The position numbers and the translations under genes are program-made. A DNA stretch of 64,000 bases from Herbidospora sakaeratensis (GTDB taxonomy: Bacteria > Actinomycetota > Actinomycetes > Streptosporangiales > Streptosporangiaceae). The notes beneath the pieces are model-generated. The model was given only the letters and a program-made list of their open reading frames with translations, did not search any database and was not told the DNA's origin. Positions 1 through 64,000 of this stretch are shown piece by piece. The stretch lies in contig NZ_BBXC01000014.1 in NCBI RefSeq assembly GCF_001570525.1, positions 83,458-147,457 of the forward strand, written 5' to 3'. The first letter of the stretch is position 1; each line of letters opens with the position of its first letter.

Positions 1-445
1 GGTTCTTCTCGATCCGCTCGGCCATCGCGGCCTGGTCGCTCTCGGTCAGCCCGACGATGTCGGCGGCGACGGTCACCGCGAGCTCGAAGCTCATCCGGTC
101 GAGCCGGCCCTCGCCGCGCTCCCGCAACCGGGCGAGCAGGCCGTCGGTGGCCTCCTCCATGACCGTGCGATAGCGGGTGCTGATGGCCTTGGGGGTGAAG
201 AACCGGACGATCGCCTGCCGCTTGCGCTTGTGCGGCTCGCCGTCCAGGAAGAACACCGAGGTGTACGCCGGGTCGCCGGTCACCTCGCCGGTGGCCCCGG
301 CGCCCGACTGCCGGGTGGCGTTGCCCCGCAGCAGCTCGCGGGCGAAGGCCAGGCTGCCGACGACGCGGGTGTCGGGACCGATGGTGATGCGCTCGGCCGC
401 CAGGGCGGCCGACTTGCGGTCGTCGCGAGTGCTCGGAGCGGTCAT
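1..445 (-). CDS. cytochrome P450, N-terminal part (runs off the window)
   Basis: About 148 codons on the minus strand from an ATG at 445-443 to the window edge, without stops. The translation has features of bacterial CYP N-termini: a segment around DGEPHKRKRQAI matching the B/C-helix 'D-x-P-x-H-x-x-x-R' region (here E-P-H-K-R), followed by RFFTPKAI and a helical stretch with ERGEGRLDRMSF. The heme and K-helix regions lie outside the window, so activity cannot be judged. It is the last gene on this strand next to the StrR-regulated cluster and could be a tailoring oxidase of the same pathway, which is inference. An inverted-repeat terminator separates it from the hydrolase upstream, so it probably has its own promoter within 446-475. 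Confidence 0.75.
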   Translation of the reverse strand, partial: MTAPSTRDDRKSAALAAERITIGPDTRVVGSLAFARELLRGNATRQSGAGATGEVTGDPAYTSVFFLDGEPHKRKRQAIVRFFTPKAISTRYRTVMEEATDGLLARLRERGEGRLDRMSFELAVTVAADIVGLTESDQAAMAERIEKN

Positions 446-475
446 TGTCTACGTCCAATCAGGATGCGGGAACGA

Positions 476-508
476 CGGCAGCCGGGGTCGGCACGACCCC
501 GGCTGCCG
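476..508 (-). terminator. strong hairpin terminator after the secreted hydrolase gene
   Basis: A perfect 15-bp inverted repeat (arms 476-490 and 494-508) with a 3-nt loop starts 12 bp past the stop codon of the hydrolase at 521. There is no T-tract, as is common for actinomycete terminators. It probably also insulates the P450 gene. Confidence 0.65.
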
Positions 509-520
509 GTGGATCAGGGG

Positions 521-2179
521 TTACCGGACGGTGGCCGCCGCGAGGGCGCCGCTGAAGCCGGCGACCGGCGGGGCCGCCGACTTGGCCGCCGGGGCGGCCG
601 GGTTCGGCAGGGGAGCGGCCGGGCACTTGAGGTCGGAGGTGTTACCGGCCACGCGGGCCGGCAGGGTGCCGTTGAGCAGGTACTCGACGATCGACCGGCC
701 GGGGGAGCACGACTCCGGCGTGGCCGTCTCGGCGGGGGTGGGGCCGCTCTCGACCAGCACCGCCTTCGGGAACAGCTTGCGGACGGCGAGGCTGCCCTCG
801 TAGGTGGAGCTCGGGTCGATGGTCCGGTCGAGCACCATCAGCACCGACGGGGTCTTGGGCCCGCCGACGGCGGCCGGCCGCTGCGGCGGCACGCTCCACG
901 ACTGGCACGAGGCGACGAACCACATGTCGGCCCAGGCCGCGAACGGCACCTTCCGGTAGTCGCGCTCGGTGACGCGCAGCCAGGTGTCCCAGTCCCTCGG
1001 CCACGGGGCGTCGGTGCACATGGTCGCCAGCGCCATGGCCTGGTTGTTGTCGGTGACCGTGGGGTAGTTGGCGTCGTACACCTGCTTCAGGAGCGCGGTG
1101 TCGCCGGTGTTCACGACCGCCGAGAAGAGCGTGGCCAGCTCCTGCCAGTGGTTGGTGTTGTACGCCAGCAGGAAGACGTCGGTCCACACCGCCGGGCCGA
1201 AGACGCCCCCCGCCGGCTTCTTGGCGAGCTTGGCCAGCGTGTCGTAGTACTTCTTCCTGACCGCGGCCTCGGTGGTGCCGAGATGGTAGATCGAGTCGTG
1301 CTTGGCCGTCCACGCCGAGAACGCCGCGAGGTTCTGGTCGAGCGGGTAGTTCTGGTTGAGGTTGTAGCCGAACCAGGCGTGCCGGGGGTCGACGGCGCTG
1401 TCGATGACCATCCGGCGCACCCGCGCCGGGAACATCGTGCCGTACACCTGGCCGAGGTAGGCGCCGTACACGTAGCCGTAGTAGTTGAGCTGCTCCTGGC
1501 CGAGCGCCTTGCGCAGGCTGTCCAGGTCGTTGGCGGTGTGCGCGGTGGTGGCGTGCCGGAGCAGGTCGCTGCGGGTGCGGGCGCAGGCGGCCGAGTAGTC
1601 CTTGGCGACCTTGATCTGCGCGGCGAGGTGACGCGGCGACGACGGCTCGTAGGCCATGCGGTCGTAGCCGTTGATGCCGGGGTCGCAGCTGAGCGTGGGC
1701 TCGCTGGCGCCGACGCCGCGCGGGTCGAAGCCGACCCAGTCGTAGGTGCCGCTGACGAACTCGGGCAGCAGCTTGCCGACCGACGCCTGGCCGAGACCGG
1801 AGCCGCCGGGCCAGGTCAGGTTCACCACCATGACGCCCTGGTAGGAGGCCTCGTCGGAGGTGTGCTTGAGCCGCGAGACCGCGACCTTGATCTTCTTGCC
1901 CTGAGGGCGGGCGTAGTCGAGCGGCACGACCAGGTGGCCGCACTCGCCGCCGAGGAACTGCAGCCCGTTGGTGCACGGCGACCACTCGATGGGCGGGGGC
2001 TGGTACGACGTCTCGCCGCCGCCGTGCTGGCCGCCGTGGTGGCCGCCGTGGTGGCCGCCCGACCGGTTCGCCGGCTCCGGATCGGCCTGGGCCGGTAAGG
2101 GCGAGAGCGTCGCGCAACCCACCAGCAGGCCGATGACGGCCGCCGCTGCCTTCACATGTCTTTTCACGGGGATTCCCAT
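521..2179 (-). CDS. secreted TAP-like alpha/beta-hydrolase, probable pseudoenzyme
   Basis: 552 aa from ATG 2179. I chose this start because it gives a signal peptide (MGIPVKRHVKAAAAVIG...PAQA); the upstream extension is proline-rich frame noise. A His/Gly-rich linker (GGHHGGHHGGQHGGG) follows the signal peptide. The fold resembles the actinomycete tripeptidyl-aminopeptidase / S33 family: oxyanion region WPGGSGLGQAS, FDPRGVGAS, then the nucleophile elbow. In active relatives the elbow reads G-x-S-x-G; here it is GYVYG, with Val237 in place of Ser. Near the C-terminus the acid region LDRTIDPSSTYEG is present, but the usual Gly-His of the catalytic His is replaced (VESGPTPAET). Two of three triad residues are thus missing although the frame is intact, suggesting a binding or scaffold role. 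The family call is firm; the loss of activity is inference from motifs. Confidence 0.8.
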   Translation of the reverse strand: MGIPVKRHVKAAAAVIGLLVGCATLSPLPAQADPEPANRSGGHHGGHHGGQHGGGETSYQPPPIEWSPCTNGLQFLGGECGHLVVPLDYARPQGKKIKVAVSRLKHTSDEASYQGVMVVNLTWPGGSGLGQASVGKLLPEFVSGTYDWVGFDPRGVGASEPTLSCDPGINGYDRMAYEPSSPRHLAAQIKVAKDYSAACARTRSDLLRHATTAHTANDLDSLRKALGQEQLNYYGYVYGAYLGQVYGTMFPARVRRMVIDSAVDPRHAWFGYNLNQNYPLDQNLAAFSAWTAKHDSIYHLGTTEAAVRKKYYDTLAKLAKKPAGGVFGPAVWTDVFLLAYNTNHWQELATLFSAVVNTGDTALLKQVYDANYPTVTDNNQAMALATMCTDAPWPRDWDTWLRVTERDYRKVPFAAWADMWFVASCQSWSVPPQRPAAVGGPKTPSVLMVLDRTIDPSSTYEGSLAVRKLFPKAVLVESGPTPAETATPESCSPGRSIVEYLLNGTLPARVAGNTSDLKCPAAPLPNPAAPAAKSAAPPVAGFSGALAAATVR

Positions 2180-2386
2180 TCGCTCGGCCGAACCCGGGAC
2201 CGGCGTCCGGTCCGTCGGGTCAGTCGGATCTGTTACGCCGCGCGGACCATCGACGGATCCGCGCGGACAACCCTGCTCATCGAGGAGCAAACGGCAACCG
2301 GAAAATGAAACCTCGATTGCCGTGAACAATCCATGAACACGCCGGAGGTCATTCCGCGCGTGCGATTTTTCCGGTAATCCGGCTGA

Positions 2387-3517
2387 TCAGTCGAGTATTC
2401 CCTGCCGCCGGCGCAGTTCTTCGGCGAACGCCATCCAGTCGGCGACCGTCTGGTCGGCGACGACGCTCAGGTCCCACGTCCAGTGCGCCGGGATCGCGTC
2501 GAGGAAGTTCTTCCATTCTCCCGCATTGATGACGTGCATCGCCATCCACCCGATGAAGGCCCGGCCGCGCTCGGAGTATTTCAACGAGGGGTCGTTGGCC
2601 AGTTTCGGGGAAAGCGTCGACCAGCTTAACGGACTCGAATCGGTCCGTATTGCGCGCGACGTGGGCGAGGATCCCTCGGAGGGCGGCCACAGATTCGTCG
2701 GCGACAAAGTGCCGGGCAGGTCGGTTCCGTCGCCGCGGGCGGGGGCGGTGGCCCGCAGCGCGGCCGCCTCGGCCTCGCGCCGTATCCGGGCGCGCACGTC
2801 CTGGGCGGTGGCGGGGGCGACGTCGGCCTCACGGGCGATCTGGCGCAGCGACGCGTTGGGGTTCAGCGCGATGTACTCGGCGGCGCGCCGGCGGCCCTCG
2901 GCGGCCGTGAGCGGGCGGCGCTTGCCGTCCCGGCCCAGGCGCTTGCCCAGCTGGGGGGTGTCGTCGGTGGTCTGGCGGCGGATGCCGGCGATCGTCTTGG
3001 CGCTCAGCCCGGTGGCCGCGCCGATGGCCCGGTCGGACCAGTCGGGATGCCATTCGACGATCTGCTTGGCGCCGGCCATCCGGTCGGCCCTGCTCAGCGG
3101 CAGTCCGTGCCAGGTGTTGGCCTTGACCGCCAGGATGAAGGCGTCCTGGTCGCTGCAGTTGATGAGCCGGACCTGGATCGTCTCCTCGCCACGAAGTTTC
3201 GCCGCCTCGAATCGGTGCATTCCGTCGACGATCCGTGAGTTGCTCTCCTGAACCAGGATCGCGGGTAACGCGGACAAACTCGCGGCCTCCGCCAGCATGC
3301 GGACGTGCGTGGGGTCCGTGCCGGTGCCGCGGACGAACACCCCCGGCTCCAGTCTGCTCAACGGCAGGTGCTGGACCGGGAGTCGATCGATTTCGTCGGC
3401 CGAGTCGTAAACCCGCCTTCTGGTGACGGCGGACTCTGGTGCGTGCTGGTGCGGTGCGGTTTTCAGGGTCATCGCGGTGCGCTTTCTTGAAGAGTCGGCG
3501 GCAGGTGTTTCAGTCAT
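2387..3517 (-). CDS. StrR/NovG-type pathway regulator with ParB-like N-terminal domain
   Basis: 376 aa. Residues about 45-150 form a ParB/Sulfiredoxin-like domain (VQHLPLSRLEPG, ALPAILVQESNSRIVDGMHRFEAAKLRG with the ParB-type G-x-x-R-x-x-A pattern). A helix-turn-helix follows (DRAIGAATGLSAKTIAGIRR), then a second helical segment (SLRQIAREADVAPATAQDVRARI). This layout is that of the StrR family of antibiotic-cluster activators (StrR, NovG, Bbr). The best support is that two perfect StrR-type boxes lie in the neighbouring divergent transcription unit (3814-3842, 4694-4722). ATG 3517 overlaps a small inverted repeat (GTCAT-N4-ATGAC); ATG 3472 is an alternative. It is likely an activator of the operons from 3938 to 10494, and possibly of genes left of the window. 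Confidence 0.82.
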   Translation of the reverse strand: MTETPAADSSRKRTAMTLKTAPHQHAPESAVTRRRVYDSADEIDRLPVQHLPLSRLEPGVFVRGTGTDPTHVRMLAEAASLSALPAILVQESNSRIVDGMHRFEAAKLRGEETIQVRLINCSDQDAFILAVKANTWHGLPLSRADRMAGAKQIVEWHPDWSDRAIGAATGLSAKTIAGIRRQTTDDTPQLGKRLGRDGKRRPLTAAEGRRRAAEYIALNPNASLRQIAREADVAPATAQDVRARIRREAEAAALRATAPARGDGTDLPGTLSPTNLWPPSEGSSPTSRAIRTDSSPLSWSTLSPKLANDPSLKYSERGRAFIGWMAMHVINAGEWKNFLDAIPAHWTWDLSVVADQTVADWMAFAEELRRRQGILD

Positions 3518-3937
3518 GTGAATGACTTGGTTAAAACATGAGATGACCGGGCGACGAAGATTTTGTCCTCAATACGCGAAACATGATTTCGTGACTGAAC
3601 CTCATGTAATGCCGTTGGGAGCTTCTGGGCGGAGACAAATCCGGGCAGACCGCCTGGGCGCCCTCTTTATAACTCTTGAGATAATCGGCTGACAATGAGA
3701 TTTTCTAATGGTTTCATCAGCCGTTGCGCAGGCTTCACCTGTCTGTACCGGCGGTTGCCGTCCTTGTTAGGGGATCACGCCGGGCGCTCGACTCGCACCG
3801 ATCGGCGCAGGCCGTTCAACTGCGGAATCCCCGCAGTTGAACGGCGGCGGCACGCGCGTCGCCAGGCACTACACCGTTTTGTTACGGTCCAATTCCCCGC
3901 CACTTTTCCCCCGAATAGACAATTCTTCTGGAGCGGC
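3518..3937. promoter_or_regulatory. divergent promoter region between regulator and thioesterase
   Basis: A 420-bp stretch without a credible gene, lower in GC than its surroundings. It holds a StrR box at 3814-3842 and an inverted repeat ACATGAG/CTCATGT (near 3537 and 3601). The promoters of the minus-strand regulator and the plus-strand thioesterase must lie here. Confidence 0.55.
3814..3842. promoter_or_regulatory. StrR-type operator 1
   Basis: GTTCAACTG, 11 nt, CAGTTGAAC: perfectly inverted 9-bp arms. The known StrR consensus is GTTCGActG-N11-CagTCGAAC. It lies about 100 bp upstream of the thioesterase start, a position fitting activation. Confidence 0.82.
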
Positions 3938-4690
3938 ATGTCCCACCCCTCTCTCGACCACGACCTCTGGTGCCGTCGCTACCGGCCCACCTATACGGCG
4001 ACCGCCCGGCTGGTGTGCCTGCCACACGCGGGCGGTTCGGCGCCCTTCTTCCTCCCGGTGTCCAAGGCGCTGAGCCCCCAGGTCGACGTGGTGGCCGTGC
4101 AGTACCCGGGCCGGCAGGACCGGCGCGCCGAACGGCCCTACACCGATCTGGCCGAGCTCGCCGACCGGGTGCACGAGGTGCTCCGGCGGCAGCCGGAGTT
4201 GCCCCTGACGCTCTTCGGGCACAGCATGGGGGCGTCGCTGGCCTTCGAGGTGGCCCAGCGGATGGAGGCCGACGGCCGTGTCCCGGTGCGCCTGTTCGCG
4301 TCCGGGCGGCGGGCGCCGTCGGTGTTCCGCGAGGAGAACGTCCACCGGCTGCCCGACCCCGGGCTCCTCTCCGAGATCCGCCGGCTCGACGGCACCTCGG
4401 CCCTGTTGTTCAACGACGACGAGCTGATGCGCGCCGCGCTCCCGGCGATCCGGGCCGACTACCAGGCGGCCGAGCTCTACCGGCGCGGCCCCGAGGCCGT
4501 CGTCGCCTGCCCGATCACGGTCCTCACCGGCGACCGCGACCCGAAGACCTCGCTCGACGACGCGCACGCGTGGGCCGGCCACACCACCTCCGATTCATTC
4601 GAGGTGAAGGTGTTCCCGGGCGGGCATTTCTTCCTCAGCGACCAGGTCGACGACGTCATCAAGATTCTCGACCAGCATTTCCAGAACTGA
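3938..4690 (+). CDS. type II thioesterase
   Basis: 250 aa, the usual size of editing thioesterases of PKS/NRPS systems. Motifs: LVCLPHAGGSAPFF at the oxyanion loop, nucleophile elbow GHSMG, acid in TGDRDP, and catalytic His in PGGHFFL. ATG 3938 follows a GGAG-like ribosome site; upstream codons in the same frame are not protein-like. TEIIs remove aberrant acyl groups from carrier proteins, so a megasynthase is expected nearby, but none lies in the window. Preceded and followed by StrR boxes, it is probably a separate short transcript under the regulator at 2387-3517. Confidence 0.9.
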   Translation: MSHPSLDHDLWCRRYRPTYTATARLVCLPHAGGSAPFFLPVSKALSPQVDVVAVQYPGRQDRRAERPYTDLAELADRVHEVLRRQPELPLTLFGHSMGASLAFEVAQRMEADGRVPVRLFASGRRAPSVFREENVHRLPDPGLLSEIRRLDGTSALLFNDDELMRAALPAIRADYQAAELYRRGPEAVVACPITVLTGDRDPKTSLDDAHAWAGHTTSDSFEVKVFPGGHFFLSDQVDDVIKILDQHFQN

Positions 4691-4693
4691 ATT

Positions 4694-4722
4694 GTTCAAC
4701 TGCTGCGGTTCGGCAGTCGAAC
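4694..4722. promoter_or_regulatory. StrR-type operator 2
   Basis: GTTCAACTG, 11 nt, CAGTCGAAC. The right arm matches the StrR consensus arm exactly. It sits 3 bp after the thioesterase stop and about 180 bp before the next gene, so it most likely drives the 4905-10494 operon. Confidence 0.8.
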
Positions 4723-4904
4723 GTCTGCGGCCCAGGTCAGGCCGGTCGTGCACCGGCCTGACAGCCCCGGGCTTGAATCGCGGCGAGCGGTCCGGTTACC
4801 GTTCTGCGGGCCGATGACAATCCGTCATCACGGCCAATCTGCAGTCGGTCTCGATTTATTTCGAATGAATTCGGCCGACATTGGAATTCAAGGGGTGACG
4901 ACCG

Positions 4905-5213
4905 TTGGGACACGTGTTCTCGCTTGTTCTCAGCCGGGAGATTACCGACGACGAATCGGCCGTCCTGCGTGAAGCGGGCTGCGCCGAGGCCGTTTTCGCG
5001 ACCGACTCACTGCCGACCAACGCCGACGTCACGGTGACGAAGATGGACTTCGACGACACGGTGTCCCCGTCGCTGGCCGAGGCGATCGAGGCCGCTCTGG
5101 AAGCCGTGAAGAAGGTCCCCGACCTCACCGTCCCCGGGCTCACGGTGCCGGCCGTGAAGAAGCCCGAGGGTGAAGACGAGCCGAGCGCCGAGCCGGAGAC
5201 GTCAGCGGCCTGA
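4905..5213 (+). CDS. small acidic protein of unknown function
   Basis: 102 aa with a TTG start at 4905, preceded by AAGGGG at 4890-4895; GTG 4914 is the alternative. The N-terminal half (VFSLVLSREITDDESAVL) is predicted alpha/beta. The middle is helical (SLAEAIEAALEAVKKV) and the tail is a Pro/Glu-rich segment with VPDLTVPGLTVPAVKK. The phrase 'VPDLTV' recurs in the small protein at 10270, possibly by chance. Similar short proteins with a 'SLAEAI..AL..V' helix occur widely in actinomycetes without known function. First gene of the exporter operon. No enzymatic motif seen. Confidence 0.6.
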   Translation: MGHVFSLVLSREITDDESAVLREAGCAEAVFATDSLPTNADVTVTKMDFDDTVSPSLAEAIEAALEAVKKVPDLTVPGLTVPAVKKPEGEDEPSAEPETSAA

Positions 5214-5306
5214 CGGGCCGGTGACGACACGGCGGACCGTTTCCGAGGGAGGCGGCCCGCCGTGATCGTTTCACCGGTCCCGGCGGGACCTGAGGGAGGA
5301 CACGCG

Positions 5307-7064
5307 ATGACGACCGCACCCGCACGAAGCCGACTGGCCGGCCCCGCCCGCGCCTTCCTCCGGCCGCACACCCGCCGGCTCGGCGTCATCGCCCTCCTCC
5401 AGGTGCTCCAGGCCGCCGGGAACCTCGCGCTCCCGAGCCTGACCGCCGACATCGTCAACAACGGCGTCGTCAAGGCCGACCTCGGCCACATCGGGCAGGC
5501 GGGCGGCGTCATGCTCGCCGTGACGGTCGCCCTCTGCGCCGCCTCCCTCGTCTCGCTGCACCAGTCGGCCTGGGTGGCGATGGCGGTCGCGGCCGACCTG
5601 CGGGCCGCCGTCCACGACCGGGTGCAGTCGTTCTCGGTCGTCGAGGTGCACCGGTTCGGCGTCGCGTCGCTGACCACCCGCACCGTCAACGACGTGCAGC
5701 AGGTGCAGCTCTTCCTCCAGGTGGCGCTCAGCCTGCTCGGCACCGCGGTCGTCACCACCCTCGGGGCGGCGGTGCTGGCGGTGCGGCAGGGCCCCGGGCT
5801 CGCCTTCCTCCTGGTGAGCACGCTGGCGGTCATCATGGTCGTCACCGGCTGGGTCGTGATCCGGCTGCTGCCGATGTTCCACGCCGTCCAGCTCGGCGCC
5901 GACCGCGTCAACCAGGTGCTCGACGAGCAGATCTCCGGCGTCCGGGTGACCCGGGCCTTCCTGCGCACGGCCTGGGAGAAGGACAGGTTCGGCCGGGCCA
6001 ACGCCGCCGTCACCGCCGCCACGCTCCGGGCCTGGCAGGTCTTCGCCCTGGTCATCCCGCTGATGATGGGCGTCACCAGCCTGTCGAGCGTCGCGGTGTT
6101 CTGGTTCGGGGGAGAGCTCGTCGCCAACGGCTCGATGCCGATCGGCAACCTGACCGCGTTCCTCCTCTACATCCTCCAGATCATGACCTACGTCGTGGTC
6201 GGCGTGACCGTCCTCATCCTGCTGCCGCGCGCCGTGGCCGGCGCCGAACGCGTCCAGGAGGTGATCGGGACCGTCCCGGCGGTAGCCGACCCGCCGGCGC
6301 CGGTCGTCCCGGAGACCGACGGCGGCGGCGTGGAGTTCCGCGACGTCACCTTCGGCTACCCCGGCGGCGAGCGGCCGGTGCTGACCGGCCTGACCTTCTC
6401 CTTCCGCCCCGGCCGCACCAACGCGGTGCTCGGCGGCACCGGCAGCGGCAAGACCACCCTGCTCAACCTCATCCCGCGCTTCCTCGACCCGACCTCGGGG
6501 ACGGTGCTCGTCGACGGGGTCGCGGTGCCCGCGCAGTCGGCCGAGCGGCTGCGGGCCGGGATCGGCCTGGTGGCGCAGACCGCCCACCTGTTCAGCGGGA
6601 CCATCGCCGACAACCTCCGCTTCGGCCGCCCCGACGCCACCGAGGAACAGATGTGGCGGGCGCTGGAGGTGGCGCAGATCGACGACTTCGTCCGGGGCCT
6701 GCCCGGCCGCCTGGAGGCCCCCGTCGAGCGCGGCGGCGCCAACCTGTCGGGCGGGCAGCGCCAGCGCCTGTCGATCGCGCGGGCGGTGGTCCGCCGCCCG
6801 AACCTCTACCTGTTCGACGACTGCTTCTCCGCCCTGGACGCCGCCACCGACGCCCGCCTGCGCGCCGCGCTGCTGGCCGAGACCGGCGACGCCACCGTCG
6901 TGGTGGTGGCGCAGCGGGTCGGCACGGTCATGCACGCCGACCAGATCGTCGTCCTGGACGCCGGGAGCGTCGCCGGGATCGGCACCCATGACCAGCTGAT
7001 GGCCGGCTGCCCGACGTACCGGGAGATCGTGGCCTCGCAACTCGGACCGGAGCCGGGCGCGTGA
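5307..7064 (+). CDS. ABC exporter half-transporter A (fused TMD-NBD)
   Basis: 585 aa. An N-terminal six-helix transmembrane domain (about 20-320) precedes a nucleotide-binding domain with Walker A GGTGSGKTT, Q-loop VAQTAHLF, signature NLSGGQRQR, Walker B LYLFDDCFSALDA and a switch region VVVAQRVGTV. The residue after the Walker B aspartate is Asp rather than the catalytic Glu, and the switch His is replaced by Gln. It would therefore contribute the degenerate ATP site of a heterodimer with the next gene, which overlaps its stop by 4 nt (GTGA). ATG 5307 has GGGAGGA 8 nt upstream. It probably exports the cluster product or confers self-resistance. Confidence 0.9.
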   Translation: MTTAPARSRLAGPARAFLRPHTRRLGVIALLQVLQAAGNLALPSLTADIVNNGVVKADLGHIGQAGGVMLAVTVALCAASLVSLHQSAWVAMAVAADLRAAVHDRVQSFSVVEVHRFGVASLTTRTVNDVQQVQLFLQVALSLLGTAVVTTLGAAVLAVRQGPGLAFLLVSTLAVIMVVTGWVVIRLLPMFHAVQLGADRVNQVLDEQISGVRVTRAFLRTAWEKDRFGRANAAVTAATLRAWQVFALVIPLMMGVTSLSSVAVFWFGGELVANGSMPIGNLTAFLLYILQIMTYVVVGVTVLILLPRAVAGAERVQEVIGTVPAVADPPAPVVPETDGGGVEFRDVTFGYPGGERPVLTGLTFSFRPGRTNAVLGGTGSGKTTLLNLIPRFLDPTSGTVLVDGVAVPAQSAERLRAGIGLVAQTAHLFSGTIADNLRFGRPDATEEQMWRALEVAQIDDFVRGLPGRLEAPVERGGANLSGGQRQRLSIARAVVRRPNLYLFDDCFSALDAATDARLRAALLAETGDATVVVVAQRVGTVMHADQIVVLDAGSVAGIGTHDQLMAGCPTYREIVASQLGPEPGA

Positions 7065-8806
7065 GCGCGCCGGAGGGCGTGGTGCGCCGCCTGTCGGTCC
7101 TGCTCCGGCCCGAGCGCCCGAGGGTGCTGGCCGTGGCCGCGCTCACGGTGTTCTCGATCGGCTTCCTGGTGAGCGGTCCGGTGCTCCTCGGCGCGGCGAC
7201 CGACATCCTCTTCGAGGGGCGCGACCCCGGCCGGCTCGCGCCGGTGCTGGCCGCCGTCGCGGCGGTGTACGTGCTGAGCGCCCTGCTGAGCTGGGTCCAG
7301 GCCCGCGTGCTGACCGGCGTCACCCAGCGCACCATGTACCGGCTGCGCGAGGCGATCGAGGAGAAGCTGACCCGCCTGCCGGTGCGCTACTTCGACCGCC
7401 ACCCGCGCGGCGACATCCTCAGCCGGGCCGTCAACGACGTCGGCAACCTGAACACCGCGCTGCAGGAGGGGCTCAACCAGCTGACCACCTCGGCCCTGAC
7501 CCTCCTGGGCACCCTGGGCGTCATGTTCTGGATCTCCCCGCTGCTGGCCGCGGTGTCGCTCGCGACCGTCCCGGTGGTGCTGACGGTGACGTTCCTCATC
7601 GCCCGCCGGTCGGAGGCCCAGTTCACCGCCCAGTGGGAGGAGACCGGCCACCTGACGGCGCTGGCCGAGGAGACGTACGCGGGCCACGCCCTGGTGCTCG
7701 CCTACGGCCGGCGCGCGGCGGCGACGGCCGCGTTCGGCGAGCGCAACGACCGGCTGCGGCGGGCCGCCTTCTCCGCCCAGTTCCTGTCGGGCGCGATCTT
7801 CCCGACGGTGGTGTTCGTCGGCAACCTCAACTACGTCGTCATCGCCGCGTTCGGCGGCTACCAGGTCGCCACCGGCGCGATCACGCTCGGGGCCGTGCAG
7901 GCGTTCATCCAGTACTCCCAGCAGTTCACCTCGCCGGTCATCCAGATCGCCGGCCAGCTCAACGTGCTCCAGTCGGGCATCGCGTCCGCAGGCCGCGTCT
8001 TCGCCCTCCTCGACGCCCCGGAGGAGCCGTTCCTCCCGGCGCGGCCCGCCGATCCCGGCGCGGTCGTGCCGGGCGCGCACCGCGTCCGGCTGGAGGGCGT
8101 CGGTTTCCGGTACGACCCCGCCACCCCGCTGATCGAGGACTTCACCCTGGAAGCGGCGCCGGGGCAGACCGTGGCGATCGTCGGGCCCACCGGGGCGGGC
8201 AAGACCACCGTCGTCAACCTGCTCGTCCGGTTCTACGAGATCGACCGCGGCCGGATCGTGCTCGACGACGTCGACTACCGCGACCTCGGCCGCGACGAGG
8301 TGCGCCGCCGCTTCGGGATGGTCCTGCAGGACCCGTGGCTCTTCCACGGCACCGTCCGCGACAACATCGCCTACGGCCGCGACGGCGCGGGCGACGACGA
8401 GATCGTCGCGGCGGCGCGGGCGGCCCACGCCGACGAGTTCGTACGGGCGCTGCCCGACGGTTACGCCACCGTTCTCGACGGCGCCGCCTCGACCATTTCC
8501 TCGGGCCAGCGACAATTGCTCACCATCGCCCGGGCGTTTCTCGCCGACCCCGGCATCCTCATTCTCGACGAGGCGACCAGCAATATCGACACCCGCACCG
8601 AGGCGATGGTCCAGGCGGCCATGGCCCGGCTCCGGGCAGGGCGCACGAGTTTCGTCATCGCGCACCGATTCTCGACCATTCACTCGGCCGACACGATCGT
8701 CGTCATGGACGCGGGCCGAGTCGTCGAGCAGGGCACCCACGCGGAACTCCTGAGCCGCCGCGGTTTCTATCACGACCTCTACAACCGCCAATTCGTGAGT
8801 TCTTGA
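7061..8806 (+). CDS. ABC exporter half-transporter B (fused TMD-NBD)
   Basis: 581 aa with a GTG start overlapping the upstream stop, so translationally coupled. The transmembrane domain covers about 20-315. The NBD has Walker A GPTGAGKTT, Q-loop VLQDPWLFHG, signature TISSGQRQ, Walker B ILILDEATSNID and switch AHRFSTI. Walker B Glu and switch His are canonical, but the signature is ISSGQ instead of LSGGQ. This complements the defects of half A and matches known heterodimeric multidrug or peptide exporters with one degenerate site. Substrate unknown. Confidence 0.9.
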   Translation: MSAPEGVVRRLSVLLRPERPRVLAVAALTVFSIGFLVSGPVLLGAATDILFEGRDPGRLAPVLAAVAAVYVLSALLSWVQARVLTGVTQRTMYRLREAIEEKLTRLPVRYFDRHPRGDILSRAVNDVGNLNTALQEGLNQLTTSALTLLGTLGVMFWISPLLAAVSLATVPVVLTVTFLIARRSEAQFTAQWEETGHLTALAEETYAGHALVLAYGRRAAATAAFGERNDRLRRAAFSAQFLSGAIFPTVVFVGNLNYVVIAAFGGYQVATGAITLGAVQAFIQYSQQFTSPVIQIAGQLNVLQSGIASAGRVFALLDAPEEPFLPARPADPGAVVPGAHRVRLEGVGFRYDPATPLIEDFTLEAAPGQTVAIVGPTGAGKTTVVNLLVRFYEIDRGRIVLDDVDYRDLGRDEVRRRFGMVLQDPWLFHGTVRDNIAYGRDGAGDDEIVAAARAAHADEFVRALPDGYATVLDGAASTISSGQRQLLTIARAFLADPGILILDEATSNIDTRTEAMVQAAMARLRAGRTSFVIAHRFSTIHSADTIVVMDAGRVVEQGTHAELLSRRGFYHDLYNRQFVSS

Positions 8807-8830
8807 AACCACGTCTTGAAAGGGATTCGC

Positions 8831-10249
8831 ATGACGGAGCTCCCCACGCTCGCCCCGCCACGCCCGGAGGAGGACACCCGCGACCCGCTGGTCCGGTTGT
8901 CGCGACTGCTGGACGCGGGCACCCTCGACCTCCACCGGGGGCACGACGGCAACAGCGTCACCGTGGTCTTCGGCCGGGTGCACGGCGTCCGGGTCGTCGC
9001 CTTCTGCACCGACCCCCGCGTGATGGGCGGCGCGATCGGCTTCGCCGAGTGCGGCCGCATCGCCGACGCCGTCGACCTCGCCCACCGGGAGAACTGCCCG
9101 GTCATCGGGTTGTGGCACTCCGGCGGCGCGAAACTGGCCGACGGCATCGAGGCGATGGACGGCATCGGCCGCATCTTCGCCGCCACGGTCCGCGCGTCGG
9201 GCCGGATCCCGCAGATCTCCGTGGTGCTCGGCCCGGCCGCCGGCGGCGCCGCCTACGGGCCCGCGCTGACCGACGTCGTGATCATGTCCTCGGCCGGCCG
9301 CGTCTTCGTGACCGGCCCCGACGTCGTGCGCAGCGTCACCGGCGAGCAGATCGACATGGAGGGGCTGGGCGGCCCCGAGGCCCACGGCCGCAAGTCGGGC
9401 GTGGCGCACATCGTGACCAACTCCGAGGAGGAGGCCCTGACCCGCGCCAGGAACGTGACCGCCCTGCTCGCCGTGCCGGGCAAGGCCGACCTGGAGCTCG
9501 TGGGCCCGCCCAGAGACCTGCGCGAACTGCTGCCCGCCTCCGCCCGCCGCGCCTACGACGTGCACCCGCTGGTCAGGGCGCTGCTCGACGACGGCTCCTT
9601 CGAGGAACTGCACGCCAAGTGGGCGCCCAACGTGGTGACCGGCCTCGGCCGGCTGGCCGGCCAGACCGTCGGCGTGGTGGCCAACAACCCGCTGCGCAAG
9701 GGCGGCTGCCTCGACTCCCTGTCGGCCGAGAAGGCCGCCCGGTTCGTGCGGATGTGCGACTCCATGGGGGTGGCCCTGGTCACCGTCATCGACGTGCCCG
9801 GCTTCCTGCCGGGCGTCGGCCAGGAGTGGGGCGGCGTGGTCAGGCGCGGCGCGAAGCTGCTCTACGCCTACGCCGAGGCGGTGGTCCCGCGCGTCTCGGT
9901 GGTCACCCGCAAGTCCTACGGGGGGGCGTACATCGCCATGAACTCGCGCTCCCTCGGGGCCACCCGGGTGTTCGCCTGGCCGGCCGCCGAGGTCGCCGTG
10001 ATGGGCGCCGAGTCGGCCGTCGGCATCCTGCACCGCAAGAAGCTCGCCGCCGCGCCCGAGGGCGAGCGCGAGGCGCTCCGCGCGCGGCTCGTCGAAGACC
10101 AGGAACGCACCGCCGGCGGCGTCGACCGGGGCCTGGCGCTCGGGGTGATCGACGAGGTCATCGAGCCGGCGCTGACCCGGGCGGCGGTGGCGGAGGTCTT
10201 CGCCGCCTCGTCCTACCGGCGCGGAGCCCACGGAAACATCCCCCTCTGA
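8831..10249 (+). CDS. acyl-CoA carboxylase beta (carboxyltransferase) subunit
   Basis: 472 aa, somewhat shorter at the N-terminus than the usual 520-540 aa AccB/PccB. Two crotonase-fold halves are visible: acyl-CoA binding in VLGPAAGGAAYGPALTD, and carboxybiotin binding in VIDVPGFLPGVGQEWGGVVR with RKSYGGAYIAMNSR. ATG 8831 has GAAAGGG upstream. It would transfer CO2 from a biotinylated alpha subunit (not in this window) to acetyl-, propionyl- or a longer acyl-CoA, making an extender unit for polyketide or lipid assembly. Its place in the StrR-box operon argues for a pathway-specific enzyme. The substrate cannot be told from sequence by eye. Confidence 0.88.
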   Translation: MTELPTLAPPRPEEDTRDPLVRLSRLLDAGTLDLHRGHDGNSVTVVFGRVHGVRVVAFCTDPRVMGGAIGFAECGRIADAVDLAHRENCPVIGLWHSGGAKLADGIEAMDGIGRIFAATVRASGRIPQISVVLGPAAGGAAYGPALTDVVIMSSAGRVFVTGPDVVRSVTGEQIDMEGLGGPEAHGRKSGVAHIVTNSEEEALTRARNVTALLAVPGKADLELVGPPRDLRELLPASARRAYDVHPLVRALLDDGSFEELHAKWAPNVVTGLGRLAGQTVGVVANNPLRKGGCLDSLSAEKAARFVRMCDSMGVALVTVIDVPGFLPGVGQEWGGVVRRGAKLLYAYAEAVVPRVSVVTRKSYGGAYIAMNSRSLGATRVFAWPAAEVAVMGAESAVGILHRKKLAAAPEGEREALRARLVEDQERTAGGVDRGLALGVIDEVIEPALTRAAVAEVFAASSYRRGAHGNIPL

Positions 10250-10269
10250 GACTCTGAGACGAGGCAGAC

Positions 10270-10494
10270 ATGGCCGGCGACGACAACCCCAACGTGTTCC
10301 TCCGCGGCGGCTCCACCTCGGCGATCGCCGAGGTGCAGCGGCTGCGCCACGTGCCCGACCTCACCGTGTCCACGGTCAAGATCCTGGTCGGCAACCGCTA
10401 CGAGCACTTCGAGGCGAGCTCCGACACCACCCTCGTCGACGACCGCGAACTGCGCGTCTTCGAGTGGTCCCGCTGCACCTACGTGGCGGAGTGA
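10270..10494 (+). CDS. DUF5988-like mini-protein
   Basis: 74 aa from ATG 10270. The pattern NVFLRGGS near the start, VKILVGNRYEHFE in the middle and the terminal RVFEWSRCTYVAE resemble the DUF5988 family of short actinomycete proteins found in biosynthetic loci; the family match is from memory. No enzymatic motif. It is the last gene of the operon, 20 bp after the carboxyltransferase and directly before the terminator, so it is presumably co-expressed with exporter and carboxylase. It could be a small accessory or partner protein. Confidence 0.65.
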   Translation: MAGDDNPNVFLRGGSTSAIAEVQRLRHVPDLTVSTVKILVGNRYEHFEASSDTTLVDDRELRVFEWSRCTYVAE

Positions 10495-10506
10495 CGTGAC
10501 GGCGAA

Positions 10507-10539
10507 GCCGCCGTGGGCCCGGTGCCCACGGCGGCTTTT
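10507..10539 (+). terminator. intrinsic terminator of the exporter/carboxylase operon
   Basis: Perfect 12-bp GC-rich stem (10507-10518 with 10524-10535), 5-nt loop, then TTTTCCTT. It lies 13 bp after the stop at 10494 and separates this operon from the convergent glycosyltransferase gene. Confidence 0.9.
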
Positions 10540-10555
10540 CCTTCCGGTACGCCGG

Positions 10556-12106
10556 TCACGCGTCAGCGGGCGACCGGAGATGGGGCCACAACACGGTCCA
10601 GGGGAAACGTTGCCCCCGGCAGGTCCAGACCTCCTTGCCCTGGGCCCGGTTGAGCACCCCGACGCCGTTGTCGAGCACGGCCGACCGGGAGCACTCGGCC
10701 CAGATCCGGTCGACGTCGGCCTTGGCGAAGCCGACCGCGACGGTCACGCCGTCGTCGACGACCGGGCTGCCGAAGTACCAGAACCCGGTGTGGGAGCTGT
10801 AGACGCGGGGGAGGCCCCGCGGGCGGCCGTACACCTCAAGCGCCCCGGCCAGCGAGTAGTCGGCGGCGAGGATCGTGGCGTCCGCCTTGTCGGCGGCCGG
10901 CAGCCCTTCGTACACGCGGGTGACCTGACCGGCGACCTCCGGCCAGCCGACCGTCTCGGCGGCGTCGGGGTTCAGCACCGGCTGCGGGCTGCGGGCCAGC
11001 ATGTCGACCGGGTAGATCGGCAGCGCGAAGACCGCCGACACGGCGGCCGTCACCACGAACACCGGCCGCGAGGTCACCCACCGCCCGCGCGAGCGCCCCT
11101 GCCGCCGCTCGACCCTGACCGCCCCGGCGGCCCACATCGCCGCCCACAACCCGGCCAGGTAGTAGGGCTTGCCGCCGGTGGCCATGAAGAACACGTTGAG
11201 CAGCAGGAACGCGTACGCGAGGAACCGGAACGGCCGCAGCTCCGGCGCCCGCAGCAGCCCCCACACCCCCCAGATCAGCAGCACCGACAACACGATCCCC
11301 GTCATGAGGATCTCGTTGATGAGGAACCCGATCGGGCCGCCGTAGTCTTCGGCGGCCGCGATCGTGCGCACCATGTCGAGCTGCGGCCAGCCGTACCGCT
11401 GCTGCCACAGGAAGCCCGGCACCGCGGCGGCCACGGCGACGGCGGCCCCGGCGTAGAACAACGGCCGCCGGAACACCTCACGCGGCCCGCTGATCACCAC
11501 CCCCGCCACGATCGCGAACAGCACGACCACGACCAGGTACTTGACCTGCAACGCGACCGCCGCGATCAGCCCCGCCGCCAGCAGCAGCCGCTGGTCGCGG
11601 GTGCGCACGAAACGCACCACCACCCACACGAGCGCGGTGGTGACGAACAGGTCGACCGAGGAGGTGTAGAGACTGTGCCCGTCGGCGACGGTGAACGGCG
11701 TGACCGCGTAGGCCCCGGCGGTGAGCAGCTGCGCCGTCCGCCCGCCCCCCATCTCGCGCGCGGTCAGCGCCGCGACCACCACGCCGGCCACGGCCAGCGC
11801 CGCCGCCACGACCCGCACCGCGACGATCGAGAACCCGAACAGCTCGGTGATCACCCGCATGACGAGAGGCACCAGCGGCGGCTGGTCGGGATACCCCCAG
11901 TCGAGGTGCTGACCGGCGACCAGGAAATACAACTCGTCCCCGTGGAACCCGTAACGCGCGCTGAGGGCGACCAGCACCACGCCCAGCGTCCCGGCGATTC
12001 CCAGCACCATTCGCCAGGGCACCGGCTCGATGGCCGTTTTCGGCGGATCGGCCACGTCGGCGGACACCGTGGACACGGATCCGTCGTTTACTAATGGAGT
12101 GCTCAT
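10556..12106 (-). CDS. GT39-like (ArnT/PMT) membrane glycosyltransferase
   Basis: 516 aa. A first transmembrane helix (about 32-48) is followed by YGFHGDELYFLVAGQHLDWG, with the conserved extracytoplasmic Asp-Glu typical of C-fold glycosyltransferases of the GT39/ArnT group, then DQPPLVPL. About ten more hydrophobic helices reach to residue ~380, ending in a soluble domain (ILAADYSLAGAL, FWYFGSPVVDD). These enzymes use polyprenyl-phosphate sugars to glycosylate proteins, lipids or cell-wall polymers outside the membrane. The acceptor is unknown. ATG 12106 lies in an AT-rich stretch downstream of the tRNA-like gene. Confidence 0.85.
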   Translation of the reverse strand: MSTPLVNDGSVSTVSADVADPPKTAIEPVPWRMVLGIAGTLGVVLVALSARYGFHGDELYFLVAGQHLDWGYPDQPPLVPLVMRVITELFGFSIVAVRVVAAALAVAGVVVAALTAREMGGGRTAQLLTAGAYAVTPFTVADGHSLYTSSVDLFVTTALVWVVVRFVRTRDQRLLLAAGLIAAVALQVKYLVVVVLFAIVAGVVISGPREVFRRPLFYAGAAVAVAAAVPGFLWQQRYGWPQLDMVRTIAAAEDYGGPIGFLINEILMTGIVLSVLLIWGVWGLLRAPELRPFRFLAYAFLLLNVFFMATGGKPYYLAGLWAAMWAAGAVRVERRQGRSRGRWVTSRPVFVVTAAVSAVFALPIYPVDMLARSPQPVLNPDAAETVGWPEVAGQVTRVYEGLPAADKADATILAADYSLAGALEVYGRPRGLPRVYSSHTGFWYFGSPVVDDGVTVAVGFAKADVDRIWAECSRSAVLDNGVGVLNRAQGKEVWTCRGQRFPWTVLWPHLRSPADA

Positions 12107-12224
12107 GAATTGATTTTCGCGGAAATCAAACGCGTCGGCAAAGCTCGGCGATCAATGGCGAACGCCTTTTGCGCGGCGGCGTCGCGCCAATCGGCATGCG
12201 CGTATTCCGTATTGAAAGAAAAGG

Positions 12225-12297
12225 TGGCGGGTGTGGGAATCGAACCCACCCGGAACGGCGTATGAAACCGTCGAGCACACCAGCGCCCTCACCCGCC
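12225..12297 (-). tRNA. tRNA-like gene with CAU anticodon (Met/Ile2-like, aberrant)
   Basis: 73 nt fold into a full cloverleaf on the minus strand: acceptor GGCGGGT/ACCCGCC, a 4-bp D stem, anticodon stem ACGGT/GCCGT around the loop TTCATAC, a 5-nt variable loop, and T arm GTGGG-TTCGATT-CCCAC with canonical TTC. Anticodon CAU. Oddities: position 8 is G instead of U and position 14 is G instead of A, so the near-universal U8-A14 tertiary pair is absent. The 3' end reads ACC-T, with no encoded CCA. It may be a specialised or decaying tRNA, or a tRNA-Met or tRNA-Ile2 relative. Confidence 0.7.
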
Positions 12298-12642
12298 GGA
12301 AAGAGGAAAGCCGCCCCGGACCCGACGGTCAGACGCGGGCCTCAGAGGGCAGGGGCATTCGGCGCGTACGTCGCATGATGCCCCTTTCGCCGCCGATCGA
12401 CCGTATGGCGACGAGTATTCAAGATCGCGCCGACCGGACGCGACAGGTTTTCCCGACGCGCGTCAAGGCCGGCGCACCCGGCGTCGGGGCCCGGCAGCCC
12501 GCGTTTGCAGGCGACACCATCGGGCCATGGCTTGGATCGACGATGCCCGCAGGCGGGGATCACTCGGCGCATGGCAGGCCCTTCGAGCCGCCGAACAGGC
12601 CCTGGCCGACGTGCTGGCCATCCACATCTCCGTCGCCGCAGG
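12298..12642. other. intergenic, no convincing gene
   Basis: No ORF here looks coding. An inverted repeat with GGGGCAT/ATGCCCC arms and a loop of about 16 nt, followed by TTTC, lies near 12354-12382 and might serve as a terminator. The promoter of the tRNA-like gene should lie just above 12297. Confidence 0.4.
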
Positions 12643-13135
12643 TCAGCAGCGGTCGGTGCGCGCGCCGGGGGCCATGGGCGTGTCCTGCTCGCCGGTCTGT
12701 CCGGCGTCGGGTCCGCATACGCACGGCGTGCCGCCGTCGTGGGCGGCGGACTTGCCGAGGACGTCGGCGTCGGCCTTGACCACGTACACCTCCCAGGGTT
12801 CGGCGCCGGGCCCGCGGACCCAGACCTTGTCCTGCAGGGCGTAGCAGCAGGAGGTGTCGTTCTCGGGGAAGGCGGCCAGCCCGGCGTCGGTCAGCCGCCG
12901 GGTGGCGTCGGCGACCTCCTGACCGGTCTCGACCTCGACGCCGAGGTGGTCCATCACCGTCTCCCGGCCCTGCTCGCCTTCCAGCAGGACCAGCTTGAGC
13001 GGGGGCCGGGCGATGGCGAAGTTGGCGTAGCCGGGGCGGCGCTTGGCCGGTTCGACGCCGAACAGCTTGGTGTAGAAGGCGATCGAGCCCTCCAGGTCGG
13101 CGACCCGCAGCGCGAGTTGGACACGGGACTTGCAT
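12643..13135 (-). pseudogene. arsI: arsI-like C-As lyase (glyoxalase fold), frameshifted at codon 2
   Basis: The reading frame from about 13130 to 12643 encodes a vicinal-oxygen-chelate protein: SRVQLALRVADLEGSIAFY, KLVLLEGEQG, DHLGVEVETG, the paired cysteines in NDTSCCYALQDKVWV, and PWEVYVVKAD. This matches the ArsI/CadI family, in which vicinal cysteines bind trivalent arsenicals. The frame has no usable start codon. An ATG (13135-13133) sits exactly where the start should be, but one extra C shifts it out of frame (ATG-C-AAG-TCC-CGT). Without that base the product would begin M-K-S-R-V-Q. It is either a pseudogene or a sequencing error. Divergent from arsR. Confidence 0.75.
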
Positions 13136-13194
13136 CGATGGATGTCGATATGGCGACCTTGTCACCGTGATTAGATGACTGTCAAGATAGACGT
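13134..13194. promoter_or_regulatory. arsR/arsI divergent operator-promoter
   Basis: Inverted repeat ATCGA-N6-TCGAT at 13134-13149 overlaps the (broken) arsI start. The following AT-richer stretch to 13194 holds the arsR promoter. No ribosome site precedes arsR, whose start may be leaderless. ArsR binding here is inference from position. Confidence 0.45.
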
Positions 13195-13578
13195 ATGTCG
13201 AAACAGGCGTTGCCGGTGTTCCCGGCCGGTGAGCAGTGTTGTGCGCCGATGGTCCGCGAACCGCTGGGCGAGCAGGACGCGGGCGAGCTGGCCCGGATGT
13301 TCAAGGCATTGTCGGATCCGGTCCGATTGCGGCTGCTGTCGCTGATCGCCTCCTTCGAGGGCGGCGAGGCGTGCGTGTGCGACCTGACCGGCCCGTTCGA
13401 GGTGTCCCAGCCGACCATCTCCCACCATTTGAAGGTGCTGCGGGAGGCGGGTCTGGTCGGGTCGGAACGGCGCGGAACCTGGGTGTACTACTGGGTGATC
13501 CCGGCCGCGCTCAACCGCCTGTCCGGCCTGCTCCACGCCCCCACCCCGGTCCCGGCCGCGGCGAATTCCGGCACATGA
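13195..13578 (+). CDS. arsR: ArsR-family metalloregulator
   Basis: 127 aa winged-helix repressor. Core: ARMFKALSDPVRLRLLSLI, metal-binding motif EACVCDL on helix 3 (the ELCVCDL arsenic site of ArsR), recognition helix SQPTISHHLKVLREAGL and wing RRGTWVYYWV. Two further cysteines (EQCC at residues 17-18) near the N-terminus may complete a site. It is intact, unlike three of its four neighbours. It derepresses on As(III) or related metalloids in known relatives. Confidence 0.92.
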   Translation: MSKQALPVFPAGEQCCAPMVREPLGEQDAGELARMFKALSDPVRLRLLSLIASFEGGEACVCDLTGPFEVSQPTISHHLKVLREAGLVGSERRGTWVYYWVIPAALNRLSGLLHAPTPVPAAANSGT

Positions 13579-13982
13579 ACGTTCCCGGGCCGAGGCGGCG
13601 GGCACGGCCGCCCTGGTGGCCGTAGTGGTCGGCGCCGGCGTCCAGGCCGATCGGCTCAGCGGTGACGGCGGCGCGGAACCGCTGGCCGGCTCTCTCGCCA
13701 CGGTCTCGGGGGCGCACTTCACCCCCGTGGTCTCCCTGGCCGCCTGGCGGACCGGCGAGGGCGTGCGCGGGCGAGAGGCAGCCGCCCACACCGGTGCCGC
13801 GTACTGGCTCACCTCCTCCATCGGCTTCGCCGACCCCGGCCGCGCCTTCACCTACGCCGGCATCGCCCCTGCCTTGGTGGTCCCGTTCATCGCCGCCGGG
13901 CCTGGCCGCGATCCTGTTCCACGCAGCATCCGATGGCGGCCCACTGCCTCATCCGCTGTCGCCGACCGAGGAAGTCCCGCCC
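13575..13982 (+). pseudogene. arsenical aquaporin (AqpS-like) remnant
   Basis: Pieces of a MIP-family channel follow in order: EAAGTAALVAVVVGAGVQADRL, GAHFTPVVSL (first NPA loop, degraded), TGAAYWLTSS, and GFADPGRAFTYAGIAP (second NPA loop, shortened), then LAAILFHAASDGG. About 60 residues between the first loop and TGAAYW are gone, and at least two frame changes are needed (directly after the ATG at 13575 and near 13905). Aquaporins commonly sit beside arsC in actinobacterial ars operons. It cannot make a channel. Confidence 0.7.
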
Positions 13983-14398
13983 GTGAGCACTCCCGTTCCG
14001 CCGCCCGTTCCCACGGTGCTGTTCGTCTGCGTGCACAACGCGGGCCGCTCCCAGATGGCCGCCGCTTTCCTCACCCACCTGACCGGCGGCCGCGTTCAGG
14101 TCCGCTCGGCCGGGTCGACCCGGCCGTGGTCGAGGCCAGGAAAGAGGCCGGCGTCGACATCTCCGCCGAGATCCCCAAGGTCCTCACCATCGAGGCGGTC
14201 CAGGTCAGCGACGTGGTGATCACGATGGGGTGTGGGGACGCCTGCCCGATCCTCCCCGGCAAACGCTACGAGGACTGGCGGCTCGGGCAGGACGTCGTCG
14301 CCGTCCGCCCCATCCGCGACGAGATCGAGGCCCGTGTACGCGTCCTGATCGGTGACCTTCTGCCCGGTGCCACGCCTGACGCGCAGGAACCGGCATGA
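13983..14398 (+). pseudogene. arsC: arsC arsenate reductase (LMW-phosphatase type), frameshifting deletion
   Basis: GTG 13983 begins a product with VPTVLFVCVHNAGRSQMAAA (P-loop CX5R, catalytic Cys) and VQVRSAGS. Around 14115 the frame switches: the second frame continues DPAVVEARKEAGVDISAEIP, VVITMGCGDACP (redox Cys pair) and KRYEDWRLGQ. Compared with intact relatives a few residues (around 'APADQV') are missing at the junction, so a small out-of-frame deletion destroyed the gene. The downstream arsN overlaps its stop by 4 nt and may have been translationally coupled. Confidence 0.75.
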
Positions 14399-14898
14399 CG
14401 GGCCCGACCGCGCCGATCGCCGCCATGACGGCCGGGCACGCCGACCAGGTGCTGGCCATCTACCAACTCGGCATCGACGAGGGCCAGGCCACCTTCGAAA
14501 TTCAGGCCCCCACGTGGCCGCACTTCGACGCCGTCAAGTTGCCTGGCCACCGGCACGTCGCCCTCGCCCAGGACGGACGGGTTCTCGGCTGGGTGGCCGC
14601 GGTGGCGGTCTCCGACCGGTGCGCCTACGCCGGGGTGGTCGAACACTCCGTCTACGTCCACCTCCGCGCCCGCCACCGCGGCGTCGGTTCCGCCCTGCTC
14701 AACGCCTTGATCTCCTCCACCGAGTCGGCGGGGATCTGGACGATCCAGTCCGGCGTCTTCCCCGAGAACACCGCCAGCCTGGCCCTGCACGCCCGCGCCG
14801 GATTCCGCGTGATCGGCATCCGCGAACGCATCGGCCGCCACCACGGCGTGTGGCGCGACGTCGTCCTGATCGAACGCCGCAGCCCGGCCATCACCTGA
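14395..14898 (+). CDS. arsN: ArsN-type GNAT acetyltransferase (arsinothricin/phosphinothricin-like)
   Basis: 167 aa. The N-terminal pattern ATFEIQAPTWPHFDAV, the acetyl-CoA loop RHRGVGSALL, and PENTASLALHARAGFRVIGIRERIG with a VWRDVVLIERR tail are typical of the Pat/ArsN1 branch, which N-acetylates amino-acid antibiotics such as arsinothricin or phosphinothricin. Its place in an ars cassette favours arsinothricin. The frame is intact. ATGA overlap with the arsC remnant. Confidence 0.82.
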   Translation: MTGPTAPIAAMTAGHADQVLAIYQLGIDEGQATFEIQAPTWPHFDAVKLPGHRHVALAQDGRVLGWVAAVAVSDRCAYAGVVEHSVYVHLRARHRGVGSALLNALISSTESAGIWTIQSGVFPENTASLALHARAGFRVIGIRERIGRHHGVWRDVVLIERRSPAIT

Positions 14899-15608
14899 CC
14901 GGCTCACCCCGGCCTGTTCGGGCCGGCACGGCTTCGGCGCCGCCGTGCGGCCGGATCGTGTCCCCGCCCGCGAGGTGAGCGAGATGTGCCCGGAGCAGGC
15001 GGGCAGGGTGGAGGTGTTCGCCCCAGAGGACAAACCGACGTCCGCCGGTGGCAACGCCACGCGGGCGTGCCGATCGGTGAGGAAGACCGGTCCCGCGCAG
15101 CGACCGGGCGGTGGCGGTGCGCCAGACGATGACATCGGCTGCACCACCCTCGCGCCCCAACGCGGCTCGCCGATTACGCAGATCCAATTCGCCGACGTTC
15201 AGGGCCTTGGGCTTGGTCCGCGACGCATCGCCAACGGCCTACGCGTAGCCGACCCATCTCGCCGCATCGCGATCAACATGCTGCCGGATTCTGGTCGAGA
15301 TCGGCCGGGAACCTCTCCGCGCGGCGGGCGACGAGGTGGGCTCCGCGTTCGCCGGATCGGGCGCGGGCTTCGTCGGCGGAGGCTCGCACGACGTCGACGG
15401 TTCGCCGCGCCGCACACCATCGTGCACACGGTTCCCCCTACGCCCTGGGGTCACCCTCCTGCCCCGATCATGGGCAGCGAGTACGCGGACCTGGGGATGT
15501 CACGCCAGTCGTCCACCCTTTGCGCTGCACTCTCATTTGCCACTCTTTGGTCGTTTTCCCGTCGGAAACCGGTAAGGATCAAAGTGCGGTGCTTCTGGTC
15601 ACGAGGGG
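14899..15608. other. 710-bp stretch without a recognisable gene
   Basis: Open frames exist on both strands but show no family features or codon bias that I trust. Since the next gene is a histidine kinase without a partner, a lost response regulator could have occupied this region, but I see no receiver-domain residues left. Confidence 0.4.
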
Positions 15609-16970
15609 GTGATCAGTACGAGCTGGTGGCATCGAAGCTCCATCCGGACCCGCCTGGGTGTGCTGGCCGCTGCCGTCATGGCGTTGCTGTGCACGGCCAT
15701 GGCCGTGTTCATCGTCGCCACGGTGCGGCAGACGGCGATCGACCACCGGACCCAGCAGCTCTTCGTCAACGCCATGAACCTGGGCGTCCAGCTACGCCGG
15801 AGCGTCCCCGACCTGACCGAAAGCAACCCCGGCCAGTCGGTCCAGGTGTTCGACCCGGCCGGGACCATGGTCGCGGCCTCTCCTGACGTGGCCGGCGGAC
15901 CGCCGATGATCAACCTGCGCCCCGATCCCGACGCCTTTGCCGCCGGCAACACCTGCGACGCGCCCGTCTTCCCCGGCCGGTGCATGATCGTGCTCGCGTA
16001 CCCCGTCCACCGGATGGACGGCGTCTGGCAGCTCGACGTGGCCGTCCCTGGCATCCCCTGGTACGTGAGCCCTCAGCTGATCATCCCCCTCGCCACCAGC
16101 TGGGTGCTGCTGGTGGCGGCCGCCGGGGTGGGCAGCCACCGGATCGTGGGCACGACGCTGCAGCCGGTGGGGGCCATCACCCATACCCTCGGGCAGATCA
16201 CCTCCAGCGACCTTCAGCACCGGGTGCCGGTGCTGAAGTACCGCGATGAGCTGCGCGACCTCGCCGAGACCGCGAACCGGACCCTCGACCGCGCCCAATC
16301 GGCGGTGGAGCGGCAGCTGCGTTTCGCCTCCGACGCCTCCCACGACCTGCGCAGCCCCCTGACCGGCATCCGCATCCGGATCGAAGAGGCGTTGATGGAG
16401 CCGGAAGAGGCCGACTGGTCACAAACGGGGGAGGCGCTCCTGGACGACGTGGACCGGATGCAGGCCCTGATCTGCGACCTGCTGCAGGTGGCCCGGCTCG
16501 ACGCGGGCGTCACCGGCCGCCACGAGCCGATCGACCTGACCGCCCTGGTGACCGGCGAGCTGGAACACCGCCCGGCCAAGGCCGAGCTGCGCCGCCACCT
16601 CAGACCCGCTGTGATGGTGGAGGGTGCGCGGATCGAGCTGGCCCGGCTGCTCAACAACCTGCTGGACAACGCCGAACGGCACGCCACCTCGACCGTCACC
16701 GTCACCCTCAGCCTGGACGCCGGCCAGGCGGTGCTCGAAGTGCGTGACGACGGCGAGGGCGTCCCGCCCGAGCAGCGGGAGGCCGTCTTCCAGCGCTTCG
16801 CGCGCCTGGAGGCCTCCCGCGCCAAAGATCCCGGAGGCACCGGGCTGGGGCTGCCGATCGCCCGTCAGCTCGCCCAGGCCCACGGCGGCACCCTGACCGC
16901 CGAAGACAGCACTCGCGGCGCCCGGTTCGTGCTGCGCCTGCCCGCCCGGCGTTGCCCAGATGACCGGTGA
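15609..16970 (+). CDS. sensor histidine kinase, orphan
   Basis: 453 aa with a GTG start preceded by GAGGG. The order is TM1 (about 13-33), an extracytoplasmic sensor of about 125 aa with two cysteines (NTCDAPVFPGRC), and TM2 (about 157-177). A HAMP-like region follows, then the DHp helix with phospho-acceptor His in FASDASHDLRSPL. The HATPase domain shows N-box NNLLDNAERH, G1 DDGEGVP, F-box RFARLEA and G2 GTGLGLPIA. No response regulator is adjacent on either side. It converges with the next gene only 4 bp away. Confidence 0.9.
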   Translation: MISTSWWHRSSIRTRLGVLAAAVMALLCTAMAVFIVATVRQTAIDHRTQQLFVNAMNLGVQLRRSVPDLTESNPGQSVQVFDPAGTMVAASPDVAGGPPMINLRPDPDAFAAGNTCDAPVFPGRCMIVLAYPVHRMDGVWQLDVAVPGIPWYVSPQLIIPLATSWVLLVAAAGVGSHRIVGTTLQPVGAITHTLGQITSSDLQHRVPVLKYRDELRDLAETANRTLDRAQSAVERQLRFASDASHDLRSPLTGIRIRIEEALMEPEEADWSQTGEALLDDVDRMQALICDLLQVARLDAGVTGRHEPIDLTALVTGELEHRPAKAELRRHLRPAVMVEGARIELARLLNNLLDNAERHATSTVTVTLSLDAGQAVLEVRDDGEGVPPEQREAVFQRFARLEASRAKDPGGTGLGLPIARQLAQAHGGTLTAEDSTRGARFVLRLPARRCPDDR

Positions 16971-16973
16971 CGG

Positions 16974-17456
16974 TCATGACGACAGACGGTTGAGCGGCAC
17001 CCGCAGGACCCGTTCCCCTTCGTGGTCGACCCCGGTGTCCTCGAAGCCCAGCCGCAGGTAGAACCCCATCGGCGAGCCGATCTCTCCGGGGTGGACGCTG
17101 GTCAGCAGCTCCGTCGCCCCCGGCCGGGTGCGCAGATAGTCGCCCAGCGCCGCCAGCGCGGCCCGCCCGTACCCGCGTCCCTGGTGCCGGGCGTCGACGA
17201 GCAGCCGCCACAGGAAGTAGGGCCCCAGGATCCCCGGGTCGCCCGGCGGCACGTCGTCGCTGATCATCAGGAACCCCACCGGCGTCTCGTCGGCGTAGAT
17301 CGCCCAGTAGCGCGGTTTCGCCTCCGGATACCGTTCGGCGTCGGCGAAGGAGTCGGCCACGCCGGCCACGTACTCCTCCTGCTCGGGGGCGACCCGCAGG
17401 GCTGTCACGGCGTCGCGGTCGTCGTCGGTGACGGGGCGGAGCGTGACGTCGGCCAT
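16974..17456 (-). CDS. GNAT-family N-acetyltransferase
   Basis: 160 aa. The acetyl-CoA motif RHQGRGYGRAAL and the C-terminal SPMGFYLRLGFEDTG are clear. The N-terminal VTLRPVTDDDRDAVTAL is the usual first strand and helix. Overall closest in pattern to SpeG/diamine or general small-molecule acetyltransferases. Substrate not predictable. Probably co-transcribed with the dehydrogenase-like gene 18 bp upstream. Confidence 0.85.
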   Translation of the reverse strand: MADVTLRPVTDDDRDAVTALRVAPEQEEYVAGVADSFADAERYPEAKPRYWAIYADETPVGFLMISDDVPPGDPGILGPYFLWRLLVDARHQGRGYGRAALAALGDYLRTRPGATELLTSVHPGEIGSPMGFYLRLGFEDTGVDHEGERVLRVPLNRLSS

Positions 17457-17474
17457 GGGCCGGATTGTGTCACT

Positions 17475-18530
17475 TCAGCGGGTGACCTGGAACTCCGCCC
17501 CGGCCGCCAGTGCCACTTCGGGCCCGAGCAGCCGGGCCGGGGTGAACGCGCCGGGGCGGCCCTCGCCCCCGGCCAGGCGGCGGGCCACCTCGGCGACGGC
17601 CTCGACGGTGAACGTCATGGCCTCCCCGGTCCGCAACCAGCCCTCGCGCACGCGGCCCGACGGCCACTCGACCCGCGCCCGCGCCCACGACGACCGGCGC
17701 GGGCGCTCCCTGGCCGTGGTCGTGGTGGCGCGGGCCAGCCGCCCGGCGGCGAACCCGGCCACGCCGGGCAGCCGCAGCAGGCCGACGACCGCCGGGAGGG
17801 CCGCCCGCACGACCGGGTTGGCCGGGACGAGGACCGAGGCGCCGATCACCGACGGCGCGCCGCTGGCCCGCCAGGCCGCGAAGAGCTCGCCGCTGCCCAG
17901 GGCGGCGGTGGTGACCACGTCGCCCTCGGGGGTGGTCAGCCGCTCGGCGGCCCGCCCGGGCCGGGTGCGCACCAGCCGGTCCTGCCGCACCTCCCGGCCG
18001 CCGTCCCTCATCGTGTGCACGATGGTGGCCGCCAGCGCCTCGCCGAGGGCGCCGGCCTCGATGGCGACGGACGCGACGGCGTCGACGCGTACCCGCGACG
18101 GCTTCTCCTCGCCCGCCAGCAGGTGGAGCAGGATGCTCTCGGTCGCCAGCACGCCGAAGCCCGCCCCGGAGACCAGCGTGCGGCCGGTGGCGGCGGCCTC
18201 CCCGTCCAGGGCGTGGAGCAGTTCGAACGCGCCCAGTTCGTTGGCGACGTCGACGTAGCAGGTGCCCGGCGGGCAGGCCCGGACGACCTCCGGCGCGGTG
18301 GCCGTGAACGGGCCCACCGTGTTGATCACGACGGCCGGTCTCTCCGCCGCCAGCCGCGCGCAGACCTCGTCGAACGGGCCGGTGACCGAGCGGACGTCCG
18401 GGAACACCCGCGCCAGCCGCTCCCGGTCGCGGCCGGTCACCACCACCTCGGCCCCCGCCTTCCGGAGCAGCGTGACCGCTTCCCTGCCGACCCGTCCGGT
18501 CGCGCCGAGCACCCAGATCGCCCCTGCCAT
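17475..18530 (-). CDS. saccharopine-dehydrogenase-like NAD(P)-binding protein
   Basis: 351 aa from ATG 18530. Rossmann start WVLGATGRVGREAVTLLRKAG, then DVRSVTGPFDEV, VVINTVGPFTATAP and CYVDVANELGAF, the pattern of the saccharopine dehydrogenase/trans-acting enoyl-reductase-like family. Substrate unknown. It is transcribed divergently from a TetR regulator across a region with two matching palindromes, so it is the obvious regulatory target, together with the GNAT gene downstream. Confidence 0.82.
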   Translation of the reverse strand: MAGAIWVLGATGRVGREAVTLLRKAGAEVVVTGRDRERLARVFPDVRSVTGPFDEVCARLAAERPAVVINTVGPFTATAPEVVRACPPGTCYVDVANELGAFELLHALDGEAAATGRTLVSGAGFGVLATESILLHLLAGEEKPSRVRVDAVASVAIEAGALGEALAATIVHTMRDGGREVRQDRLVRTRPGRAAERLTTPEGDVVTTAALGSGELFAAWRASGAPSVIGASVLVPANPVVRAALPAVVGLLRLPGVAGFAAGRLARATTTTARERPRRSSWARARVEWPSGRVREGWLRTGEAMTFTVEAVAEVARRLAGGEGRPGAFTPARLLGPEVALAAGAEFQVTR

Positions 18531-18548
18531 GTCCGCCTCCCGCAAATG

Positions 18549-18596
18549 ATGACACGTCGTGTCATGACTATCGCATGGCATGGCACGGCGTGTCAT
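18549..18596. promoter_or_regulatory. twin TetR operators
   Basis: A perfect 17-bp palindrome ATGACACG-T-CGTGTCAT at 18549-18565 and a second copy with one arm mismatch (ATGGCACG-G-CGTGTCAT) at 18580-18596. The centres are 31 bp apart, about three helical turns. Both lie in the 82-bp gap between divergent genes. Confidence 0.8.
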
Positions 18597-18612
18597 CAGT
18601 AGGATCTGCGGC

Positions 18613-19194
18613 ATGGTTCGATGGCAGCCGGGTGCGCGGGAACGGCTCGAACAGGCCGCGCTCGAGCTCTTCGCCGAGCAGGGCTTCACCGAGACCACCG
18701 TGCCGCAGATCACCGCCCGGGCCGGGCTGACGACCCGAACCTTCTTCCGGCACTTCGCCGACAAGCGCGAGGTGCTGTTCGCGGGGGAGCAGTCGGTGCC
18801 CGACCAGGTGGCCCGCCTCATGGCCGCCGCCGCGCCGTCGCTCGGCCCGATGGAACTGATCGAAGAGGGGCTGGCCCCCGCCCTGGTCGAGCTCTTCGAG
18901 GGCCGCAGCCTCGACTACCTGCTGCGCCGCCGGGCCGTGATCGACGCCGAACCCGCCCTGCACGAACGCGAGCTGCGCAAGTGGGCGCTCATGTCGGAGG
19001 CCCTGGAGCGGGGCTTCCGCGACCGCGGCGCCGACGACCTGACCGCCCGGCTGGCGGCCGAGCTCGCCGTGACCGCCATCCGGACGGCGGTGACGCGCTG
19101 GCTCGACCGGAACGGCGACCCCGGCCTCCCGGCCGTGATCGGCGAGACCCTGGCGGCGATGAGACGACTCACGGTCACGAGGTCTTTGCCCTGA
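18613..19194 (+). CDS. TetR-family regulator
   Basis: 193 aa from ATG 18613. I preferred this over the in-frame upstream start at 18580, which would lie inside operator 2. N-terminal HTH: ERLEQAALELFAEQGFTET and VPQITARAGLTTRTFFRHFADKREVLF. The C-terminal all-helical ligand domain resembles the MftR-like C-terminal form. Likely autoregulated, and repressing the divergent dehydrogenase/GNAT pair through the twin palindromes. Confidence 0.9.
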   Translation: MVRWQPGARERLEQAALELFAEQGFTETTVPQITARAGLTTRTFFRHFADKREVLFAGEQSVPDQVARLMAAAAPSLGPMELIEEGLAPALVELFEGRSLDYLLRRRAVIDAEPALHERELRKWALMSEALERGFRDRGADDLTARLAAELAVTAIRTAVTRWLDRNGDPGLPAVIGETLAAMRRLTVTRSLP

Positions 19195-19339
19195 TGGCAC
19201 CGTTATGGGGTAGCCGCGAAAACGCGGCGCGTTCCGGGAGGTGCGCACAACGTTATCGGGATCGGCGACTGACCCCTTGTTCGGTAGTTTCGGAAAAAGG
19301 GGGAACTGTGCTTCCCGCGACTGTGGAAGGGCTTTCGTC

Positions 19340-19798
19340 ATGTCCGATCCTTGGGACATCAGACGCCGACTGAGCGACCTGATCAACGCGCACGACATGT
19401 CCGGGCTGCTCAGGATGTACAGCCCCGACGCCGTCCTGGTGGCTCCGGCGGGCATCGCGGAAGGACGTGACGAGATCGCCTGGTTCTACGAACAGGCTTT
19501 CTGCGCCTTTCCCGACTACCGCCAGACGGCGTGGCTGGAGGTGCCCGGTGACGACCCCATGGTGCGGGAGTGGGTGTTCACCGGCACCCACCTGGGGAAC
19601 CTGCTGCTGCCCGACGGGCGGGAGGTGGAGCCGACCGGCCGGCACATCACCGTCCGCGCGGCCTGCATGACCTACGTCGTCGACGAGATGGTCGTCACCC
19701 ACCGCGACTACTACGACCAGCTGGAGCTGTTCAGCCAGCTCGGCTTCGGCCTGACCGAACTGCCGCGCGCGGCCGGCCGGGCCAGCGCGGGCTACTAG
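19340..19798 (+). CDS. SnoaL-like/ester-cyclase-fold protein
   Basis: 152 aa from ATG 19340 with GGAAGG 9 nt upstream. NTF2-like fold with the SnoaL pattern: RRLSDLINAHDMSGLLRMY, AGIAEGRDEIAWFYEQAF, AFPDYRQTAWLEV, VFTGTHLG, TGRHITVRAACMTYVVDEMV. Relatives include polyketide cyclases and many general small-molecule proteins, so no specific reaction can be given. Its stop overlaps the stop of the convergent terC gene. Confidence 0.8.
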   Translation: MSDPWDIRRRLSDLINAHDMSGLLRMYSPDAVLVAPAGIAEGRDEIAWFYEQAFCAFPDYRQTAWLEVPGDDPMVREWVFTGTHLGNLLLPDGREVEPTGRHITVRAACMTYVVDEMVVTHRDYYDQLELFSQLGFGLTELPRAAGRASAGY

Positions 19799-20817
19799 CC
19801 CCGGACGGCCCGCTCCGGCGGTCCGGCGGGCTCGGCGTCGCGGCGGTTGGCGGCGAGGCTGGTGATCGTGACCGTGGCCAGGATCGCCACGATGACCCCC
19901 AGCGAGAGCAGGGTGGGGATCTCCGGCACCCACGTCCAGATCCCGTGGGCCCAGTGCAGGATGAGCTTGATCCCGATGAACGCCAGGATCGCGCCCAGAC
20001 CGTGGTTCAGGTGCCGGAGCCGCGTCAGGACGTCCATGAGCACGAAGTAGAGCGCCCGCAGGCCCAGCAGGGCGAAGGCGTTGGTGGCGAAGACGAGGAA
20101 CGGGTCCTGGGTCACGCCGTAGACGGCGGGCACCGAGTCGACGGCGAAGACGATGTCGGTGGCGAAGACCGCCACCACGGCCAGCGCCAGCGGGGTCAGG
20201 GCGCGCCGCCCGCCCTCGCGGACGACCAGGTGGGAGCCCCGGTAGTCGTCGGTGACGGGCATGAACCGCCGCAGCAGCCGGACGGTCCGCATGGACGAGA
20301 TGTCGACCTCGTGCCCGTGCCCGGCCATCGAATCCTTGACGATCTTCCCGGCGGCGGCGATCAGCACCGCGCCGAACAGCAGGAACGCCCACGTGCCGCT
20401 CTGCAGCACGGCCGCGCCCAGCGCGATGAAGACCGCGCGCAGCGCCAGCGCCCCGATGATGCCCAGCAGCAGCACCCGCTGGGCCAGCGCGTCGGGCACC
20501 GCGAAGGACGACAGCAGCAGCATGAACACGAACAGGTTGTCGACCGACAACGACTTCTCGACCATGTAGCCGGTGTAGAACTCCACCGCCACGCCCGACC
20601 CGTGCGCCCACCACACCCAGACGCCGAACAGCAGCGGCAGGGCCAGGTAGAAGACCGACCAGCCCACCGCCTCGCGCATCCGCACGTGGTGCGGACGCCG
20701 GGTCAGCACGAAGTCGACGGTCAGCAGCAGGGCCAGTGCGGCCACGGTGATCGCCCACAGCGCCGGGGACCCGATCGTCTCCAGATCGGCCGCCGACGGG
20801 ATCGTCTGGGCGGGCAT
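19795..20817 (-). CDS. TerC-family membrane protein (Mn2+ export/metal homeostasis)
   Basis: 340 aa with about eight to nine helices. Family motifs include EFYTGYMVEKSLSVDNLFVF and VFATDIVFAVDSVPA, containing the acidic residues thought to bind metal. GAGGAGGGG precedes ATG 20817. TerC/Alx-type proteins are linked to manganese efflux. The preceding leader resembles the yybP-ykoY manganese riboswitch, supporting that role here. Confidence 0.92.
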   Translation of the reverse strand: MPAQTIPSAADLETIGSPALWAITVAALALLLTVDFVLTRRPHHVRMREAVGWSVFYLALPLLFGVWVWWAHGSGVAVEFYTGYMVEKSLSVDNLFVFMLLLSSFAVPDALAQRVLLLGIIGALALRAVFIALGAAVLQSGTWAFLLFGAVLIAAAGKIVKDSMAGHGHEVDISSMRTVRLLRRFMPVTDDYRGSHLVVREGGRRALTPLALAVVAVFATDIVFAVDSVPAVYGVTQDPFLVFATNAFALLGLRALYFVLMDVLTRLRHLNHGLGAILAFIGIKLILHWAHGIWTWVPEIPTLLSLGVIVAILATVTITSLAANRRDAEPAGPPERAVRG

Positions 20818-20844
20818 GAAACCCCTCCTCGAACGCGCTCGGCT

Positions 20845-20950
20845 GTTCGAGGTCTCCTTCGCCCGTGGCGTGGGCGGCCATCCGGGAACGTTCGGTCACG
20901 TCCGTACTGACCGGATCGGCGCTTGGGAAGTACTCCCCCCGTCCGTCCAC
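20845..20950 (-). promoter_or_regulatory. yybP-ykoY (manganese) riboswitch candidate
   Basis: In the minus-strand leader of terC: GGGGGGAGTACTTCCC (20940-20925), then the GGTCAGTACGGACG region, and a closing GGGCGAAGGAGACCT element (rc of 20850-20864). These are the conserved blocks seen before actinobacterial terC genes, recalled from the family rather than computed. The ribosome site lies about 20 nt further down, so it would control translation or transcription of terC in response to Mn2+. Confidence 0.68.
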
Positions 20951-21030
20951 CCTACGGCATTTGACCAGGTCTGTGACCAGCAGGAATAGTGAGAAGGACC
21001 CCCCGACGACACGGCCGAGGAGGGATCTTC

Positions 21031-21144
21031 ATGTCGGACACCCTGGTTCTCGAGGTCCTCCTGGGCGTGCTGGTCGTGATCTGCGCGATCATCACCAACG
21101 CCGCCCTGTGGCCGACATCCGGCCGGCGTCACCGGCGGGGCTGA
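21031..21144 (+). CDS. 37-aa single-helix membrane mini-protein
   Basis: ATG 21031 with CGAGGAGGG 7 nt upstream. The product has an N-terminal Leu/Val/Ile-rich segment (LVLEVLLGVLVVICAII) spanning the membrane, then a basic tail (SGRRHRRG). Ends at TGA 21142. The good ribosome site and clear helix argue for a real small gene. Function unknown. Confidence 0.5.
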   Translation: MSDTLVLEVLLGVLVVICAIITNAALWPTSGRRHRRG

Positions 21145-21151
21145 CCCTCGT

Positions 21152-21583
21152 TCAGGTCGTGGACGGGGCCGGGCGGCCGAAGACCAGGTCGAGGACGTCG
21201 GCGAGCACGGCCCACACCACCGTGGCGATCACCAGGGTGAGCCAGGCGGGCAGCGCCACCGCCAGCCCCCACACGCAGCCGGCGATCCCGATCAGGCCCG
21301 CCGCGCCGAGCAGCACGCCCTTGGCGTCGCGGGCGACCGGCCGGCCGCGCTGCTCCTTGGCCGCCAGCAGCGTCAGCGTGGCCGCCAGGGCGGCGGGCAC
21401 GGCCAGGAAGACGCCGCCCACCACGGGGCCCCAGTGTCTCCCGATCAGGCCCGCGACCACGAAGATCGCCGCGCCGAGGGCGAAGCGCAGGGCCAGGTCG
21501 CGCGTGGACATGGCGCGGAGTCGCGCGCGAAGGCCCTCCTCGCGGCGGCGGAATCGACGGGGTTCCCTCGGGCTCTCGTCCAC
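21152..21583 (-). CDS. small membrane protein, DUF3147-like
   Basis: 143 aa. A basic N-terminus (RRFRRREEGLRARLRAM) is followed by four hydrophobic helices (LALRFALGAAIFVVAGLIG; VVGGVFLAVPAALAATLTLL; VLLGAAGLIGIAGCVWGLA; WLTLVIATVVWAVLADVL) with an AAKEQRGRP loop. The layout resembles DUF3147 integral membrane proteins of unknown role. Same strand as the SDR gene 13 bp upstream, so perhaps one operon. Confidence 0.6.
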   Translation of the reverse strand: MDESPREPRRFRRREEGLRARLRAMSTRDLALRFALGAAIFVVAGLIGRHWGPVVGGVFLAVPAALAATLTLLAAKEQRGRPVARDAKGVLLGAAGLIGIAGCVWGLAVALPAWLTLVIATVVWAVLADVLDLVFGRPAPSTT

Positions 21584-21596
21584 GGGCGTTCTCCTG

Positions 21597-22469
21597 TCAG
21601 CGGGCCGGTGAGCCGGTCTCTGCCCCTTCCCCGCCGGAATATCCGTCCACGAGGCGCTCGGTCTCCCGCCACAACCGGGCCTCCAGCGCGGGGTCGCCCG
21701 CCGGGGCCGGCGGCGTGATCACCCGGGCTCCCGGGACGGAGTGGTAGCCGCCCGACCGCCCGGCGAAGGCGGGGTCGGCGGCGAGGGTGGTGATGAGGGC
21801 CGCGCCCCGGGCCGGGTCGCCGATCGACAACCGGGTGAGGACCCTCTCCAACGGGGCGGCGAAGCGCAGTTCGCGCCCGAGGCCCGTGGTGTTGAAGCCG
21901 GGGTTCAGGCAGTTCGCGGTGACGGTGGTGCCGGCCAGCCGGCGGGCCAGTTCCCGGGTGAACATGATGCCGAGCAGCTTGCTCCGCCCGTAGTGGGCCG
22001 ACGACCCGCGTGCGGTGAACGGGACGACCTCCGTCAGGTCGTCCGGCAGGCGCAGCGAACCGTGGCGGCGGGCGGCCTGCGAGGCGACGGTGACGACGCG
22101 CGCGGCCGGGGCCCGGCGCAGCGCGGGGAGGAGTTCGCGGGTCAGCAACCAGGGGGCCAGGTAGTTGACCGCGACCATCTGGGGCAGGCCGTCGGCGGTG
22201 GCCCGCGCGGTGAAGGCGTGCAGCCCGGCGTTGTTGACGAGCACGTCGACGTGCTCGTGGCGGTCGGAGATCTCGCGGGCGATCCGGCGCACGTCGGCGA
22301 GCCGGGACAGGTCGCCCTGGACGACCTCGACGCCCGCCTCGGCACGGAGCCGCTCGGCCTTGAGGGGGTCGCGGGCGGTGATCACGACGTGGGCGCCCCG
22401 GCGGGCGAGGTCGAGCGCGGCCAGGCGGCCCAGGCCGCTGGTGGCGCCGGTGATGACGATGGTTTGCAT
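21597..22469 (-). CDS. short-chain dehydrogenase/reductase
   Basis: 290 aa. Cofactor motif TGATSGLGRLAALDLARRG, NNAGLHA, catalytic Ser in VVTVASQAARRHGS and the YxxxK motif in HYGRSKLL. The arrangement with a long C-terminus fits the retinol-dehydrogenase/WW-oxidoreductase-like SDR group. Divergent from a MarR regulator whose operator and start overlap; probably controlled by it. Substrate unknown. Confidence 0.9.
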   Translation of the reverse strand: MQTIVITGATSGLGRLAALDLARRGAHVVITARDPLKAERLRAEAGVEVVQGDLSRLADVRRIAREISDRHEHVDVLVNNAGLHAFTARATADGLPQMVAVNYLAPWLLTRELLPALRRAPAARVVTVASQAARRHGSLRLPDDLTEVVPFTARGSSAHYGRSKLLGIMFTRELARRLAGTTVTANCLNPGFNTTGLGRELRFAAPLERVLTRLSIGDPARGAALITTLAADPAFAGRSGGYHSVPGARVITPPAPAGDPALEARLWRETERLVDGYSGGEGAETGSPAR

Positions 22470-22490
22470 ATGCCCATCACCTTAGGGCGA

Positions 22491-22509
22491 TATGATTTGC
22501 ATGTGCAAA
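22491..22509 (+). promoter_or_regulatory. marR core promoter and palindromic operator
   Basis: TATGAT (22491-22496) fits a -10 box. Transcription would begin about 7 nt later, at the GTG start codon (22503), i.e. a leaderless mRNA. The palindrome TTTGCA-TG-TGCAAA (22496-22509) covers the start. A related half site TTTGCAT lies at the start of the divergent SDR gene (22463-22469). Confidence 0.6.
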
Positions 22510-22946
22510 CCAACTCCGACCGGGCCGCGCTCGAACTGGCGCTGGGCGAGCAGATCAACGCGCTGCTGAGCGCGAGCCGGGCGCTCAGCGAGCGCAGCGC
22601 CGCCCACTTCCACGAAGGGCTGCAACCGGCCGCCTTCCACATCGCGCGCTGGCTCTACGCCTTCGGCCCGGCCAAGCCGAGCGCCGTCGCCGAGGCCGTC
22701 GGCATGGACCGCAGCTCGACCAGCACGCTCATCGGCCGCATGCGCTCCCTGGCGCTGCTCGACGCCTCCCGCGCCCCCGACGACGGGCGCAGCGTCATCG
22801 TCGCGCTGACCGACGAGGGCCGCCGGCGGGTCGCGGCCACCCTCGACGAACGCGGGAGGGAGTTCTACGCCCGCACCCGCGACTGGCCCGACGACGACCT
22901 GGCCGCGCTGGTGAACCTGCTGGCCCGGTTCGTCGCCGACGCCTGA
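22503..22946 (+). CDS. MarR-family regulator
   Basis: 147 aa from the leaderless GTG 22503; the upstream in-frame ATG 22470 would include the promoter. Winged helix: AAFHIARWLYAFGPAKPSAVAEAVGMDRSSTSTLIGRMRSL split by the recognition helix, wing DGRSVIVALTDEGRRRV. Likely represses itself and the divergent SDR gene, relieved by an unknown small ligand. Confidence 0.88.
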   Translation: MQTNSDRAALELALGEQINALLSASRALSERSAAHFHEGLQPAAFHIARWLYAFGPAKPSAVAEAVGMDRSSTSTLIGRMRSLALLDASRAPDDGRSVIVALTDEGRRRVAATLDERGREFYARTRDWPDDDLAALVNLLARFVADA

Positions 22947-22953
22947 GGCCCGG

Positions 22954-24666
22954 TCAGGCGAGCACGCCGTCGTGCAGTTCGGCGAACAGGTCGGTGTTGC
23001 GGCTGTAGTCGACGTTCACGTCGATGATCGTCACGCCGGGCATGGTGAGCGTCTCGCGGCTCAGGGCCTGCCGGAGTTCGGTCTCGAACTCCTCCATCGT
23101 GGTCACCCGGACGCCGCGGGCGCCGAAGGCCCCGGCGTACTGGACGATGTCGTAGTCGCCGAGCCGGACGCCGGAGGTCCGCCCGTATTTCAGCTTCTCC
23201 TGGAAGGCGACCATGTCGTAGGTGTTGTCGCGCAGGATCACGTGGGTCAGCCGCAGGCCCAGGCGGGTCGCCGTCTCCAGTTCCTGCGCGGTGAACAGGA
23301 AACCGCCGTCGCCGGAGATCGACACGACCTGGGTGGCCGGGCGGAGCAGGGCGGCGACCATGGCCCAGGGGAGGGCCACCCCCAGCGTCTGCTGGCCGTT
23401 GGAGAACAGCAGGTGACGGGGTTCGTAGCTGCGGAAGTGCCGGGCGGTGTAGATGTAGTTCGAGCCGACGTCGGCCACGACGGTGGCGTCGTCGTCGACC
23501 AGTTCCCTGATCTTGAGGATGACCGCCGCCGGGTTCAGGCCCAGCTCGGTGGCCGGGGCGGCCAGCGCCCGCTCGTCGATCCGGGCCAGCTCGCGGCGCT
23601 GCTCGGCGATGGCGGCGTTGTCCTTGTCGCTCAGCCGCAACCCGGCCAGCGGGCGGGCCAGCTCGGTGAGGGTGGCGGCGATGTCGCCGCGCAGCTCGAT
23701 CACGGGCTGGTAGGCGTTGTCGACGTCGGCGTTGACCGCGTCGACGTGCACGATGGGGCGCGCCGGGTCGAGGTTCCACAGGCCCGGGTCGTACTCGACC
23801 GGGTCGTAGCCGACCGTGACGAGCAGGTCGGCGTGCGCGATGAGGACGTCTCCCGGCTGGTTGCGGAACAGCCCCACCCGGCCGATGAAGTGGTCCTCCA
23901 GCTTGCGCGAGACGACCCCGGCCGCCTGGAAGGTCTCCACCACCGGCAGGTCGGTGCCCGCGACGAGCTCGCGCAGGGCGGCGCACGCGTCGGGGTCGGC
24001 CGAGCGCAGACCCGCCAGGATGACCGGCCGTTGCGCGTCGCGGATCAGCTCCGCCGCGCGCCTGATCCGCTCACTGGGCGCGGGACCCAGCGCGGGCGCC
24101 GGCAGCGCCCGGGTGATGCGCGCGCCGGTCGGCGCGGCGGCGACGTCCATGGGCAGGATCACCGCGGCCGCGCCGCGCGGCTCGGTCGTGGCGGCGCGCA
24201 GGGCGTTGGCGATGGCCTCGGTGACGTCGTCGGGATCGTCGACCTCGCCGACGAACTTGGTGACGGGCCGCAGCGCCGCGGCGGCGTCCATCGTCTGGTG
24301 GGTGCGTTTGAGCCGGTCGCGCCGGGCGACCGCGCCGCAGAGGGCCAGCATGGGGAACTGCTCGGTGTTGGCGGTGAGCAGGCCGGTCACCAGGTTGGTG
24401 GTCCCGGGGCCCGACGTGACCAGGGCGCAGCCCGGCACCCCGGTCAGCCGGCCCACGGCCGCCGCCATCAGCGCGGCGTTCTGCTCGTGGCGGCAGACCA
24501 CGAGCTGGGGGCCGCCGTCGACGAGGGCGTCGTACAACTCGTCGATCTTCGCTCCCGGCACGCCGAACACGTAGCGCACGCCGAACGCCGCCAGCGTCTC
24601 CACCGCGCGCTGCGCCGAGCGCACCGATCCGTCGTCGTGTCCGTCGTCGTGGCCCATGGTCGTCAC
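22954..24666 (-). CDS. alsS: acetolactate synthase, catabolic type
   Basis: 570 aa thiamine-diphosphate enzyme. N-terminal PYR domain with [15 protein letters not shown] and catalytic-Glu region [19 protein letters not shown], then [14 protein letters not shown]. Central domain [16 protein letters not shown]-terminal PP domain with [19 protein letters not shown], the GDG motif and metal ligands. It condenses two pyruvates to acetolactate. It lies 8 bp downstream of acetolactate decarboxylase, the partner of the acetoin pathway, rather than beside an IlvN-type regulatory subunit. This indicates the catabolic, FAD-independent form. Confidence 0.9.
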
Positions 24667-24674
24667 TCCTCGCG

Positions 24675-25472
24675 TCAGCCGCCTTCGGTCCGGCGGATCT
24701 GGGCGGCGATGTCGCCGCCGGTCAGGTTGGAATCGAGGAACTGCCGGGTGCGGGGGAGGCTGAGATGGATCTCCGACCGGACGCTGAGCTCGATCGTCCC
24801 GTGATCGAGGCGGTAGCCGAGGGAGTGCCCGCCGTGCCGCCTGCTCTCGTCGACGAAGTGCAGGTGGTAGCCGGCCACCGAGACGCCCTGCTCGAAGTCG
24901 GGCGTGCGGTAACCGGCCAGCGTGCCCGTGACGTCGGTGAACGTGGTCTCCCGTTGCCCCTTCGTCGCCTCGGTCAGCGGCGGGAACGGCGGCGACTGCG
25001 CCATGACGGTCCGGGTGCGGACCCGGCCGAACGTCCCGGTGACGCGGATGGCGCAGATCACGTTGGCGCTGCCGGCGGCCTGGTCGATGAGCTCCGTGAC
25101 GGCGGCCTGGTCGCTGGCGGAGGTGACCGGGATGGTCAGGTCGGGTGTGAAGCGGGTGACGACCGCGAACGGCGTCTTCTCGGCGCGGCCCGCGACGTGG
25201 GCGCTGCCGTCGGCGCGCAGGTGGTGGCAGACCCCGTCGAGGATCAGCATCTCGCCGTCGAGCCGGTTGAAGGTCCCGAGGCCGAAGTCGCCGTGCTCCA
25301 GCAGCTCGCCGATCGTCACGTCGCCCTCGTAGACGCCGTCGAGGAGCGCGCTCATGGTCGAGGTCTGGTAGATCTCCCGTGACCGCTGGGCCTCACCCGA
25401 CCCGCTGACGTGCGCGAGCAGGTTCCGCACCCACCCGCGGAACACCTCGTGCGCAGCTCCGGACGCGCCCAT
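24675..25472 (-). CDS. budA: alpha-acetolactate decarboxylase
   Basis: 265 aa. Family features: [49 protein letters not shown], then the zinc-site histidines in [18 protein letters not shown] and [14 protein letters not shown]. It converts acetolactate to acetoin. First gene of a two-gene operon with alsS, so the strain can probably divert pyruvate to acetoin to limit acidification. Confidence 0.93.
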
Positions 25473-25539
25473 GCCGAGCCCCCGCTCTCCGGCCGTGATC
25501 CCGCCCGATCAACGATAACAAAACGGCAACAATGCCTGC

Positions 25540-26844
25540 TCAGTGGGACAGGAAGGCCGACAACTGCGGCGAGTACGTCGTGTGCAGCACCAGCGTCGCC
25601 GCCCCCACCACGGCGGCGTCGGCGCCCAGGGGAGAGGCGGCCACGTCGACGACCCGGATGTGCCGCGACAGCGGCCGGGTGGCCAGCGCGGCCGCGACGG
25701 CGGCGGCGAAGCGGTCTTCGACGTGCTCGATGCCGTGGCCGCCCAGGACGATGAGGTCGACGTCGACGAAGTTGGCGACGCTGACGGCGACCGAGGCGAC
25801 GTGCCCGGCGGCCTCGTCGACGACCTCGACGGCGACGGGGTCTCCGTCGGCCGCCGCGCGCAGCACCGCGGCGTGGTCGACGGCGGCCGGGTCGAGGCGG
25901 AACCGTTCGGCCAGCACGCCGGCCCGGCCGGCGGCGAGCCGCGCGTGCGTCTGGGCCACCAGCGCCGACGGGTTGACGAGACGTTCGAGGCAGCCGTGGT
26001 TGCCGCAGTAGCACTCGGGGCCGTCGGCGAGCACGGTGGAGTGGCCGAACTCGCCGGCGTTCAGCGAACCGCCCCGGTAGACCTGGTGGTTCAGGATGAG
26101 CCCGCCGCCGATGCCGGTGCCGAAGTAGAGGTAGGCGAAGTGGGCCACCCCCTTGCCCGCGCCCGACCACCGTTCGGCGACGGCGGCGGCGGTGGCGTCG
26201 TTGTCGAGCGTGACGGGCAGCCCGGTGGCCTCGGCGAGCATGCGCTGCACCGGCACCCGCGTCCAGTTGGCGAGTTGCGGCGGGGCCACGATCAGGCCGC
26301 GGTTCTGGTCGAGCGGCCCGGGCGCGGCCAGGCCGACGCCGAGGACGCGTCCAGGAGGAACCTGCGATTCGGCGAGCACCTCGTCGACGAGCGCGGCCAT
26401 CGCGGCGACGACGTCGGCCGGGTCGGTGCCCGCGGTCACCGGCCGGCGCCGGACGGCCAGCGGCCGGCCGAGCAGGTCGACCACCGTGCAGGTGAGCTTG
26501 ACGGGATCGAAGTGCACGCCGACCGCCGCCCGCGCGTCGGGATTGAGCCGGAGCGTGGTGCGCGGCTTGCCGCCGTTGAGCACGCGGCTGGCGCCGTCCT
26601 CCCGCACCATGCCCTCGTCGATGAGCCGGCGGACGATGCCGGAGACGGTCTGCGGGGTGAGCCCGGTGCGTTCGGCGATCTCGACGCGGCTGATGCCATC
26701 GGCGAGCTGGATTTGGTCAAGCACCACAGCCTGGTTGTATCGTCCCACTTTGGGGAGATTTGTACCTGCCTGTCGCACTCGGGGTCCTTCCTGCTCGTCT
26801 GTCGGGTCACAGTCTGCACCAGAGCGTTGACTTAGTAAATCCAT
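25540..26844 (-). CDS. ROK-family transcriptional regulator (sugar-responsive)
   Basis: 434 aa from ATG 26844. Alternatives exist downstream; this one has GAAGGACC upstream. N-terminal HTH: RYNQAVVLDQIQLADGISR and VEIAERTGLTPQTVSGIVRRL. A ROK kinase-like domain follows with GVGLAAPGPLD, the DNDATAAAVAE segment, YLYFGTGIGGG, EFGHSTV and the zinc site CYCGNHGC. The presence of the HTH makes it a regulator rather than a glucokinase. Divergent from mmsABE/chvE; palindromes between them suggest it represses the sugar importer and itself. Confidence 0.9.
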   Translation of the reverse strand: MDLLSQRSGADCDPTDEQEGPRVRQAGTNLPKVGRYNQAVVLDQIQLADGISRVEIAERTGLTPQTVSGIVRRLIDEGMVREDGASRVLNGGKPRTTLRLNPDARAAVGVHFDPVKLTCTVVDLLGRPLAVRRRPVTAGTDPADVVAAMAALVDEVLAESQVPPGRVLGVGLAAPGPLDQNRGLIVAPPQLANWTRVPVQRMLAEATGLPVTLDNDATAAAVAERWSGAGKGVAHFAYLYFGTGIGGGLILNHQVYRGGSLNAGEFGHSTVLADGPECYCGNHGCLERLVNPSALVAQTHARLAAGRAGVLAERFRLDPAAVDHAAVLRAAADGDPVAVEVVDEAAGHVASVAVSVANFVDVDLIVLGGHGIEHVEDRFAAAVAAALATRPLSRHIRVVDVAASPLGADAAVVGAATLVLHTTYSPQLSAFLSH

Positions 26845-26883
26845 TGGATTTAAGGTCCTTCGGATAGATCTAACAACTAAGTC
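26829..26883. promoter_or_regulatory. ROK operator region
   Basis: Palindrome AAATCCA-T-TGGATTT at 26837-26851, centred on the regulator's start codon. It is flanked by a wide inverted repeat GACTTAGT (26829-26836) / ACTAAGTC (26876-26883). AT-rich compared with the surroundings. Confidence 0.55.
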
Positions 26884-26924
26884 ATGAAACAAGTGAGGCA
26901 AGTTGTGACCAGGGAGACTCGTCC

Positions 26925-28472
26925 ATGACGAGCGCGCCGGTCCTGCTGGAGATGCGGTCGATCACCAAGACGTTCCCCGGTGTCACCGCGCTGTCCGACG
27001 TGAACCTCGAGGTCCGGCAGGGCGAGATCCACGCGATCTGCGGGGAGAACGGCGCCGGCAAGTCGACGCTCATGAAGGTGCTCAGCGGCGTCCATCCCCA
27101 CGGGACCTACACCGGTGACATCGTCTACCAGGGCGAGCAGGTGCGGTTCTCCGACATCCGCGCCAGCGAGCAGGCCGGCATCGTCATCATCCACCAGGAG
27201 CTCGCGCTGGTGCCGGGCATGTCGATCACCGAGAACATCTTCCTCGGCAACGAACCGCGCGGCCGGTTCGGGATCGACTGGAAGGCGGCCCAGCGCCGGG
27301 CGCTCGAACTGATGGAGCAGGTCGGCCTCCAGGAGGACCCCGACACCCTCGTCAAGGACATCGGCGTCGGCAAGCAGCAGCTCGTCGAGATCGCCAAGGC
27401 GTTCGCCAAGGACGTCAAGCTGCTGATCCTGGACGAGCCGACGGCGGCCCTCAACGAAGCCGACTCGCGGCACCTGCTCGACCTGCTGCGCGGCATCCGC
27501 GGCCGGGGCGTGACCTCGATCATCATCTCCCACAAGCTCAACGAGATCGAGGCCGTCGCCGACACCATCACCATCCTCCGCGACGGCCGCACGATCGAGA
27601 GCCTGGACGTCAAGGCCGACGGCGTCAACGAGGACCGCATCGTGCGCGGCATGGTCGGCCGCGAGCTGCACAGCCGCTTCCCGGAGCACACGCCGAAGAT
27701 CGGCGAGGTCTTCTTCGAGGTGCGCGACTGGACGGTCCGCCACCCGATCTCGGCCGACCGGCTGGTGTGCAAGGGGTCGAGCTTCACCGTCCGGCGCGGC
27801 GAGATCGTCGGGTTCGCCGGCCTCATGGGCGCCGGGCGCACCGAGCTGGCGATGAGCCTGTTCGGCCGCTCCTACGGCGTCTACCTGAGCGGCCAGATCT
27901 TCAAGGACGGCGAGGAGGTCCGGCTGCGCACCGTCTCCGACGCCATCGCGCACGGCCTCGCGTACGTCAGCGAGGACCGCAAGGCGATCGGCCTCAACCT
28001 GCTCGACGACATCAAGACCTCGATGGTCGCGGCCAAACTGTCGAAGGTCGCCCACCACGGCGTCATCGACCCGGTGCGCGAGTACCGCTACGCCGAGGAG
28101 TACCGGCAGAGCCTGCGGGTCAAGACCCCCAACGTCGACGAGGGCGTGACGAAGCTCTCGGGCGGCAACCAGCAGAAGGTCGTGCTGGCCAAGTGGATGT
28201 TCACCGACCCCGACCTGCTGATCCTCGACGAACCCACCCGGGGCATCGACGTGGGCGCCAAGTACGAGATCTACGGGATCATCCAGCGGCTCGCCGACCA
28301 GGGCAAGGGCGTCATCGTCATCTCCTCCGAGCTGCCCGAGCTCATCGGCCTGTGCGACCGCATCTACACGGTCTTCGAGGGCACCGTCACCGGCGAGGTC
28401 TCCCGCGCCGAGGCCGACCCGGAACTCCTCATGAAACAGATGACCTCTACCAAGAAGACGCCGATCCGATGA
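26925..28472 (+). CDS. mmsA: multiple-monosaccharide ABC importer, ATPase (duplicated NBD)
   Basis: 515 aa. Two ABC domains: the first with Walker [15 protein letters not shown] and Walker [12 protein letters not shown], the second with [14 protein letters not shown] and [14 protein letters not shown]. The second lacks a good Walker A ([12 protein letters not shown]), as usual in this class. The stretch [17 protein letters not shown] matches the MmsA/GguA group for xylose, glucose, galactose and arabinose import. ATG 26925 has AGGGAGA upstream. First gene of the importer operon. Confidence 0.9.
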
Positions 28473-29767
28473 GCCGAATCAAAGACCTCCAGAAGAACCT
28501 GTTCGGGGGCACCACCTCCAACGCCCGCCAGTTCGGCATGATCTTCACGCTCGTGGCCATCGTGCTGCTGTTCCAGATCTGGACCGACGGCCTGACGCTG
28601 ACCTCGGGGAACCTGATCGCCGTCGTCAGCCAGTACTCCTACATCCTCATCCTGGCCATCGGCATGCTGATGGTGATCGTGGCCGGGCACATCGACCTGT
28701 CGGTCGGCTCGGTCGCCGCCTTCACCGGCATCGTGGTGGCCAAGGCCATGCAGGAGTTCTCCCTGCCGTGGCCGGTCGGCATCCTGCTCGGGCTGGCCGT
28801 CGGCGCGCTGATCGGCGCCTGGCAGGGCTTCTGGGTCGCGTACGTCGGGGTGCCGGCGTTCATCGTGACGCTGGCCGGCATGCTGCTGTTCCGCGGCGGC
28901 AACCAGTACATCGGCAACGCCGACACCGTCCCGGTGTCGGAGGGCTTCCGGACGATCGGCGCCGGCTTCCTCCCCGAAGTGGGCCCGGACACCGGGTACA
29001 ACAACCTGACGCTGCTGCTCGGCCTGGCCGCGTGCGCGGGCGTGATCTGGCGCGAGCTCAAGTCGCGCCAGACCCGGCGCGAGATGAACGCCGACGTCGC
29101 GCCGATGTGGATCTCGGTGCTGCGCATGGCGGTCATGGTCGGCGTCATCGTCTTCGCCACGCTGCGCTTCGCCGGGGGCCGCGTCGGCACCAGCCTGCCG
29201 ATCTCCGGCATCATCCTGATCGTGCTGGTGCTGGCGTACAGCCACTACACCCGCAACACCATCGGCGGCCGCCACATCTACGCGGTCGGCGGCAACTCCC
29301 GCGCCGCCGAACTGTCGGGCGTCAAGCTCCGGCGGGTCAACTTCCTCGTCATGATGAACATGTCCGTCCTGGCCGCGCTGGCCGGGATGATCTTCGTGGC
29401 GCGGTCGTCCGCCTCCGGCCCGCAGGACGGCCTGAGCTGGGAGCTCGACGCCATCGCGGCCGTCTTCATCGGCGGCGCGGCCGTCTCGGGCGGCCTCGGC
29501 ACCATCAGCGGCTCGATCGTCGGCGGCCTGGTCATGGCCCTGCTGAACAACGGCCTGCAGCTCGAAGGCGTCGGCTCCGACATGGTCCAGATCATCAAGG
29601 GCCTGGTCCTGCTGCTGGCGGTCGCCTTCGACGTCTACAACAAGAGCCAGGGCCGGTTCTCGATCATCGGGTCGCTGATGCGCCCCTTCCGCCGGGACGA
29701 TCCGCCCCCGCCCACCGACCGGCCCTCACCGGCCTCCGACGCCGGCAAGGCCCCGGTCGCCGGCTGA
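28469..29767 (+). CDS. mmsB: multiple-monosaccharide ABC importer, permease
   Basis: 432 aa with about ten helices. ATG overlaps the mmsA stop (ATGA). Family stretches [21 protein letters not shown] (first conserved loop), [20 protein letters not shown]-like segment near residue 330, and [18 protein letters not shown]. The central insertion between helices (about 175-215, [13 protein letters not shown]) is typical of the GguB/MmsB subtype. The C-terminal tail is Pro-rich. Confidence 0.9.
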
Positions 29768-29834
29768 CCACCTCCCCGGGCGCGCGTTCCCCACGCCGCT
29801 CGTGACATCACCTCCAAGAAGGGCACGTTTCACC

Positions 29835-30956
29835 ATGCGGAAATATCTGACCAGGAGCGTCGCGCTGATCGGCGCCGTGGCGCTGCTCACGCTGAGCGCC
29901 TGTTTCTCCGAGCGGGAAGGCGCCCCCGCCGCCGGCGCCAGCGGCAGCGCCGCCCCGGCCAAGGGCTTCGCCGCCGACGCCCTCATCGGCGTGGCCCTGC
30001 CCTCGAAGACCTCCGAGAACTGGGTCCTCGCCGGCGACCTCTTCACCAACGGCCTCAAGGAGGCCGGCTTCACCTCCGACGTCCAGTACGCGGGCGCCTC
30101 CACCACCGTCGCCGACCAGCAGGCCCAGATCTCGGCCATGGTCACCAAGGGCGCCAAGGTCATCGTCATCGGCGCCACCGACGCCGCCCAGCTGACCACC
30201 CAGGTCAAGCAGGCCAAGGAGGCCGGCGCGGTCGTCATCGCCTACGACCGGCTGATCACCAACACCCCCGACGTCGACTACTACATCGCCTTCGACAACT
30301 TCAAGGTCGGCCAGCTCCAGGGCCAGGCGCTCCTGGACGGCATGAAGGCCAAGAAGCCCGAAGGCCCGTGGACGGTCGAACTGTTCTCCGGCTCGCCGGA
30401 CGACAACAACTCGGGCGTGTTCTTCAACGGCGCGATGGACGTCCTCAAGCCCGCCATCGACAGCGGCGACGTCGTCGTCGGCTCGGGCCAGACCGACATC
30501 AAGCAGACCGCCATCCAGGGCTGGAAGGCCGAGAACGCCCAGTCGCGCATGGACTCGCTGCTGACCTCGACGTACAACGGCGACAAGAAACTCGACGGCG
30601 TCCTCTCGCCGAACGACACGCTGGCCCGCGCCATCATCACCTCGGTGAAGGGCGCCGGCAAGGACATCCCGGTCGTGACCGGCCAGGACTCGGAGGTCGA
30701 GTCGGTCAAGTCGATCATGGCCGGCGAGCAGTACTCGACGATCAACAAGGACACCCGCAAGCTGGTGGCCGAGACGATCGGGATGGTCAAGTCGCTGCAG
30801 GCCGGCACCGAGCCGACGATCAACGACAAGGACTCGTACGACAACGGCCAGAAGGTCGTGCCGGCCTACCTGCTGCCGCCGGTCATCGTGACGAAGGACA
30901 ACGCCGCCGAGTCGTACGCCAACGACCCCAAGCTGGCTCCCTTGACGCAGGGCTGA
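29835..30956 (+). CDS. chvE: multiple-monosaccharide-binding lipoprotein
   Basis: 373 aa from ATG 29835 (an in-frame upstream ATG at 29802 would spoil the signal peptide). Lipobox LLTLSAC with Cys at residue 23. The mature protein is a periplasmic-binding-protein type I fold: LIGVALPSKTSENWVLAGDLF, VIVIGATDAAQLTTQVKQA, YDRLITNTPDVDYYIAFDN, VVTGQDSEVESVKSIMAG. This is the ChvE/MmsE pattern. Delivers sugars to MmsAB. Confidence 0.9.
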   Translation: MRKYLTRSVALIGAVALLTLSACFSEREGAPAAGASGSAAPAKGFAADALIGVALPSKTSENWVLAGDLFTNGLKEAGFTSDVQYAGASTTVADQQAQISAMVTKGAKVIVIGATDAAQLTTQVKQAKEAGAVVIAYDRLITNTPDVDYYIAFDNFKVGQLQGQALLDGMKAKKPEGPWTVELFSGSPDDNNSGVFFNGAMDVLKPAIDSGDVVVGSGQTDIKQTAIQGWKAENAQSRMDSLLTSTYNGDKKLDGVLSPNDTLARAIITSVKGAGKDIPVVTGQDSEVESVKSIMAGEQYSTINKDTRKLVAETIGMVKSLQAGTEPTINDKDSYDNGQKVVPAYLLPPVIVTKDNAAESYANDPKLAPLTQG

Positions 30957-31309
30957 TCCCGGCGTTTCTCGCTCGCCTCGGCGGCGGCCCGTCTGGCTTT
31001 TACGGCCGGAGAACGGGCAACCGCCGAGGAAGGCACAATTTGCAGGGCCGTCGGCACCGAGGGCGTCGGAGTCCGCGGTCGACCTGGAGGCCGCTCGGGA
31101 CTTGAAGCGCGGGCTCGTCGGCCGACCACCTCGGCGGTTCGACCCGGCTGCCTGATTCTTGTTGAGCTTGGCGGCGGTGCTTTGCGGTTCAGGACGTGCA
31201 GCCTGACGCCGATCAGAGGGCTTCCAGGTCCGCGCGGACGAGCTCGCCCCGTCGCAGGCCAGGGCCGATGATGTGGCTGATCACGCCGCGTGACATGGGC
31301 GCGCGGTGA
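30957..31309. other. intergenic between importer and secreted protein
   Basis: No gene seen. A minus-strand stretch near 31215-31285 reads ISHIIGPGLRRGELVRADLEAL before a stop when split into two parts. It resembles the helix of tyrosine recombinases around the first catalytic Arg, but it is too short to call. No clear terminator after the importer operon. Confidence 0.35.
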
Positions 31310-32083
31310 TCACTCCTTGAGCAGGACGTTCGAGACCGTGCCGGCCGGAGGCGCCTTGATGGACACCTTCGCGCCCCAACCGGAGTATGTGGTGACGGTG
31401 CGGAGATCCACTCGGTCCCAGCCTCGGTCGGGAATGAGGTTCTCCCCGTTGACGTCCGTCACCAGGTGCTTGGGGAGGTTCCGGGCGTCGAGCGTGAGCT
31501 GGTAGCGCAGATTCGCGGTGGCCGCGAACTCGCGACGGTCGCCGACGGCCCGCCGCAACCACGGCGAGATGTCGTGCAGCTCGGACAGGTTGATCCATCC
31601 GCTGTACACGCGACCCGACCGCCTGCCGTGGCGGAGCAGCATGTCGAGCGTCGCCGTCTCACCGGGATAGACGAGCTGGCCGAATATCGTGGCGCTCCCA
31701 CTGGGCCGGCCGTTCTTCTCGACGAACCACGTCTTCCCTTCGGGGACCTCGTACCCGAGCCCCTTGGTGTACGACGTCTTCCCGATCATGATGGCCCGGC
31801 CGGGCGACAGGACCTCCGGATGCAGGTCGGGCCCCTGCCCGAAGAACTCCGCACTGATGTCGGATGCGGCGAGACGTACCCCGCCACCGAATTGAAGCCG
31901 GCCTTTGCGGGCGACGAACTTCTCTCTTGTCTCTCCGACGATCGATGTGGTGTCGACGAACGCCACCCCCCGCCCGGCGTACACCCGCTTGTCCAGCGCG
32001 GCGAGGGGATCGGCCGCGGCCTGGACGGGCGCCACGGGTAAGAGAACAACTGCCACCACGGCAGTGACGATCAGACGTTTCAT
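31310..32083 (-). CDS. secreted protein of unknown function (LolA/LprG-like pattern)
   Basis: 257 aa with a signal peptide (MKRLIVTAVVAVVLLPVAPVQA). The mature part is beta-rich and lacks cysteines. It includes DISAEFFGQGPDLH, IMIGKTSYTKGLGYEVPEGK with TWFVEKNG, LDMLLRHGR, LRYQLTLDARNLP and a final YSGWGAKVSIKAPP. Alternating strands ending in '..Y.gWG..v.i.aPp' are seen in actinomycete secreted proteins that look like lipid-carrier (LolA/LprG) folds. I know no assigned role. Single gene. Confidence 0.6.
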   Translation of the reverse strand: MKRLIVTAVVAVVLLPVAPVQAAADPLAALDKRVYAGRGVAFVDTTSIVGETREKFVARKGRLQFGGGVRLAASDISAEFFGQGPDLHPEVLSPGRAIMIGKTSYTKGLGYEVPEGKTWFVEKNGRPSGSATIFGQLVYPGETATLDMLLRHGRRSGRVYSGWINLSELHDISPWLRRAVGDRREFAATANLRYQLTLDARNLPKHLVTDVNGENLIPDRGWDRVDLRTVTTYSGWGAKVSIKAPPAGTVSNVLLKE

Positions 32084-32429
32084 GCCGGGGATTCTCGCCC
32101 ACCTTGATCAAGAAAAGTTAGCGAGGGCCGGATACGCCGGGAGAGACCTCAAAACGGAAGCTGTCGCGCCGAAGAATTCCAGGTTGGCCGGGGCGGACGG
32201 TCGAAGTCGCCGAGGAGCGGGAGTAGACGGGCCAGTCACGTCGCGTCCGTTTTTACGACCGCATAGCGGGCGGCCAGGAGGCTTCGTCCGGCTGTAATTT
32301 ACATGCCCACCACCAGGAAACAGCATGATGACCTGGATTCCGATGACCGAGTGGTCAATGCCGTCTTCGCCCTGATCTCTTCGAAAGTTATCCTCGCCCG
32401 GTCGAACGGTCCGTCCCTGGAGGAGAAGC

Positions 32430-32735
32430 ATGCAAAAAGAAAATCGGCTTCGCCGGCTCGTCCTCGTCTCAGCGGTTGTGGCGGCCGGCTTGGCGACCAC
32501 ACCCATGGCCGCACACGCCGACGGCTATGACACTCCCCGTAGCGCCACCGCCACAGGGGCGGGCAGCACCTACGCGGCCGGATACGCGGCGGCCGAGCAG
32601 CGGGCCCGGGCGGCCGTCCTCGCGGTCGGCCATGACTGCGACTCCGGGACCTATCAGACCCAATCGACCTATGTCTCCCCGGGCGGCGGCACGTGGGTCT
32701 TCCAGTCCACCCACCACGCCATGTGCGTCGACTGA
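32430..32735 (+). CDS. small secreted protein, two cysteines
   Basis: 101 aa with GGAGGAGAA 6 nt before ATG 32430. Clear signal peptide (RRLVLVSAVVAAGLATTPMAAHA). The mature ~70 aa is Ala/Gly/Thr/Tyr-rich with just two cysteines (HDCDSG and HAMCVD at the very end), likely a disulfide. No family recognised. A terminal 'H-x-M-C-V-D' is unusual. Preceded by a 346-bp gap in which I see no gene. Confidence 0.65.
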   Translation: MQKENRLRRLVLVSAVVAAGLATTPMAAHADGYDTPRSATATGAGSTYAAGYAAAEQRARAAVLAVGHDCDSGTYQTQSTYVSPGGGTWVFQSTHHAMCVD

Positions 32736-32926
32736 TCAAACGCGTCCTCTGCCGGGCGGCCCCCTACGTGGTCCCTTCGCGTTCACGGTGTAACACGCGG
32801 AATCGGCGTTTGGGTGAGGTTTGCAAAGGACGATTTCCGAATCCTGCCGGGGCGCAAAGTGAAACGGTGCCGGTAAGGGTGGCCGCTCGCCCCGGCAAGG
32901 CCGGAGAATCGCTCTATGGCCTCAGT

Positions 32927-33003
32927 GAGCGAATGCGAGAGCATCCCGAGCAAGACGAGGCCGTTCCAAGGAGCACGAGGGGCGGAGCCCGTCGCCAGGA
33001 GCG
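32927..33003. repeat. dispersed GAGCGAAGCGAG-type repeat, diverged copy
   Basis: 77 bp that align without gaps, with about ten mismatches, to 37235-37311, and similarly to 62801-62876. Unlike the other full copies it is not next to a tRNA, and it marks the left side of the degraded region that ends at tRNA-Val(GAC). Confidence 0.7.
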
Positions 33004-33325
33004 CCGGCGCCCCCGGGAGATGCTGCACGGCACCACCGGCCCCGACCCCGGAGGTCGACCAGTTGCCGGCCGACCTCGCCGACACCTCACTGATCAGCTT
33101 CGATGCACCGCCTGACCAGCCGGGTCCTGCGTGAGCTCGCCCACGATCACACCACTACCGACGACTGCGGATGGCGACAACAGCGAGACGCCAACCGTCT
33201 GGTCCGGGTCCTGAACAGCGTCGTCGAACTGCTGGACCGCCCGTGTCGTTCTCGCCGGCCCTCTGGACGCGCTATAGCGGGACGGGGCGCGTGAGTAGAT
33301 GGCTATGGACCGGGCCGCTGCTCGA

Positions 33326-33436
33326 TGATTTTTCGACGTGGTCAAGCTGCTAGACGGGTTGCGGCGGGTAGGGGTGCACGATCAGGTCATCACGCTTGCT
33401 GAGTGGCTTTCTGCCGCAGGTTGTTTCGAGCAATAA
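33326..33436 (+). pseudogene. 3' remnant of an actinomycete helical-repeat protein
   Basis: The frame ending at TAA 33434 reads VVKLLDGLRRVGVHDQVITL and AEWLSAAGCFEQ. This resembles the ~30-aa repeats ('LLDALREAGAHEQAAALADRLPAAG') found at the end of large tandem-repeat proteins in Streptomyces relatives. A TGA (33326) directly upstream closes the frame, so only the last repeat survives. Confidence 0.4.
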
Positions 33437-34197
33437 GCGGCTGTCGTAGAAACTCGGAGCGGTTCAAAAATTCGGGCGAGAACTGAATCGCGATTCGGTT
33501 CCTTCGTGGAGGCGGGAGATGTGGAGTGGCTGATAACCAGCACTGCCATGCACCGCCCGCTTCTGCGTCACCACAACGCTGAAACCCGTGCGCGTGAGCA
33601 CTGCCCGCCCAGATCCGCAGCGTTGGAAAGGCTTGGTCGGCGGCGATGGATGCACCGGTGTCACGCGAGTCGTCCGACCGGGTCGCGAAGTCCTCACACT
33701 GGCCGCACCCTGAGGCAGGGGATTGACGGCCTCCACTATGCCCGCTGACTCGGGCCGGGAAGCCTGTCCGAGCATGTTCGCCGCGGCATATCGATCTGAG
33801 CCAAGGCCGGTCCGGATGCCGAGCAGCAGGGCTGACTCGAGAAGAACGACCGTGGCAATAGCGGATCGACATGGGATATCGGGCGGTTCCCCAAGGTAGT
33901 TGTTCGGTCAAATCAACTAGATCAATATTGGCGCTCTATCGCAGGTGCAGCTCAAGTGGCTGCGGAGGGTTTCGTCAGAGGAAGTTCTTCGGCGGCGAAC
34001 GTGTTCAATGAGGTTGCAAAAGGCGGAAGAAAACAACTCAAACAATGGTTTCGGGAGTTCGGATTCTCCCCGTCAACGCTCGACTAGGTGTGCCGAGCCA
34101 ATTGTATTGCAGACTGCAGCAAAATCCGGAAAAACTAGATTGCCGCGCAACGCCTTGTGGTCAGTAAGGTGAAAGGAAGTTTTGGCAAGCCGGGTCA

Positions 34198-35082
34198 GTG
34201 GTAGTCGGAACTTTTTCGGCGCTACAGGTCACGTACCAGAGCATCACGGGATTAGCCATGGCAGCAGCAGAAGGTAGCGAGCCCCGCGAGACGGATGACG
34301 GCACCCAATCGCCGGAGCCGTCGTCCAAGGAAACCGGGGACTCCTCTTCTGGTGCTCCCGGAGCATCCGGCGGAGGGGATTCGGGAGGGGCCTCCTCTGG
34401 CGGTGCCGCCGGCGACACCAGTGGCGGGGCATCTGAAGAGGACTCCTCCGGCGGCTCTGGGTACACGGGCGGCGGCGGGGAGTTCGGCGGCGGAGGCGCG
34501 AGTGGCGACTATGGGCCACCGGATTCCGGAGACGCCTCGACTGACGGCGCCGGCGATACCAGCGACGGGGATTCTTCCTCCGGTGCCCCTGGAGCATCTG
34601 GTGGGGAGGATTCCGGCGGCGCGGCTTCCGGCGGCTCTGGTTACTCAGGCGGCGGCGGAACGTCTGGTGGCGGGGGTTCGACTGACGACTATGGGGCACC
34701 GGATGATCCACTACCGGACCCCGGATCAGAACCATCACCGGACCCCGGATCGGGACCGTCACCGGATCCTGGATCGGAACCACAACCGGATCCCGGTGCG
34801 TCATCGTCAACGCCTGATCCTGGGCCGCCGACTGATCGGCCGGACCCGCCTGATCCTGGGCCGCCGACTGATCGGCCGGACCCGCCTGATCCTGGGCCGC
34901 CGACTGATCGGCCCGATCCGCCTGATCCTGGGCCGCCGACTGATCCGTTTCCGGGGCCGCCCGATCCTGGGCCGCCGAGCGATCCGTTTCCGGGGCCGCC
35001 GGACCCTGGGCCGGGGAGTGATCCGTTCCCAGGATCTCCGGGTGATCCGTCATCGGGGTCACCGCCGCCGGACTCGTTCTAA
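34198..35082 (+). CDS. low-complexity Gly/Ser-Pro/Asp protein
   Basis: 294 aa if GTG 34198 is used; ATG 34258 is an alternative, and the first would include a TTA codon (34252-34254), a possible bldA control. The N-terminal half is acidic Gly/Ser-rich with an internal duplication (SSSGAPGASGGGDSGG at ~50 and SSSGAPGASGGEDSGG at ~132). The C-terminal half is Pro/Asp-rich: PDPGSEPSPDPGSGP-type, then three near-perfect 12-aa units PDPGPPTDRPDP and 13-aa units with PFPGP. There is no signal peptide or membrane helix. It is likely disordered, perhaps a spacer or surface polymer. Followed after 45 bp by a membrane-anchored protein on the same strand. Confidence 0.65.
   Translation: MVVGTFSALQVTYQSITGLAMAAAEGSEPRETDDGTQSPEPSSKETGDSSSGAPGASGGGDSGGASSGGAAGDTSGGASEEDSSGGSGYTGGGGEFGGGGASGDYGPPDSGDASTDGAGDTSDGDSSSGAPGASGGEDSGGAASGGSGYSGGGGTSGGGGSTDDYGAPDDPLPDPGSEPSPDPGSGPSPDPGSEPQPDPGASSSTPDPGPPTDRPDPPDPGPPTDRPDPPDPGPPTDRPDPPDPGPPTDPFPGPPDPGPPSDPFPGPPDPGPGSDPFPGSPGDPSSGSPPPDSF
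34813..35036 (+). repeat. in-frame 36/39-bp tandem repeats
   Basis: A 36-bp unit begins at 34813, 34849 and 34885 (first two identical). It then grades into 39-bp units from 34921. All are multiples of three and encode PDPGPPTDRPDP or PDPGPPTDPFPGP. This is a coding repeat, not a CRISPR. Prone to copy-number change. Confidence 0.85.
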
Positions 35083-35127
35083 GGCACGTCTTGCCTAGGC
35101 GATGCTCGATCTATGGAGTGATGGAAA

Positions 35128-35847
35128 ATGTCTGCTGGCGATGACTCCAACAGGAATCTGTCAACGGCGCTTCGCCATCGATGGGAAACATGGGTGCGCG
35201 AAAACGTCGGCAGAGATGAATACCAAGTGCGTGTCGCGACGGACGCCGCTATAAATGCTTTGTATCAAGGCGCCACAAGCGAGGTCGCTGCGGCTGCAGC
35301 GAAGTCAGCCGCCGAATCGGCTACTGCGGTACAGCCACAGGCCCCCTACGAGGGCATCTCCGCGCGCGAGTCGAGTCCGGCAGGCGCAATGGACAGACCC
35401 GAGCGGCTCGACGCTGATCAGCGTAGGTCCCACCAGGCGTATCCGGCGGCCATCATGGGAACGGCGCGACGTGTCCAACAGCGTATGCAATTCGCTCAGG
35501 GAGGATCTATCATCTTCCTCACTTTTTGTGTCGAACGTCCAGGCATGCCCATGGTGCCGGTTGAAATGAAAGGCCCTTTTCTGGAGGGCGCAATCTCCGA
35601 GAACGATTCCGTCGAGATCTCAAGCGGAAATTCAAGTCGGGGCCGAATTTGCACGAACTCTGTCTATAATCGGACCACTGGTTCCGAAGTGAGGATGTCG
35701 AAAGGCTTCTCGGCGGCTTGGTCGACGATGCAGGCGACGCAGAACAAGGGCATGATCGGATGCCAGATTGTCCTGGTGATCGTTGTGCTCGTGGTGATAC
35801 TCGCGATCTGGGGATTCGTAGCGGTCAACTTCTTCTCCAGAATGTGA
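35128..35847 (+). CDS. C-tail-anchored membrane protein with OB-like domain
   Basis: 239 aa. The N-terminal region (about 1-100) is Ala/Ser-rich. Residues about 115-195 (QRMQFAQGGSIIFLTFCVER, VPVEMKGPFLEGAISENDSV, SRGRICTNSVYNRTTGSEV) follow a pattern seen in actinomycete OB-fold-like domains ('..pvp.ql.g..f.G.i.dGd.Vev...r.....a..v.nlttg'). The C-terminus is a single strongly hydrophobic helix (CQIVLVIVVLVVILAIWGFV) with only FFSRM outside. Probably works with the upstream low-complexity protein. Function unknown; codon use is less GC-biased than flanking core genes. Confidence 0.65.
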   Translation: MSAGDDSNRNLSTALRHRWETWVRENVGRDEYQVRVATDAAINALYQGATSEVAAAAAKSAAESATAVQPQAPYEGISARESSPAGAMDRPERLDADQRRSHQAYPAAIMGTARRVQQRMQFAQGGSIIFLTFCVERPGMPMVPVEMKGPFLEGAISENDSVEISSGNSSRGRICTNSVYNRTTGSEVRMSKGFSAAWSTMQATQNKGMIGCQIVLVIVVLVVILAIWGFVAVNFFSRM

Positions 35848-36679
35848 TCAGGCTCGGTCCGTGGGTGCGACGTTGGTGACCGTGTACGTCGTGCACTCGA
35901 GACCCGCATGGACACCATCCGCAAGGTGCCGGCCTGCCAGGACGGAGCGCACACCCGGAGACTATGGGGCCGACCACCCGTGCCCCAGAAAAACGGCAGG
36001 GGAGTCGGTTCAGCTGCCGCAGGCACAACTTCGGCGGTTGGCGCAGGGGATCGGCGGGCGGGATGGTGGCGCGTCCAGTGCGGGTGGGGTAGATCGACAG
36101 GGTTGGATGGCCAGGCGAAGAAGACGCTCAACACGCTGGCCAGCCTCAACCAGCCCGACCACCAGGAGCCACAGCTCATACGTCACCCGCATGAGGATGA
36201 GCGAGTGCGACGCTGTTTCACAGGTGGCGCCGCCAACATCCGCAAGGAGTTCCAGCACATCACCGTGAGCGCCGGCCTCGACGGCACGCGGACGCCCCGC
36301 GAGTTCGTCTCGATCACGAGCCCCCACGGCGTTCGCATCCAGACGATCGCGCCGCCCCCGTGTCACGGAGTCCGTCTTCGACCGCAACTCGGCCCGGAGA
36401 TCACGCAAAGAGCTGCGGCAATGGACACGATCTTCGGAGCCAAGGAAAAGTCCGCCTGAGTTGGCTCCCCGCGACCCCAAAGATCGAAAAAGGGCTCTGG
36501 AGATTCTCCGAAACCCTTCGCGACCTGTATTGATCTGGTGGCGTCCGCCGGCACGCGACGAATCTCGGCATCGGTGGTCAGCCGACCGCACCCGCGTTCG
36601 CTGGGATGTCGACATCGGCCACGAAGACCTTCAGCGGCCCCTATGCAACCCTTTGCCGCGCTCTGGACATCTTGAGGGT
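35848..36679. other. degraded stretch holding an integrase remnant
   Basis: No intact gene. The part from about 36178 to 36459 is a recombinase remnant (separate entry). The rest (35848-36177 and 36460-36679) is uninterpretable, with mixed frames. Confidence 0.5.
36178..36459 (+). pseudogene. tyrosine recombinase (integrase) C-terminal remnant
   Basis: The frame ending at TGA 36457 includes TGGAANIRKEFQHITVSAGL, then DGTRTPREFVSI, SPHGVRIQTIA and EITQRAAAMDTIFGAKEKSA. Intact actinomycete phage/AICE integrases read '..n.rr.fr.itkaAGL.....PRELRHsFvSi.S..Gv.ie.ia.lvGH...ttt..YrhqlrPvi..ga..MD.if'. Here 'LRHS' is missing exactly between PRE and FVSI, and the GH...Y block is scrambled. The catalytic His, Arg and Tyr are therefore lost. 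Its nearness to two tRNA genes (37479-37635) fits an old tRNA-targeting element. Confidence 0.65.
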
Positions 36680-37003
36680 ATGAGCACCTCGGGCCGCGCC
36701 CCTTCTTCCTCCACCCTCTCCCGTCCTGCCGGACCCCTGCGCGCGACACCCTGCACCATGCTGATCATGCAATACCTGGCCGCCGCTCGCCGCCAGGGCA
36801 TGGCCGCGCACGGGTACGCGATCGCGCGCGGCACCGGCCTGCGGTCGACGACGGTCTACGCCGTGCTGGAGCGGCTGGAGCAGCGCGGGCTGATCGTCAC
36901 CGAAACGGCGTCGACCGGCCGCCGGCACCGCCGGATGTGCCGGCTCACCCCTGCCGGCGTGACGGCAGCGGCGGATCTGGCGCGGCGCCGGACCACGACC
37001 TGA
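36680..37003 (+). CDS. PadR-like winged-helix regulator
   Basis: 107 aa from ATG 36680. TPCTMLIMQYLAAARRQGMAAHGYAIARG, split by a short turn, then the recognition helix LRSTTVYAVLERLEQRGLIV and the wing TGRRHRRMCRLTPAGV. This is the PadR-s1 pattern (GYxI, VYxxLxRLExxG), shorter than usual with no C-terminal dimer helix beyond ADLARRR. It is intact amid degraded DNA. Target unknown; no divergent partner seen. Confidence 0.72.
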   Translation: MSTSGRAPSSSTLSRPAGPLRATPCTMLIMQYLAAARRQGMAAHGYAIARGTGLRSTTVYAVLERLEQRGLIVTETASTGRRHRRMCRLTPAGVTAAADLARRRTTT

Positions 37004-37478
37004 TCACCACCGAAAGCCACGAAGGGCCCATGGGCACATGCGTCCACAGGCTCAGACGGCCCGTCTGTCGGTGACCATTTCATCCCACAGCGGTTGCCCG
37101 GGATCGCAGTAGCAGATGGCCGACGTCACGCTGGGCACCAGTAAAGAGGCAAGCCAGCCGATCGATGGCACATCGCTCGACTGACGACTTCCCATCCAGG
37201 CTCTGCGTGCCCAGCGAAGCGATCAAAATGAACCGAGCGAAGCGAGCAGCATCCCGAGCGAAGCGAGGCCGTTCCAGGGAGCGCGAGGGGCGGAGCCCTT
37301 CGCCAGGAGCGCAGCGACCCGGAGCGACAGCGACGTAGGGACCGCGAAGCGGGCCGGGGGAGCGTGAGGGGGCGAAGCCCCCTGACAGCGGGGGGTTCGG
37401 GGGGTCGTCCCCCCGTATAAACGAAGAAGACCCGCGGAGCGGCCCAAGCCGCGACCGCAGGTCGCCCGTCTTCGAGAG
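37004..37478. repeat. intergenic with dispersed GAGCGAAGCGAG-type repeat
   Basis: The best-conserved part of the repeat is 37235-37311; similarity continues to about 37440. Short units such as CGAGCGAAGCGAG recur several times, and the element contains the perfect hairpin at 37398-37415. It lies directly downstream (minus strand) of tRNA-Val(GAC), the same arrangement as at 62.8-63.0 kb. No gene seen. Confidence 0.75.
37398..37415 (-). terminator. G/C hairpin downstream of the tRNA pair
   Basis: CGGGGGG-TCGT-CCCCCCG, a perfect 7-bp stem with a tetraloop. It is found again at 59355-59372 and 62963-62980 downstream of the other tRNA-Val sequences. Probably ends tRNA transcription; there is no T-run. 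Confidence 0.5.
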
Positions 37479-37550
37479 TGGACGATACAGGGATTGAACC
37501 TGTGACCTCTTCCGTGTCAGGGAAGCGCTCTCCCGCTGAGCTAATCGTCC
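37479..37550 (-). tRNA. tRNA-Val (GAC)
   Basis: Full cloverleaf on the minus strand: acceptor GGACGAT/ATCGTCC, D arm GCTC...GAGC, anticodon arm with CCTGACACGG (GAC) and T arm ACAGG-TTCAATC-CCTGT. Discriminator A; CCA not encoded. Confidence 0.95.
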
Positions 37551-37563
37551 AAGCAACTTTCCG

Positions 37564-37635
37564 AGCGGAAGACGGGATTCGAACCCGCGACCCTCACCTT
37601 GGCAAGGTGATGCTCTACCCCTGAGCCACTTCCGC
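37564..37635 (-). tRNA. tRNA-Gly (GCC)
   Basis: Acceptor GCGGAAG/CTTCCGC, anticodon arm CACCT-TGCCAAG-GTG region with anticodon GCC, and T arm GCGGG-TTCGAAT-CCCGT. It is 13 bp upstream of tRNA-Val(GAC) on the same strand, probably co-transcribed. Confidence 0.95.
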
Positions 37636-37733
37636 TTGCGCCCCCGGTCTGTTCCCCGGGCTCACGCAGAGAACACTAGCGAATCTTCGCCCGACCCCCA
37701 AATCGATGACACGCGTAAGGAGCTAACATGCTC

Positions 37734-37751
37734 CACGATAGTTACATCGTG
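37734..37751. promoter_or_regulatory. inverted repeat before hutH
   Basis: CACGAT-N6-ATCGTG, ending 10 bp before the hutH start codon. Position and symmetry suit a repressor site that would block transcription or initiation; the regulator is unknown. Confidence 0.45.
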
Positions 37752-37761
37752 AGGGAGCGCC

Positions 37762-39297
37762 ATGAGCGAAGTCGTGCGGATCGGAGACCTGACCTTCGAG
37801 GACGTCGTCCACGTAGCCCGCCGAGGCGGCCACGTCGCCCTGACGGAAGACGCCGTCGCCGAGATGGCCGCGGCGAGAGGCCGCATCGAAGAACTCGCCG
37901 AGGGCGACACCCCGGCCTACGGCGTCTCCACCGGCTTCGGCGCCCTGGCGACCAGGCACATCGACCCCGAACTCCGTGCCCAGCTCCAGCGCAGCCTGAT
38001 CCGCTCCCACGCCGCCGGCAACGGCCCCGAGGTCGAGACCGAGGTCGTCCGGGCCCTCATGCTCCTGAGGCTCCGCACCCTCGCGACCGGCCACACCGGA
38101 GTCCGCCCGGAGACGGCCAGGGTGCTGGAAAGCCTCCTCAACGCCCACATCACCCCCGTCGTCCACGAATACGGCTCGCTGGGCTGCTCCGGCGACCTGG
38201 CCCCCCTCTCCCACGTCGCCCTCACGATCATGGGCGAAGGCCAGGTCAGAGACGCGAAAGGCACACAGAGGCCCACGGGAGAAGCGCTCAAGGAAGCGGG
38301 CATCGAGCCCGTGGAGCTCGCCGCCAAGGAGGGGCTCGCGCTCGTCAACGGCACCGACGGCATGCTCGGCATGCTCATCCTCGCCCTCGCCGACCTCGGC
38401 AACCTGCTCAAGGTCGCCGACATCTCCGCCGCGATGTCGGTAGAGGCCCTGCTCGGCACCGACGCCGTCTTCGCCGACGACCTGCAGAAGCTGCGGCCCC
38501 ACCCGGGCCAGCGCGCCTCCGCCGCCAACCTCCGCGTTCTCCTGGCGGAGTCGGAGATCATGGCGTCCCACCGCGACGGCTCCTGCACCCGCGTGCAGGA
38601 CGCCTACTCGCTCCGCTGCGCCCCCCAGGTCGCCGGCGCCGCGCGCGACACCGCCGACCACGCCGCCCTCGTCGCCGGCAGGGAGCTCCAGTCGGCCATC
38701 GACAACCCCGTCGTCCTCCACGACGGCCGGGTCGAGTCGAACGGCAACTTCCACGGCGCGCCCGTCGGCTACGTCCTCGACTTCCTGGCCATCGCGGTGG
38801 CCGACGTCGCGTCGATGGCCGAGCGGCGGACCGACCGCATGCTCGACGTCGCGCGCAGCCACGGCCTGCCCGCGTTCCTCGCGCACGATCCGGGCGTCGA
38901 CTCGGGGCACATGATCGCCCAGTACACCCAGGCCGCCATCGTCTCCGAACTCAAGAGGCTGGCGGTGCCGGCGAGCGTCGACTCGATCCCGTCGTCGGCG
39001 ATGCAGGAGGACCACGTCTCCATGGGCTGGTCGGCCGCGCGGAAGTTGCGCACGGCGATCGACGGGCTGACGCGGGTGCTCGCCATCGAGACGCTCACCG
39101 CCGCCCGCGCGCTCGACCTGCGCGCGCCGCACCGGCCCGCTCCAGGAACCGGCGCGGCGCTGGCGCTGGTCCGCGAGTCGGTGGCGGGGCCGGGGCCCGA
39201 CCGGTTCCTGGCGCCCGAGATCGAGTCGGTCGTGCGCCTCGTCGCCTCGGGCGCGCTGGTCGAGGCGGTGGAGAAGATCACAGGCCAACTCGCCTAG
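37762..39297 (+). CDS. hutH: histidine ammonia-lyase
   Basis: 511 aa, normal length. Catalytic Tyr loop YGVSTGFGALATRHI. The MIO-forming tripeptide lies in GSLGCSGDLAPLSH: residues 142-144 are Cys-Ser-Gly rather than Ala-Ser-Gly, a variant I recall from Streptomyces HutH. Other features: LVNGTDGMLGM, AQEDHVSMG-like SSAMQEDHVSMGWSA, and QDAYSLRCAPQVAGA. Deaminates histidine to urocanate, the first step of histidine use. GAGGGA precedes ATG 37762. Other hut genes are not adjacent. Inverted repeat upstream may be an operator. Confidence 0.93.
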   Translation: MSEVVRIGDLTFEDVVHVARRGGHVALTEDAVAEMAAARGRIEELAEGDTPAYGVSTGFGALATRHIDPELRAQLQRSLIRSHAAGNGPEVETEVVRALMLLRLRTLATGHTGVRPETARVLESLLNAHITPVVHEYGSLGCSGDLAPLSHVALTIMGEGQVRDAKGTQRPTGEALKEAGIEPVELAAKEGLALVNGTDGMLGMLILALADLGNLLKVADISAAMSVEALLGTDAVFADDLQKLRPHPGQRASAANLRVLLAESEIMASHRDGSCTRVQDAYSLRCAPQVAGAARDTADHAALVAGRELQSAIDNPVVLHDGRVESNGNFHGAPVGYVLDFLAIAVADVASMAERRTDRMLDVARSHGLPAFLAHDPGVDSGHMIAQYTQAAIVSELKRLAVPASVDSIPSSAMQEDHVSMGWSAARKLRTAIDGLTRVLAIETLTAARALDLRAPHRPAPGTGAALALVRESVAGPGPDRFLAPEIESVVRLVASGALVEAVEKITGQLA

Positions 39298-39357
39298 TTA
39301 CGGCTCCGCCCGCCACGGCCCCCGCCGCCGTCGCCGCCGCTCAGGGCGAAAGGGCGC

Positions 39358-39747
39358 TCACCGGCCGCTCCCGGCGAGGTCGGCGACGAGTTCCACCTCG
39401 ACCACCAGGCCGGGCCGGAACAGCCGCGACACCTCGACGGTCGTGCTGGCCGGCGGGGGAGAGGGCATATAGCGCCCTCGCACGGCGGCGTGGTCGAGCA
39501 GCCCGTCCATGTCGGTCAGGAAGGTGCGGATGTGCACGACGTCCTCGAAGGTGCCCCCTTGATCTTCGAGGATGAGCCGGAGGTGCTCGTACACGACCTC
39601 GGACTGTCTCGTCATGTCGCCGGGCCCGACGACCTCGCCGGCGGCGTCGACGGCGACCTGGCCCGAGACGAAGAGCAGGTCGCCGGTCCGGGCCGCGTGG
39701 GAGTAGCGCCCGTTCGTGGCGGGAACGGTGGGCGGGTTCAGCTTCAC
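39358..39747 (-). CDS. RidA-family (YjgF/YER057c) protein
   Basis: 129 aa with a GTG start overlapping the stop of the upstream dehydrogenase by 4 nt (GTGA). YSHAARTGDLLFVSGQVAVD, TRQSEVVYEHLRLILEDQGG, VVHIRTFLTDM and the C-terminal ASTTVEVSRLFRPGLVVEVELVA follow the RidA fold. The arginine expected for imine deaminase activity could be the R in the VSRLFRPG part. Removes reactive enamines/imines in known relatives. Confidence 0.88.
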   Translation of the reverse strand: MKLNPPTVPATNGRYSHAARTGDLLFVSGQVAVDAAGEVVGPGDMTRQSEVVYEHLRLILEDQGGTFEDVVHIRTFLTDMDGLLDHAAVRGRYMPSPPPASTTVEVSRLFRPGLVVEVELVADLAGSGR

Positions 39748-40565
39748 GGCAGTTCCAGCAGGGCGGGCACGATGCCCGTGACGTCGCCCTCGCCGTGCCC
39801 GGCCTCGGCGGCCCGGGCGTAGCGGTCGCGGGCGGCGGCGGCGAGGGTCTGCACCTCGCCGGGGCCCTCGGTCGCGAGGGTGAGGTCCTTGGCGGCGAGG
39901 GCCAGCTTGAACCGGGTCTCCGGCACGCCCTCCTCGACCACCGGCCGCAGCCGTTCGCCGGCCGCGCCGAGCAGGGTCGCGTCGAGCAGGTCGAAGTAGT
40001 CGGCGGCCGACAGGCCGAGCCGCTGGACGTAGGCGAGGTTCTCGGCCAGCAGCACCTGCACCGACAACTGCCCGGCCATCACGGCGAGCTTCATCTTCGC
40101 GCCCGAACCGAGTTCCCCGTAGTGGTGGACGATGCCGAACACCCCGAGCACGTCCCTGACCTGGTCGACGTCGGCCGCGTCGCCCCCGGCGATCACCCGC
40201 AGCTTGCCTTCGGCGGCGGGCCCGACCGTGCCGAGCACGGGCGCGTCGACCAGTCTGACGTCATCGGGCAACTGAGCGCGCACCTCGGCCACGGCGTCGG
40301 GCCCGATGGTGGACATCTCCACCCAGATCGTCCCGGCCGACAGGCCCGGCTTCGCCGCCTCGACCACCTCGGCCACGGCGGCGGGGTTCGACAACATCGA
40401 GATGACGATCGGCGCGCCCGACACCGCCTCGGCGGCCGAATCGGCCACGGCCGCGCCGTCGAGCTCCTTGCGCGTGCGGTTCCACACGGTCACCTTCTGG
40501 CCCGCGGCGACGAGGCGGCGGGCCATGGGGGAACCCATGTTCCCCAATCCCAGAAAAGCGATCAC
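39744..40565 (-). CDS. beta-hydroxyacid dehydrogenase (HIBADH/GLYR family)
   Basis: 273 aa with a GTG start. N-terminal FLGLGNMGSPMARRLVAAG (GxGxMG NAD(P) motif), WVEMSTIGPDAV, DAPVLGTVGPAAEGKLRVIAGG (substrate loop), catalytic Lys in GSGAKMKLAVM and KLALAAKDLTLA near the end. The substrate is a 3-hydroxyacid or related small acid. Forms an operon with RidA and is transcribed divergently from a LysR regulator, which is its likely controller. Confidence 0.9.
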   Translation of the reverse strand: MIAFLGLGNMGSPMARRLVAAGQKVTVWNRTRKELDGAAVADSAAEAVSGAPIVISMLSNPAAVAEVVEAAKPGLSAGTIWVEMSTIGPDAVAEVRAQLPDDVRLVDAPVLGTVGPAAEGKLRVIAGGDAADVDQVRDVLGVFGIVHHYGELGSGAKMKLAVMAGQLSVQVLLAENLAYVQRLGLSAADYFDLLDATLLGAAGERLRPVVEEGVPETRFKLALAAKDLTLATEGPGEVQTLAAAARDRYARAAEAGHGEGDVTGIVPALLELP

Positions 40566-40652
40566 ATTTCGACCCTAGCCCTGCTCAAGGCATTCCACCA
40601 ACGCGTACATTTCATGGAAGGCATGCGGTCATGGAATGTCAAAGGGGGCGCC

Positions 40653-41594
40653 GTGTTCGACACCGACGCGCTGCGCCTGATCGACGCGGTGGCCCGGCTG
40701 GGCTCCTTCACGGCGGCGGCCGTGGAGCTCCAGTACACGCAGTCGGCCGTCTCGCGGCGCGTGGCCGCGCTGGAGTCGCGCGCGGGCGGGCCGCTGTTCG
40801 AGCGGCTGCCCCGGGGGGTGCGCCTCACCCCCGCCGGGGCCACCCTCCACCGGCACACCCGTGAGGTGCTCGAACGCCTCCAGCGGGCCGAGGAGGAACT
40901 GGCCGCCGTCCACCGGGGGACCGGCGGGCGGCTCCGCGTGGGCGCCTTCGCGACGGCCAACGCCGCGCTGGTCCCGGCCGCGCTGAAGGACTACCGGGCC
41001 GCCTTCCCCGCCGTCGACACCACCCTCATCGAGGGCATGACCGGCCATCTCGTCGAGCGGCTCGACCAGGGCGCCATCGACGTCGCCGTGGTCAGCGACT
41101 ACCCGGCCGGGCTCGACGCGCCGCCCTCGATCGCCCTCGAACCGCTGCTGGAGGAGGAGTTCCTCGTCGGCCTGCCCGCCGGGCACCGGCTGGCCGACCG
41201 GGCCGAGATCGACCTGCGCGACCTGCGCGACGACAACTGGATCGAGGGCGCCCGCCCCGGCCAGGGCCTCATGCTGGCCGCCGCGTGCGCCGCCGCCGGG
41301 TTCACCCCGAGGGTCGGCATGCGGGTGGGGGAGTGGACGGCCAAGCTCGGCTTCGTCGCCGCCGGGCTGGGCGTCACCCTCGTCCCGGCGCTGGCGACCC
41401 AGGGCATGCGGCCCGACCTGGTGCTGCGCCCGATCGCCGCGAACGCCCCGCGCCGGACCGTGTTCGCGGCGCTGCCGCGCGTGGCGCTGCCCGCCGCCCG
41501 GGAGCTGACGCGAGTGCTCCGGGAGGCCGCTGGGAGAATGGCCGGATGCACGACGCCTTCGCCCACGTCGCGGGCCGTCTGGCCACCGGCCTGA
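40653..41594 (+). CDS. LysR-family transcriptional regulator
   Basis: 313 aa from GTG 40653 with AAAGGGGG just upstream (ATG 40623 is possible). HTH: LRLIDAVARLGSFTAAAVELQYTQSAVSRRVAALESRAG, cut by LFERLPRGVRLTPAG. The effector domain starts at LRVGAFATANAALVPAAL. The gap to the divergent dehydrogenase has arms CATTCCA (40590-40596) and TGGAATG (40632-40638), a possible LysR site. The 3' end overlaps pabB by 49 nt. Confidence 0.9.
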   Translation: MFDTDALRLIDAVARLGSFTAAAVELQYTQSAVSRRVAALESRAGGPLFERLPRGVRLTPAGATLHRHTREVLERLQRAEEELAAVHRGTGGRLRVGAFATANAALVPAALKDYRAAFPAVDTTLIEGMTGHLVERLDQGAIDVAVVSDYPAGLDAPPSIALEPLLEEEFLVGLPAGHRLADRAEIDLRDLRDDNWIEGARPGQGLMLAAACAAAGFTPRVGMRVGEWTAKLGFVAAGLGVTLVPALATQGMRPDLVLRPIAANAPRRTVFAALPRVALPAARELTRVLREAAGRMAGCTTPSPTSRAVWPPA

Positions 41595-42544
41595 GCGACG
41601 TCGCCACCGATCTGGCCGCCCTCGACGAGGGCGGCTGGTGGGCGGTCGTGGTGGAGTTCGAGGGCAAGGTCACCCTGGCCCGCTTCGACCACGTCCGCGA
41701 GGCCCCGCTGCCCGCCCCCACCGGCCCCTGGATCGGGCCGCGCCGCTCCGAGTGGCGCTCGTCCCTCGACCGGGCCGGTTACGAGGCCGGGGTGCGGGCC
41801 ATCCGCGCCCACATCGAGCGCGGCGAGGTCTACCAGGCCAACCTGTGCCGGGTGTTGTCGGCGCCGCTCACCCACCGCAGCGACCCGCTGGCGCTGGCCG
41901 GGCTGCTGGCCGAGGGCAACCCGGCGCCCCACTCGGCGGTGATCCACGTGCCGGGGCTGACCGTGGTGTCGGCCTCGCCGGAGCTCTACCTGGGGCGCAG
42001 CGGCCCGGTGATCACCTCCCGGCCGATCAAGGGGACCGGGGAGACGTACGCCGACCTGCTGGAGAAGGACTACGCCGAGAACGTGATGATCGTCGACCTG
42101 GTCCGCAACGACCTGGGGATCGTCGCCGACGTCGGCTCGGTGACGGTGCCCGAGCTGCTGGCCGTGGAGGAGCATCCCGGGCTGGTGCACCTCGTGTCGA
42201 CCGTCCAGGCGACCACCCGGAGGTCGTGGCCGGAGATCTTCGCCGCGACGTTCCCGCCCGGTTCCGTCACGGGTGCGCCGAAATCGTCCGCGCTGAGCAT
42301 CATCAATGCGCTCGAACCAGCGCCCCGGGGGCCATACTGTGGGGCGGTGGGCTGGGTCGACGCCGATCGGCGCGAGGCCGCCCTGGCGGTGGGCATCCGC
42401 ACCTTCTGGATCACGGGTGAGGAGATCCGCTTCGGCACCGGTGCCGGCATCACATGGGGCTCCGACCCCGGGCACGAATGGCGCGAGACGGAGCTGAAGG
42501 CGTCCCGGCTCATCGCGCTCGCATCCCGCTCAGACGAAGGGTAG
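41546..42544 (+). CDS. pabB: aminodeoxychorismate synthase component I
   Basis: 332 aa from ATG 41546, inside the 3' end of the LysR gene. Chorismate-binding core only, without the N-terminal TrpE-like extension: YEAGVRAIRAHIERGEVYQANLCRVLS, SPELYLGRSG, PIKGTGETY, EKDYAENVMIVDLVRNDLG, FPPGSVTGAPKSSAL, YCGAVGWVD and RFGTGAGITWGSDP. Together with pabC next to it, it makes p-aminobenzoate for folate or a metabolite. The glutaminase (PabA) is not adjacent. Confidence 0.9.
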   Translation: MHDAFAHVAGRLATGLSDVATDLAALDEGGWWAVVVEFEGKVTLARFDHVREAPLPAPTGPWIGPRRSEWRSSLDRAGYEAGVRAIRAHIERGEVYQANLCRVLSAPLTHRSDPLALAGLLAEGNPAPHSAVIHVPGLTVVSASPELYLGRSGPVITSRPIKGTGETYADLLEKDYAENVMIVDLVRNDLGIVADVGSVTVPELLAVEEHPGLVHLVSTVQATTRRSWPEIFAATFPPGSVTGAPKSSALSIINALEPAPRGPYCGAVGWVDADRREAALAVGIRTFWITGEEIRFGTGAGITWGSDPGHEWRETELKASRLIALASRSDEG

Positions 42545-42553
42545 AAGGCTCAC

Positions 42554-43387
42554 ATGGCGGTTCCCATCTGGGTCAACGGCGATCTGATCGCTCCGGAGAA
42601 GGCGGTCGTGTCCGTCTTCGACCACGGGCTCATGGTCGGCGACGGCGTCTTCGAGACGATCAAGGTGACCGACGGCGAGGTCTTCGCCCTCACCCGCCAC
42701 CTCGACCGCCTGGCGCTGTCGGCCAAGCGCATGGACCTCCCCGAACCCGACACGAAGGCCATCGCCGACGGCGTGCGCGAGACCGTCGCGGCGGCTCCGG
42801 CGTGGCCGCTGGGCCGCATCCGCATCACCTACACCAGCGGCCCGGGCCCCCTGGGCAGCGACCGAGGCTCCGAGGGCGCCAACACGATCATCATCGTCGG
42901 CGAGCAGAAGCCGTTCCCGGTCACCGCCGACGTGGTCGTCGTGCCGTGGCCCCGCAACGAGCGCGGCGCGCTGACCGGCGTGAAGTCGACCTCCTACGGC
43001 GACAACGCCAAGGCCCTGGCGTATGCCAAGGAGCGCGGCGGCGGCGAGGCCATCTTCGAGAACCTGGCCGGCAACCTCTGCGAGGGCACCGGCAGCAACA
43101 TCTTCATCGTCAGCGGCGGCCGCCTGATCACCCCGACCCTGTCGTCGGGCTGCCTGGCCGGCGTCACCCGCGCCCTGGCCCTGGAGTGGTACCCCGACGC
43201 CGTCGAGGAGGACGTCCCGCTCGCGGCGCTCTACGACGCCGAAGAGGCCTTCCTGACCTCCACGACCCGCGACATCCAGCCGATCGGCCTGGTCGACGGC
43301 AAGGCCCTGCCGGTCGGTCCCGGCCCGGTCACCCGCGCGGCGATGGAGGCCTTCGCGGCCCGCGCGGCCGACGACCTCGACCCGTGA
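42554..43387 (+). CDS. pabC: aminodeoxychorismate lyase (class IV PLP enzyme)
   Basis: 277 aa. VFDHGLMVGDGVFETIKV at the N-terminus, RIRITYTSGPGPLG, PLP-lysine in GVKSTSYGDNAKALAYAK, EAIFENLAGNLCEGTGSNIF, and FLTSTTRDIQPI. Class IV (BCAT/ADC-lyase/D-AAT) fold. Position 9 bp after pabB supports ADC lyase, releasing p-aminobenzoate and pyruvate; branched-chain aminotransferase cannot be excluded by motif alone. Confidence 0.88.
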   Translation: MAVPIWVNGDLIAPEKAVVSVFDHGLMVGDGVFETIKVTDGEVFALTRHLDRLALSAKRMDLPEPDTKAIADGVRETVAAAPAWPLGRIRITYTSGPGPLGSDRGSEGANTIIIVGEQKPFPVTADVVVVPWPRNERGALTGVKSTSYGDNAKALAYAKERGGGEAIFENLAGNLCEGTGSNIFIVSGGRLITPTLSSGCLAGVTRALALEWYPDAVEEDVPLAALYDAEEAFLTSTTRDIQPIGLVDGKALPVGPGPVTRAAMEAFAARAADDLDP

Positions 43388-44010
43388 GACGTGCCGTCTT
43401 AGCGGCCATCGCCCTGGTGACGATGGCCGCCTGCACCCCCGGCGCGGACGCCCCGCGCCCGGTGGTGGCGGGCTCGGGCCCCCCGGTCGTGCTGCCCGGC
43501 GCCCCCGGCGAGAGCGGCACAGTGGCCACCCCCGGCCAGACCCTGGGCACCGACGCCGCCGAGGTGGCCGCCGCCGACGTGCGCTTCGCCGAGGGCATGA
43601 TCGGCCACCACCGGCAGGCCTTGGAGATGACCGGCCTGGCCCTCGCCCGCGCCGCCGACGAGCAGGTCAAGGCCCTGGCCGCGCGCATCACGACCGCCCA
43701 GCAGCCGGAGATCGGCGTCCTGGGCGGCTGGCTGACCCGGCTCGGCCGCGAGATCCCGGCGGGCCACGCCCACACGACGGGTTACGGCATGGCCTCGCTG
43801 GCGGAGATGAACGACCTGCGCACCGCGCGCGGGGCGGCGTTCGACCGGCTGTTCCTGACCCTGATGATCCGCCACCACGAGGGCGCGGTGACGATGGCGG
43901 GCGAGCAGCTGAAGTCGGGCCGCGACCAGCTGATACGCACGCTGGCGCTCGACATCGTGACGGGCCAGCAGATCGAGATCGGCCGCATGCGCGCCATGCT
44001 CGCGGGCTGA
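43384..44010 (+). CDS. DUF305-family lipoprotein
   Basis: 208 aa, GTG start overlapping the pabC stop (GTGA). Lipobox-like VTMAAC with Cys near residue 15. Then FAEGMIGHHRQALEMTGLAL, RITTAQQPEIGVLGGWLTRLG, and a second FLTLMIRHHEGAVTMAGEQL: the duplicated 'M-I-x-H-H-x-x-A' pattern of DUF305, thought to bind metal. Codon 5 or 6 is TTA (GTC-TTA-GCG), so translation may depend on the bldA leucyl-tRNA. No functional link to pabBC is known. Confidence 0.85.
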   Translation: MRRAVLAAIALVTMAACTPGADAPRPVVAGSGPPVVLPGAPGESGTVATPGQTLGTDAAEVAAADVRFAEGMIGHHRQALEMTGLALARAADEQVKALAARITTAQQPEIGVLGGWLTRLGREIPAGHAHTTGYGMASLAEMNDLRTARGAAFDRLFLTLMIRHHEGAVTMAGEQLKSGRDQLIRTLALDIVTGQQIEIGRMRAMLAG

Positions 44011-44014
44011 GCCC

Positions 44015-44704
44015 TCAGCGGCCCCGTACGATCAGCCGCAGCGCCCGCCCCGGCCGCTTCGCGTGGAACGCCGCCCGCTCGTTCGCCTGCGGAAACGGCA
44101 CGTCCGGCACCGGCACCCCCAGGAACCGGCAGAGCGGCTCCCACCCCTCCTCGCACTCGAACACCAGCAGCCGGTCGGCCGGGATCGTCGTGCGGACCTC
44201 CTCGACGTGCCGGCGGAAGACCTCCAGGCAGTGGTCGCGGTCGGCGACGCGGCCGTCGAACAGGCGGTCGTAGACGGTCGCGTGCAGCATCCTGGGCAGG
44301 AGCGCGAAGTCGGGCACCCGCCAGGCGATCAGGCGGGTCACCAGGCGGCGCCACCACGGTTTCGGCGTGCCCTCCTCGATCGGGCGGCGGAAGATGGTCT
44401 CGCGGGCGCTGGCGTACCAGCGGCCGGGGTCGCGGACGGTCAGGACGATCTTCGCCTGCGGATAGCAGGCGGCGAGTTCGCGCCAGTACGCCGACGCCGG
44501 GAAGTCGGCCGCCGAGCGGTGGCCCGCGAAGATCGTGTCCCAGTCGGCCGGCCGGCCCTCGCCGACCTCCAGCCACTGGCCGACCCTGTGGGGTTCGGCG
44601 ATCACGGTGGCCATGTGGTAGCAGGGGCCGAAGCCCAGCAGTTCGAGGGCCGCCTTCAGCGACCTGGTGCCGGTCCGGCCGAATCCCGCGCCGATGACGT
44701 CCAC
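44015..44704 (-). CDS. sulfotransferase-family protein (copy 1)
   Basis: 229 aa from GTG 44704. PAPS-binding 5' loop GAGFGRTGTRSLKAALELLG, then HMATVIAEP, YWRELAACYPQAKIVLTVRDP (3'-phosphosulfate-binding region with R-D-P), and FECEEGWEPLCRFLGVPVPDVPFPQAN. The P-loop-like start and the final motif define the sulfotransferase_4 type family. The acceptor is unknown. A clear paralog lies at 53077-53784 in the same orientation; the two bracket the oxidative cassette. Converges with the DUF305 gene (4-bp gap). Confidence 0.85.
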   Translation of the reverse strand: MDVIGAGFGRTGTRSLKAALELLGFGPCYHMATVIAEPHRVGQWLEVGEGRPADWDTIFAGHRSAADFPASAYWRELAACYPQAKIVLTVRDPGRWYASARETIFRRPIEEGTPKPWWRRLVTRLIAWRVPDFALLPRMLHATVYDRLFDGRVADRDHCLEVFRRHVEEVRTTIPADRLLVFECEEGWEPLCRFLGVPVPDVPFPQANERAAFHAKRPGRALRLIVRGR

Positions 44705-44802
44705 GAGCGGCCTCCCGGGTCTGATCGGGTCTGATCGGGCTCTGATCTCACGGTGGTTGTATCGCGTCCGTGGCCGCTTTCCCAGACCCGAAGGAGACGC
44801 GC

Positions 44803-46152
44803 ATGGTCTTCCCCGCACCGCTGCTGGACCTCCTGCGAGAGGAACCGGGCCGGCCCGTGTTCGAGCACGGCTCCCGCGTCGTCACCCGCGCGGAGCTGCT
44901 CGCCATGATCGGCGCGATGGCGGGCGTGCTGGACGCCAAGGGCCTGCGCGGCAGGGCGATCGCGTTCCGGACGTCGGTCACGCCGGAGGCGTTCGCCGCC
45001 CAGATGGCCGCGCACGTGCTGGGCTGCCGGGTGGTCGGCGTGCGGCCGGGCTACTCGAAGGCGCAGCTGGCGCACGTCCTGGCCATGGACGTCGACCACG
45101 TCGTCGACGACGCGAACCTGCCCGAGGCCGGGGCCGATCCCCTCCTGACCCCGCTGGGCCAACCAGAAGACGTCGCCCTGCTGGCCTTCACCAGCGGCAG
45201 CACCGGCCGGCCGAAGGGCTGCGCCGTCACCTACGGCGCCCTCGACCGCCACTGGGCCTGGCAACCCGAGGAGTGGTCGCCGGTGGCCCGGGAGATGGCC
45301 GCCGGGTTCGAGCGGTACCTGCTGTTCGGCACGCTGGCGAGCATGGTCGTCTTCGAGCACCTCGCGCTGGCGCTGCTCGGCGGCGGCACCGTCGTGATCC
45401 CGGTCGACCCGGAGTTTCCCCGCGTCTACCGCGACCTGCGCATCACCGGCTCGATCTTCACCGTGCCGCGGCTGACCCAGATCATCGACACCGGCACCGA
45501 ACTGCCCGACATGCGCACCATGATGGTCGGCGGTTCGCCCATCTCCGCGTCCCGGCTGGAGCGGGCGGTGAAGCTGCTCGGGCCGGTCGTCTACCAGGGC
45601 TACGGCGCGACGGAGGCCGGGTCGATCTCCATGCTCACGCCCGGCGAGATGCCCGCCAAGGCCGACACCGTCGGCCGTCCCCATCCGATGGTCCGGGTCC
45701 GGGTCGAGGAGGGCGAGCTGCTGGTCAGCAGCCCCTACCTGATGAGCGGCTACTGGAACGGGGAGGAGAACCCGATCAGCGACGGCTGGTTGCGCACCGG
45801 CGACCTGGGCCACGTCGACGACGAGGGGTACCTCCACATCGTCGGGCGGGCCCGCGAGGCCGTCATGGTCAACGCGATGGTCGTCTACCTCGGGCCGATC
45901 GAGCGCGCCCTGGAGAGTCATCCCGGTGTCGAGGCGGCCTACGTCGTCGGCGCCCCCGACCGGGCCACCGGCGAGGCGGCCCACGCCTTCGTCGTCGCGA
46001 AGGACCCCGACCTGGGGGAGCTGAAAGCGGTCGTCCAGGAGGAACTGGGCGCCGACCACGTGCCCGCCACGATCACGGTCATCGACGAGGTGCCCCTGGC
46101 GGCGTCGGGCAAGCCTGACAAGAAAGCCTTACTGGCTCTGATCGTTCTCTGA
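44803..46152 (+). CDS. AMP-forming acyl-CoA synthetase/ligase
   Basis: 449 aa from ATG 44803 (AAGGAG 6 nt upstream). ANL-superfamily motifs: P-loop LLAFTSGSTGRPKGCAVTY (A3), VVYQGYGATEAGSIS (A5), GWLRTGDLGHVDDEGYLHIVGR (A7-A8, with GRAREAV), and C-terminal AASGKPDKKALL with the catalytic Lys (A10). Short N-terminal domain. First gene of the cassette with a flavin monooxygenase, an FMN oxidase and a P450. It may activate the carboxylic acid that these oxidise. Substrate unknown. Confidence 0.88.
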   Translation: MVFPAPLLDLLREEPGRPVFEHGSRVVTRAELLAMIGAMAGVLDAKGLRGRAIAFRTSVTPEAFAAQMAAHVLGCRVVGVRPGYSKAQLAHVLAMDVDHVVDDANLPEAGADPLLTPLGQPEDVALLAFTSGSTGRPKGCAVTYGALDRHWAWQPEEWSPVAREMAAGFERYLLFGTLASMVVFEHLALALLGGGTVVIPVDPEFPRVYRDLRITGSIFTVPRLTQIIDTGTELPDMRTMMVGGSPISASRLERAVKLLGPVVYQGYGATEAGSISMLTPGEMPAKADTVGRPHPMVRVRVEEGELLVSSPYLMSGYWNGEENPISDGWLRTGDLGHVDDEGYLHIVGRAREAVMVNAMVVYLGPIERALESHPGVEAAYVVGAPDRATGEAAHAFVVAKDPDLGELKAVVQEELGADHVPATITVIDEVPLAASGKPDKKALLALIVL

Positions 46153-46176
46153 GAATCGCCCGCCAACACTGGGGGC

Positions 46177-47682
46177 ATGCTGGATTACCTGGTGATCGGC
46201 GCGGGACCGGCCGGTCTGCAGATGGGATGGTTCCTGCGGGCGGCCGGGAGGTCGTACACGATCATGGAGGCGGGCCCGGCGCCGGGCACGTTCTTCGCGA
46301 CCTTCCCCCGCCATCGCACCCTCATCTCCATCAACAAGAAGTACAACGGCACCGACGACCCCGAACTGAACCTCCGGATGGACTGGAACAGCCTCCTGTC
46401 CGACGACCCGGAGCTGCTGTTCACCCGTTTCAGCGACCGCTACTTCCCGCACGCCGACGACATGGTGCGCTACCTGGCCCGATTCGCCGAGGGCCTCGAT
46501 GTCGTGTACGGCTCCCGCGCCCGCCACGTCACCAGGAACGACGACGGGTTCGCCGTCACCGACGACCACGGCACCGTGCGCACCGCCCGGCGGCTGATCA
46601 TCGCGACCGGCGTGAGCAGGGAGAACGTCCCGGCCATCCCCGGCGTCGAGCAGGCCGAGCAGTACGGCGTCGTCTCGGTCGACCCGAAGGAGTTCGTCGA
46701 CAAGCGGGTGCTCATCATCGGCAAGGGCAACTCGGCCTTCGAGACCGCCGACAACCTGGTCGAGACCGCCGCGGTCGTCCACGTGGCCGGGCCGCGCTCG
46801 GTCAAGATGGCCTGGCGCACCCACTACGTCGGCCACCTGCGCGCGGTCAACAACAACTTCCTGGACACCTACCAGCTCAAGTCCCAGAACGCCGTCCTGG
46901 ACGGCGAGGTGCGGCACATCGAGCGCCTCGACGACGGGACCTACCGCGTGACGGTCGCGTTCGTGCGGGCCGACGAGGTCACCAAGGACATCCCCTACGA
47001 CCGTGTCATCGTCTGCGCCGGGTTCGCGTTCGACCGGTCGATCTTCGACGACACCTGCCGCCCCGCGCTGCACGCCAGCGGCCGTTTCCCGGCCCTCACC
47101 CCGGCCTACGAGTCGGTCGACGTGCCGGGCCTGCACTTCGCCGGCACCATCACCCAGTCGCGCGACTTCAAGCGTGGCACCAGCGGCTTCATCCACGGCT
47201 TCCGCTACGGCGTCCGCGCCCTCCACCGCATCCTGGAGGAACGGCACCACGACGTCCGGTGGCCCGGGGAGGACGTCGGCGCCGACCCGAAGGCGATGGC
47301 GCAGGCGGTGCTCGACCGGGTCAACCGCAGCTCGGCCCTGTGGCAGCAGTTCGGCGTGATCGCCGACGTCATCACGCACGACGGCCGCTACCTGGAGGAA
47401 CGCCCGGTCGACCTGCCGATCGACGGCCCCCACTACACGATCACCCTGGAGTACGGCCCCGGCCACGACCAGGTCGACCCCTTCGACGTGACCGTGGGCC
47501 GCATCACCCAGAGCGACGCCGCCCGCGCCGACGAGGGCCACTATCTCCACCCGGTCGTCCGCCACCACCGCCCCGGCGAGGAGCCGGCCGTCCACCACGT
47601 CACCGAGAACCTGGAGAACGACTGGACGTCCCCGGACGTGCATCTGGAGCCGCTGCGGGCCTTCTTCGCCCGGACGGTCTGA
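46177..47682 (+). CDS. FAD-dependent flavin monooxygenase-like protein (FOXRED2-like)
   Basis: 501 aa. FAD-binding YLVIGAGPAGLQMGWFLRAAG at the start, RLIIATGVSRENVPAIPG, second Rossmann motif VLIIGKGNSAFETADNL for NAD(P)H, DRVIVCAGFAFD and LHFAGTITQSRDFKRGTSGF. Layout of group B flavin monooxygenases, with no classical FxGxxxHxxxW fingerprint that I can find. The protein resembles 'NAD(P)-binding domain' enzymes related to FOXRED2. Second gene of the cassette, 24 bp after the ligase; its stop overlaps the start of the next gene. Confidence 0.82.
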   Translation: MLDYLVIGAGPAGLQMGWFLRAAGRSYTIMEAGPAPGTFFATFPRHRTLISINKKYNGTDDPELNLRMDWNSLLSDDPELLFTRFSDRYFPHADDMVRYLARFAEGLDVVYGSRARHVTRNDDGFAVTDDHGTVRTARRLIIATGVSRENVPAIPGVEQAEQYGVVSVDPKEFVDKRVLIIGKGNSAFETADNLVETAAVVHVAGPRSVKMAWRTHYVGHLRAVNNNFLDTYQLKSQNAVLDGEVRHIERLDDGTYRVTVAFVRADEVTKDIPYDRVIVCAGFAFDRSIFDDTCRPALHASGRFPALTPAYESVDVPGLHFAGTITQSRDFKRGTSGFIHGFRYGVRALHRILEERHHDVRWPGEDVGADPKAMAQAVLDRVNRSSALWQQFGVIADVITHDGRYLEERPVDLPIDGPHYTITLEYGPGHDQVDPFDVTVGRITQSDAARADEGHYLHPVVRHHRPGEEPAVHHVTENLENDWTSPDVHLEPLRAFFARTV

Positions 47683-48686
47683 TGCCCTCGTACGAGGCCG
47701 TCGCGAGGGAACGCCTCCCGAAGGCCCACTACGACTACTTCGCCGGCGGGGCCGGCGACGAGAGCGCCGTCCACGAGAACGAGGCGGCGTTCGCCCGGTT
47801 GCGGCTGGTGCCCCGCGTGCTCGGCGGGACGCGGCCCGACCTGGCGGTGACCCTGCCCGGTGGCCGTGCCTCCCTGCCGGTGCTGGTCGCCCCGACCGCC
47901 TTCCACCGGCTCGCCCACCCCGACGGCGAACTCGCGACCGCGCGGGCCGCCGCCGCCGAGGACACGATCATGATCGTCAGCATGGCCTCGACCACCCCGG
48001 TCGAGGCCGTCGCCGAGACGGGCGCGACCCTGTGGTTCCAGCTGTACGTCCAGCCCGACATGGCCTTCACCGAGCGTGTCGTCGGCCGGGCGGAGAAGGC
48101 GGGCTGCCGGGCCCTCGTCGTCACCGCCGACTCGCCCGTGTTCGGCATCCGGCCGCGCGACCTGCACAACGGCTTCCACGACCTGCCCGAAGGGCTGGTC
48201 TGCGAGAACCTCCGCGAGGGCGACGTCGTGCGGCCGATCGAGTTCTCCCCGGAGATCTCGTGGGCCCATCTCGACCGGCTGCGCGAGGTCACCGACATGC
48301 CGCTGATCGTGAAGGGCGTCACCCACCCCGACGACGCCCGGACCGCCGTGGCCCACGGGGCCGCCATGGTCATGGTCTCCAACCACGGCGGCCGCCAGCT
48401 CGACCGGGTGGCCGCCGCGCTCGACCTGCTGCCCGACGTCGTCGACGCGGTCGGCGGGGCCGTGCCGGTGACGGTCGACGGCGGGGTGCGGCGCGGCACC
48501 GACGTCGTGATCGCGCTCGCCCTGGGCGCCCGCGCGGTGCTGGTCGGGCGGCCGATCCTGTGGGCGCTGGCGGCCGAGGGGGAGCGGGGCGTGCGCGAGG
48601 TGCTGCGCCGGTTCCGTACCGAGACCGAGGTCGCCATGGCGCTGACCGGCGCCCCGCTCGACCCGGGCGTGGTGCGCCGATGCTGA
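47682..48686 (+). CDS. FMN-dependent alpha-hydroxy-acid oxidase/dehydrogenase
   Basis: 334 aa. TIM-barrel family with AHYDYFAGGAGDESAVHENEAAF (N-terminal Tyr-Asp-Tyr), PVLVAPTAFHRLAHPDGE, FQLYVQPD, VVTADSPVFG, LIVKGVTHPDDA (catalytic Lys), VSNHGGRQLD (catalytic His and Arg), VDGGVRRGTDV and LVGRPILWAL. Converts 2-hydroxyacids to 2-oxoacids, sometimes with further oxidation (hydroxymandelate or lactate oxidase-like). Start and stop overlap both neighbours (TGATG upstream; 7 nt with the P450), indicating strict co-translation. Confidence 0.9.
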   Translation: MPSYEAVARERLPKAHYDYFAGGAGDESAVHENEAAFARLRLVPRVLGGTRPDLAVTLPGGRASLPVLVAPTAFHRLAHPDGELATARAAAAEDTIMIVSMASTTPVEAVAETGATLWFQLYVQPDMAFTERVVGRAEKAGCRALVVTADSPVFGIRPRDLHNGFHDLPEGLVCENLREGDVVRPIEFSPEISWAHLDRLREVTDMPLIVKGVTHPDDARTAVAHGAAMVMVSNHGGRQLDRVAAALDLLPDVVDAVGGAVPVTVDGGVRRGTDVVIALALGARAVLVGRPILWALAAEGERGVREVLRRFRTETEVAMALTGAPLDPGVVRRC

Positions 48687-49933
48687 TCCTCCTCGCCCTC
48701 TTCGTGCTGAGCCTGCCCTGGTGGTTGCCCGGCCGGGTGGTCGCCCTGCGGCTGCTGGTGTTCGAGCGGGTCAACGGCGAGGAGACGGTCGCGGTGCCGG
48801 TCGACCGGTTCCGCGAGGTCTACTCCCACCCGGCCGCCTCGGGCCGCAGCCGGGGCGCGGCCCTCTCGGACCTGTTCTGGTACTGGCTCTCCCCGGGCGC
48901 CGACCTGCACCAGGAGCATCTGGAACCGGGGGAGCGCTACGACGCCGTCGCCGCCGCGACACGGGGCTTCCTGACGGTCTCCAAGACCGAGATCGAGGCC
49001 CTGGCCGTGCGCTGCGCCCGCCGCGCGACCCCCGCCTACCGGCTGCGCGACCTGGCCATGCCGGTCTGGGCCGAGTTCTCCTACGAGCTCGTCTTCGGCG
49101 AGCGGTGCCCGGCCGAGGCCCGCGCCCTCATCACCGCCAACGCCGACGACGTCGTGACCGCGCTGAAGTGCACCGGCCTGCGGCACATGGACCGCCGCGA
49201 CCGGCTCACCGCCTACCTGGAGACCCGGCTCGACGACGTCCGGCACCCCCTGCCCGAGGGGCTGACCCGGCACGAGCAGGCCCTCTACCTACAGGGCGTC
49301 TTCTTCAACACGGCCGTGGTCCAGATGGCCGAGGCGACCGCGCACCTCGGCATGGTCCTGGCCCAGCACAAGGAGACGCAGGCGCGGGCCCGCACCGGGG
49401 ACGACCGGTTCCTCGACCAGGTCATCAACGAGACCTTCCGGCTCTATCCGCTGTTCGGCGTCGCGCACCGCATCACCCGGGGCGACATGCCGGACATCCC
49501 GGAAGGGTCGGTGCTCTGCTTCAACTACCCCGACTTCCACCGCGCCGGCTTCCCCGACCCCGACCGCTTCGACCCGGCCCGGTTCGAACACGGCGTCCGC
49601 GACCTCAACCACATCCCGTTCGGCGTCGCCGCCAACCGGCCCTGCCCGGCCTGGCGGGTGGCGCCGATCGCGCTGCGCGCGGCGTGCCGGGAGCTCCTCG
49701 GCCGGTGGGAGTTCTCGTCGTCGGCCCGGCACACCCGTTCGCTGCCCAACCGGGGCCCCTGCCTGCTCACCCCCGCCGGTTCGCCGCCGCCCGCCTGGAG
49801 ACTCCGGGTCATGGCGGTGCGGGACCGGTGGGAGGACGTCTGGCGCAGCCTCGTCCAACTCGTGCTCGGCGCGTACATGGTCTGGGACGCCCGCCGCCAG
49901 GCCCTCTGCGCCCGCCACTTCGGAGACAGGTGA
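48680..49933 (+). CDS. membrane-anchored divergent cytochrome P450
   Basis: 417 aa beginning with a single hydrophobic anchor (MLILLALFVLSLPWWLPG), unusual for bacterial P450s. K-helix ExxR in NETFRLYPLFGVAHRITRG, PERF-like FPDPDRFDPARFEH, and heme Cys in IPFGVAANRPCPAWRVA (F-G-x5-R-x-C-P, with Ala for the usual Gly). The I-helix region ALYLQGVFFNTAVVQMAEAT lacks the A/G-G-x-D/E-T acid-alcohol pair. It is either a P450 with an atypical oxygen-activation route or an isomerase/dehydratase-like P450. Co-translated with the FMN oxidase. Confidence 0.82.
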   Translation: MLILLALFVLSLPWWLPGRVVALRLLVFERVNGEETVAVPVDRFREVYSHPAASGRSRGAALSDLFWYWLSPGADLHQEHLEPGERYDAVAAATRGFLTVSKTEIEALAVRCARRATPAYRLRDLAMPVWAEFSYELVFGERCPAEARALITANADDVVTALKCTGLRHMDRRDRLTAYLETRLDDVRHPLPEGLTRHEQALYLQGVFFNTAVVQMAEATAHLGMVLAQHKETQARARTGDDRFLDQVINETFRLYPLFGVAHRITRGDMPDIPEGSVLCFNYPDFHRAGFPDPDRFDPARFEHGVRDLNHIPFGVAANRPCPAWRVAPIALRAACRELLGRWEFSSSARHTRSLPNRGPCLLTPAGSPPPAWRLRVMAVRDRWEDVWRSLVQLVLGAYMVWDARRQALCARHFGDR

Positions 49934-49937
49934 TCAC

Positions 49938-51209
49938 ATGGACGCCAATCTCGAACTCGTGCTGAAGGTGCTGCCCGCGCTGGTCGTCATCCTCGTCGCC
50001 GCCGCGATCTGCGGGCGGCTCGCGCTGATGGTGCGCCAGCCCCGTGTGCTGGGGGAGATGGTCGCGGGCGTGCTGCTCGGGCCGACCCTGTTCGGCTGGG
50101 TGTTCCCGGGCGCGCAGCAGGCGCTGTTCCCGTCGGAGATCAAACCGATCCTGTACGTCCTGAGCACCATCGGCCTGACCCTCTACATGTTCCTCGTCGG
50201 GGCCGGCCTCGACCACAGCGCGAGCAGCCCCGCCCAGGTCAGACGGGCCGGGGTGCTGGCCGTGTCGGGCTTCCTGCCGTCGCTGGCCCTCGGCTTCGGC
50301 GCGGGCCTGATCCTGTACGGGACCCTGTCGGCCGGGCAGACCAGCAGGTGGGAGTTCGCCCTCTTCGTCGGCGGCGCGTTGTCGCTGACCGCGTTCCCGA
50401 TGCTCGCCCGCATCCTCTACGAACGCGGCCTGCAGAACTCCCCGATCGGCCGGCTCACCCTGCTCGCCGCCTCGGTCGACGACGCGGTGGCGTGGTGCCT
50501 GCTGGCCGTGCTGACCGCCCTCCACCTCGACACCGGCGGCGGCGGCGCGCTGCGCACGATCGCGCTGACCGCGCTGTTCGCCGTCGTCATGCTGAAACTG
50601 GTGGCCCCGCTCCTGCGCCCGCTCGGCGCCCGCTTCGCCGCCACGGGCACCCTGAGCCCCACCATGATGTACGTCGTCGTGCTCGTCCCGCTGACCGCCG
50701 GCTGGCTGACCGACTGGATCGGCGTCTACGCCGTGTTCGGCGGCTTCATCGCGGGCCTGGCCATGCCCCGCGACCCGAAGTTCCGCGAGGCCCTGCACGG
50801 CCGCATGATGGAGGTCGTCTCCACCCTGCTGCTGCCGGTGTTCTTCACCTTCTCCGGCCTCAACACCCACCTCGACGGCATCGCGGGCGGCGCGATGCTG
50901 CTGGCCTTCCTGCTGATCCTGCTGGCCGGCTTCGTCGGCAAGTACTTCGGCTGCGCCGTCTCGATGAAGGCGATGGGCTTCTCGTGGCGCGAGTCGTACG
51001 CCGTCGGCGCCCTGATGAACGCCCGGGGCCTGATGATCCTGATCTTCATCAACATCGGCCTGGCCCACGGGATGATCGGCCAGGAGGTCTTCGCGATGCT
51101 CGTCCTGGTCGCCGTCATCACCACGGCCGGGGCGCTGCCCCTCTACCAGCTCGCCCTGCCGGCCCGCCTGGAGGAGAAGGACCCGGAACGGGAGGACCAG
51201 TTGGTGTAA
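49938..51209 (+). CDS. CPA2-family cation:proton antiporter
   Basis: 423 aa with about 12-13 helices. Family stretches RLALMVRQPRVLGEMVAGVLLGPTLFG, IGLTLYMFLVGAGLD, FPMLARILYERGLQNSPIG and AASVDDAVAWCLLAVL (conserved Asp pair), and MNARGLMILIFINIGL. It has no TrkA/RCK domain. It starts 4 bp after the P450 stop, so it belongs to the cassette. It may move protons or K+/Na+, or export an acidic product (inference). Confidence 0.9.
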   Translation: MDANLELVLKVLPALVVILVAAAICGRLALMVRQPRVLGEMVAGVLLGPTLFGWVFPGAQQALFPSEIKPILYVLSTIGLTLYMFLVGAGLDHSASSPAQVRRAGVLAVSGFLPSLALGFGAGLILYGTLSAGQTSRWEFALFVGGALSLTAFPMLARILYERGLQNSPIGRLTLLAASVDDAVAWCLLAVLTALHLDTGGGGALRTIALTALFAVVMLKLVAPLLRPLGARFAATGTLSPTMMYVVVLVPLTAGWLTDWIGVYAVFGGFIAGLAMPRDPKFREALHGRMMEVVSTLLLPVFFTFSGLNTHLDGIAGGAMLLAFLLILLAGFVGKYFGCAVSMKAMGFSWRESYAVGALMNARGLMILIFINIGLAHGMIGQEVFAMLVLVAVITTAGALPLYQLALPARLEEKDPEREDQLV

Positions 51210-51291
51210 CTTTCACCTATTTTCCGGCAGAACCGCAGGTGGTGTTTTTCGGGCTCTGGCGCTTCGGTGACAGGAGTGACACTTTGGTTCC

Positions 51292-51951
51292 GTGGCACGT
51301 CGGCTGCTGCTCATCGAAGACGACCGAGAACTCGGCGCGCTCCTCGTCGAGATCCTCACCGACCACGGCTACGAGGTCGATCACGCCGCGGAGGGCCAGC
51401 GCGGCCTCCACCTGGCGCTCAGCCGGGCCTACGACGTCCTGGTCGTCGACCGGGGGCTGCCCGCCCTCGACGGCCTCGACCTGATCCGCCGCCTGCGGCG
51501 CCGGGCCGTCACCGTCCCGGCGCTGTTCCTCACCGCCTTCGGCAGCGTGCACGACCGCGTCACGGGCCTCGACGCCGGCGCCGAGGACTACCTGGTCAAA
51601 CCCTTCGAGATCGACGAACTCCTGGCCCGCGTGCGGGCGCTCACCCGCCGCCACACCGACCACGCCGAACTGCTCCCGCTCGGCCGCGCCTGGCTCGACC
51701 TGGGCGCGCAGGCGGTGTGGTTGCCCGACGGCGCGCAGGTGCCGCTGTCGGGCCAGGAGTGCCGCCTGCTCCGCGCGCTGGCGGTGCGTCCCCGGCACGT
51801 CCACACGAGGGCGTCGTTGCGCCGGGGCGTCTTCGACGGCGCGACGACGGAGTCGATCGTCGACACATACGTCTACTACCTGCGCGGCAAACTCGGCTCG
51901 GGCGTGGTCCGCACGGTCCGGGGCGTCGGCTACCGGCTGGGCAGCCTGTGA
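51292..51951 (+). CDS. OmpR-family response regulator
   Basis: 219 aa from GTG 51292; the 82-bp gap upstream has CAGGAG about 15 nt before the start. The receiver domain has LLIEDDRELG (acidic pair), phosphorylation Asp in VLVVDRGLPALDG, LTAFG (Thr) and DYLVKPF (Lys). The C-terminal winged helix has LSGQECRLLRALAVRPRHVH and VDTYVYYLRGKLG, ending VRGVGYRLG. Pairs with the kinase whose GTG overlaps its stop. Confidence 0.92.
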   Translation: MARRLLLIEDDRELGALLVEILTDHGYEVDHAAEGQRGLHLALSRAYDVLVVDRGLPALDGLDLIRRLRRRAVTVPALFLTAFGSVHDRVTGLDAGAEDYLVKPFEIDELLARVRALTRRHTDHAELLPLGRAWLDLGAQAVWLPDGAQVPLSGQECRLLRALAVRPRHVHTRASLRRGVFDGATTESIVDTYVYYLRGKLGSGVVRTVRGVGYRLGSL

Positions 51952-53141
51952 ACGCGCTGCTGAGCCGCGCCCGCCGCCGGGTGACCCTGCGCACCGCCGG
52001 CACGATCTCCGTCCTGCTGCTCATCATGGGCGGCCTGGTCTACGGCGTGATGGCCGGCCAGCAGGACGCCGCCGCCCGCCGCGAGGTCAGGGTGGCCGTC
52101 GAACGCGCCCTGATCACCAGCCCGCCGCCCTGCCTGTGGCTGGTGGAGGTCGAGGGCGGCACGCTGCGCCGCTCGCCGGGAGCGCCCGACACGCTCCCGT
52201 GGCTGGCCGGGATCAGAGGCGTCGAGCGCGACGGGGGCGTCCGCGTCGAGCGCGCCGAACTCGGCGGCCTGGAGTACCTGATCCACACCGAACGCCGGGG
52301 CGAGGTCATCCGCCAGGCCGCGCTCGACCTGCGCTACCAGATCTCCGAACGCGACCGCCTGCTGCACACCCTGGTCGTCGCCGAGATCGTATCGCTGCTG
52401 GCCGCCGTGCTGATCGGGTACGTGATCGCCCGCCGCGCCATCGCCCCGCTCGGCGAGGCGCTGGCCCGCCAGCGCCGCTTCACCGAGGACGTCAGCCACG
52501 AACTGCGCACCCCGCTCGCCCGCCTGCACACCCGGGCCCAACTGGTCTCGGTCCGCATGCGGCGCGGCGAACTGCCCGTCGAGGACGTCGACCGGCTCGT
52601 CACCGGCACCCGCGAACTCGGCGAGGTCGTCGACGACCTGCTGCTCAGCGACCGCCTGCGCCGCCCCGTCGACCTGGCCCTGCTGGCCCAGGACCTCGCC
52701 GAGGCCGAGTCGGCCCGCGCCGAGTCGCGCGGCGTCGCCATCGAGGTCCACCGCGCGAACGGCCCGACGGTCGTCAGCGGCGCGGCCCCCGCCCTGCGCC
52801 GGGTCCTGTCGGCCCTGGTCGACAACGCCCTCACCCACACCGCCCCCGGCGGCCGCATCACCATCACCGTGGCCGCCTCCGCCGACCGCGTCAGCCTGAC
52901 GGTCGCCGACGACGGCGCCGGCCTGGCCCCCGGAGACCCGGCCCGCCTCTTCCTGCGCCACGTGACCGAGAGCCAGGGCTACGGTCTGGGCCTGGCCCTG
53001 GTGAAGGAGGTCGTCGACGGCCACGACGGCGTCCTGACCGTGGCCGGCGCCCCCGGCGAGGGCGCGACGTTCACCGTCAGCCTCCCGGCCGACGCCCTCG
53101 GAGCACCATCCGCAGATCCCGCCAGGGCTGTCCTCGGTTGA
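51948..53141 (+). CDS. sensor histidine kinase
   Basis: 397 aa, GTG start overlapping the regulator's TGA. TM1 (about 17-37), a short ~100-aa extracytoplasmic sensor (CLWLVEVEGGTLRRSPGAP), TM2 (about 140-160), DHp with FTEDVSHELRTPLARL (His), N-box LSALVDNALTHTAPGG, G1 DDGAGLAPGD, G2 YGLGLALVKE. With 51292-51951 it forms a complete two-component system that may sense the cassette's product or membrane stress. Its 3' end overlaps the convergent sulfotransferase by 65 bp. Confidence 0.92.
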   Translation: MNALLSRARRRVTLRTAGTISVLLLIMGGLVYGVMAGQQDAAARREVRVAVERALITSPPPCLWLVEVEGGTLRRSPGAPDTLPWLAGIRGVERDGGVRVERAELGGLEYLIHTERRGEVIRQAALDLRYQISERDRLLHTLVVAEIVSLLAAVLIGYVIARRAIAPLGEALARQRRFTEDVSHELRTPLARLHTRAQLVSVRMRRGELPVEDVDRLVTGTRELGEVVDDLLLSDRLRRPVDLALLAQDLAEAESARAESRGVAIEVHRANGPTVVSGAAPALRRVLSALVDNALTHTAPGGRITITVAASADRVSLTVADDGAGLAPGDPARLFLRHVTESQGYGLGLALVKEVVDGHDGVLTVAGAPGEGATFTVSLPADALGAPSADPARAVLG

Positions 53142-53784
53142 AGTGCGTGCGATCGTTGACGTGCGGAAACGGCACGCCGGGAACCGGCACGCCGAGGAAC
53201 CGGCACAACGGCTCCCACCCCTCCTCGCACTCGAACACGAGCAGCCGGTCGGCCGGGATCGCAGCCCTGACCTCCTCGATGTGCCGCCGGAACACCTCGA
53301 CGCAGTGGTCCCGGTCGTCGATCCGCCCGCCGAAGACCTGGTCGGCCACCGTGGCCTTGGCCATCTTCGGGAACAGCGCCATCTCGGGCACCCGCCGCAG
53401 CGCCAGCCGGTGCAGCGCCCGCCGCCACCACGACTCGGGCTCGTCGACGTCGACCGTGTGCTGGAAGATCGTCGCCCGCGCGCTCTCGTACCACCGCTCG
53501 GGATCCCGGACGGTCAGCACGAGCTTGGCCCCGGGATAGTGGTCGGCCAGCTCACGCCAGTAGGAGACGGCCGGGAAGTCGACCGCCGACCGGAACCCGC
53601 GGAAGATCCGGTCCCAATCGGCGCTCTCGCCGTCGCCCACGTCGAGCCAGTCGCGGACCCGGCGGGGCTCCTCGACGACCGTGAGCATGTGATAGCAGGG
53701 ACCGAAACCCACGATTTCGAGTGCCTCTTTCAGAGACAGGGTGCAGGTCCGCCCGAAACCGGCGCCGATGACGTCCACAAGCAA
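53077..53784 (-). CDS. sulfotransferase-family protein (copy 2)
   Basis: 235 aa, close paralog of the gene at 44015-44704. PAPS loop GAGFGRTCTLSLKEALEIVG (Cys where copy 1 has Gly), HMLTVVEEPRRV, YWRELADHYPGAKLVLTVRDPE, and the shared C-terminal block FECEEGWEPLCRFLGVPVPGVPFPHVN. The two copies differ enough throughout to be old duplicates rather than a recent event. Acceptor unknown; possibly tied to the cassette between them. Confidence 0.85.
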   Translation of the reverse strand: MLVDVIGAGFGRTCTLSLKEALEIVGFGPCYHMLTVVEEPRRVRDWLDVGDGESADWDRIFRGFRSAVDFPAVSYWRELADHYPGAKLVLTVRDPERWYESARATIFQHTVDVDEPESWWRRALHRLALRRVPEMALFPKMAKATVADQVFGGRIDDRDHCVEVFRRHIEEVRAAIPADRLLVFECEEGWEPLCRFLGVPVPGVPFPHVNDRTHFNRGQPWRDLRMVLRGRRPGG

Positions 53785-53830
53785 GATCGTCGCCGACGGG
53801 GAGGAGGCCGAGGGGGTGCCACGCCGGGGG

Positions 53831-54304
53831 TCAGGCCCGGGGCAGCAGGGAACCGGTCAGTTCGCCACGGGGGTCGTACACCACGCACATGACGTCGCGG
53901 TCGCCGTCGGCCCAGGTCTCGGCGGTCGGCAGGATCGGGTAGAAGTCCAGCTCGGCGCCCGCCTCGCCGGGCCAGTAGTGCGTGAACCCCCGCTTACAGC
54001 TGCTCCAGCCGAACGCGGCCAGCGCGGCGCGGTCGTAGGGCCCGTCGTCGGCGTGCACGAAACCGTAGGACTGGTTGTCGGCGTGCTGGTCGCAGGGTGT
54101 GTAGAGGACGACCTCCTCGCCCGCCGCGGGGGAGTACTCCGGGTCGGTGAAGCACTCGCCCGGCTCCAGGCTGAGCACCCCGGTCGTCTCCGGGGTCATG
54201 AAGTCGTCCCCCTTGTGCACCGCCGAGGGGGCCGGGACGACGAAGAGCGCGCCGAGCGCCAGGACGGCCGGCGCCATCGTCAGAAGGCGGAACGGAACGG
54301 TCAT
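53831..54304 (-). CDS. secreted septum-formation-like protein
   Basis: 157 aa from ATG 54304. Signal sequence (LLTMAPAVLALGALFVVPAPSA), then LEPGECFTDPEYSPAAGEEV, LYTPCDQHADNQSYGFVHAD, WSSCKRGFTHYWPG and DRDVMCVVYD. Four cysteines and the 'G-x-C-F...v-x-C...H' pattern match the extracellular Septum_form-type domain. The protein lacks the additional membrane part found in many relatives. Role likely extracytoplasmic; evidence for division is by family name only. Confidence 0.68.
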   Translation of the reverse strand: MTVPFRLLTMAPAVLALGALFVVPAPSAVHKGDDFMTPETTGVLSLEPGECFTDPEYSPAAGEEVVLYTPCDQHADNQSYGFVHADDGPYDRAALAAFGWSSCKRGFTHYWPGEAGAELDFYPILPTAETWADGDRDVMCVVYDPRGELTGSLLPRA

Positions 54305-54555
54305 CGGCACCTGTCCTGACGGCTGATCATGCTGGCCCCTCAGGCTGGTGGCCCAAGTGAAATATCACCTCAACGGCGGGTGTCGGCCGCGCGGAGCAGG
54401 GATGACGGTTCCTCGCAACGGTGCGGTGGAGATCGTCAGTTCATTTGGCGGCAAGCTTCTGGCCGATCTTCGGTCAACCGGCTCTGCGTGGATTTCGGAC
54501 ATCCCACCGTGCCCCTCGGTGGGGGGAAGTCCCTTCCTCAGGAGTGAAGCTCGAC

Positions 54556-56223
54556 GTGAGTGACGCCACCCGACCCTGGTCCCTGCGGACCCGGCAGGCC
54601 AAAATCGTGATCGGCGCCAGCGCGCTGCTCGTGGGCGGTCTGTCCTTCAGCCCGATGGCGTTCGGCGCCGCGGCCCCGCCGAAGTTCCCCGCCGCCGAGA
54701 TCCACAAGCCCACCCCCGTGCCCGACCGGGTCATCCTGACCCCGACCGCCACGCCTTCGTCGTCCCAGAAGGTCACCTGGCGCGCCGAGACCACCGCCGA
54801 GTTCGCCCAGGCCGAGATCCTGGAGTCGCCTCGCGCGCTGGGCGAGGTCGCCCCCGCCGCCGGCGCCGTCAGCAATGTGAAGGCGCAGTCGAGCACCCCG
54901 GTCAACACCACCCTCGGCTACGCCTCGACCTACCACACGGTCGAGTTCACCGGCCTCAAGCCCGCCACCCGGTACACCTACCGCGTCGGCGACGGCGCCA
55001 ACTGGAGCGAGTGGAACGACTTCACCACCGCCGCGGCCGGTTTCCAGCCGTTCTCCTTCATCTACTACGGCGACGCGCAGAACTACATCGACTCGGCCGT
55101 CCCGCGGGTGTTCCGCCAGGCGTTCGCCGACCGGCCCCAGGCCAAGATGATCGTGAACGCCGGCGACCTCATCGACTCCGCCAACAGCGAGGAGCAGTGG
55201 GGCCAGTGGTTCAAGGCCGGCGGCTTCATCGACAGCCAGGTCAACAACCTGTCGATCACCGGTAACCACGAGTACAGCGGCGCCTCGTTGTCGTCGTTCT
55301 GGGTCCCGCAGTTCCCCTACCCGGACAACGGCCCCGCCTGGTCCGACTACCCGAGCGCGCAGAACATCGCCAAGACCGCCTACTGGGTGGACTACCAGGG
55401 CGTGCGCTTCATCGGCCTGAACACCAACGTCCAGTCCATCCCCGAGCTGATGGCCAAGCAGACCGCCTGGCTGGAGGGCCTGCTCAAGGACAACCCCAAC
55501 AAGTGGACCGTGGTGACCTTCCACCACCCCGTCTACTCCAACACCGGCACCCGTAACAACCCGGTCGTCCGCGCCCAGTGGGCCCCGCTGTTCGAGAAGT
55601 ACGGCGTCGACCTGGTCCTCCAGGGCCACGACCACTCGTACGGCCGGGGCAACCTGAAGTCCGCCCGCCAGTCCGCGACCACCCACAACGGCGTCTCGTA
55701 CGTCGTGTCGGTCTCCGGCGGCAAGATGTACGAGCTCAACGGCGGCGTGAACTGGACCGGCAACGGCGCCGAGGTCATCAGCACCAGCGAGAACACGCAG
55801 CTGTACCAGATGATCGACGTCGACAAGGACCAGATCCGCTTCGAGGCCCGCTACGCCAACGGCGAGCACCACGACGGCTTCGTCATCCGCAAGAACGACG
55901 CGGGCGAGCGCACCGTCACCGAGCTCGGCACCGGCAACACCGGCGAGCAGGTCGTCGTCGACAAGACCAGCGTCACCCCGGGCGAGCAGCTCACCGCCAC
56001 CGCCTTCGGCTTCAACCCCGCCGAGAAGGTCAAGGTCTACCTGGTCCGCACCAAGGGCACGGTCGACAACCGGATCTACGTCGGCACCCAGACCGCCGAC
56101 GCCCTCGGCAAGCTGGTGTACGGCTTCAAGCTCCCGGCCGACCTCGACAAGGACAGCACCTACCGGGTGTACCTGGAGAGCGCCACCCAGCAGATCACCA
56201 GCCCGGTGATCACCGTCAAGTAG
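54556..56223 (+). CDS. secreted purple-acid-phosphatase-like metallophosphoesterase
   Basis: 555 aa from GTG 54556 with AGGAGTG upstream. Signal/anchor region (KIVIGASALLVGGLSFSPMAFGA). N-terminal fibronectin-like domain (about 45-160: TPSSSQKVTWRAETTAEF, YHTVEFTGLKPATRYTYRVG). Metallophosphoesterase domain with metal motifs IYYGDAQNY, VNAGDLIDS, SITGNHEYSG, TFHHPVYSN and LQGHDHSYGRG. This is the dimetal set of PAP enzymes. A C-terminal ~100-aa domain (TSVTPGEQLTATAFGFNPAEKV) looks Ig-like. GTTCATT at 54439-54445 resembles a PHO-box unit, and a 7-bp hairpin (54503-54523) lies in the leader; phosphate control is plausible but unproven. Confidence 0.88.
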   Translation: MSDATRPWSLRTRQAKIVIGASALLVGGLSFSPMAFGAAAPPKFPAAEIHKPTPVPDRVILTPTATPSSSQKVTWRAETTAEFAQAEILESPRALGEVAPAAGAVSNVKAQSSTPVNTTLGYASTYHTVEFTGLKPATRYTYRVGDGANWSEWNDFTTAAAGFQPFSFIYYGDAQNYIDSAVPRVFRQAFADRPQAKMIVNAGDLIDSANSEEQWGQWFKAGGFIDSQVNNLSITGNHEYSGASLSSFWVPQFPYPDNGPAWSDYPSAQNIAKTAYWVDYQGVRFIGLNTNVQSIPELMAKQTAWLEGLLKDNPNKWTVVTFHHPVYSNTGTRNNPVVRAQWAPLFEKYGVDLVLQGHDHSYGRGNLKSARQSATTHNGVSYVVSVSGGKMYELNGGVNWTGNGAEVISTSENTQLYQMIDVDKDQIRFEARYANGEHHDGFVIRKNDAGERTVTELGTGNTGEQVVVDKTSVTPGEQLTATAFGFNPAEKVKVYLVRTKGTVDNRIYVGTQTADALGKLVYGFKLPADLDKDSTYRVYLESATQQITSPVITVK

Positions 56224-56282
56224 CAGTGTCACGGGCGGGCCGGCGCACCACGCCGGCCCGCCCGTCCCAACAGGAGCCCCCA

Positions 56283-56930
56283 GTGACCTTCCGAACCGCC
56301 CTGACCGCCGCCCTGCTGGCCGTCACGACGCTGACCGCGACCCCTGCGGCAGCGCACCCCTTCGGCCCGCCGTCGACGGCCCGGATCAGCGTCGACGGCT
56401 CCCAGGTGGCCATCTCGTGGCTGGCCGCCGAGGACGACTGGGTGGCCCTGGGCCAGTCACTGGGCGCGTTCGAGAACCCGGCCACCGGACCGGTGTCCAC
56501 CGCCCTCACCGGAGAGCAGAAACTGCAACGGTCGGCGGCGGTCCACGACTACCTGCTCGGCCGCATCACGGTGGCCCAGAGCGGGAAACGCTGCCCCGGC
56601 AAACTGGAGTCACTGGAGCAACTGGTCGCCCAGGGCGCCCGCCTGACCTTCGACTGCCCCGCCCCCGCGGTCGACCTAGACGTGACGGTGAGCGCCCTCA
56701 CCGACCTGGACGAGAACTACCGCACCATGCTCACCGCGGAGACCCCCGCCACCCCGACCCAGACGCTCTACACCGCGAGACAGCAGACCACGCGACTGCG
56801 TTTCACCGCCTCGGGCGGCGGCGTGACCACAGCCGTGGTCACGGTCGCGACGGGCACGGCGGCAGCGGCCGCGCTCCTCGGGCTGTTCGTGCTGCTGAGA
56901 TCCCGACGCCGCAAGAGCAGCCAAGCCTGA
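56283..56930 (+). CDS. membrane-anchored secreted protein of unknown function
   Basis: 215 aa from GTG 56283 with CAGGAG upstream. Signal peptide (ALTAALLAVTTLTATPAAA), an extracellular ~150-aa domain starting HPFGPPSTARISVDGSQVAISW with Cys pair KRCPGKL/TFDCPAP, and a C-terminal helix (VTVATGTAAAAALLGLFVLL) with a basic tail (RSRRRKSS). The His-Pro-Phe-Gly start after cleavage is seen in a group of actinomycete secreted proteins of unknown role. 59 bp after the phosphatase, probably the same transcript. Confidence 0.65.
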   Translation: MTFRTALTAALLAVTTLTATPAAAHPFGPPSTARISVDGSQVAISWLAAEDDWVALGQSLGAFENPATGPVSTALTGEQKLQRSAAVHDYLLGRITVAQSGKRCPGKLESLEQLVAQGARLTFDCPAPAVDLDVTVSALTDLDENYRTMLTAETPATPTQTLYTARQQTTRLRFTASGGGVTTAVVTVATGTAAAAALLGLFVLLRSRRRKSSQA

Positions 56931-57401
56931 ACGGCGACGGACGGTCGACGGTCCCCAGCATGCGACGAAGGTCGGCCCGTTCCCCGTTCGCCCTCGACTT
57001 CGGTGCCCGCGTCATGCCACCGGCCTCACCTAACGCAGCCACGGTGGAACAACGGCCTTGCGGGAGCCGGACTCGTGGAAATCGGAGCGAGATTGGCTCC
57101 CGATTGGCTCCCCGAGATTGAAGCCTTGACCTTCTACGGCTCATTCCCGCCGGGTCCGTCTTGCAGCAGCGGAGCCCTTCGCCGGAAGAGAGCGACCCGG
57201 AGCGACAGCGACGCGGGGCACTGACGCGGGGCAGCGAGGCGGATCGTCGCGTGCGGAGAGCAGGCTGCGGCACCGGGCGTTGCGGCTCATTCAAACACGC
57301 GGAAAATAACCCAATTGATTGCGTTTTGCGCTCACAGACGCAGGGATAGGAACGTGCCCACCTCGGGTATAAGGCGCATAATAGCGCGACGGGGGTGCTC
57401 G
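56931..57401. other. intergenic with a partial dispersed repeat
   Basis: No gene seen. 57166-57225 (GCGGAGCCCTTCGCCGGAAG..., CCGGAGCGACAGCGACG) is a fragment of the GAGCGAAGCGAG-type repeat found near the tRNAs. The last ~120 bp are AT-richer and probably contain the promoter of the serine hydrolase. Confidence 0.5.
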
Positions 57402-59264
57402 GTGAGTAACGTCACTCGGTGGGATCTCAATTACGATCAGTTCCGTGATGCCTACAAGCATTACGTCGAAACCCTGGGCCTGCGAATCGTGGACGTCTGC
57501 GGCTACGAGATCGCCGGAAAGGCGTATTACGCGGGTATCTGGGAAAGCGGATCAGGCCCCGAGCGGTGGACGGACCATTCGATTCCCTTCGCGAACTATC
57601 TGACCGTCTACAATCAGCGCAAAGCCGCTGGATACCGGCCTGTCATCGTCAACGGCTACAACGTCGGCACGAACGCCTACTTCGCCACCGTCTGGGAGAA
57701 GGAGAGGCGAGCGGGGCACCCGATGTGGACGTCGTTCCACGTCATCGGGCTCGCCGATCTCTACACACTCGTCTCGGACCACAGAAGAAACGGCTTCGTT
57801 CCCGTCGACATCAGCGGATACCGCCTGGAGAACAAACCTTTCTGCTCCGTCGTCTTCGAGGGGTGGCCCGGATACGACACCCGCTGGGACTGGATCAAGC
57901 CACAGGTGTCCGCCCTCAACTACCAGAACATCTTCGACGGAATGGACCACGACCACTACCGTCCGGTGCGCGTCATCGGGTTCAGCGTGCCGAATTCCGC
58001 CGGCGCCCATCACGACTATTTCACCTCGATCTGGCGACGCAGCATCGGACGGCCGTTCGCCACCCGGCACGGCATCGACGTCGCGACGTTCAAAGCCGAG
58101 GCCCAGCACTACGGTCGGGAGAAGTACCGGCTGGTGTCGGTCGGAGGATTCTCCGCCGGTCTCGGATCGGCCGCGGTCCAGCGGTTCTGCCCCGTCTGGG
58201 AGAAGCGTGAGGCCGCCCCGGTCATCGACGCCCTGGTCGAGAAGTTCATGAAGTTCCACGACGTGCCGGGGCTCTCGCTGGCGATCAGCATGAACGGGCG
58301 TCTGGTGCACGCTCAGGGGTACGGCGCGGCAGACCGGGTGACCGGCGAGAGGGTGACGACCGCGAGCCGGTTCCGGATCGCCAGCGTGGCCAAGCCGATC
58401 ACCTCCGCCGCCGTCATGAAACTCGTGGCGGAGAACCGTCTCACCACGATCGACCTGGTCTTCGGGGAAGACGGCCATCTGCGCGACTACGGCACGCCGG
58501 TCGACCCCCGGGCCAAGGACATCGTCGTCCAGCACCTGCTCCAGCACTCCTCCGGCGGCTGGCCCTACCTCCCCGACGATCCGATGTTCGCCAACACCTC
58601 CATGAACCACCGGCAGCTCATCTCCTGGGTGCTGGCCAACCGGTCGCTGAACCACGCTCCGGGCACGAACTACGCCTATTCCAACTTCGGCTACTGCGTG
58701 CTCGGCCGGGTCATCGAGGAGGTGACCGGTGAGTCGTACGAGTCCTACGTCCAGCGGGAGATCCTGGCTCCGTGCGGCATCCACGACATGGAACTGGCCG
58801 GCGACACCCTGGCCGACCGGCGTCCCGGCGAGGTCGTCTACTACGACCAGAACGGCCGGAACCCCTACGGCATCCCGGTGACCCGCATGGACGCGCACGG
58901 CGGCTGGCTGGCCACGGCAACCGATCTGCTGCGTTTCCTGGCAAGGGTCGACGGTTCCGCCACCCCACCCGACATCCTCGACCCCGCCCGGATCACGCAC
59001 ATGACCACGCCTTCAGGCCTGCCGAACTCGAACGGCTACGCCTGCGGCTGGGTGGTCAACGGCTCCAACTGGAGCCACACCGGAAACCTGTGGGGCAGCA
59101 GCTCCCTTCTGCAGCGAATCGGCGGATTCGGCGTGGCGATCCTGACCAACACGCTGTACCGAACGAACGACTCAGATCCGCTGGACACCAACAAGGGCAT
59201 CGCCGAACTGGTGGAAGCCATCCAAGACCACGTGGACCACTGGCCAGCAGGCACCCCTCTCTGA
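57402..59264 (+). CDS. serine hydrolase: tandem beta repeats + class C beta-lactamase-like domain
   Basis: 620 aa from GTG 57402 (GTG 57354 is possible). The N-terminal ~270 residues hold about five repeats of roughly 50 aa with the pattern 'G-Y-x-I/V-x-x-K-A/T-Y-Y/F-A-x-I/V-W/F' (CGYEIAGKAYYAGIWE, NGYNVGTNAYFATVWEK, SGYRLENKPFCSVVFEG, IGFSVPNSAGAHHDYFTSIW, GGFSAGLGSAAVQRFCPVWEK). These resemble the repeat domain of polyglycine hydrolases. The C-terminal domain is beta-lactamase/PBP4-like with S-V-A-K in FRIASVAKPIT, Tyr motif YAYSNFGYC and LQHSSGGW; the third motif is probably the HTG in WSHTGN. No signal peptide is evident. The target may be a peptide or glycine-rich polymer. Confidence 0.82.
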   Translation: MSNVTRWDLNYDQFRDAYKHYVETLGLRIVDVCGYEIAGKAYYAGIWESGSGPERWTDHSIPFANYLTVYNQRKAAGYRPVIVNGYNVGTNAYFATVWEKERRAGHPMWTSFHVIGLADLYTLVSDHRRNGFVPVDISGYRLENKPFCSVVFEGWPGYDTRWDWIKPQVSALNYQNIFDGMDHDHYRPVRVIGFSVPNSAGAHHDYFTSIWRRSIGRPFATRHGIDVATFKAEAQHYGREKYRLVSVGGFSAGLGSAAVQRFCPVWEKREAAPVIDALVEKFMKFHDVPGLSLAISMNGRLVHAQGYGAADRVTGERVTTASRFRIASVAKPITSAAVMKLVAENRLTTIDLVFGEDGHLRDYGTPVDPRAKDIVVQHLLQHSSGGWPYLPDDPMFANTSMNHRQLISWVLANRSLNHAPGTNYAYSNFGYCVLGRVIEEVTGESYESYVQREILAPCGIHDMELAGDTLADRRPGEVVYYDQNGRNPYGIPVTRMDAHGGWLATATDLLRFLARVDGSATPPDILDPARITHMTTPSGLPNSNGYACGWVVNGSNWSHTGNLWGSSSLLQRIGGFGVAILTNTLYRTNDSDPLDTNKGIAELVEAIQDHVDHWPAGTPL

Positions 59265-59315
59265 CAGCCGATTCAGCTCCAGGCCACCCCGCCGTCGACG
59301 GGACACCTGTCCAGC

Positions 59316-59480
59316 GAGCGCGAGGGGGCGACAGCCCCTTCGCATCGGAGGGCTCGGGGGGTCGTCCCCCCGTGTAAACGACGAAGGAGACCCGGGGAAA
59401 GCGGCGAAGCCGCTGACCACAGGTCTCCCTCTCCAGAGTGGGCGATACTGGGATCGAACCAGTGACCTCTTCGGTGTGAA
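59316..59480. repeat. 165-bp direct repeat, left copy (att-like, with tRNA-Val 3' half)
   Basis: Identical to 62924-63088 except for one base, offset 3608 bp. It includes the hairpin CGGGGGG-TCGT-CCCCCCG and, from 59439 on, the 3' half of tRNA-Val(CAC): acceptor strand, T arm and anticodon loop with GTG (CAC on minus). After the anticodon loop the sequence diverges into unrelated DNA, so this copy cannot make a tRNA. Confidence 0.9.
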
Positions 59481-59485
59481 GGAAG
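59439..59485 (-). pseudogene. tRNA-Val (CAC) 3'-half fragment
   Basis: Matches positions 63047-63093 of the intact tRNA-Val(CAC) with one change (59481). The D arm and 5' acceptor strand are absent. Typical of an attachment site left by insertion into, or duplication of, a tRNA gene. Confidence 0.85.
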
Positions 59486-59745
59486 ACCAGCCCGTCTGAG
59501 GACGTCGATGGGAGTCGATCGGGTGGCCTCTCACCTGGGAGAAGACTCCGGTGGGGTCATCGAGAGTTTGATGGAGTCTTAAGAGAGTGGCTCCCGAGGA
59601 TGGCTCTGGGGTTCTTCCTCTGACCTACTCACCAACGCTGATGCGGGTCATCGATTCCGACTGTCCCAGCGGGGCGAGACCTAGAATTTCGAGTAAGACG
59701 GCCAGCGAGACTGGCGTCGCAGGTCGTGAAGGAGAAGCGCCCAAT

Positions 59746-59922
59746 TCACGATCGATGACGGCTGAGCAGGTTCCAAAGGTAGGCGAACGTGACGCCACCG
59801 GAGGTCAGACCGGCCACCAGAGCCAGCGGCCAGGCGACCCCACCGGCGGCGGTGAGACCACCTATCACCGCAATTGCGATCACTGTGCCGACCAGCACGA
59901 GCAGAGCATCCCGTTCTTGCAT
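59746..59922 (-). CDS. 58-aa membrane protein with two helices
   Basis: ATG 59922 is preceded by AAGGGAG at 6-nt spacing, an excellent ribosome site. The product is MQERD, then two hydrophobic helices (ALLVLVGTVIAIAVIGGLTA and WPLALVAGLTSGGVTFAYLW) with a Gly-Gly turn and the basic tail NLLSRHRS. It is transcribed divergently from the HTH-coiled-coil-TIR gene 116 bp away, across overlapping TTGACA/TTGTCA -35-like elements (60005-60011). It could be a small toxic or anchoring membrane partner of that protein. No family recognised. The 260 bp to its left up to the tRNA fragment hold no gene I can support. Confidence 0.6.
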   Translation of the reverse strand: MQERDALLVLVGTVIAIAVIGGLTAAGGVAWPLALVAGLTSGGVTFAYLWNLLSRHRS

Positions 59923-60038
59923 TTCGGTCTCCCTTATGTGTCGATGCTCCATGAAGACACGAACGGGAACCGTTGCACTATCGGGAAACAGCCTGTTGCG
60001 ATGATTGACAACACTTCTTTCAGGTATCCGGGCTCCGT

Positions 60039-61415
60039 ATGCCCCACACTGAGACCGTGACATCCGCAGATCCGCCGGGGCCACGTGAGCCCGGCCAGTT
60101 ACAGCCGCTCTCTCCGCAACTGGACCATCGGGTCCACGCATTCGCCGATGCGCTGCGGCGGATCTTCCTCTCTCTCGACATGACTCTCGGCCAGTACGCG
60201 ATTCGACACCGGCGCAACAAGGCCGACGTGTCCCGATGGCTTTCCGGGAACAGAGTTCCCGAGCGGGCGATGGTGGACGAGATGCTGGCAGAGGCGACGC
60301 GGCGTTTGCATCATCCTGTGACGGATGAGGTCCGTTACCACATCCACAAACTACATGCGGCCGCGATCCTGGCCCAGGGGCCGTTGACCCAGAGGATCCA
60401 ATTACTCAGCGACGAGATGGATGGCGCGCTGACGGAACTCCAACAGGTCAAGGCCGAACGGAAGGACCTTCAGGACGCGCTCGGACATCGCAACCAACAG
60501 GTCCACGACCTCACAATACGTTCACGACAGCTGGAACAGGCATGGGCTTCCGAACGGGTCCGAACCCAAGGCGAGATGGACGATGCGGACGCGGAGATCA
60601 GGGAGTTGCACGCCCAGCGCAATCGTCTGGAGTCGGAGATCAAGACCCTCAAATCGCGACTCCGCCGCGCTCACGAGAACGAGGCGATACTAACCGAAAG
60701 GTGCCGCCAACTCGAACGAGAGCTCGAGGAACATGACAATCAGTCCGCTCCATCGACTCCGGCGAGCCCACTCACCCAGCCGGACGTCTCCCACCCACGA
60801 AGGGCACCTGGCCCCTATTTCTTCCTGAGCCACGCGGGAACACAAGCCGCCGACCCAGCCGAAGCCAAAAAAGCGAATCGATGGGTCATGAAATTATTCA
60901 AAGACATCTGCGACAACGTCCTCGAATACACCAACATCACCGACTTTTCGAAGGTCGGATATCTCAGTTTTTCCGATTGGACCGAAAGCACTTCGCATGC
61001 ATTGGAAACATGCCGGATCTTCGTCCCCCTCTATTCGCCACGACTTTTCGACAGCGAACGGTGCGGCAAAGAGTGGGCAGCGTTCGAAGCGCGTCTGCAT
61101 GCGATATCCGATGCCGAGAACCGTCCACCAGCCCTACTCCCGGCACTGTGGACACCAGCACCGCATGCGGATAGTCTGCCGAAGGTTGCGAGAGCCATTC
61201 AATTCTCCCATTCCCGCCTGGGCGTCATCTACCACGACCAGGGCTTCTACGGGTTGACCAAAACCCCGTCAAGGCGCGCACAGTACCAGCGAGCATCATT
61301 GGAGTTCGCGAAACGGATCGTGGAAATAGCTGAAAACGAGCCGAGCGTTCCGATCGGCGTACCGCTCGACTATGAGGCGCTCCCTAACGCTTTCCGTCGC
61401 GAACTCTCCGGCTAG
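60039..61415 (+). CDS. HTH-coiled-coil-TIR-like (FxsC-type) protein
   Basis: 458 aa from ATG 60039 (GTG 60057 possible). Residues ~30-80 contain an XRE-like HTH (MTLGQYAIRHRRNKADVSRW, LSGNRVPERAMVDEM). Residues ~115-235 are a long coiled coil (QLLSDEMDGALTELQQVKAE, AEIRELHAQRNRLESEIKTL). Residues ~258-440 are TIR-like: GPYFFLSHAGTQAADP, LSFSDWTESTSHALETCRIF, VPLYSPRLFDSERCGKEWAA (candidate catalytic Glu), LLPALWTPAP, and LGVIYHDQGFYGL. The TIR part resembles the FxsC proteins of the FxSxx-COOH peptide systems, but no radical-SAM FxsB or FxsA peptide is nearby. DNA-binding-like sensor plus TIR effector in a tRNA-bounded island suggests a defence or abortive-infection role (inference). Codon use is clearly less GC-biased than the neighbours. 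Confidence 0.8.
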   Translation: MPHTETVTSADPPGPREPGQLQPLSPQLDHRVHAFADALRRIFLSLDMTLGQYAIRHRRNKADVSRWLSGNRVPERAMVDEMLAEATRRLHHPVTDEVRYHIHKLHAAAILAQGPLTQRIQLLSDEMDGALTELQQVKAERKDLQDALGHRNQQVHDLTIRSRQLEQAWASERVRTQGEMDDADAEIRELHAQRNRLESEIKTLKSRLRRAHENEAILTERCRQLERELEEHDNQSAPSTPASPLTQPDVSHPRRAPGPYFFLSHAGTQAADPAEAKKANRWVMKLFKDICDNVLEYTNITDFSKVGYLSFSDWTESTSHALETCRIFVPLYSPRLFDSERCGKEWAAFEARLHAISDAENRPPALLPALWTPAPHADSLPKVARAIQFSHSRLGVIYHDQGFYGLTKTPSRRAQYQRASLEFAKRIVEIAENEPSVPIGVPLDYEALPNAFRRELSG

Positions 61416-61604
61416 TTTAGTCAGACATAAGATATTTACACTCCTGGCCTACAGTCCAGGATCATGCACATCTTTCTCGCAGGCGCATACGGGGCAGTGT
61501 GCGGCTCCAGTATGCCGACAAGTTAATTTCCGATCGCGCCAAACAGCAATCATGGAACTCCACAACGTCGAGTCAGTAGTTAAATCCACTAGTGGCATAC
61601 TCGT

Positions 61605-62100
61605 TCACGGACTGCTCGACGATAGCACCCCCTGTCGAGCCGAATTCCGATTCTTTTCGTAAACACTCAAGCGACTGACTCCCTCCGCAAGAATCATCCT
61701 GAGTCGTCGATATGGGACGATTCTTTGAATTAATAGAATGGACATCAGAACTAGTAGCCAAAATACAACTAGAATATAGACCCCTAAGCCACCGCCTCCA
61801 TGTATCGACTCGTAACAAGTGCTCCCACCACGAAAGGAAGGCCGACGCCCGCCCTGAACTCCGATTTCCCCGGGCCATGACAGTGTCGTCGCCACGTACG
61901 CGTCGCTCTTCGCCGGGTCATAGCGGTAGTGATGCTCAGGGTTGTCGGGCGTCGACAGCGATGAAACCAGCCGCAACCCGCCGCGCAAGAGGAATGCGCT
62001 GCGCAGGCCGGAGAGCAGTTCGAAGCCATTTCCTTGCCTCCGAACCTGTGACCGCGCGGACCAACGCCTTTGAGAGCACTTGCCATGAGCACTTCACGAC
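61605..62100 (-). pseudogene. membrane-protein remnant of unknown family
   Basis: A minus-strand frame reads GNGFELLSGLRSAFLLRGGL, RLVSSLSTPDNPEHHYRYDP, AKSDAYVATTLSWPGEIGVQ and a strong helix GVYILVVFWLLVLMSILLIQ followed by RIVPYRR. It looks protein-like but has only a TTG at 61988 as start. The neighbouring upstream frame (EVLMASALKGVGPRGHRFGGKEM) could be its displaced 5' part, so a frameshift around 62025 is possible. No family assigned. Confidence 0.35.
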
Positions 62101-62800
62101 CTCGTTCGAGCTGTGCCGGGCAGGGGGGATCTACGTGATTCGGCGAACGGTTCTCAGCAAGCAGGGACGCCTCGCTGAGTGCTACAGCGACGCGTGGACG
62201 GCAGGGCAGGCATTCCAGGTCTGGAGGGGCACTACTCGATGGTTCAGCTCACTGAAGGGCCGTCCGCGGAGGCGGTGCGGGCCGGGATCGGCCGAAGAGC
62301 CGCACACCTGGCGCGTGGCCGCCGGGTGAGAGTCGTTGGACCCGTGAAGAAGAGCTGAACCATCAGATCTGCAAAGCGATCTGTTCACCTGCAGCCTTGT
62401 CGTTGGCCCCGACCTTGAACCGGTCGCCTGGAGCCTAGATCTCAGCGGGCCCCAGGGGATGTCCGTCGTGAGAGGGCATGAGGCGCCTCCTCGAGAGAAG
62501 CGGCGTTCTCTGTGGCTTCAGTTCGAGATCTCCCATGAGATCACGTAAGCCTCGCAGAACAGCAACGTGTGATCCATTGCAAGAAGCCATGTGTCTTGGC
62601 ATCGCCGGAGACATTGATCGACTCCGAGTAATGGTGGATGGTGTTCAACTAGGGACTCAGGAGATCAGAGTGGTCGTCCTACCCCACATCAGGCTGAGTG
62701 GTCGATCGGGCTCTGCGAACGGATGTCCCTAGCCGTGACATCCATAAGGAGCCCTTCGCCGGCAAGTTCCAACGCATGAGGCGAAGCGATTGGATTCCCC

Positions 62801-62876
62801 GAGCGGAGCGAGCACCCCCCGAGCGAAGCGAGGCCTGCCCAGGGAGCGCGAGGGGCGAAGCCCTTCGCCAGGAGCG
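62801..62876. repeat. dispersed GAGCGAAGCGAG-type repeat
   Basis: 76 bp closely matching 37235-37311 (block GAGCGAAGCGAGGCC..., ...GAGCGCGAGGGGCGAAGCCC). The element continues without break into the 165-bp direct repeat that ends in tRNA-Val(CAC), giving the same order repeat-hairpin-tRNA as at 37.2-37.5 kb. Confidence 0.8.
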
Positions 62877-62923
62877 AGAGCGACCCGGAGCGAAGCGACG
62901 CAGGGCCGCAAAGCGGCCAGGGG

Positions 62924-63088
62924 GAGCGCGAGGGGGCGACAGCCCCTTCGCATCGGGGGGCTCGGGGGGTCGTCCCCCCGTGTAAACGACGAAGGAGACC
63001 CGGGGAAAGCGGCGAAGCCGCTGACCACAGGTCTCCCTCTCCAGAGTGGGCGATACTGGGATCGAACCAGTGACCTCTTCGGTGTGAA
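62924..63088. repeat. 165-bp direct repeat, right copy (within intact tRNA-Val locus)
   Basis: Partner of 59316-59480 (one mismatch). Here it covers the region downstream of tRNA-Val(CAC) plus the tRNA's 3' half, and the tRNA is completed to its 5' end at 63118. Confidence 0.9.
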
Positions 63089-63118
63089 CGAAGCGCTCTC
63101 CCGCTGAGCTAATCGCCC
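63047..63118 (-). tRNA. tRNA-Val (CAC)
   Basis: Full cloverleaf: acceptor GGGCGAT/ATCGCCC, D arm GCTC...GAGC, anticodon arm CTTCG-TTCACAC-CGAAG (CAC) and T arm ACTGG-TTCGATC-CCAGT. Discriminator A; CCA not encoded. Serves as the right boundary of the island. Confidence 0.95.
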
Positions 63119-63575
63119 GGGATGATCGTTCCCCTGCGGGGCCCGACAGCAAGAACCATACCGCACTCCGCCCCCTCCACGCGAAGCGAAGCTCGGTTCG
63201 GGGGCCGTCCAACCCCTGGAGTCCCCGCCGTGTCTCGGGTCTGTCCCCGCATCGTCATCGAAAGGTTCTCCAGGAACGGGCGGCGTGGCGGTCTGTTGGC
63301 ATAGCATCGTGATGCTCCACACTCGACCAATAAGCACCACCTGAAGCCCATCCACGTCTCGGAGGACACGCAAAACCATCGCAAACACCGGGTTGGTTAT
63401 GGTGTTTGTGCAGGTAGATGCCAAAATGTCTGGCTGTGCTGTGCGTTACAGAACGGCCCGACGGCGGAATCTTCCCTGCAAGGTTTCTTCGTTCCGCGTC
63501 ATAGCTCGGGACGTGGTCCGTCTGAGCAGTGAAAGCCCCGCAGGGGGTCCCGACGACGAAAAGGTTTGGCTGACG
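63119..63575. other. intergenic between tRNA-Val and ssgB
   Basis: 457 bp with no supportable gene. It must contain the promoters of the minus-strand tRNA and of ssgB. The long in-frame upstream extension of ssgB from 63393 is rich in Arg/Ser and not conserved-looking, so I do not include it. Confidence 0.5.
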
Positions 63576-63992
63576 ATGAACAGCACCACCGTCTCTGCCG
63601 AGCTGGGCCTTCGGCTTGTCGTCCCAGACCGCACGACCGTCCCGCTGCTCGCGGGGTTGAGCTACACGGCCGAAGATCCTTATGCCATCCGCATGGCCTT
63701 CCACGTCGGGAACGACGAGCCGGTCGAATGGATCTTCGCGCGCGAGTTGCTGACCGTGGGAATCGTCCGGCGGGTGGGTGACGGTGACGTCCAGGTGTGG
63801 CCGGCGCGGTCCGACGGGGAGCGCACGCTCCACATCAGCTTGACCTCGCCGTTCGGGCAGGCGCTGTTCGAGGTGCCGCTGGCTCCGTTGACCGAGTTCC
63901 TCCACCGGACCTACGAGCTCGTGCCGGCCGGGCGTGAGGTCGACTTCATGGATCTCGACGAAGAGCTGACCAACATGCTCTGGAGCTCGTAA
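63576..63992 (+). CDS. ssgB: SsgB-type sporulation/cell-division activator
   Basis: 138 aa from ATG 63576, the length of SsgB (137 aa in S. coelicolor, from memory). Shared features: N-terminal MNSTTVSAELGLRLVV, DPYAIRMAFHVG, EWIFARELL, DVQVWPARS, PFGQALFEVPLAPLTEFLHRTY and the C-terminal DLDEELTNML. In streptomycetes SsgB positions FtsZ at sporulation septa together with SsgA. Its presence marks the host as a sporulating, morphologically complex actinomycete. Single gene; the window ends shortly after. Confidence 0.92.
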   Translation: MNSTTVSAELGLRLVVPDRTTVPLLAGLSYTAEDPYAIRMAFHVGNDEPVEWIFARELLTVGIVRRVGDGDVQVWPARSDGERTLHISLTSPFGQALFEVPLAPLTEFLHRTYELVPAGREVDFMDLDEELTNMLWSS

Positions 63993-64000
63993 ACCGTTAC

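Follow-up and report, generated by a model that had tools for sequence, protein, structure and literature searches.

The window analysed here is the whole stretch of 64,000 nucleotides of Herbidospora sakaeratensis DNA, and the locus under study comprises two divergent genes in it. The minus strand encodes a small two-helix membrane protein of 58 aa (P0002; 59746..59922) with two hydrophobic segments, akin to the partner ORFs of two homologous loci (L203 and L080), and the plus strand encodes a protein of 458 aa (P0001; 60039..61415), whose start codon is uncertain. The latter comprises, all on the plus strand, an XRE-type helix-turn-helix (HTH) domain (residues about 30-112; 60126..60374), delineated by alignment A1, an AlphaFold2 model and Foldseek, a long coiled coil (residues about 115-232; 60381..60734), seen in the model and the alignment, which closes the constant module, and an exchanged part, the FxsC-type TIR domain (residues 259-432; 60813..61334), assigned by the family model NF040588, the predicted structure and PDB matches. 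The poor full-length alignment A4 was kept out of the modelling. The structural neighbours of the HTH found by Foldseek are all weak and include restriction controllers and antitoxins. The gap between the genes holds two operator-like sites, GTTGCACTATCGGGAAAC (site 1, 59972..59989) and GTTGCGATGATTGACAAC (site 2, 59995..60012), which lie 23 bp apart, both being imperfect copies with one mismatch to the consensus GTTGC-N8-GCAAC derived from 36 homologous upstream regions. Both genes, the HTH-coiled-coil-TIR protein and its divergent membrane partner, are real, as the initial annotation had it.

The TIR domain scores 151.7 bits with NF040588 (cut-off 130), and its predicted model matches TIR structures in the PDB with Z up to 11.0; a sequence search of the PDB with the domain gave chance-level matches only. 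The catalytic-type glutamate of the CGKEW motif (Glu345; 61071..61073, plus strand), whose position we equate with that of the catalytic Glu in known TIR NADases, is invariant in 16/16 aligned FxsC-type TIR domains and is retained in the model of the window TIR. Most other conserved positions of FxsC-type TIR domains are kept too, and the frame is open over 458 codons. The window TIR has two peculiarities: the loop that links the second strand to the conserved Trp is five residues shorter than in most of the other domains (six shorter relative to two aligned rows), and a Ser replaces the Asp kept by the other 15 aligned domains. The loop shortening and the loss of the Asp may alter the activity of the TIR domain, possibly by way of substrate access or assembly.

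The GC content is 58.8% in 59501-62800, the stretch with the TIR gene pair, versus 69.6% in the whole window, and downstream of this stretch lies a tRNA-Val gene (63046-63118). In the six relatives from the genus, the match to the window in the area of the tRNA-Val gene starts at about 62740-62820 and continues onward, and no full-length match to the large protein is present in these six genomes. Low GC, the tRNA-flank matches in the relatives and the lack of a full-length large-protein match there fit a recent acquisition of the stretch. The ORF list, read by eye, contains nothing notable in 61416-62800.

A 185-bp direct repeat (59316-59500 and 62799-62983) flanks the stretch. It was considered as a specific attachment duplication and rejected, as it is mostly a dispersed repeat with many copies in all seven genus genomes; some of the dispersed matches reach into the tRNA-Val-like part, and the part of the repeat reaching into the tRNA may be an old attachment remnant. 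The tRNA-bounded island, initially taken as a defence-like setting, proved not to be general, and we rejected it as a family trait: a tRNA gene was found in 1/57 related loci scanned, many of which are short-flanked. Elsewhere in the window, a beta-lactamase-fold serine hydrolase-like gene (57315-59264, plus strand; assigned by eye) has repeated N-terminal units and 82% DNA relatives in two genus genomes, on contigs other than the one with the tRNA match, and ARAGORN reports a tRNA-like gene with an unassigned two-base anticodon at 12223-12298 (minus strand).

The initial annotation paired the membrane protein with the TIR gene, and we rejected TIR plus membrane protein as the conserved unit: in the 57 FxsC-type TIR loci (610,657 bases, 9048 ORFs), there were no matches to the profile of the HTH-coiled-coil module or to the four profiles of small membrane proteins (TM profiles) at E <= 0.01. 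That TIR homologues never occur with the small membrane gene, named beforehand as an observation against the pair, is true of the other TIR relatives in these loci; the pair as such stands, but with the HTH-coiled-coil half as the partner to which the membrane protein belongs. The genome of the window contains a second FxsC-type gene, with an FxsB gene at a distance of about 2 kb, and six matches to the FxsB model, none of them on the window's contig (C14). FxsB-type radical SAM matches above the cut-off are located on contigs C7 (462894-463976 and 480863-481933) and C11 (233514-234605) of this genome (G000). Since the 57 FxsC-type loci lack matches to the module and the TM profiles, and the other genomic FxsC is near FxsB, it was most likely the TIR domain that was captured by the module, and not the reverse.

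As judged from the homologous loci, the conserved unit is an XRE-type HTH followed by a long coiled coil and accompanied by a small hydrophobic protein, the C-terminus of the large protein being exchangeable. With residues 16-251 of P0001 as the query, the module was found in 21/297 genomes of the same family (its own genome included), and the 20-row module profile A1 matched 11/394 genomes sampled across the class, 5/54 and 18/65 genomes of two genera of the same family, and 52/246 genomes of a genus from another family of the class (g85); these tallies come from overlapping genome sets and are lower bounds, as scoring covered only some of the first-look candidates. The module is also present in 15 plasmid records of Streptomycetaceae, 13 from Streptomyces and one each from Actinacidiphila and [Kitasatospora]. 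Deduplication by the core sequence reduced 153 matching ORFs from 163 loci to 115 genes, distinct by an 80-residue core, with near copies counted apart.

This two-gene family of filamentous soil bacteria seemingly is undescribed. In Pfam, the module gave a weak match to HTH_31 in 11/20 members; NCBIfam has no family fitting it, and the searched libraries (Pfam, NCBIfam, PADLOC, PHROGs) contained no family for the module or for the small proteins. Searches of open-licence papers in PMC turned up no description of a pair of an HTH-coiled-coil and a small membrane protein. A search of PADLOC 2023 at E <= 1 gave 37 matches for P0001 and zero for P0002; the 25 of the 37 that were listed all cover the coiled coil, and among them there was no match to a PADLOC system protein beyond it. 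The phage record collection had no match to the module of L068 used as the query, and a scan of IMG/VR with one peptide pattern returned 18 stretches, none of which was confirmed as the module.

A divergent small hydrophobic ORF, defined by hydropathy as an ORF of 35-130 aa starting 15-350 bp upstream, accompanies 51/115 module genes compared to 6/76 control genes from the same loci. The fraction differs between groups of module genes: 24/36 for genes scoring above 170 bits, 27/55 for other genes and 0/24 for genes of the response-regulator type. TM profiles (TM1, TM3, TM4, TM5), built from four visible groups of small proteins, matched a small gene no more than 500 bp upstream of the module gene in 69/115 loci, a count that is partly circular because the seeds of the profiles came from these loci; only two further matches (L166, L181) occur elsewhere in the loci. 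In the response-regulator branch, the TM-profile partner is co-directional with the large gene (13/24). Divergent ORFs by hydropathy and profile matches on either strand together give a partner in 79/115 cases, and in 36/115 no partner was detected. In three response-regulator-type plasmid copies (L237, at 1284-1502 and 1495-2580, and also L239 and L240), the co-directional small gene shares its last 8 nt with the beginning of the large gene, which suggests translational coupling.

Genes annotated by others in the plasmid records provide a check. Just upstream of the module, nine of 13 records examined out of 15 (H2, H3, H6-H10, H12, H14) have an annotated small CDS with a hydrophobic stretch, a hypothetical protein of 46-78 aa; 7/9 of these partners clearly match the TM1 or TM5 profile, some closely resembling the profile seeds (H6), and those of H2, H6 and H14 are below the hydropathy threshold used for the 115-gene count. 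Records H1 and H11 have no small CDS, H13 has a non-hydrophobic one, and in H15 the module match and a small CDS are about 760 bp apart. Codon comparison gave dN lower than dS in all 16 chosen pairs of small ORFs (dN/dS 0.06-0.32 in 15 and 0.42 in one). By its pattern of co-occurrence, the small gene belongs with the HTH-coiled-coil half and not with the TIR domain.

Several groups can be told apart among the small proteins, and in some of them there is just one hydrophobic segment. P0002 is closest to the 58-aa partners from L203 and L080, with 0/5000 segment-preserving shuffles reaching the score, and is not detectably related to that of L068 or to the TM4 type; its resemblance to SLATT_1 is sub-threshold (E 0.21). 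A profile built without P0002 finds it at E 0.01, and a profile built without P0002 and the L203 and L080 partners recovers none of these three ORFs; we therefore rejected the idea that all small proteins are one family, and the other groups may be unrelated to P0002. On the module tree (69 genes), the four TM labels require 6 changes compared to a shuffled mean of 30.1, with P0002, L203 and L080 labelled TM1, so that the true number of changes may exceed 6.

The most enriched pattern upstream of module genes, whether the group above 170 bits or the full set is taken, is the 18-bp dyad GTTGC-N8-GCAAC. In the former group, it occurs exactly in 29/36 upstream regions of 400 bp compared to 1/407 control blocks, and at least two sites with at most one mismatch occur in 19/36 regions compared to 1/407 control blocks. 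The spacings between successive sites are 22-23 or 33-35 bp in 18/22 cases, that is, about two or three DNA turns. In the distant group the exact dyad is rarer (8/79 upstream regions, 4/1065 control blocks), and the same half-sites form the arrangement GCAAC-N13/14-GCAAC in 22/79 regions versus 3/1065 control blocks. From the position and conservation of the sites, we infer that they are bound by the HTH of the module. All components of the family, that is, the module, the small hydrophobic upstream gene, sites of the GTTGC-N8-GCAAC type and an exchangeable C-terminus, are present at the window locus, and co-occurrence across genera together with the operator-like palindrome corroborates the original suggestion of a genuine pair with a shared regulatory gap.

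At least 50 residues follow the module in 110/115 genes (the five shorter ones were excluded), and by blastp clustering these C-termini form 36 clusters. Pfam, run on one representative each of 20/36 clusters and also on the window protein, gave matches in 13/20 clusters and none in seven. The named domains are PAS-GAF-SpoIIE (L203, with L080 in the same cluster), DnaA ATPase, DUF5753 (in L117, the single member tested of a three-member cluster), histidine-kinase-type ATPase and the response regulator receiver, and further LuxR (with a receiver just under the cut-off), DivIVA, pentapeptide repeats, WD40, and peptidase M23 with DUF3710. The largest cluster, 24/110, is of the response-regulator type; the FxsC-type TIR cluster holds the C-terminus of the window protein only (1/110), the FxsC model itself having been applied to the window protein and to ten representatives.

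The C-terminus of L182 combines TIR_2, NB-ARC and TPR domains and matches NF040586 (FxSxx_TPR) at 693.9 bits, so that, going by the domain content, the module has captured an FxSxx-system protein for a second time. The fusion gene spans L182:3569-6931 (plus strand), and its C-terminal cluster, in which L182 is the member tested, also includes L168, L197-L200 and L114. Further, the C-terminus of L190 (3660-4187, minus strand) is caspase-like, of the EACC1-associated type, with a score below the cut-off; as its module nests among response-regulator genes on the tree, this is likely a recent exchange.

Other C-termini were described by eye only, as helical repeats, trypsin-like, FHA-like or transmembrane. 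Pfam gave nothing for cluster 3 (trypsin-like) and for clusters 1, 2 and 7 (HEAT-like repeats), and both Pfam and NCBIfam gave nothing for the FHA-like C-terminus of L062. In L082, L083, L085 and L130 the C-terminus resembles a series of transmembrane helices, and L082 and L083 also have a small partner of the TM4 type. Two stronger statements about the exchange were rejected. The 26 changes of the C-terminus among 25 labels are close to their own minimum of 24 and do not demonstrate that it is swapped more often than the TM family; therefore we limit the claim to many types of C-termini on one module. A shared junction point was dropped because cutting every C-terminus where the profile match ends yields a shared junction by construction.

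Several known systems resemble the family in part. The window TIR is FxsC-type over the curated cut-off and L182 carries an FxSxx_TPR C-terminus, as in FxSxx-COOH systems (NF040588, NF040586); unlike these, the contig of the window has no FxsB, and the constant HTH-coiled-coil N-terminus and the small membrane partner are absent from the 57 FxsC-type loci. The XRE-DUF5753/DUF397 regulators, which we take to be WhiJ-like, also join an XRE-type HTH regulator to a small partner gene, and DUF5753 itself occurs in L117, but here there is a long coiled coil, a hydrophobic partner in place of DUF397, and no fixed C-terminus. From TIR effectors such as SPARTA TIR-APAZ, AbTir, SARM1 and plant TIRs, the window TIR differs in being fused to a DNA-binding module. 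The apparently shared palindromic operator-like region beside an HTH regulator is reminiscent of type II toxin-antitoxin loci. The EACC1 pair follows the same principle of constant and variable components with parts unrelated to those found here, EACC1 being the 5' gene of the caspase-type constant module (PMC7159879). Here, in contrast, the constant module is the HTH-coiled coil, and the pair is often divergent around palindromes. The caspase/cyclase constant N-terminus characteristic of the EACC1 two-gene system is not found in P0001, whose N-terminus is the HTH-coiled coil, and EACC1 appeared neither among the Pfam matches of P0002 nor in a tally covering 11 of the small partners; Pfam presumably holds an EACC1 model.

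We lean towards a self-regulated, membrane-linked two-gene switch, formed by a constant pair and an exchangeable output domain. The coiled coil would make the large protein a dimer or a larger assembly, and the HTH, bound to the phased palindromes, would hold both genes low. The small membrane protein would either dock the HTH-coiled-coil protein at the membrane or report a membrane event to it; upon a trigger, the protein would leave the DNA and/or cluster, and the C-terminal domain, an exchangeable output or sensor, would become active. In the window, clustered TIR domains would consume or convert NAD+ and stop the cell, perhaps as a defence against an invader. The steps are not equally secure. 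The anatomy and the modular pairing are nearly certain, and autoregulation through the palindromes is very probable. Enzymatic activity of the TIR domain has slightly better than even chances, and the chances are even that the small protein provides membrane docking or sensing.

A role in conflict or defence, as opposed to ordinary signalling, falls a little short of an even chance. The exchanged domains overlap with effector and scaffold domains of conflict systems of multicellular bacteria (PMC7159879). The defence-like character claimed initially is plausible given the exchanged domains, the low-GC setting and the plasmid copies; a link to phage records or PADLOC, in turn, was not found in our searches. 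The reading of the family as a hitherto unreported class of receptor-effector cassettes for general-purpose intracellular immunity or alarm in filamentous actinomycetes, with a constant, self-regulated DNA-and-membrane switch, phased palindromes and at least 12 recognisable plug-in output or sensor domains (36 clusters), two components of FxSxx systems among them, also falls a little short of an even chance.

The best-surviving alternative is that these proteins are membrane-linked transcription regulators of filamentous actinomycetes with domains shuffled for developmental or stress control, and that the TIR is a protein-interaction domain lacking enzyme activity. Sensory or regulatory types are frequent among the exchanged domains (response regulator, PAS-GAF-SpoIIE, histidine-kinase-type ATPase, LuxR, DUF5753, DivIVA); they are as compatible with ordinary signalling as with conflict, and with so many C-termini of this kind a role outside defence has to be taken seriously. 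The size of the response-regulator cluster and the shortened loop and lost Asp of the TIR domain agree with it as well. We still consider it rather unlikely, as the patchy distribution in the family, the plasmid copies, the low GC of the window stretch and the conflict-type C-termini, including FxSxx_TPR and FxsC, are less expected of such regulators.

Somewhat less likely again is a toxin-antitoxin-like arrangement, in which the small protein would be a pore-forming or depolarising toxin, the HTH-coiled coil its repressor and perhaps direct antagonist, and the C-terminus a sensor that ends the repression. The divergent genes around one operator-like region, the restriction controllers and antitoxins among the weak neighbours of the HTH, the hydrophobic hairpins rich in small residues, the many sensor-like C-termini and the SLATT_1 resemblance of P0002 are compatible with such a scheme. 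However, the small proteins fall into several groups, including ones with a single hydrophobic segment, the TIR and caspase-like C-termini resemble outputs, and a small gene that is co-directional with the large one and overlaps it, as in three of the response-regulator-type plasmid copies, is unusual for a repressed toxin. Finally, that the island is decaying and a stray FxsC-type fragment became fused there by accident with an HTH-coiled-coil gene, with no function, is improbable: it would account for the single FxsC-type C-terminus, the loop deletion, the imperfect palindromes and the unremarkable ORFs downstream, but not for the intact frame, the invariant Glu and most conserved positions, or the ribosome site of the partner gene.

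If the switch serves in conflict, the family amounts to a catalogue of the effectors that multicellular bacteria plug in, two of them captured from FxSxx systems; in the case of signalling, one constant membrane/DNA switch works with very different outputs. In either case, the N-terminal module profile, the palindrome and the tiny upstream gene provide a search handle for the family, whose members in plasmid records are annotated as response regulators, ATP-binding proteins or hypothetical proteins.
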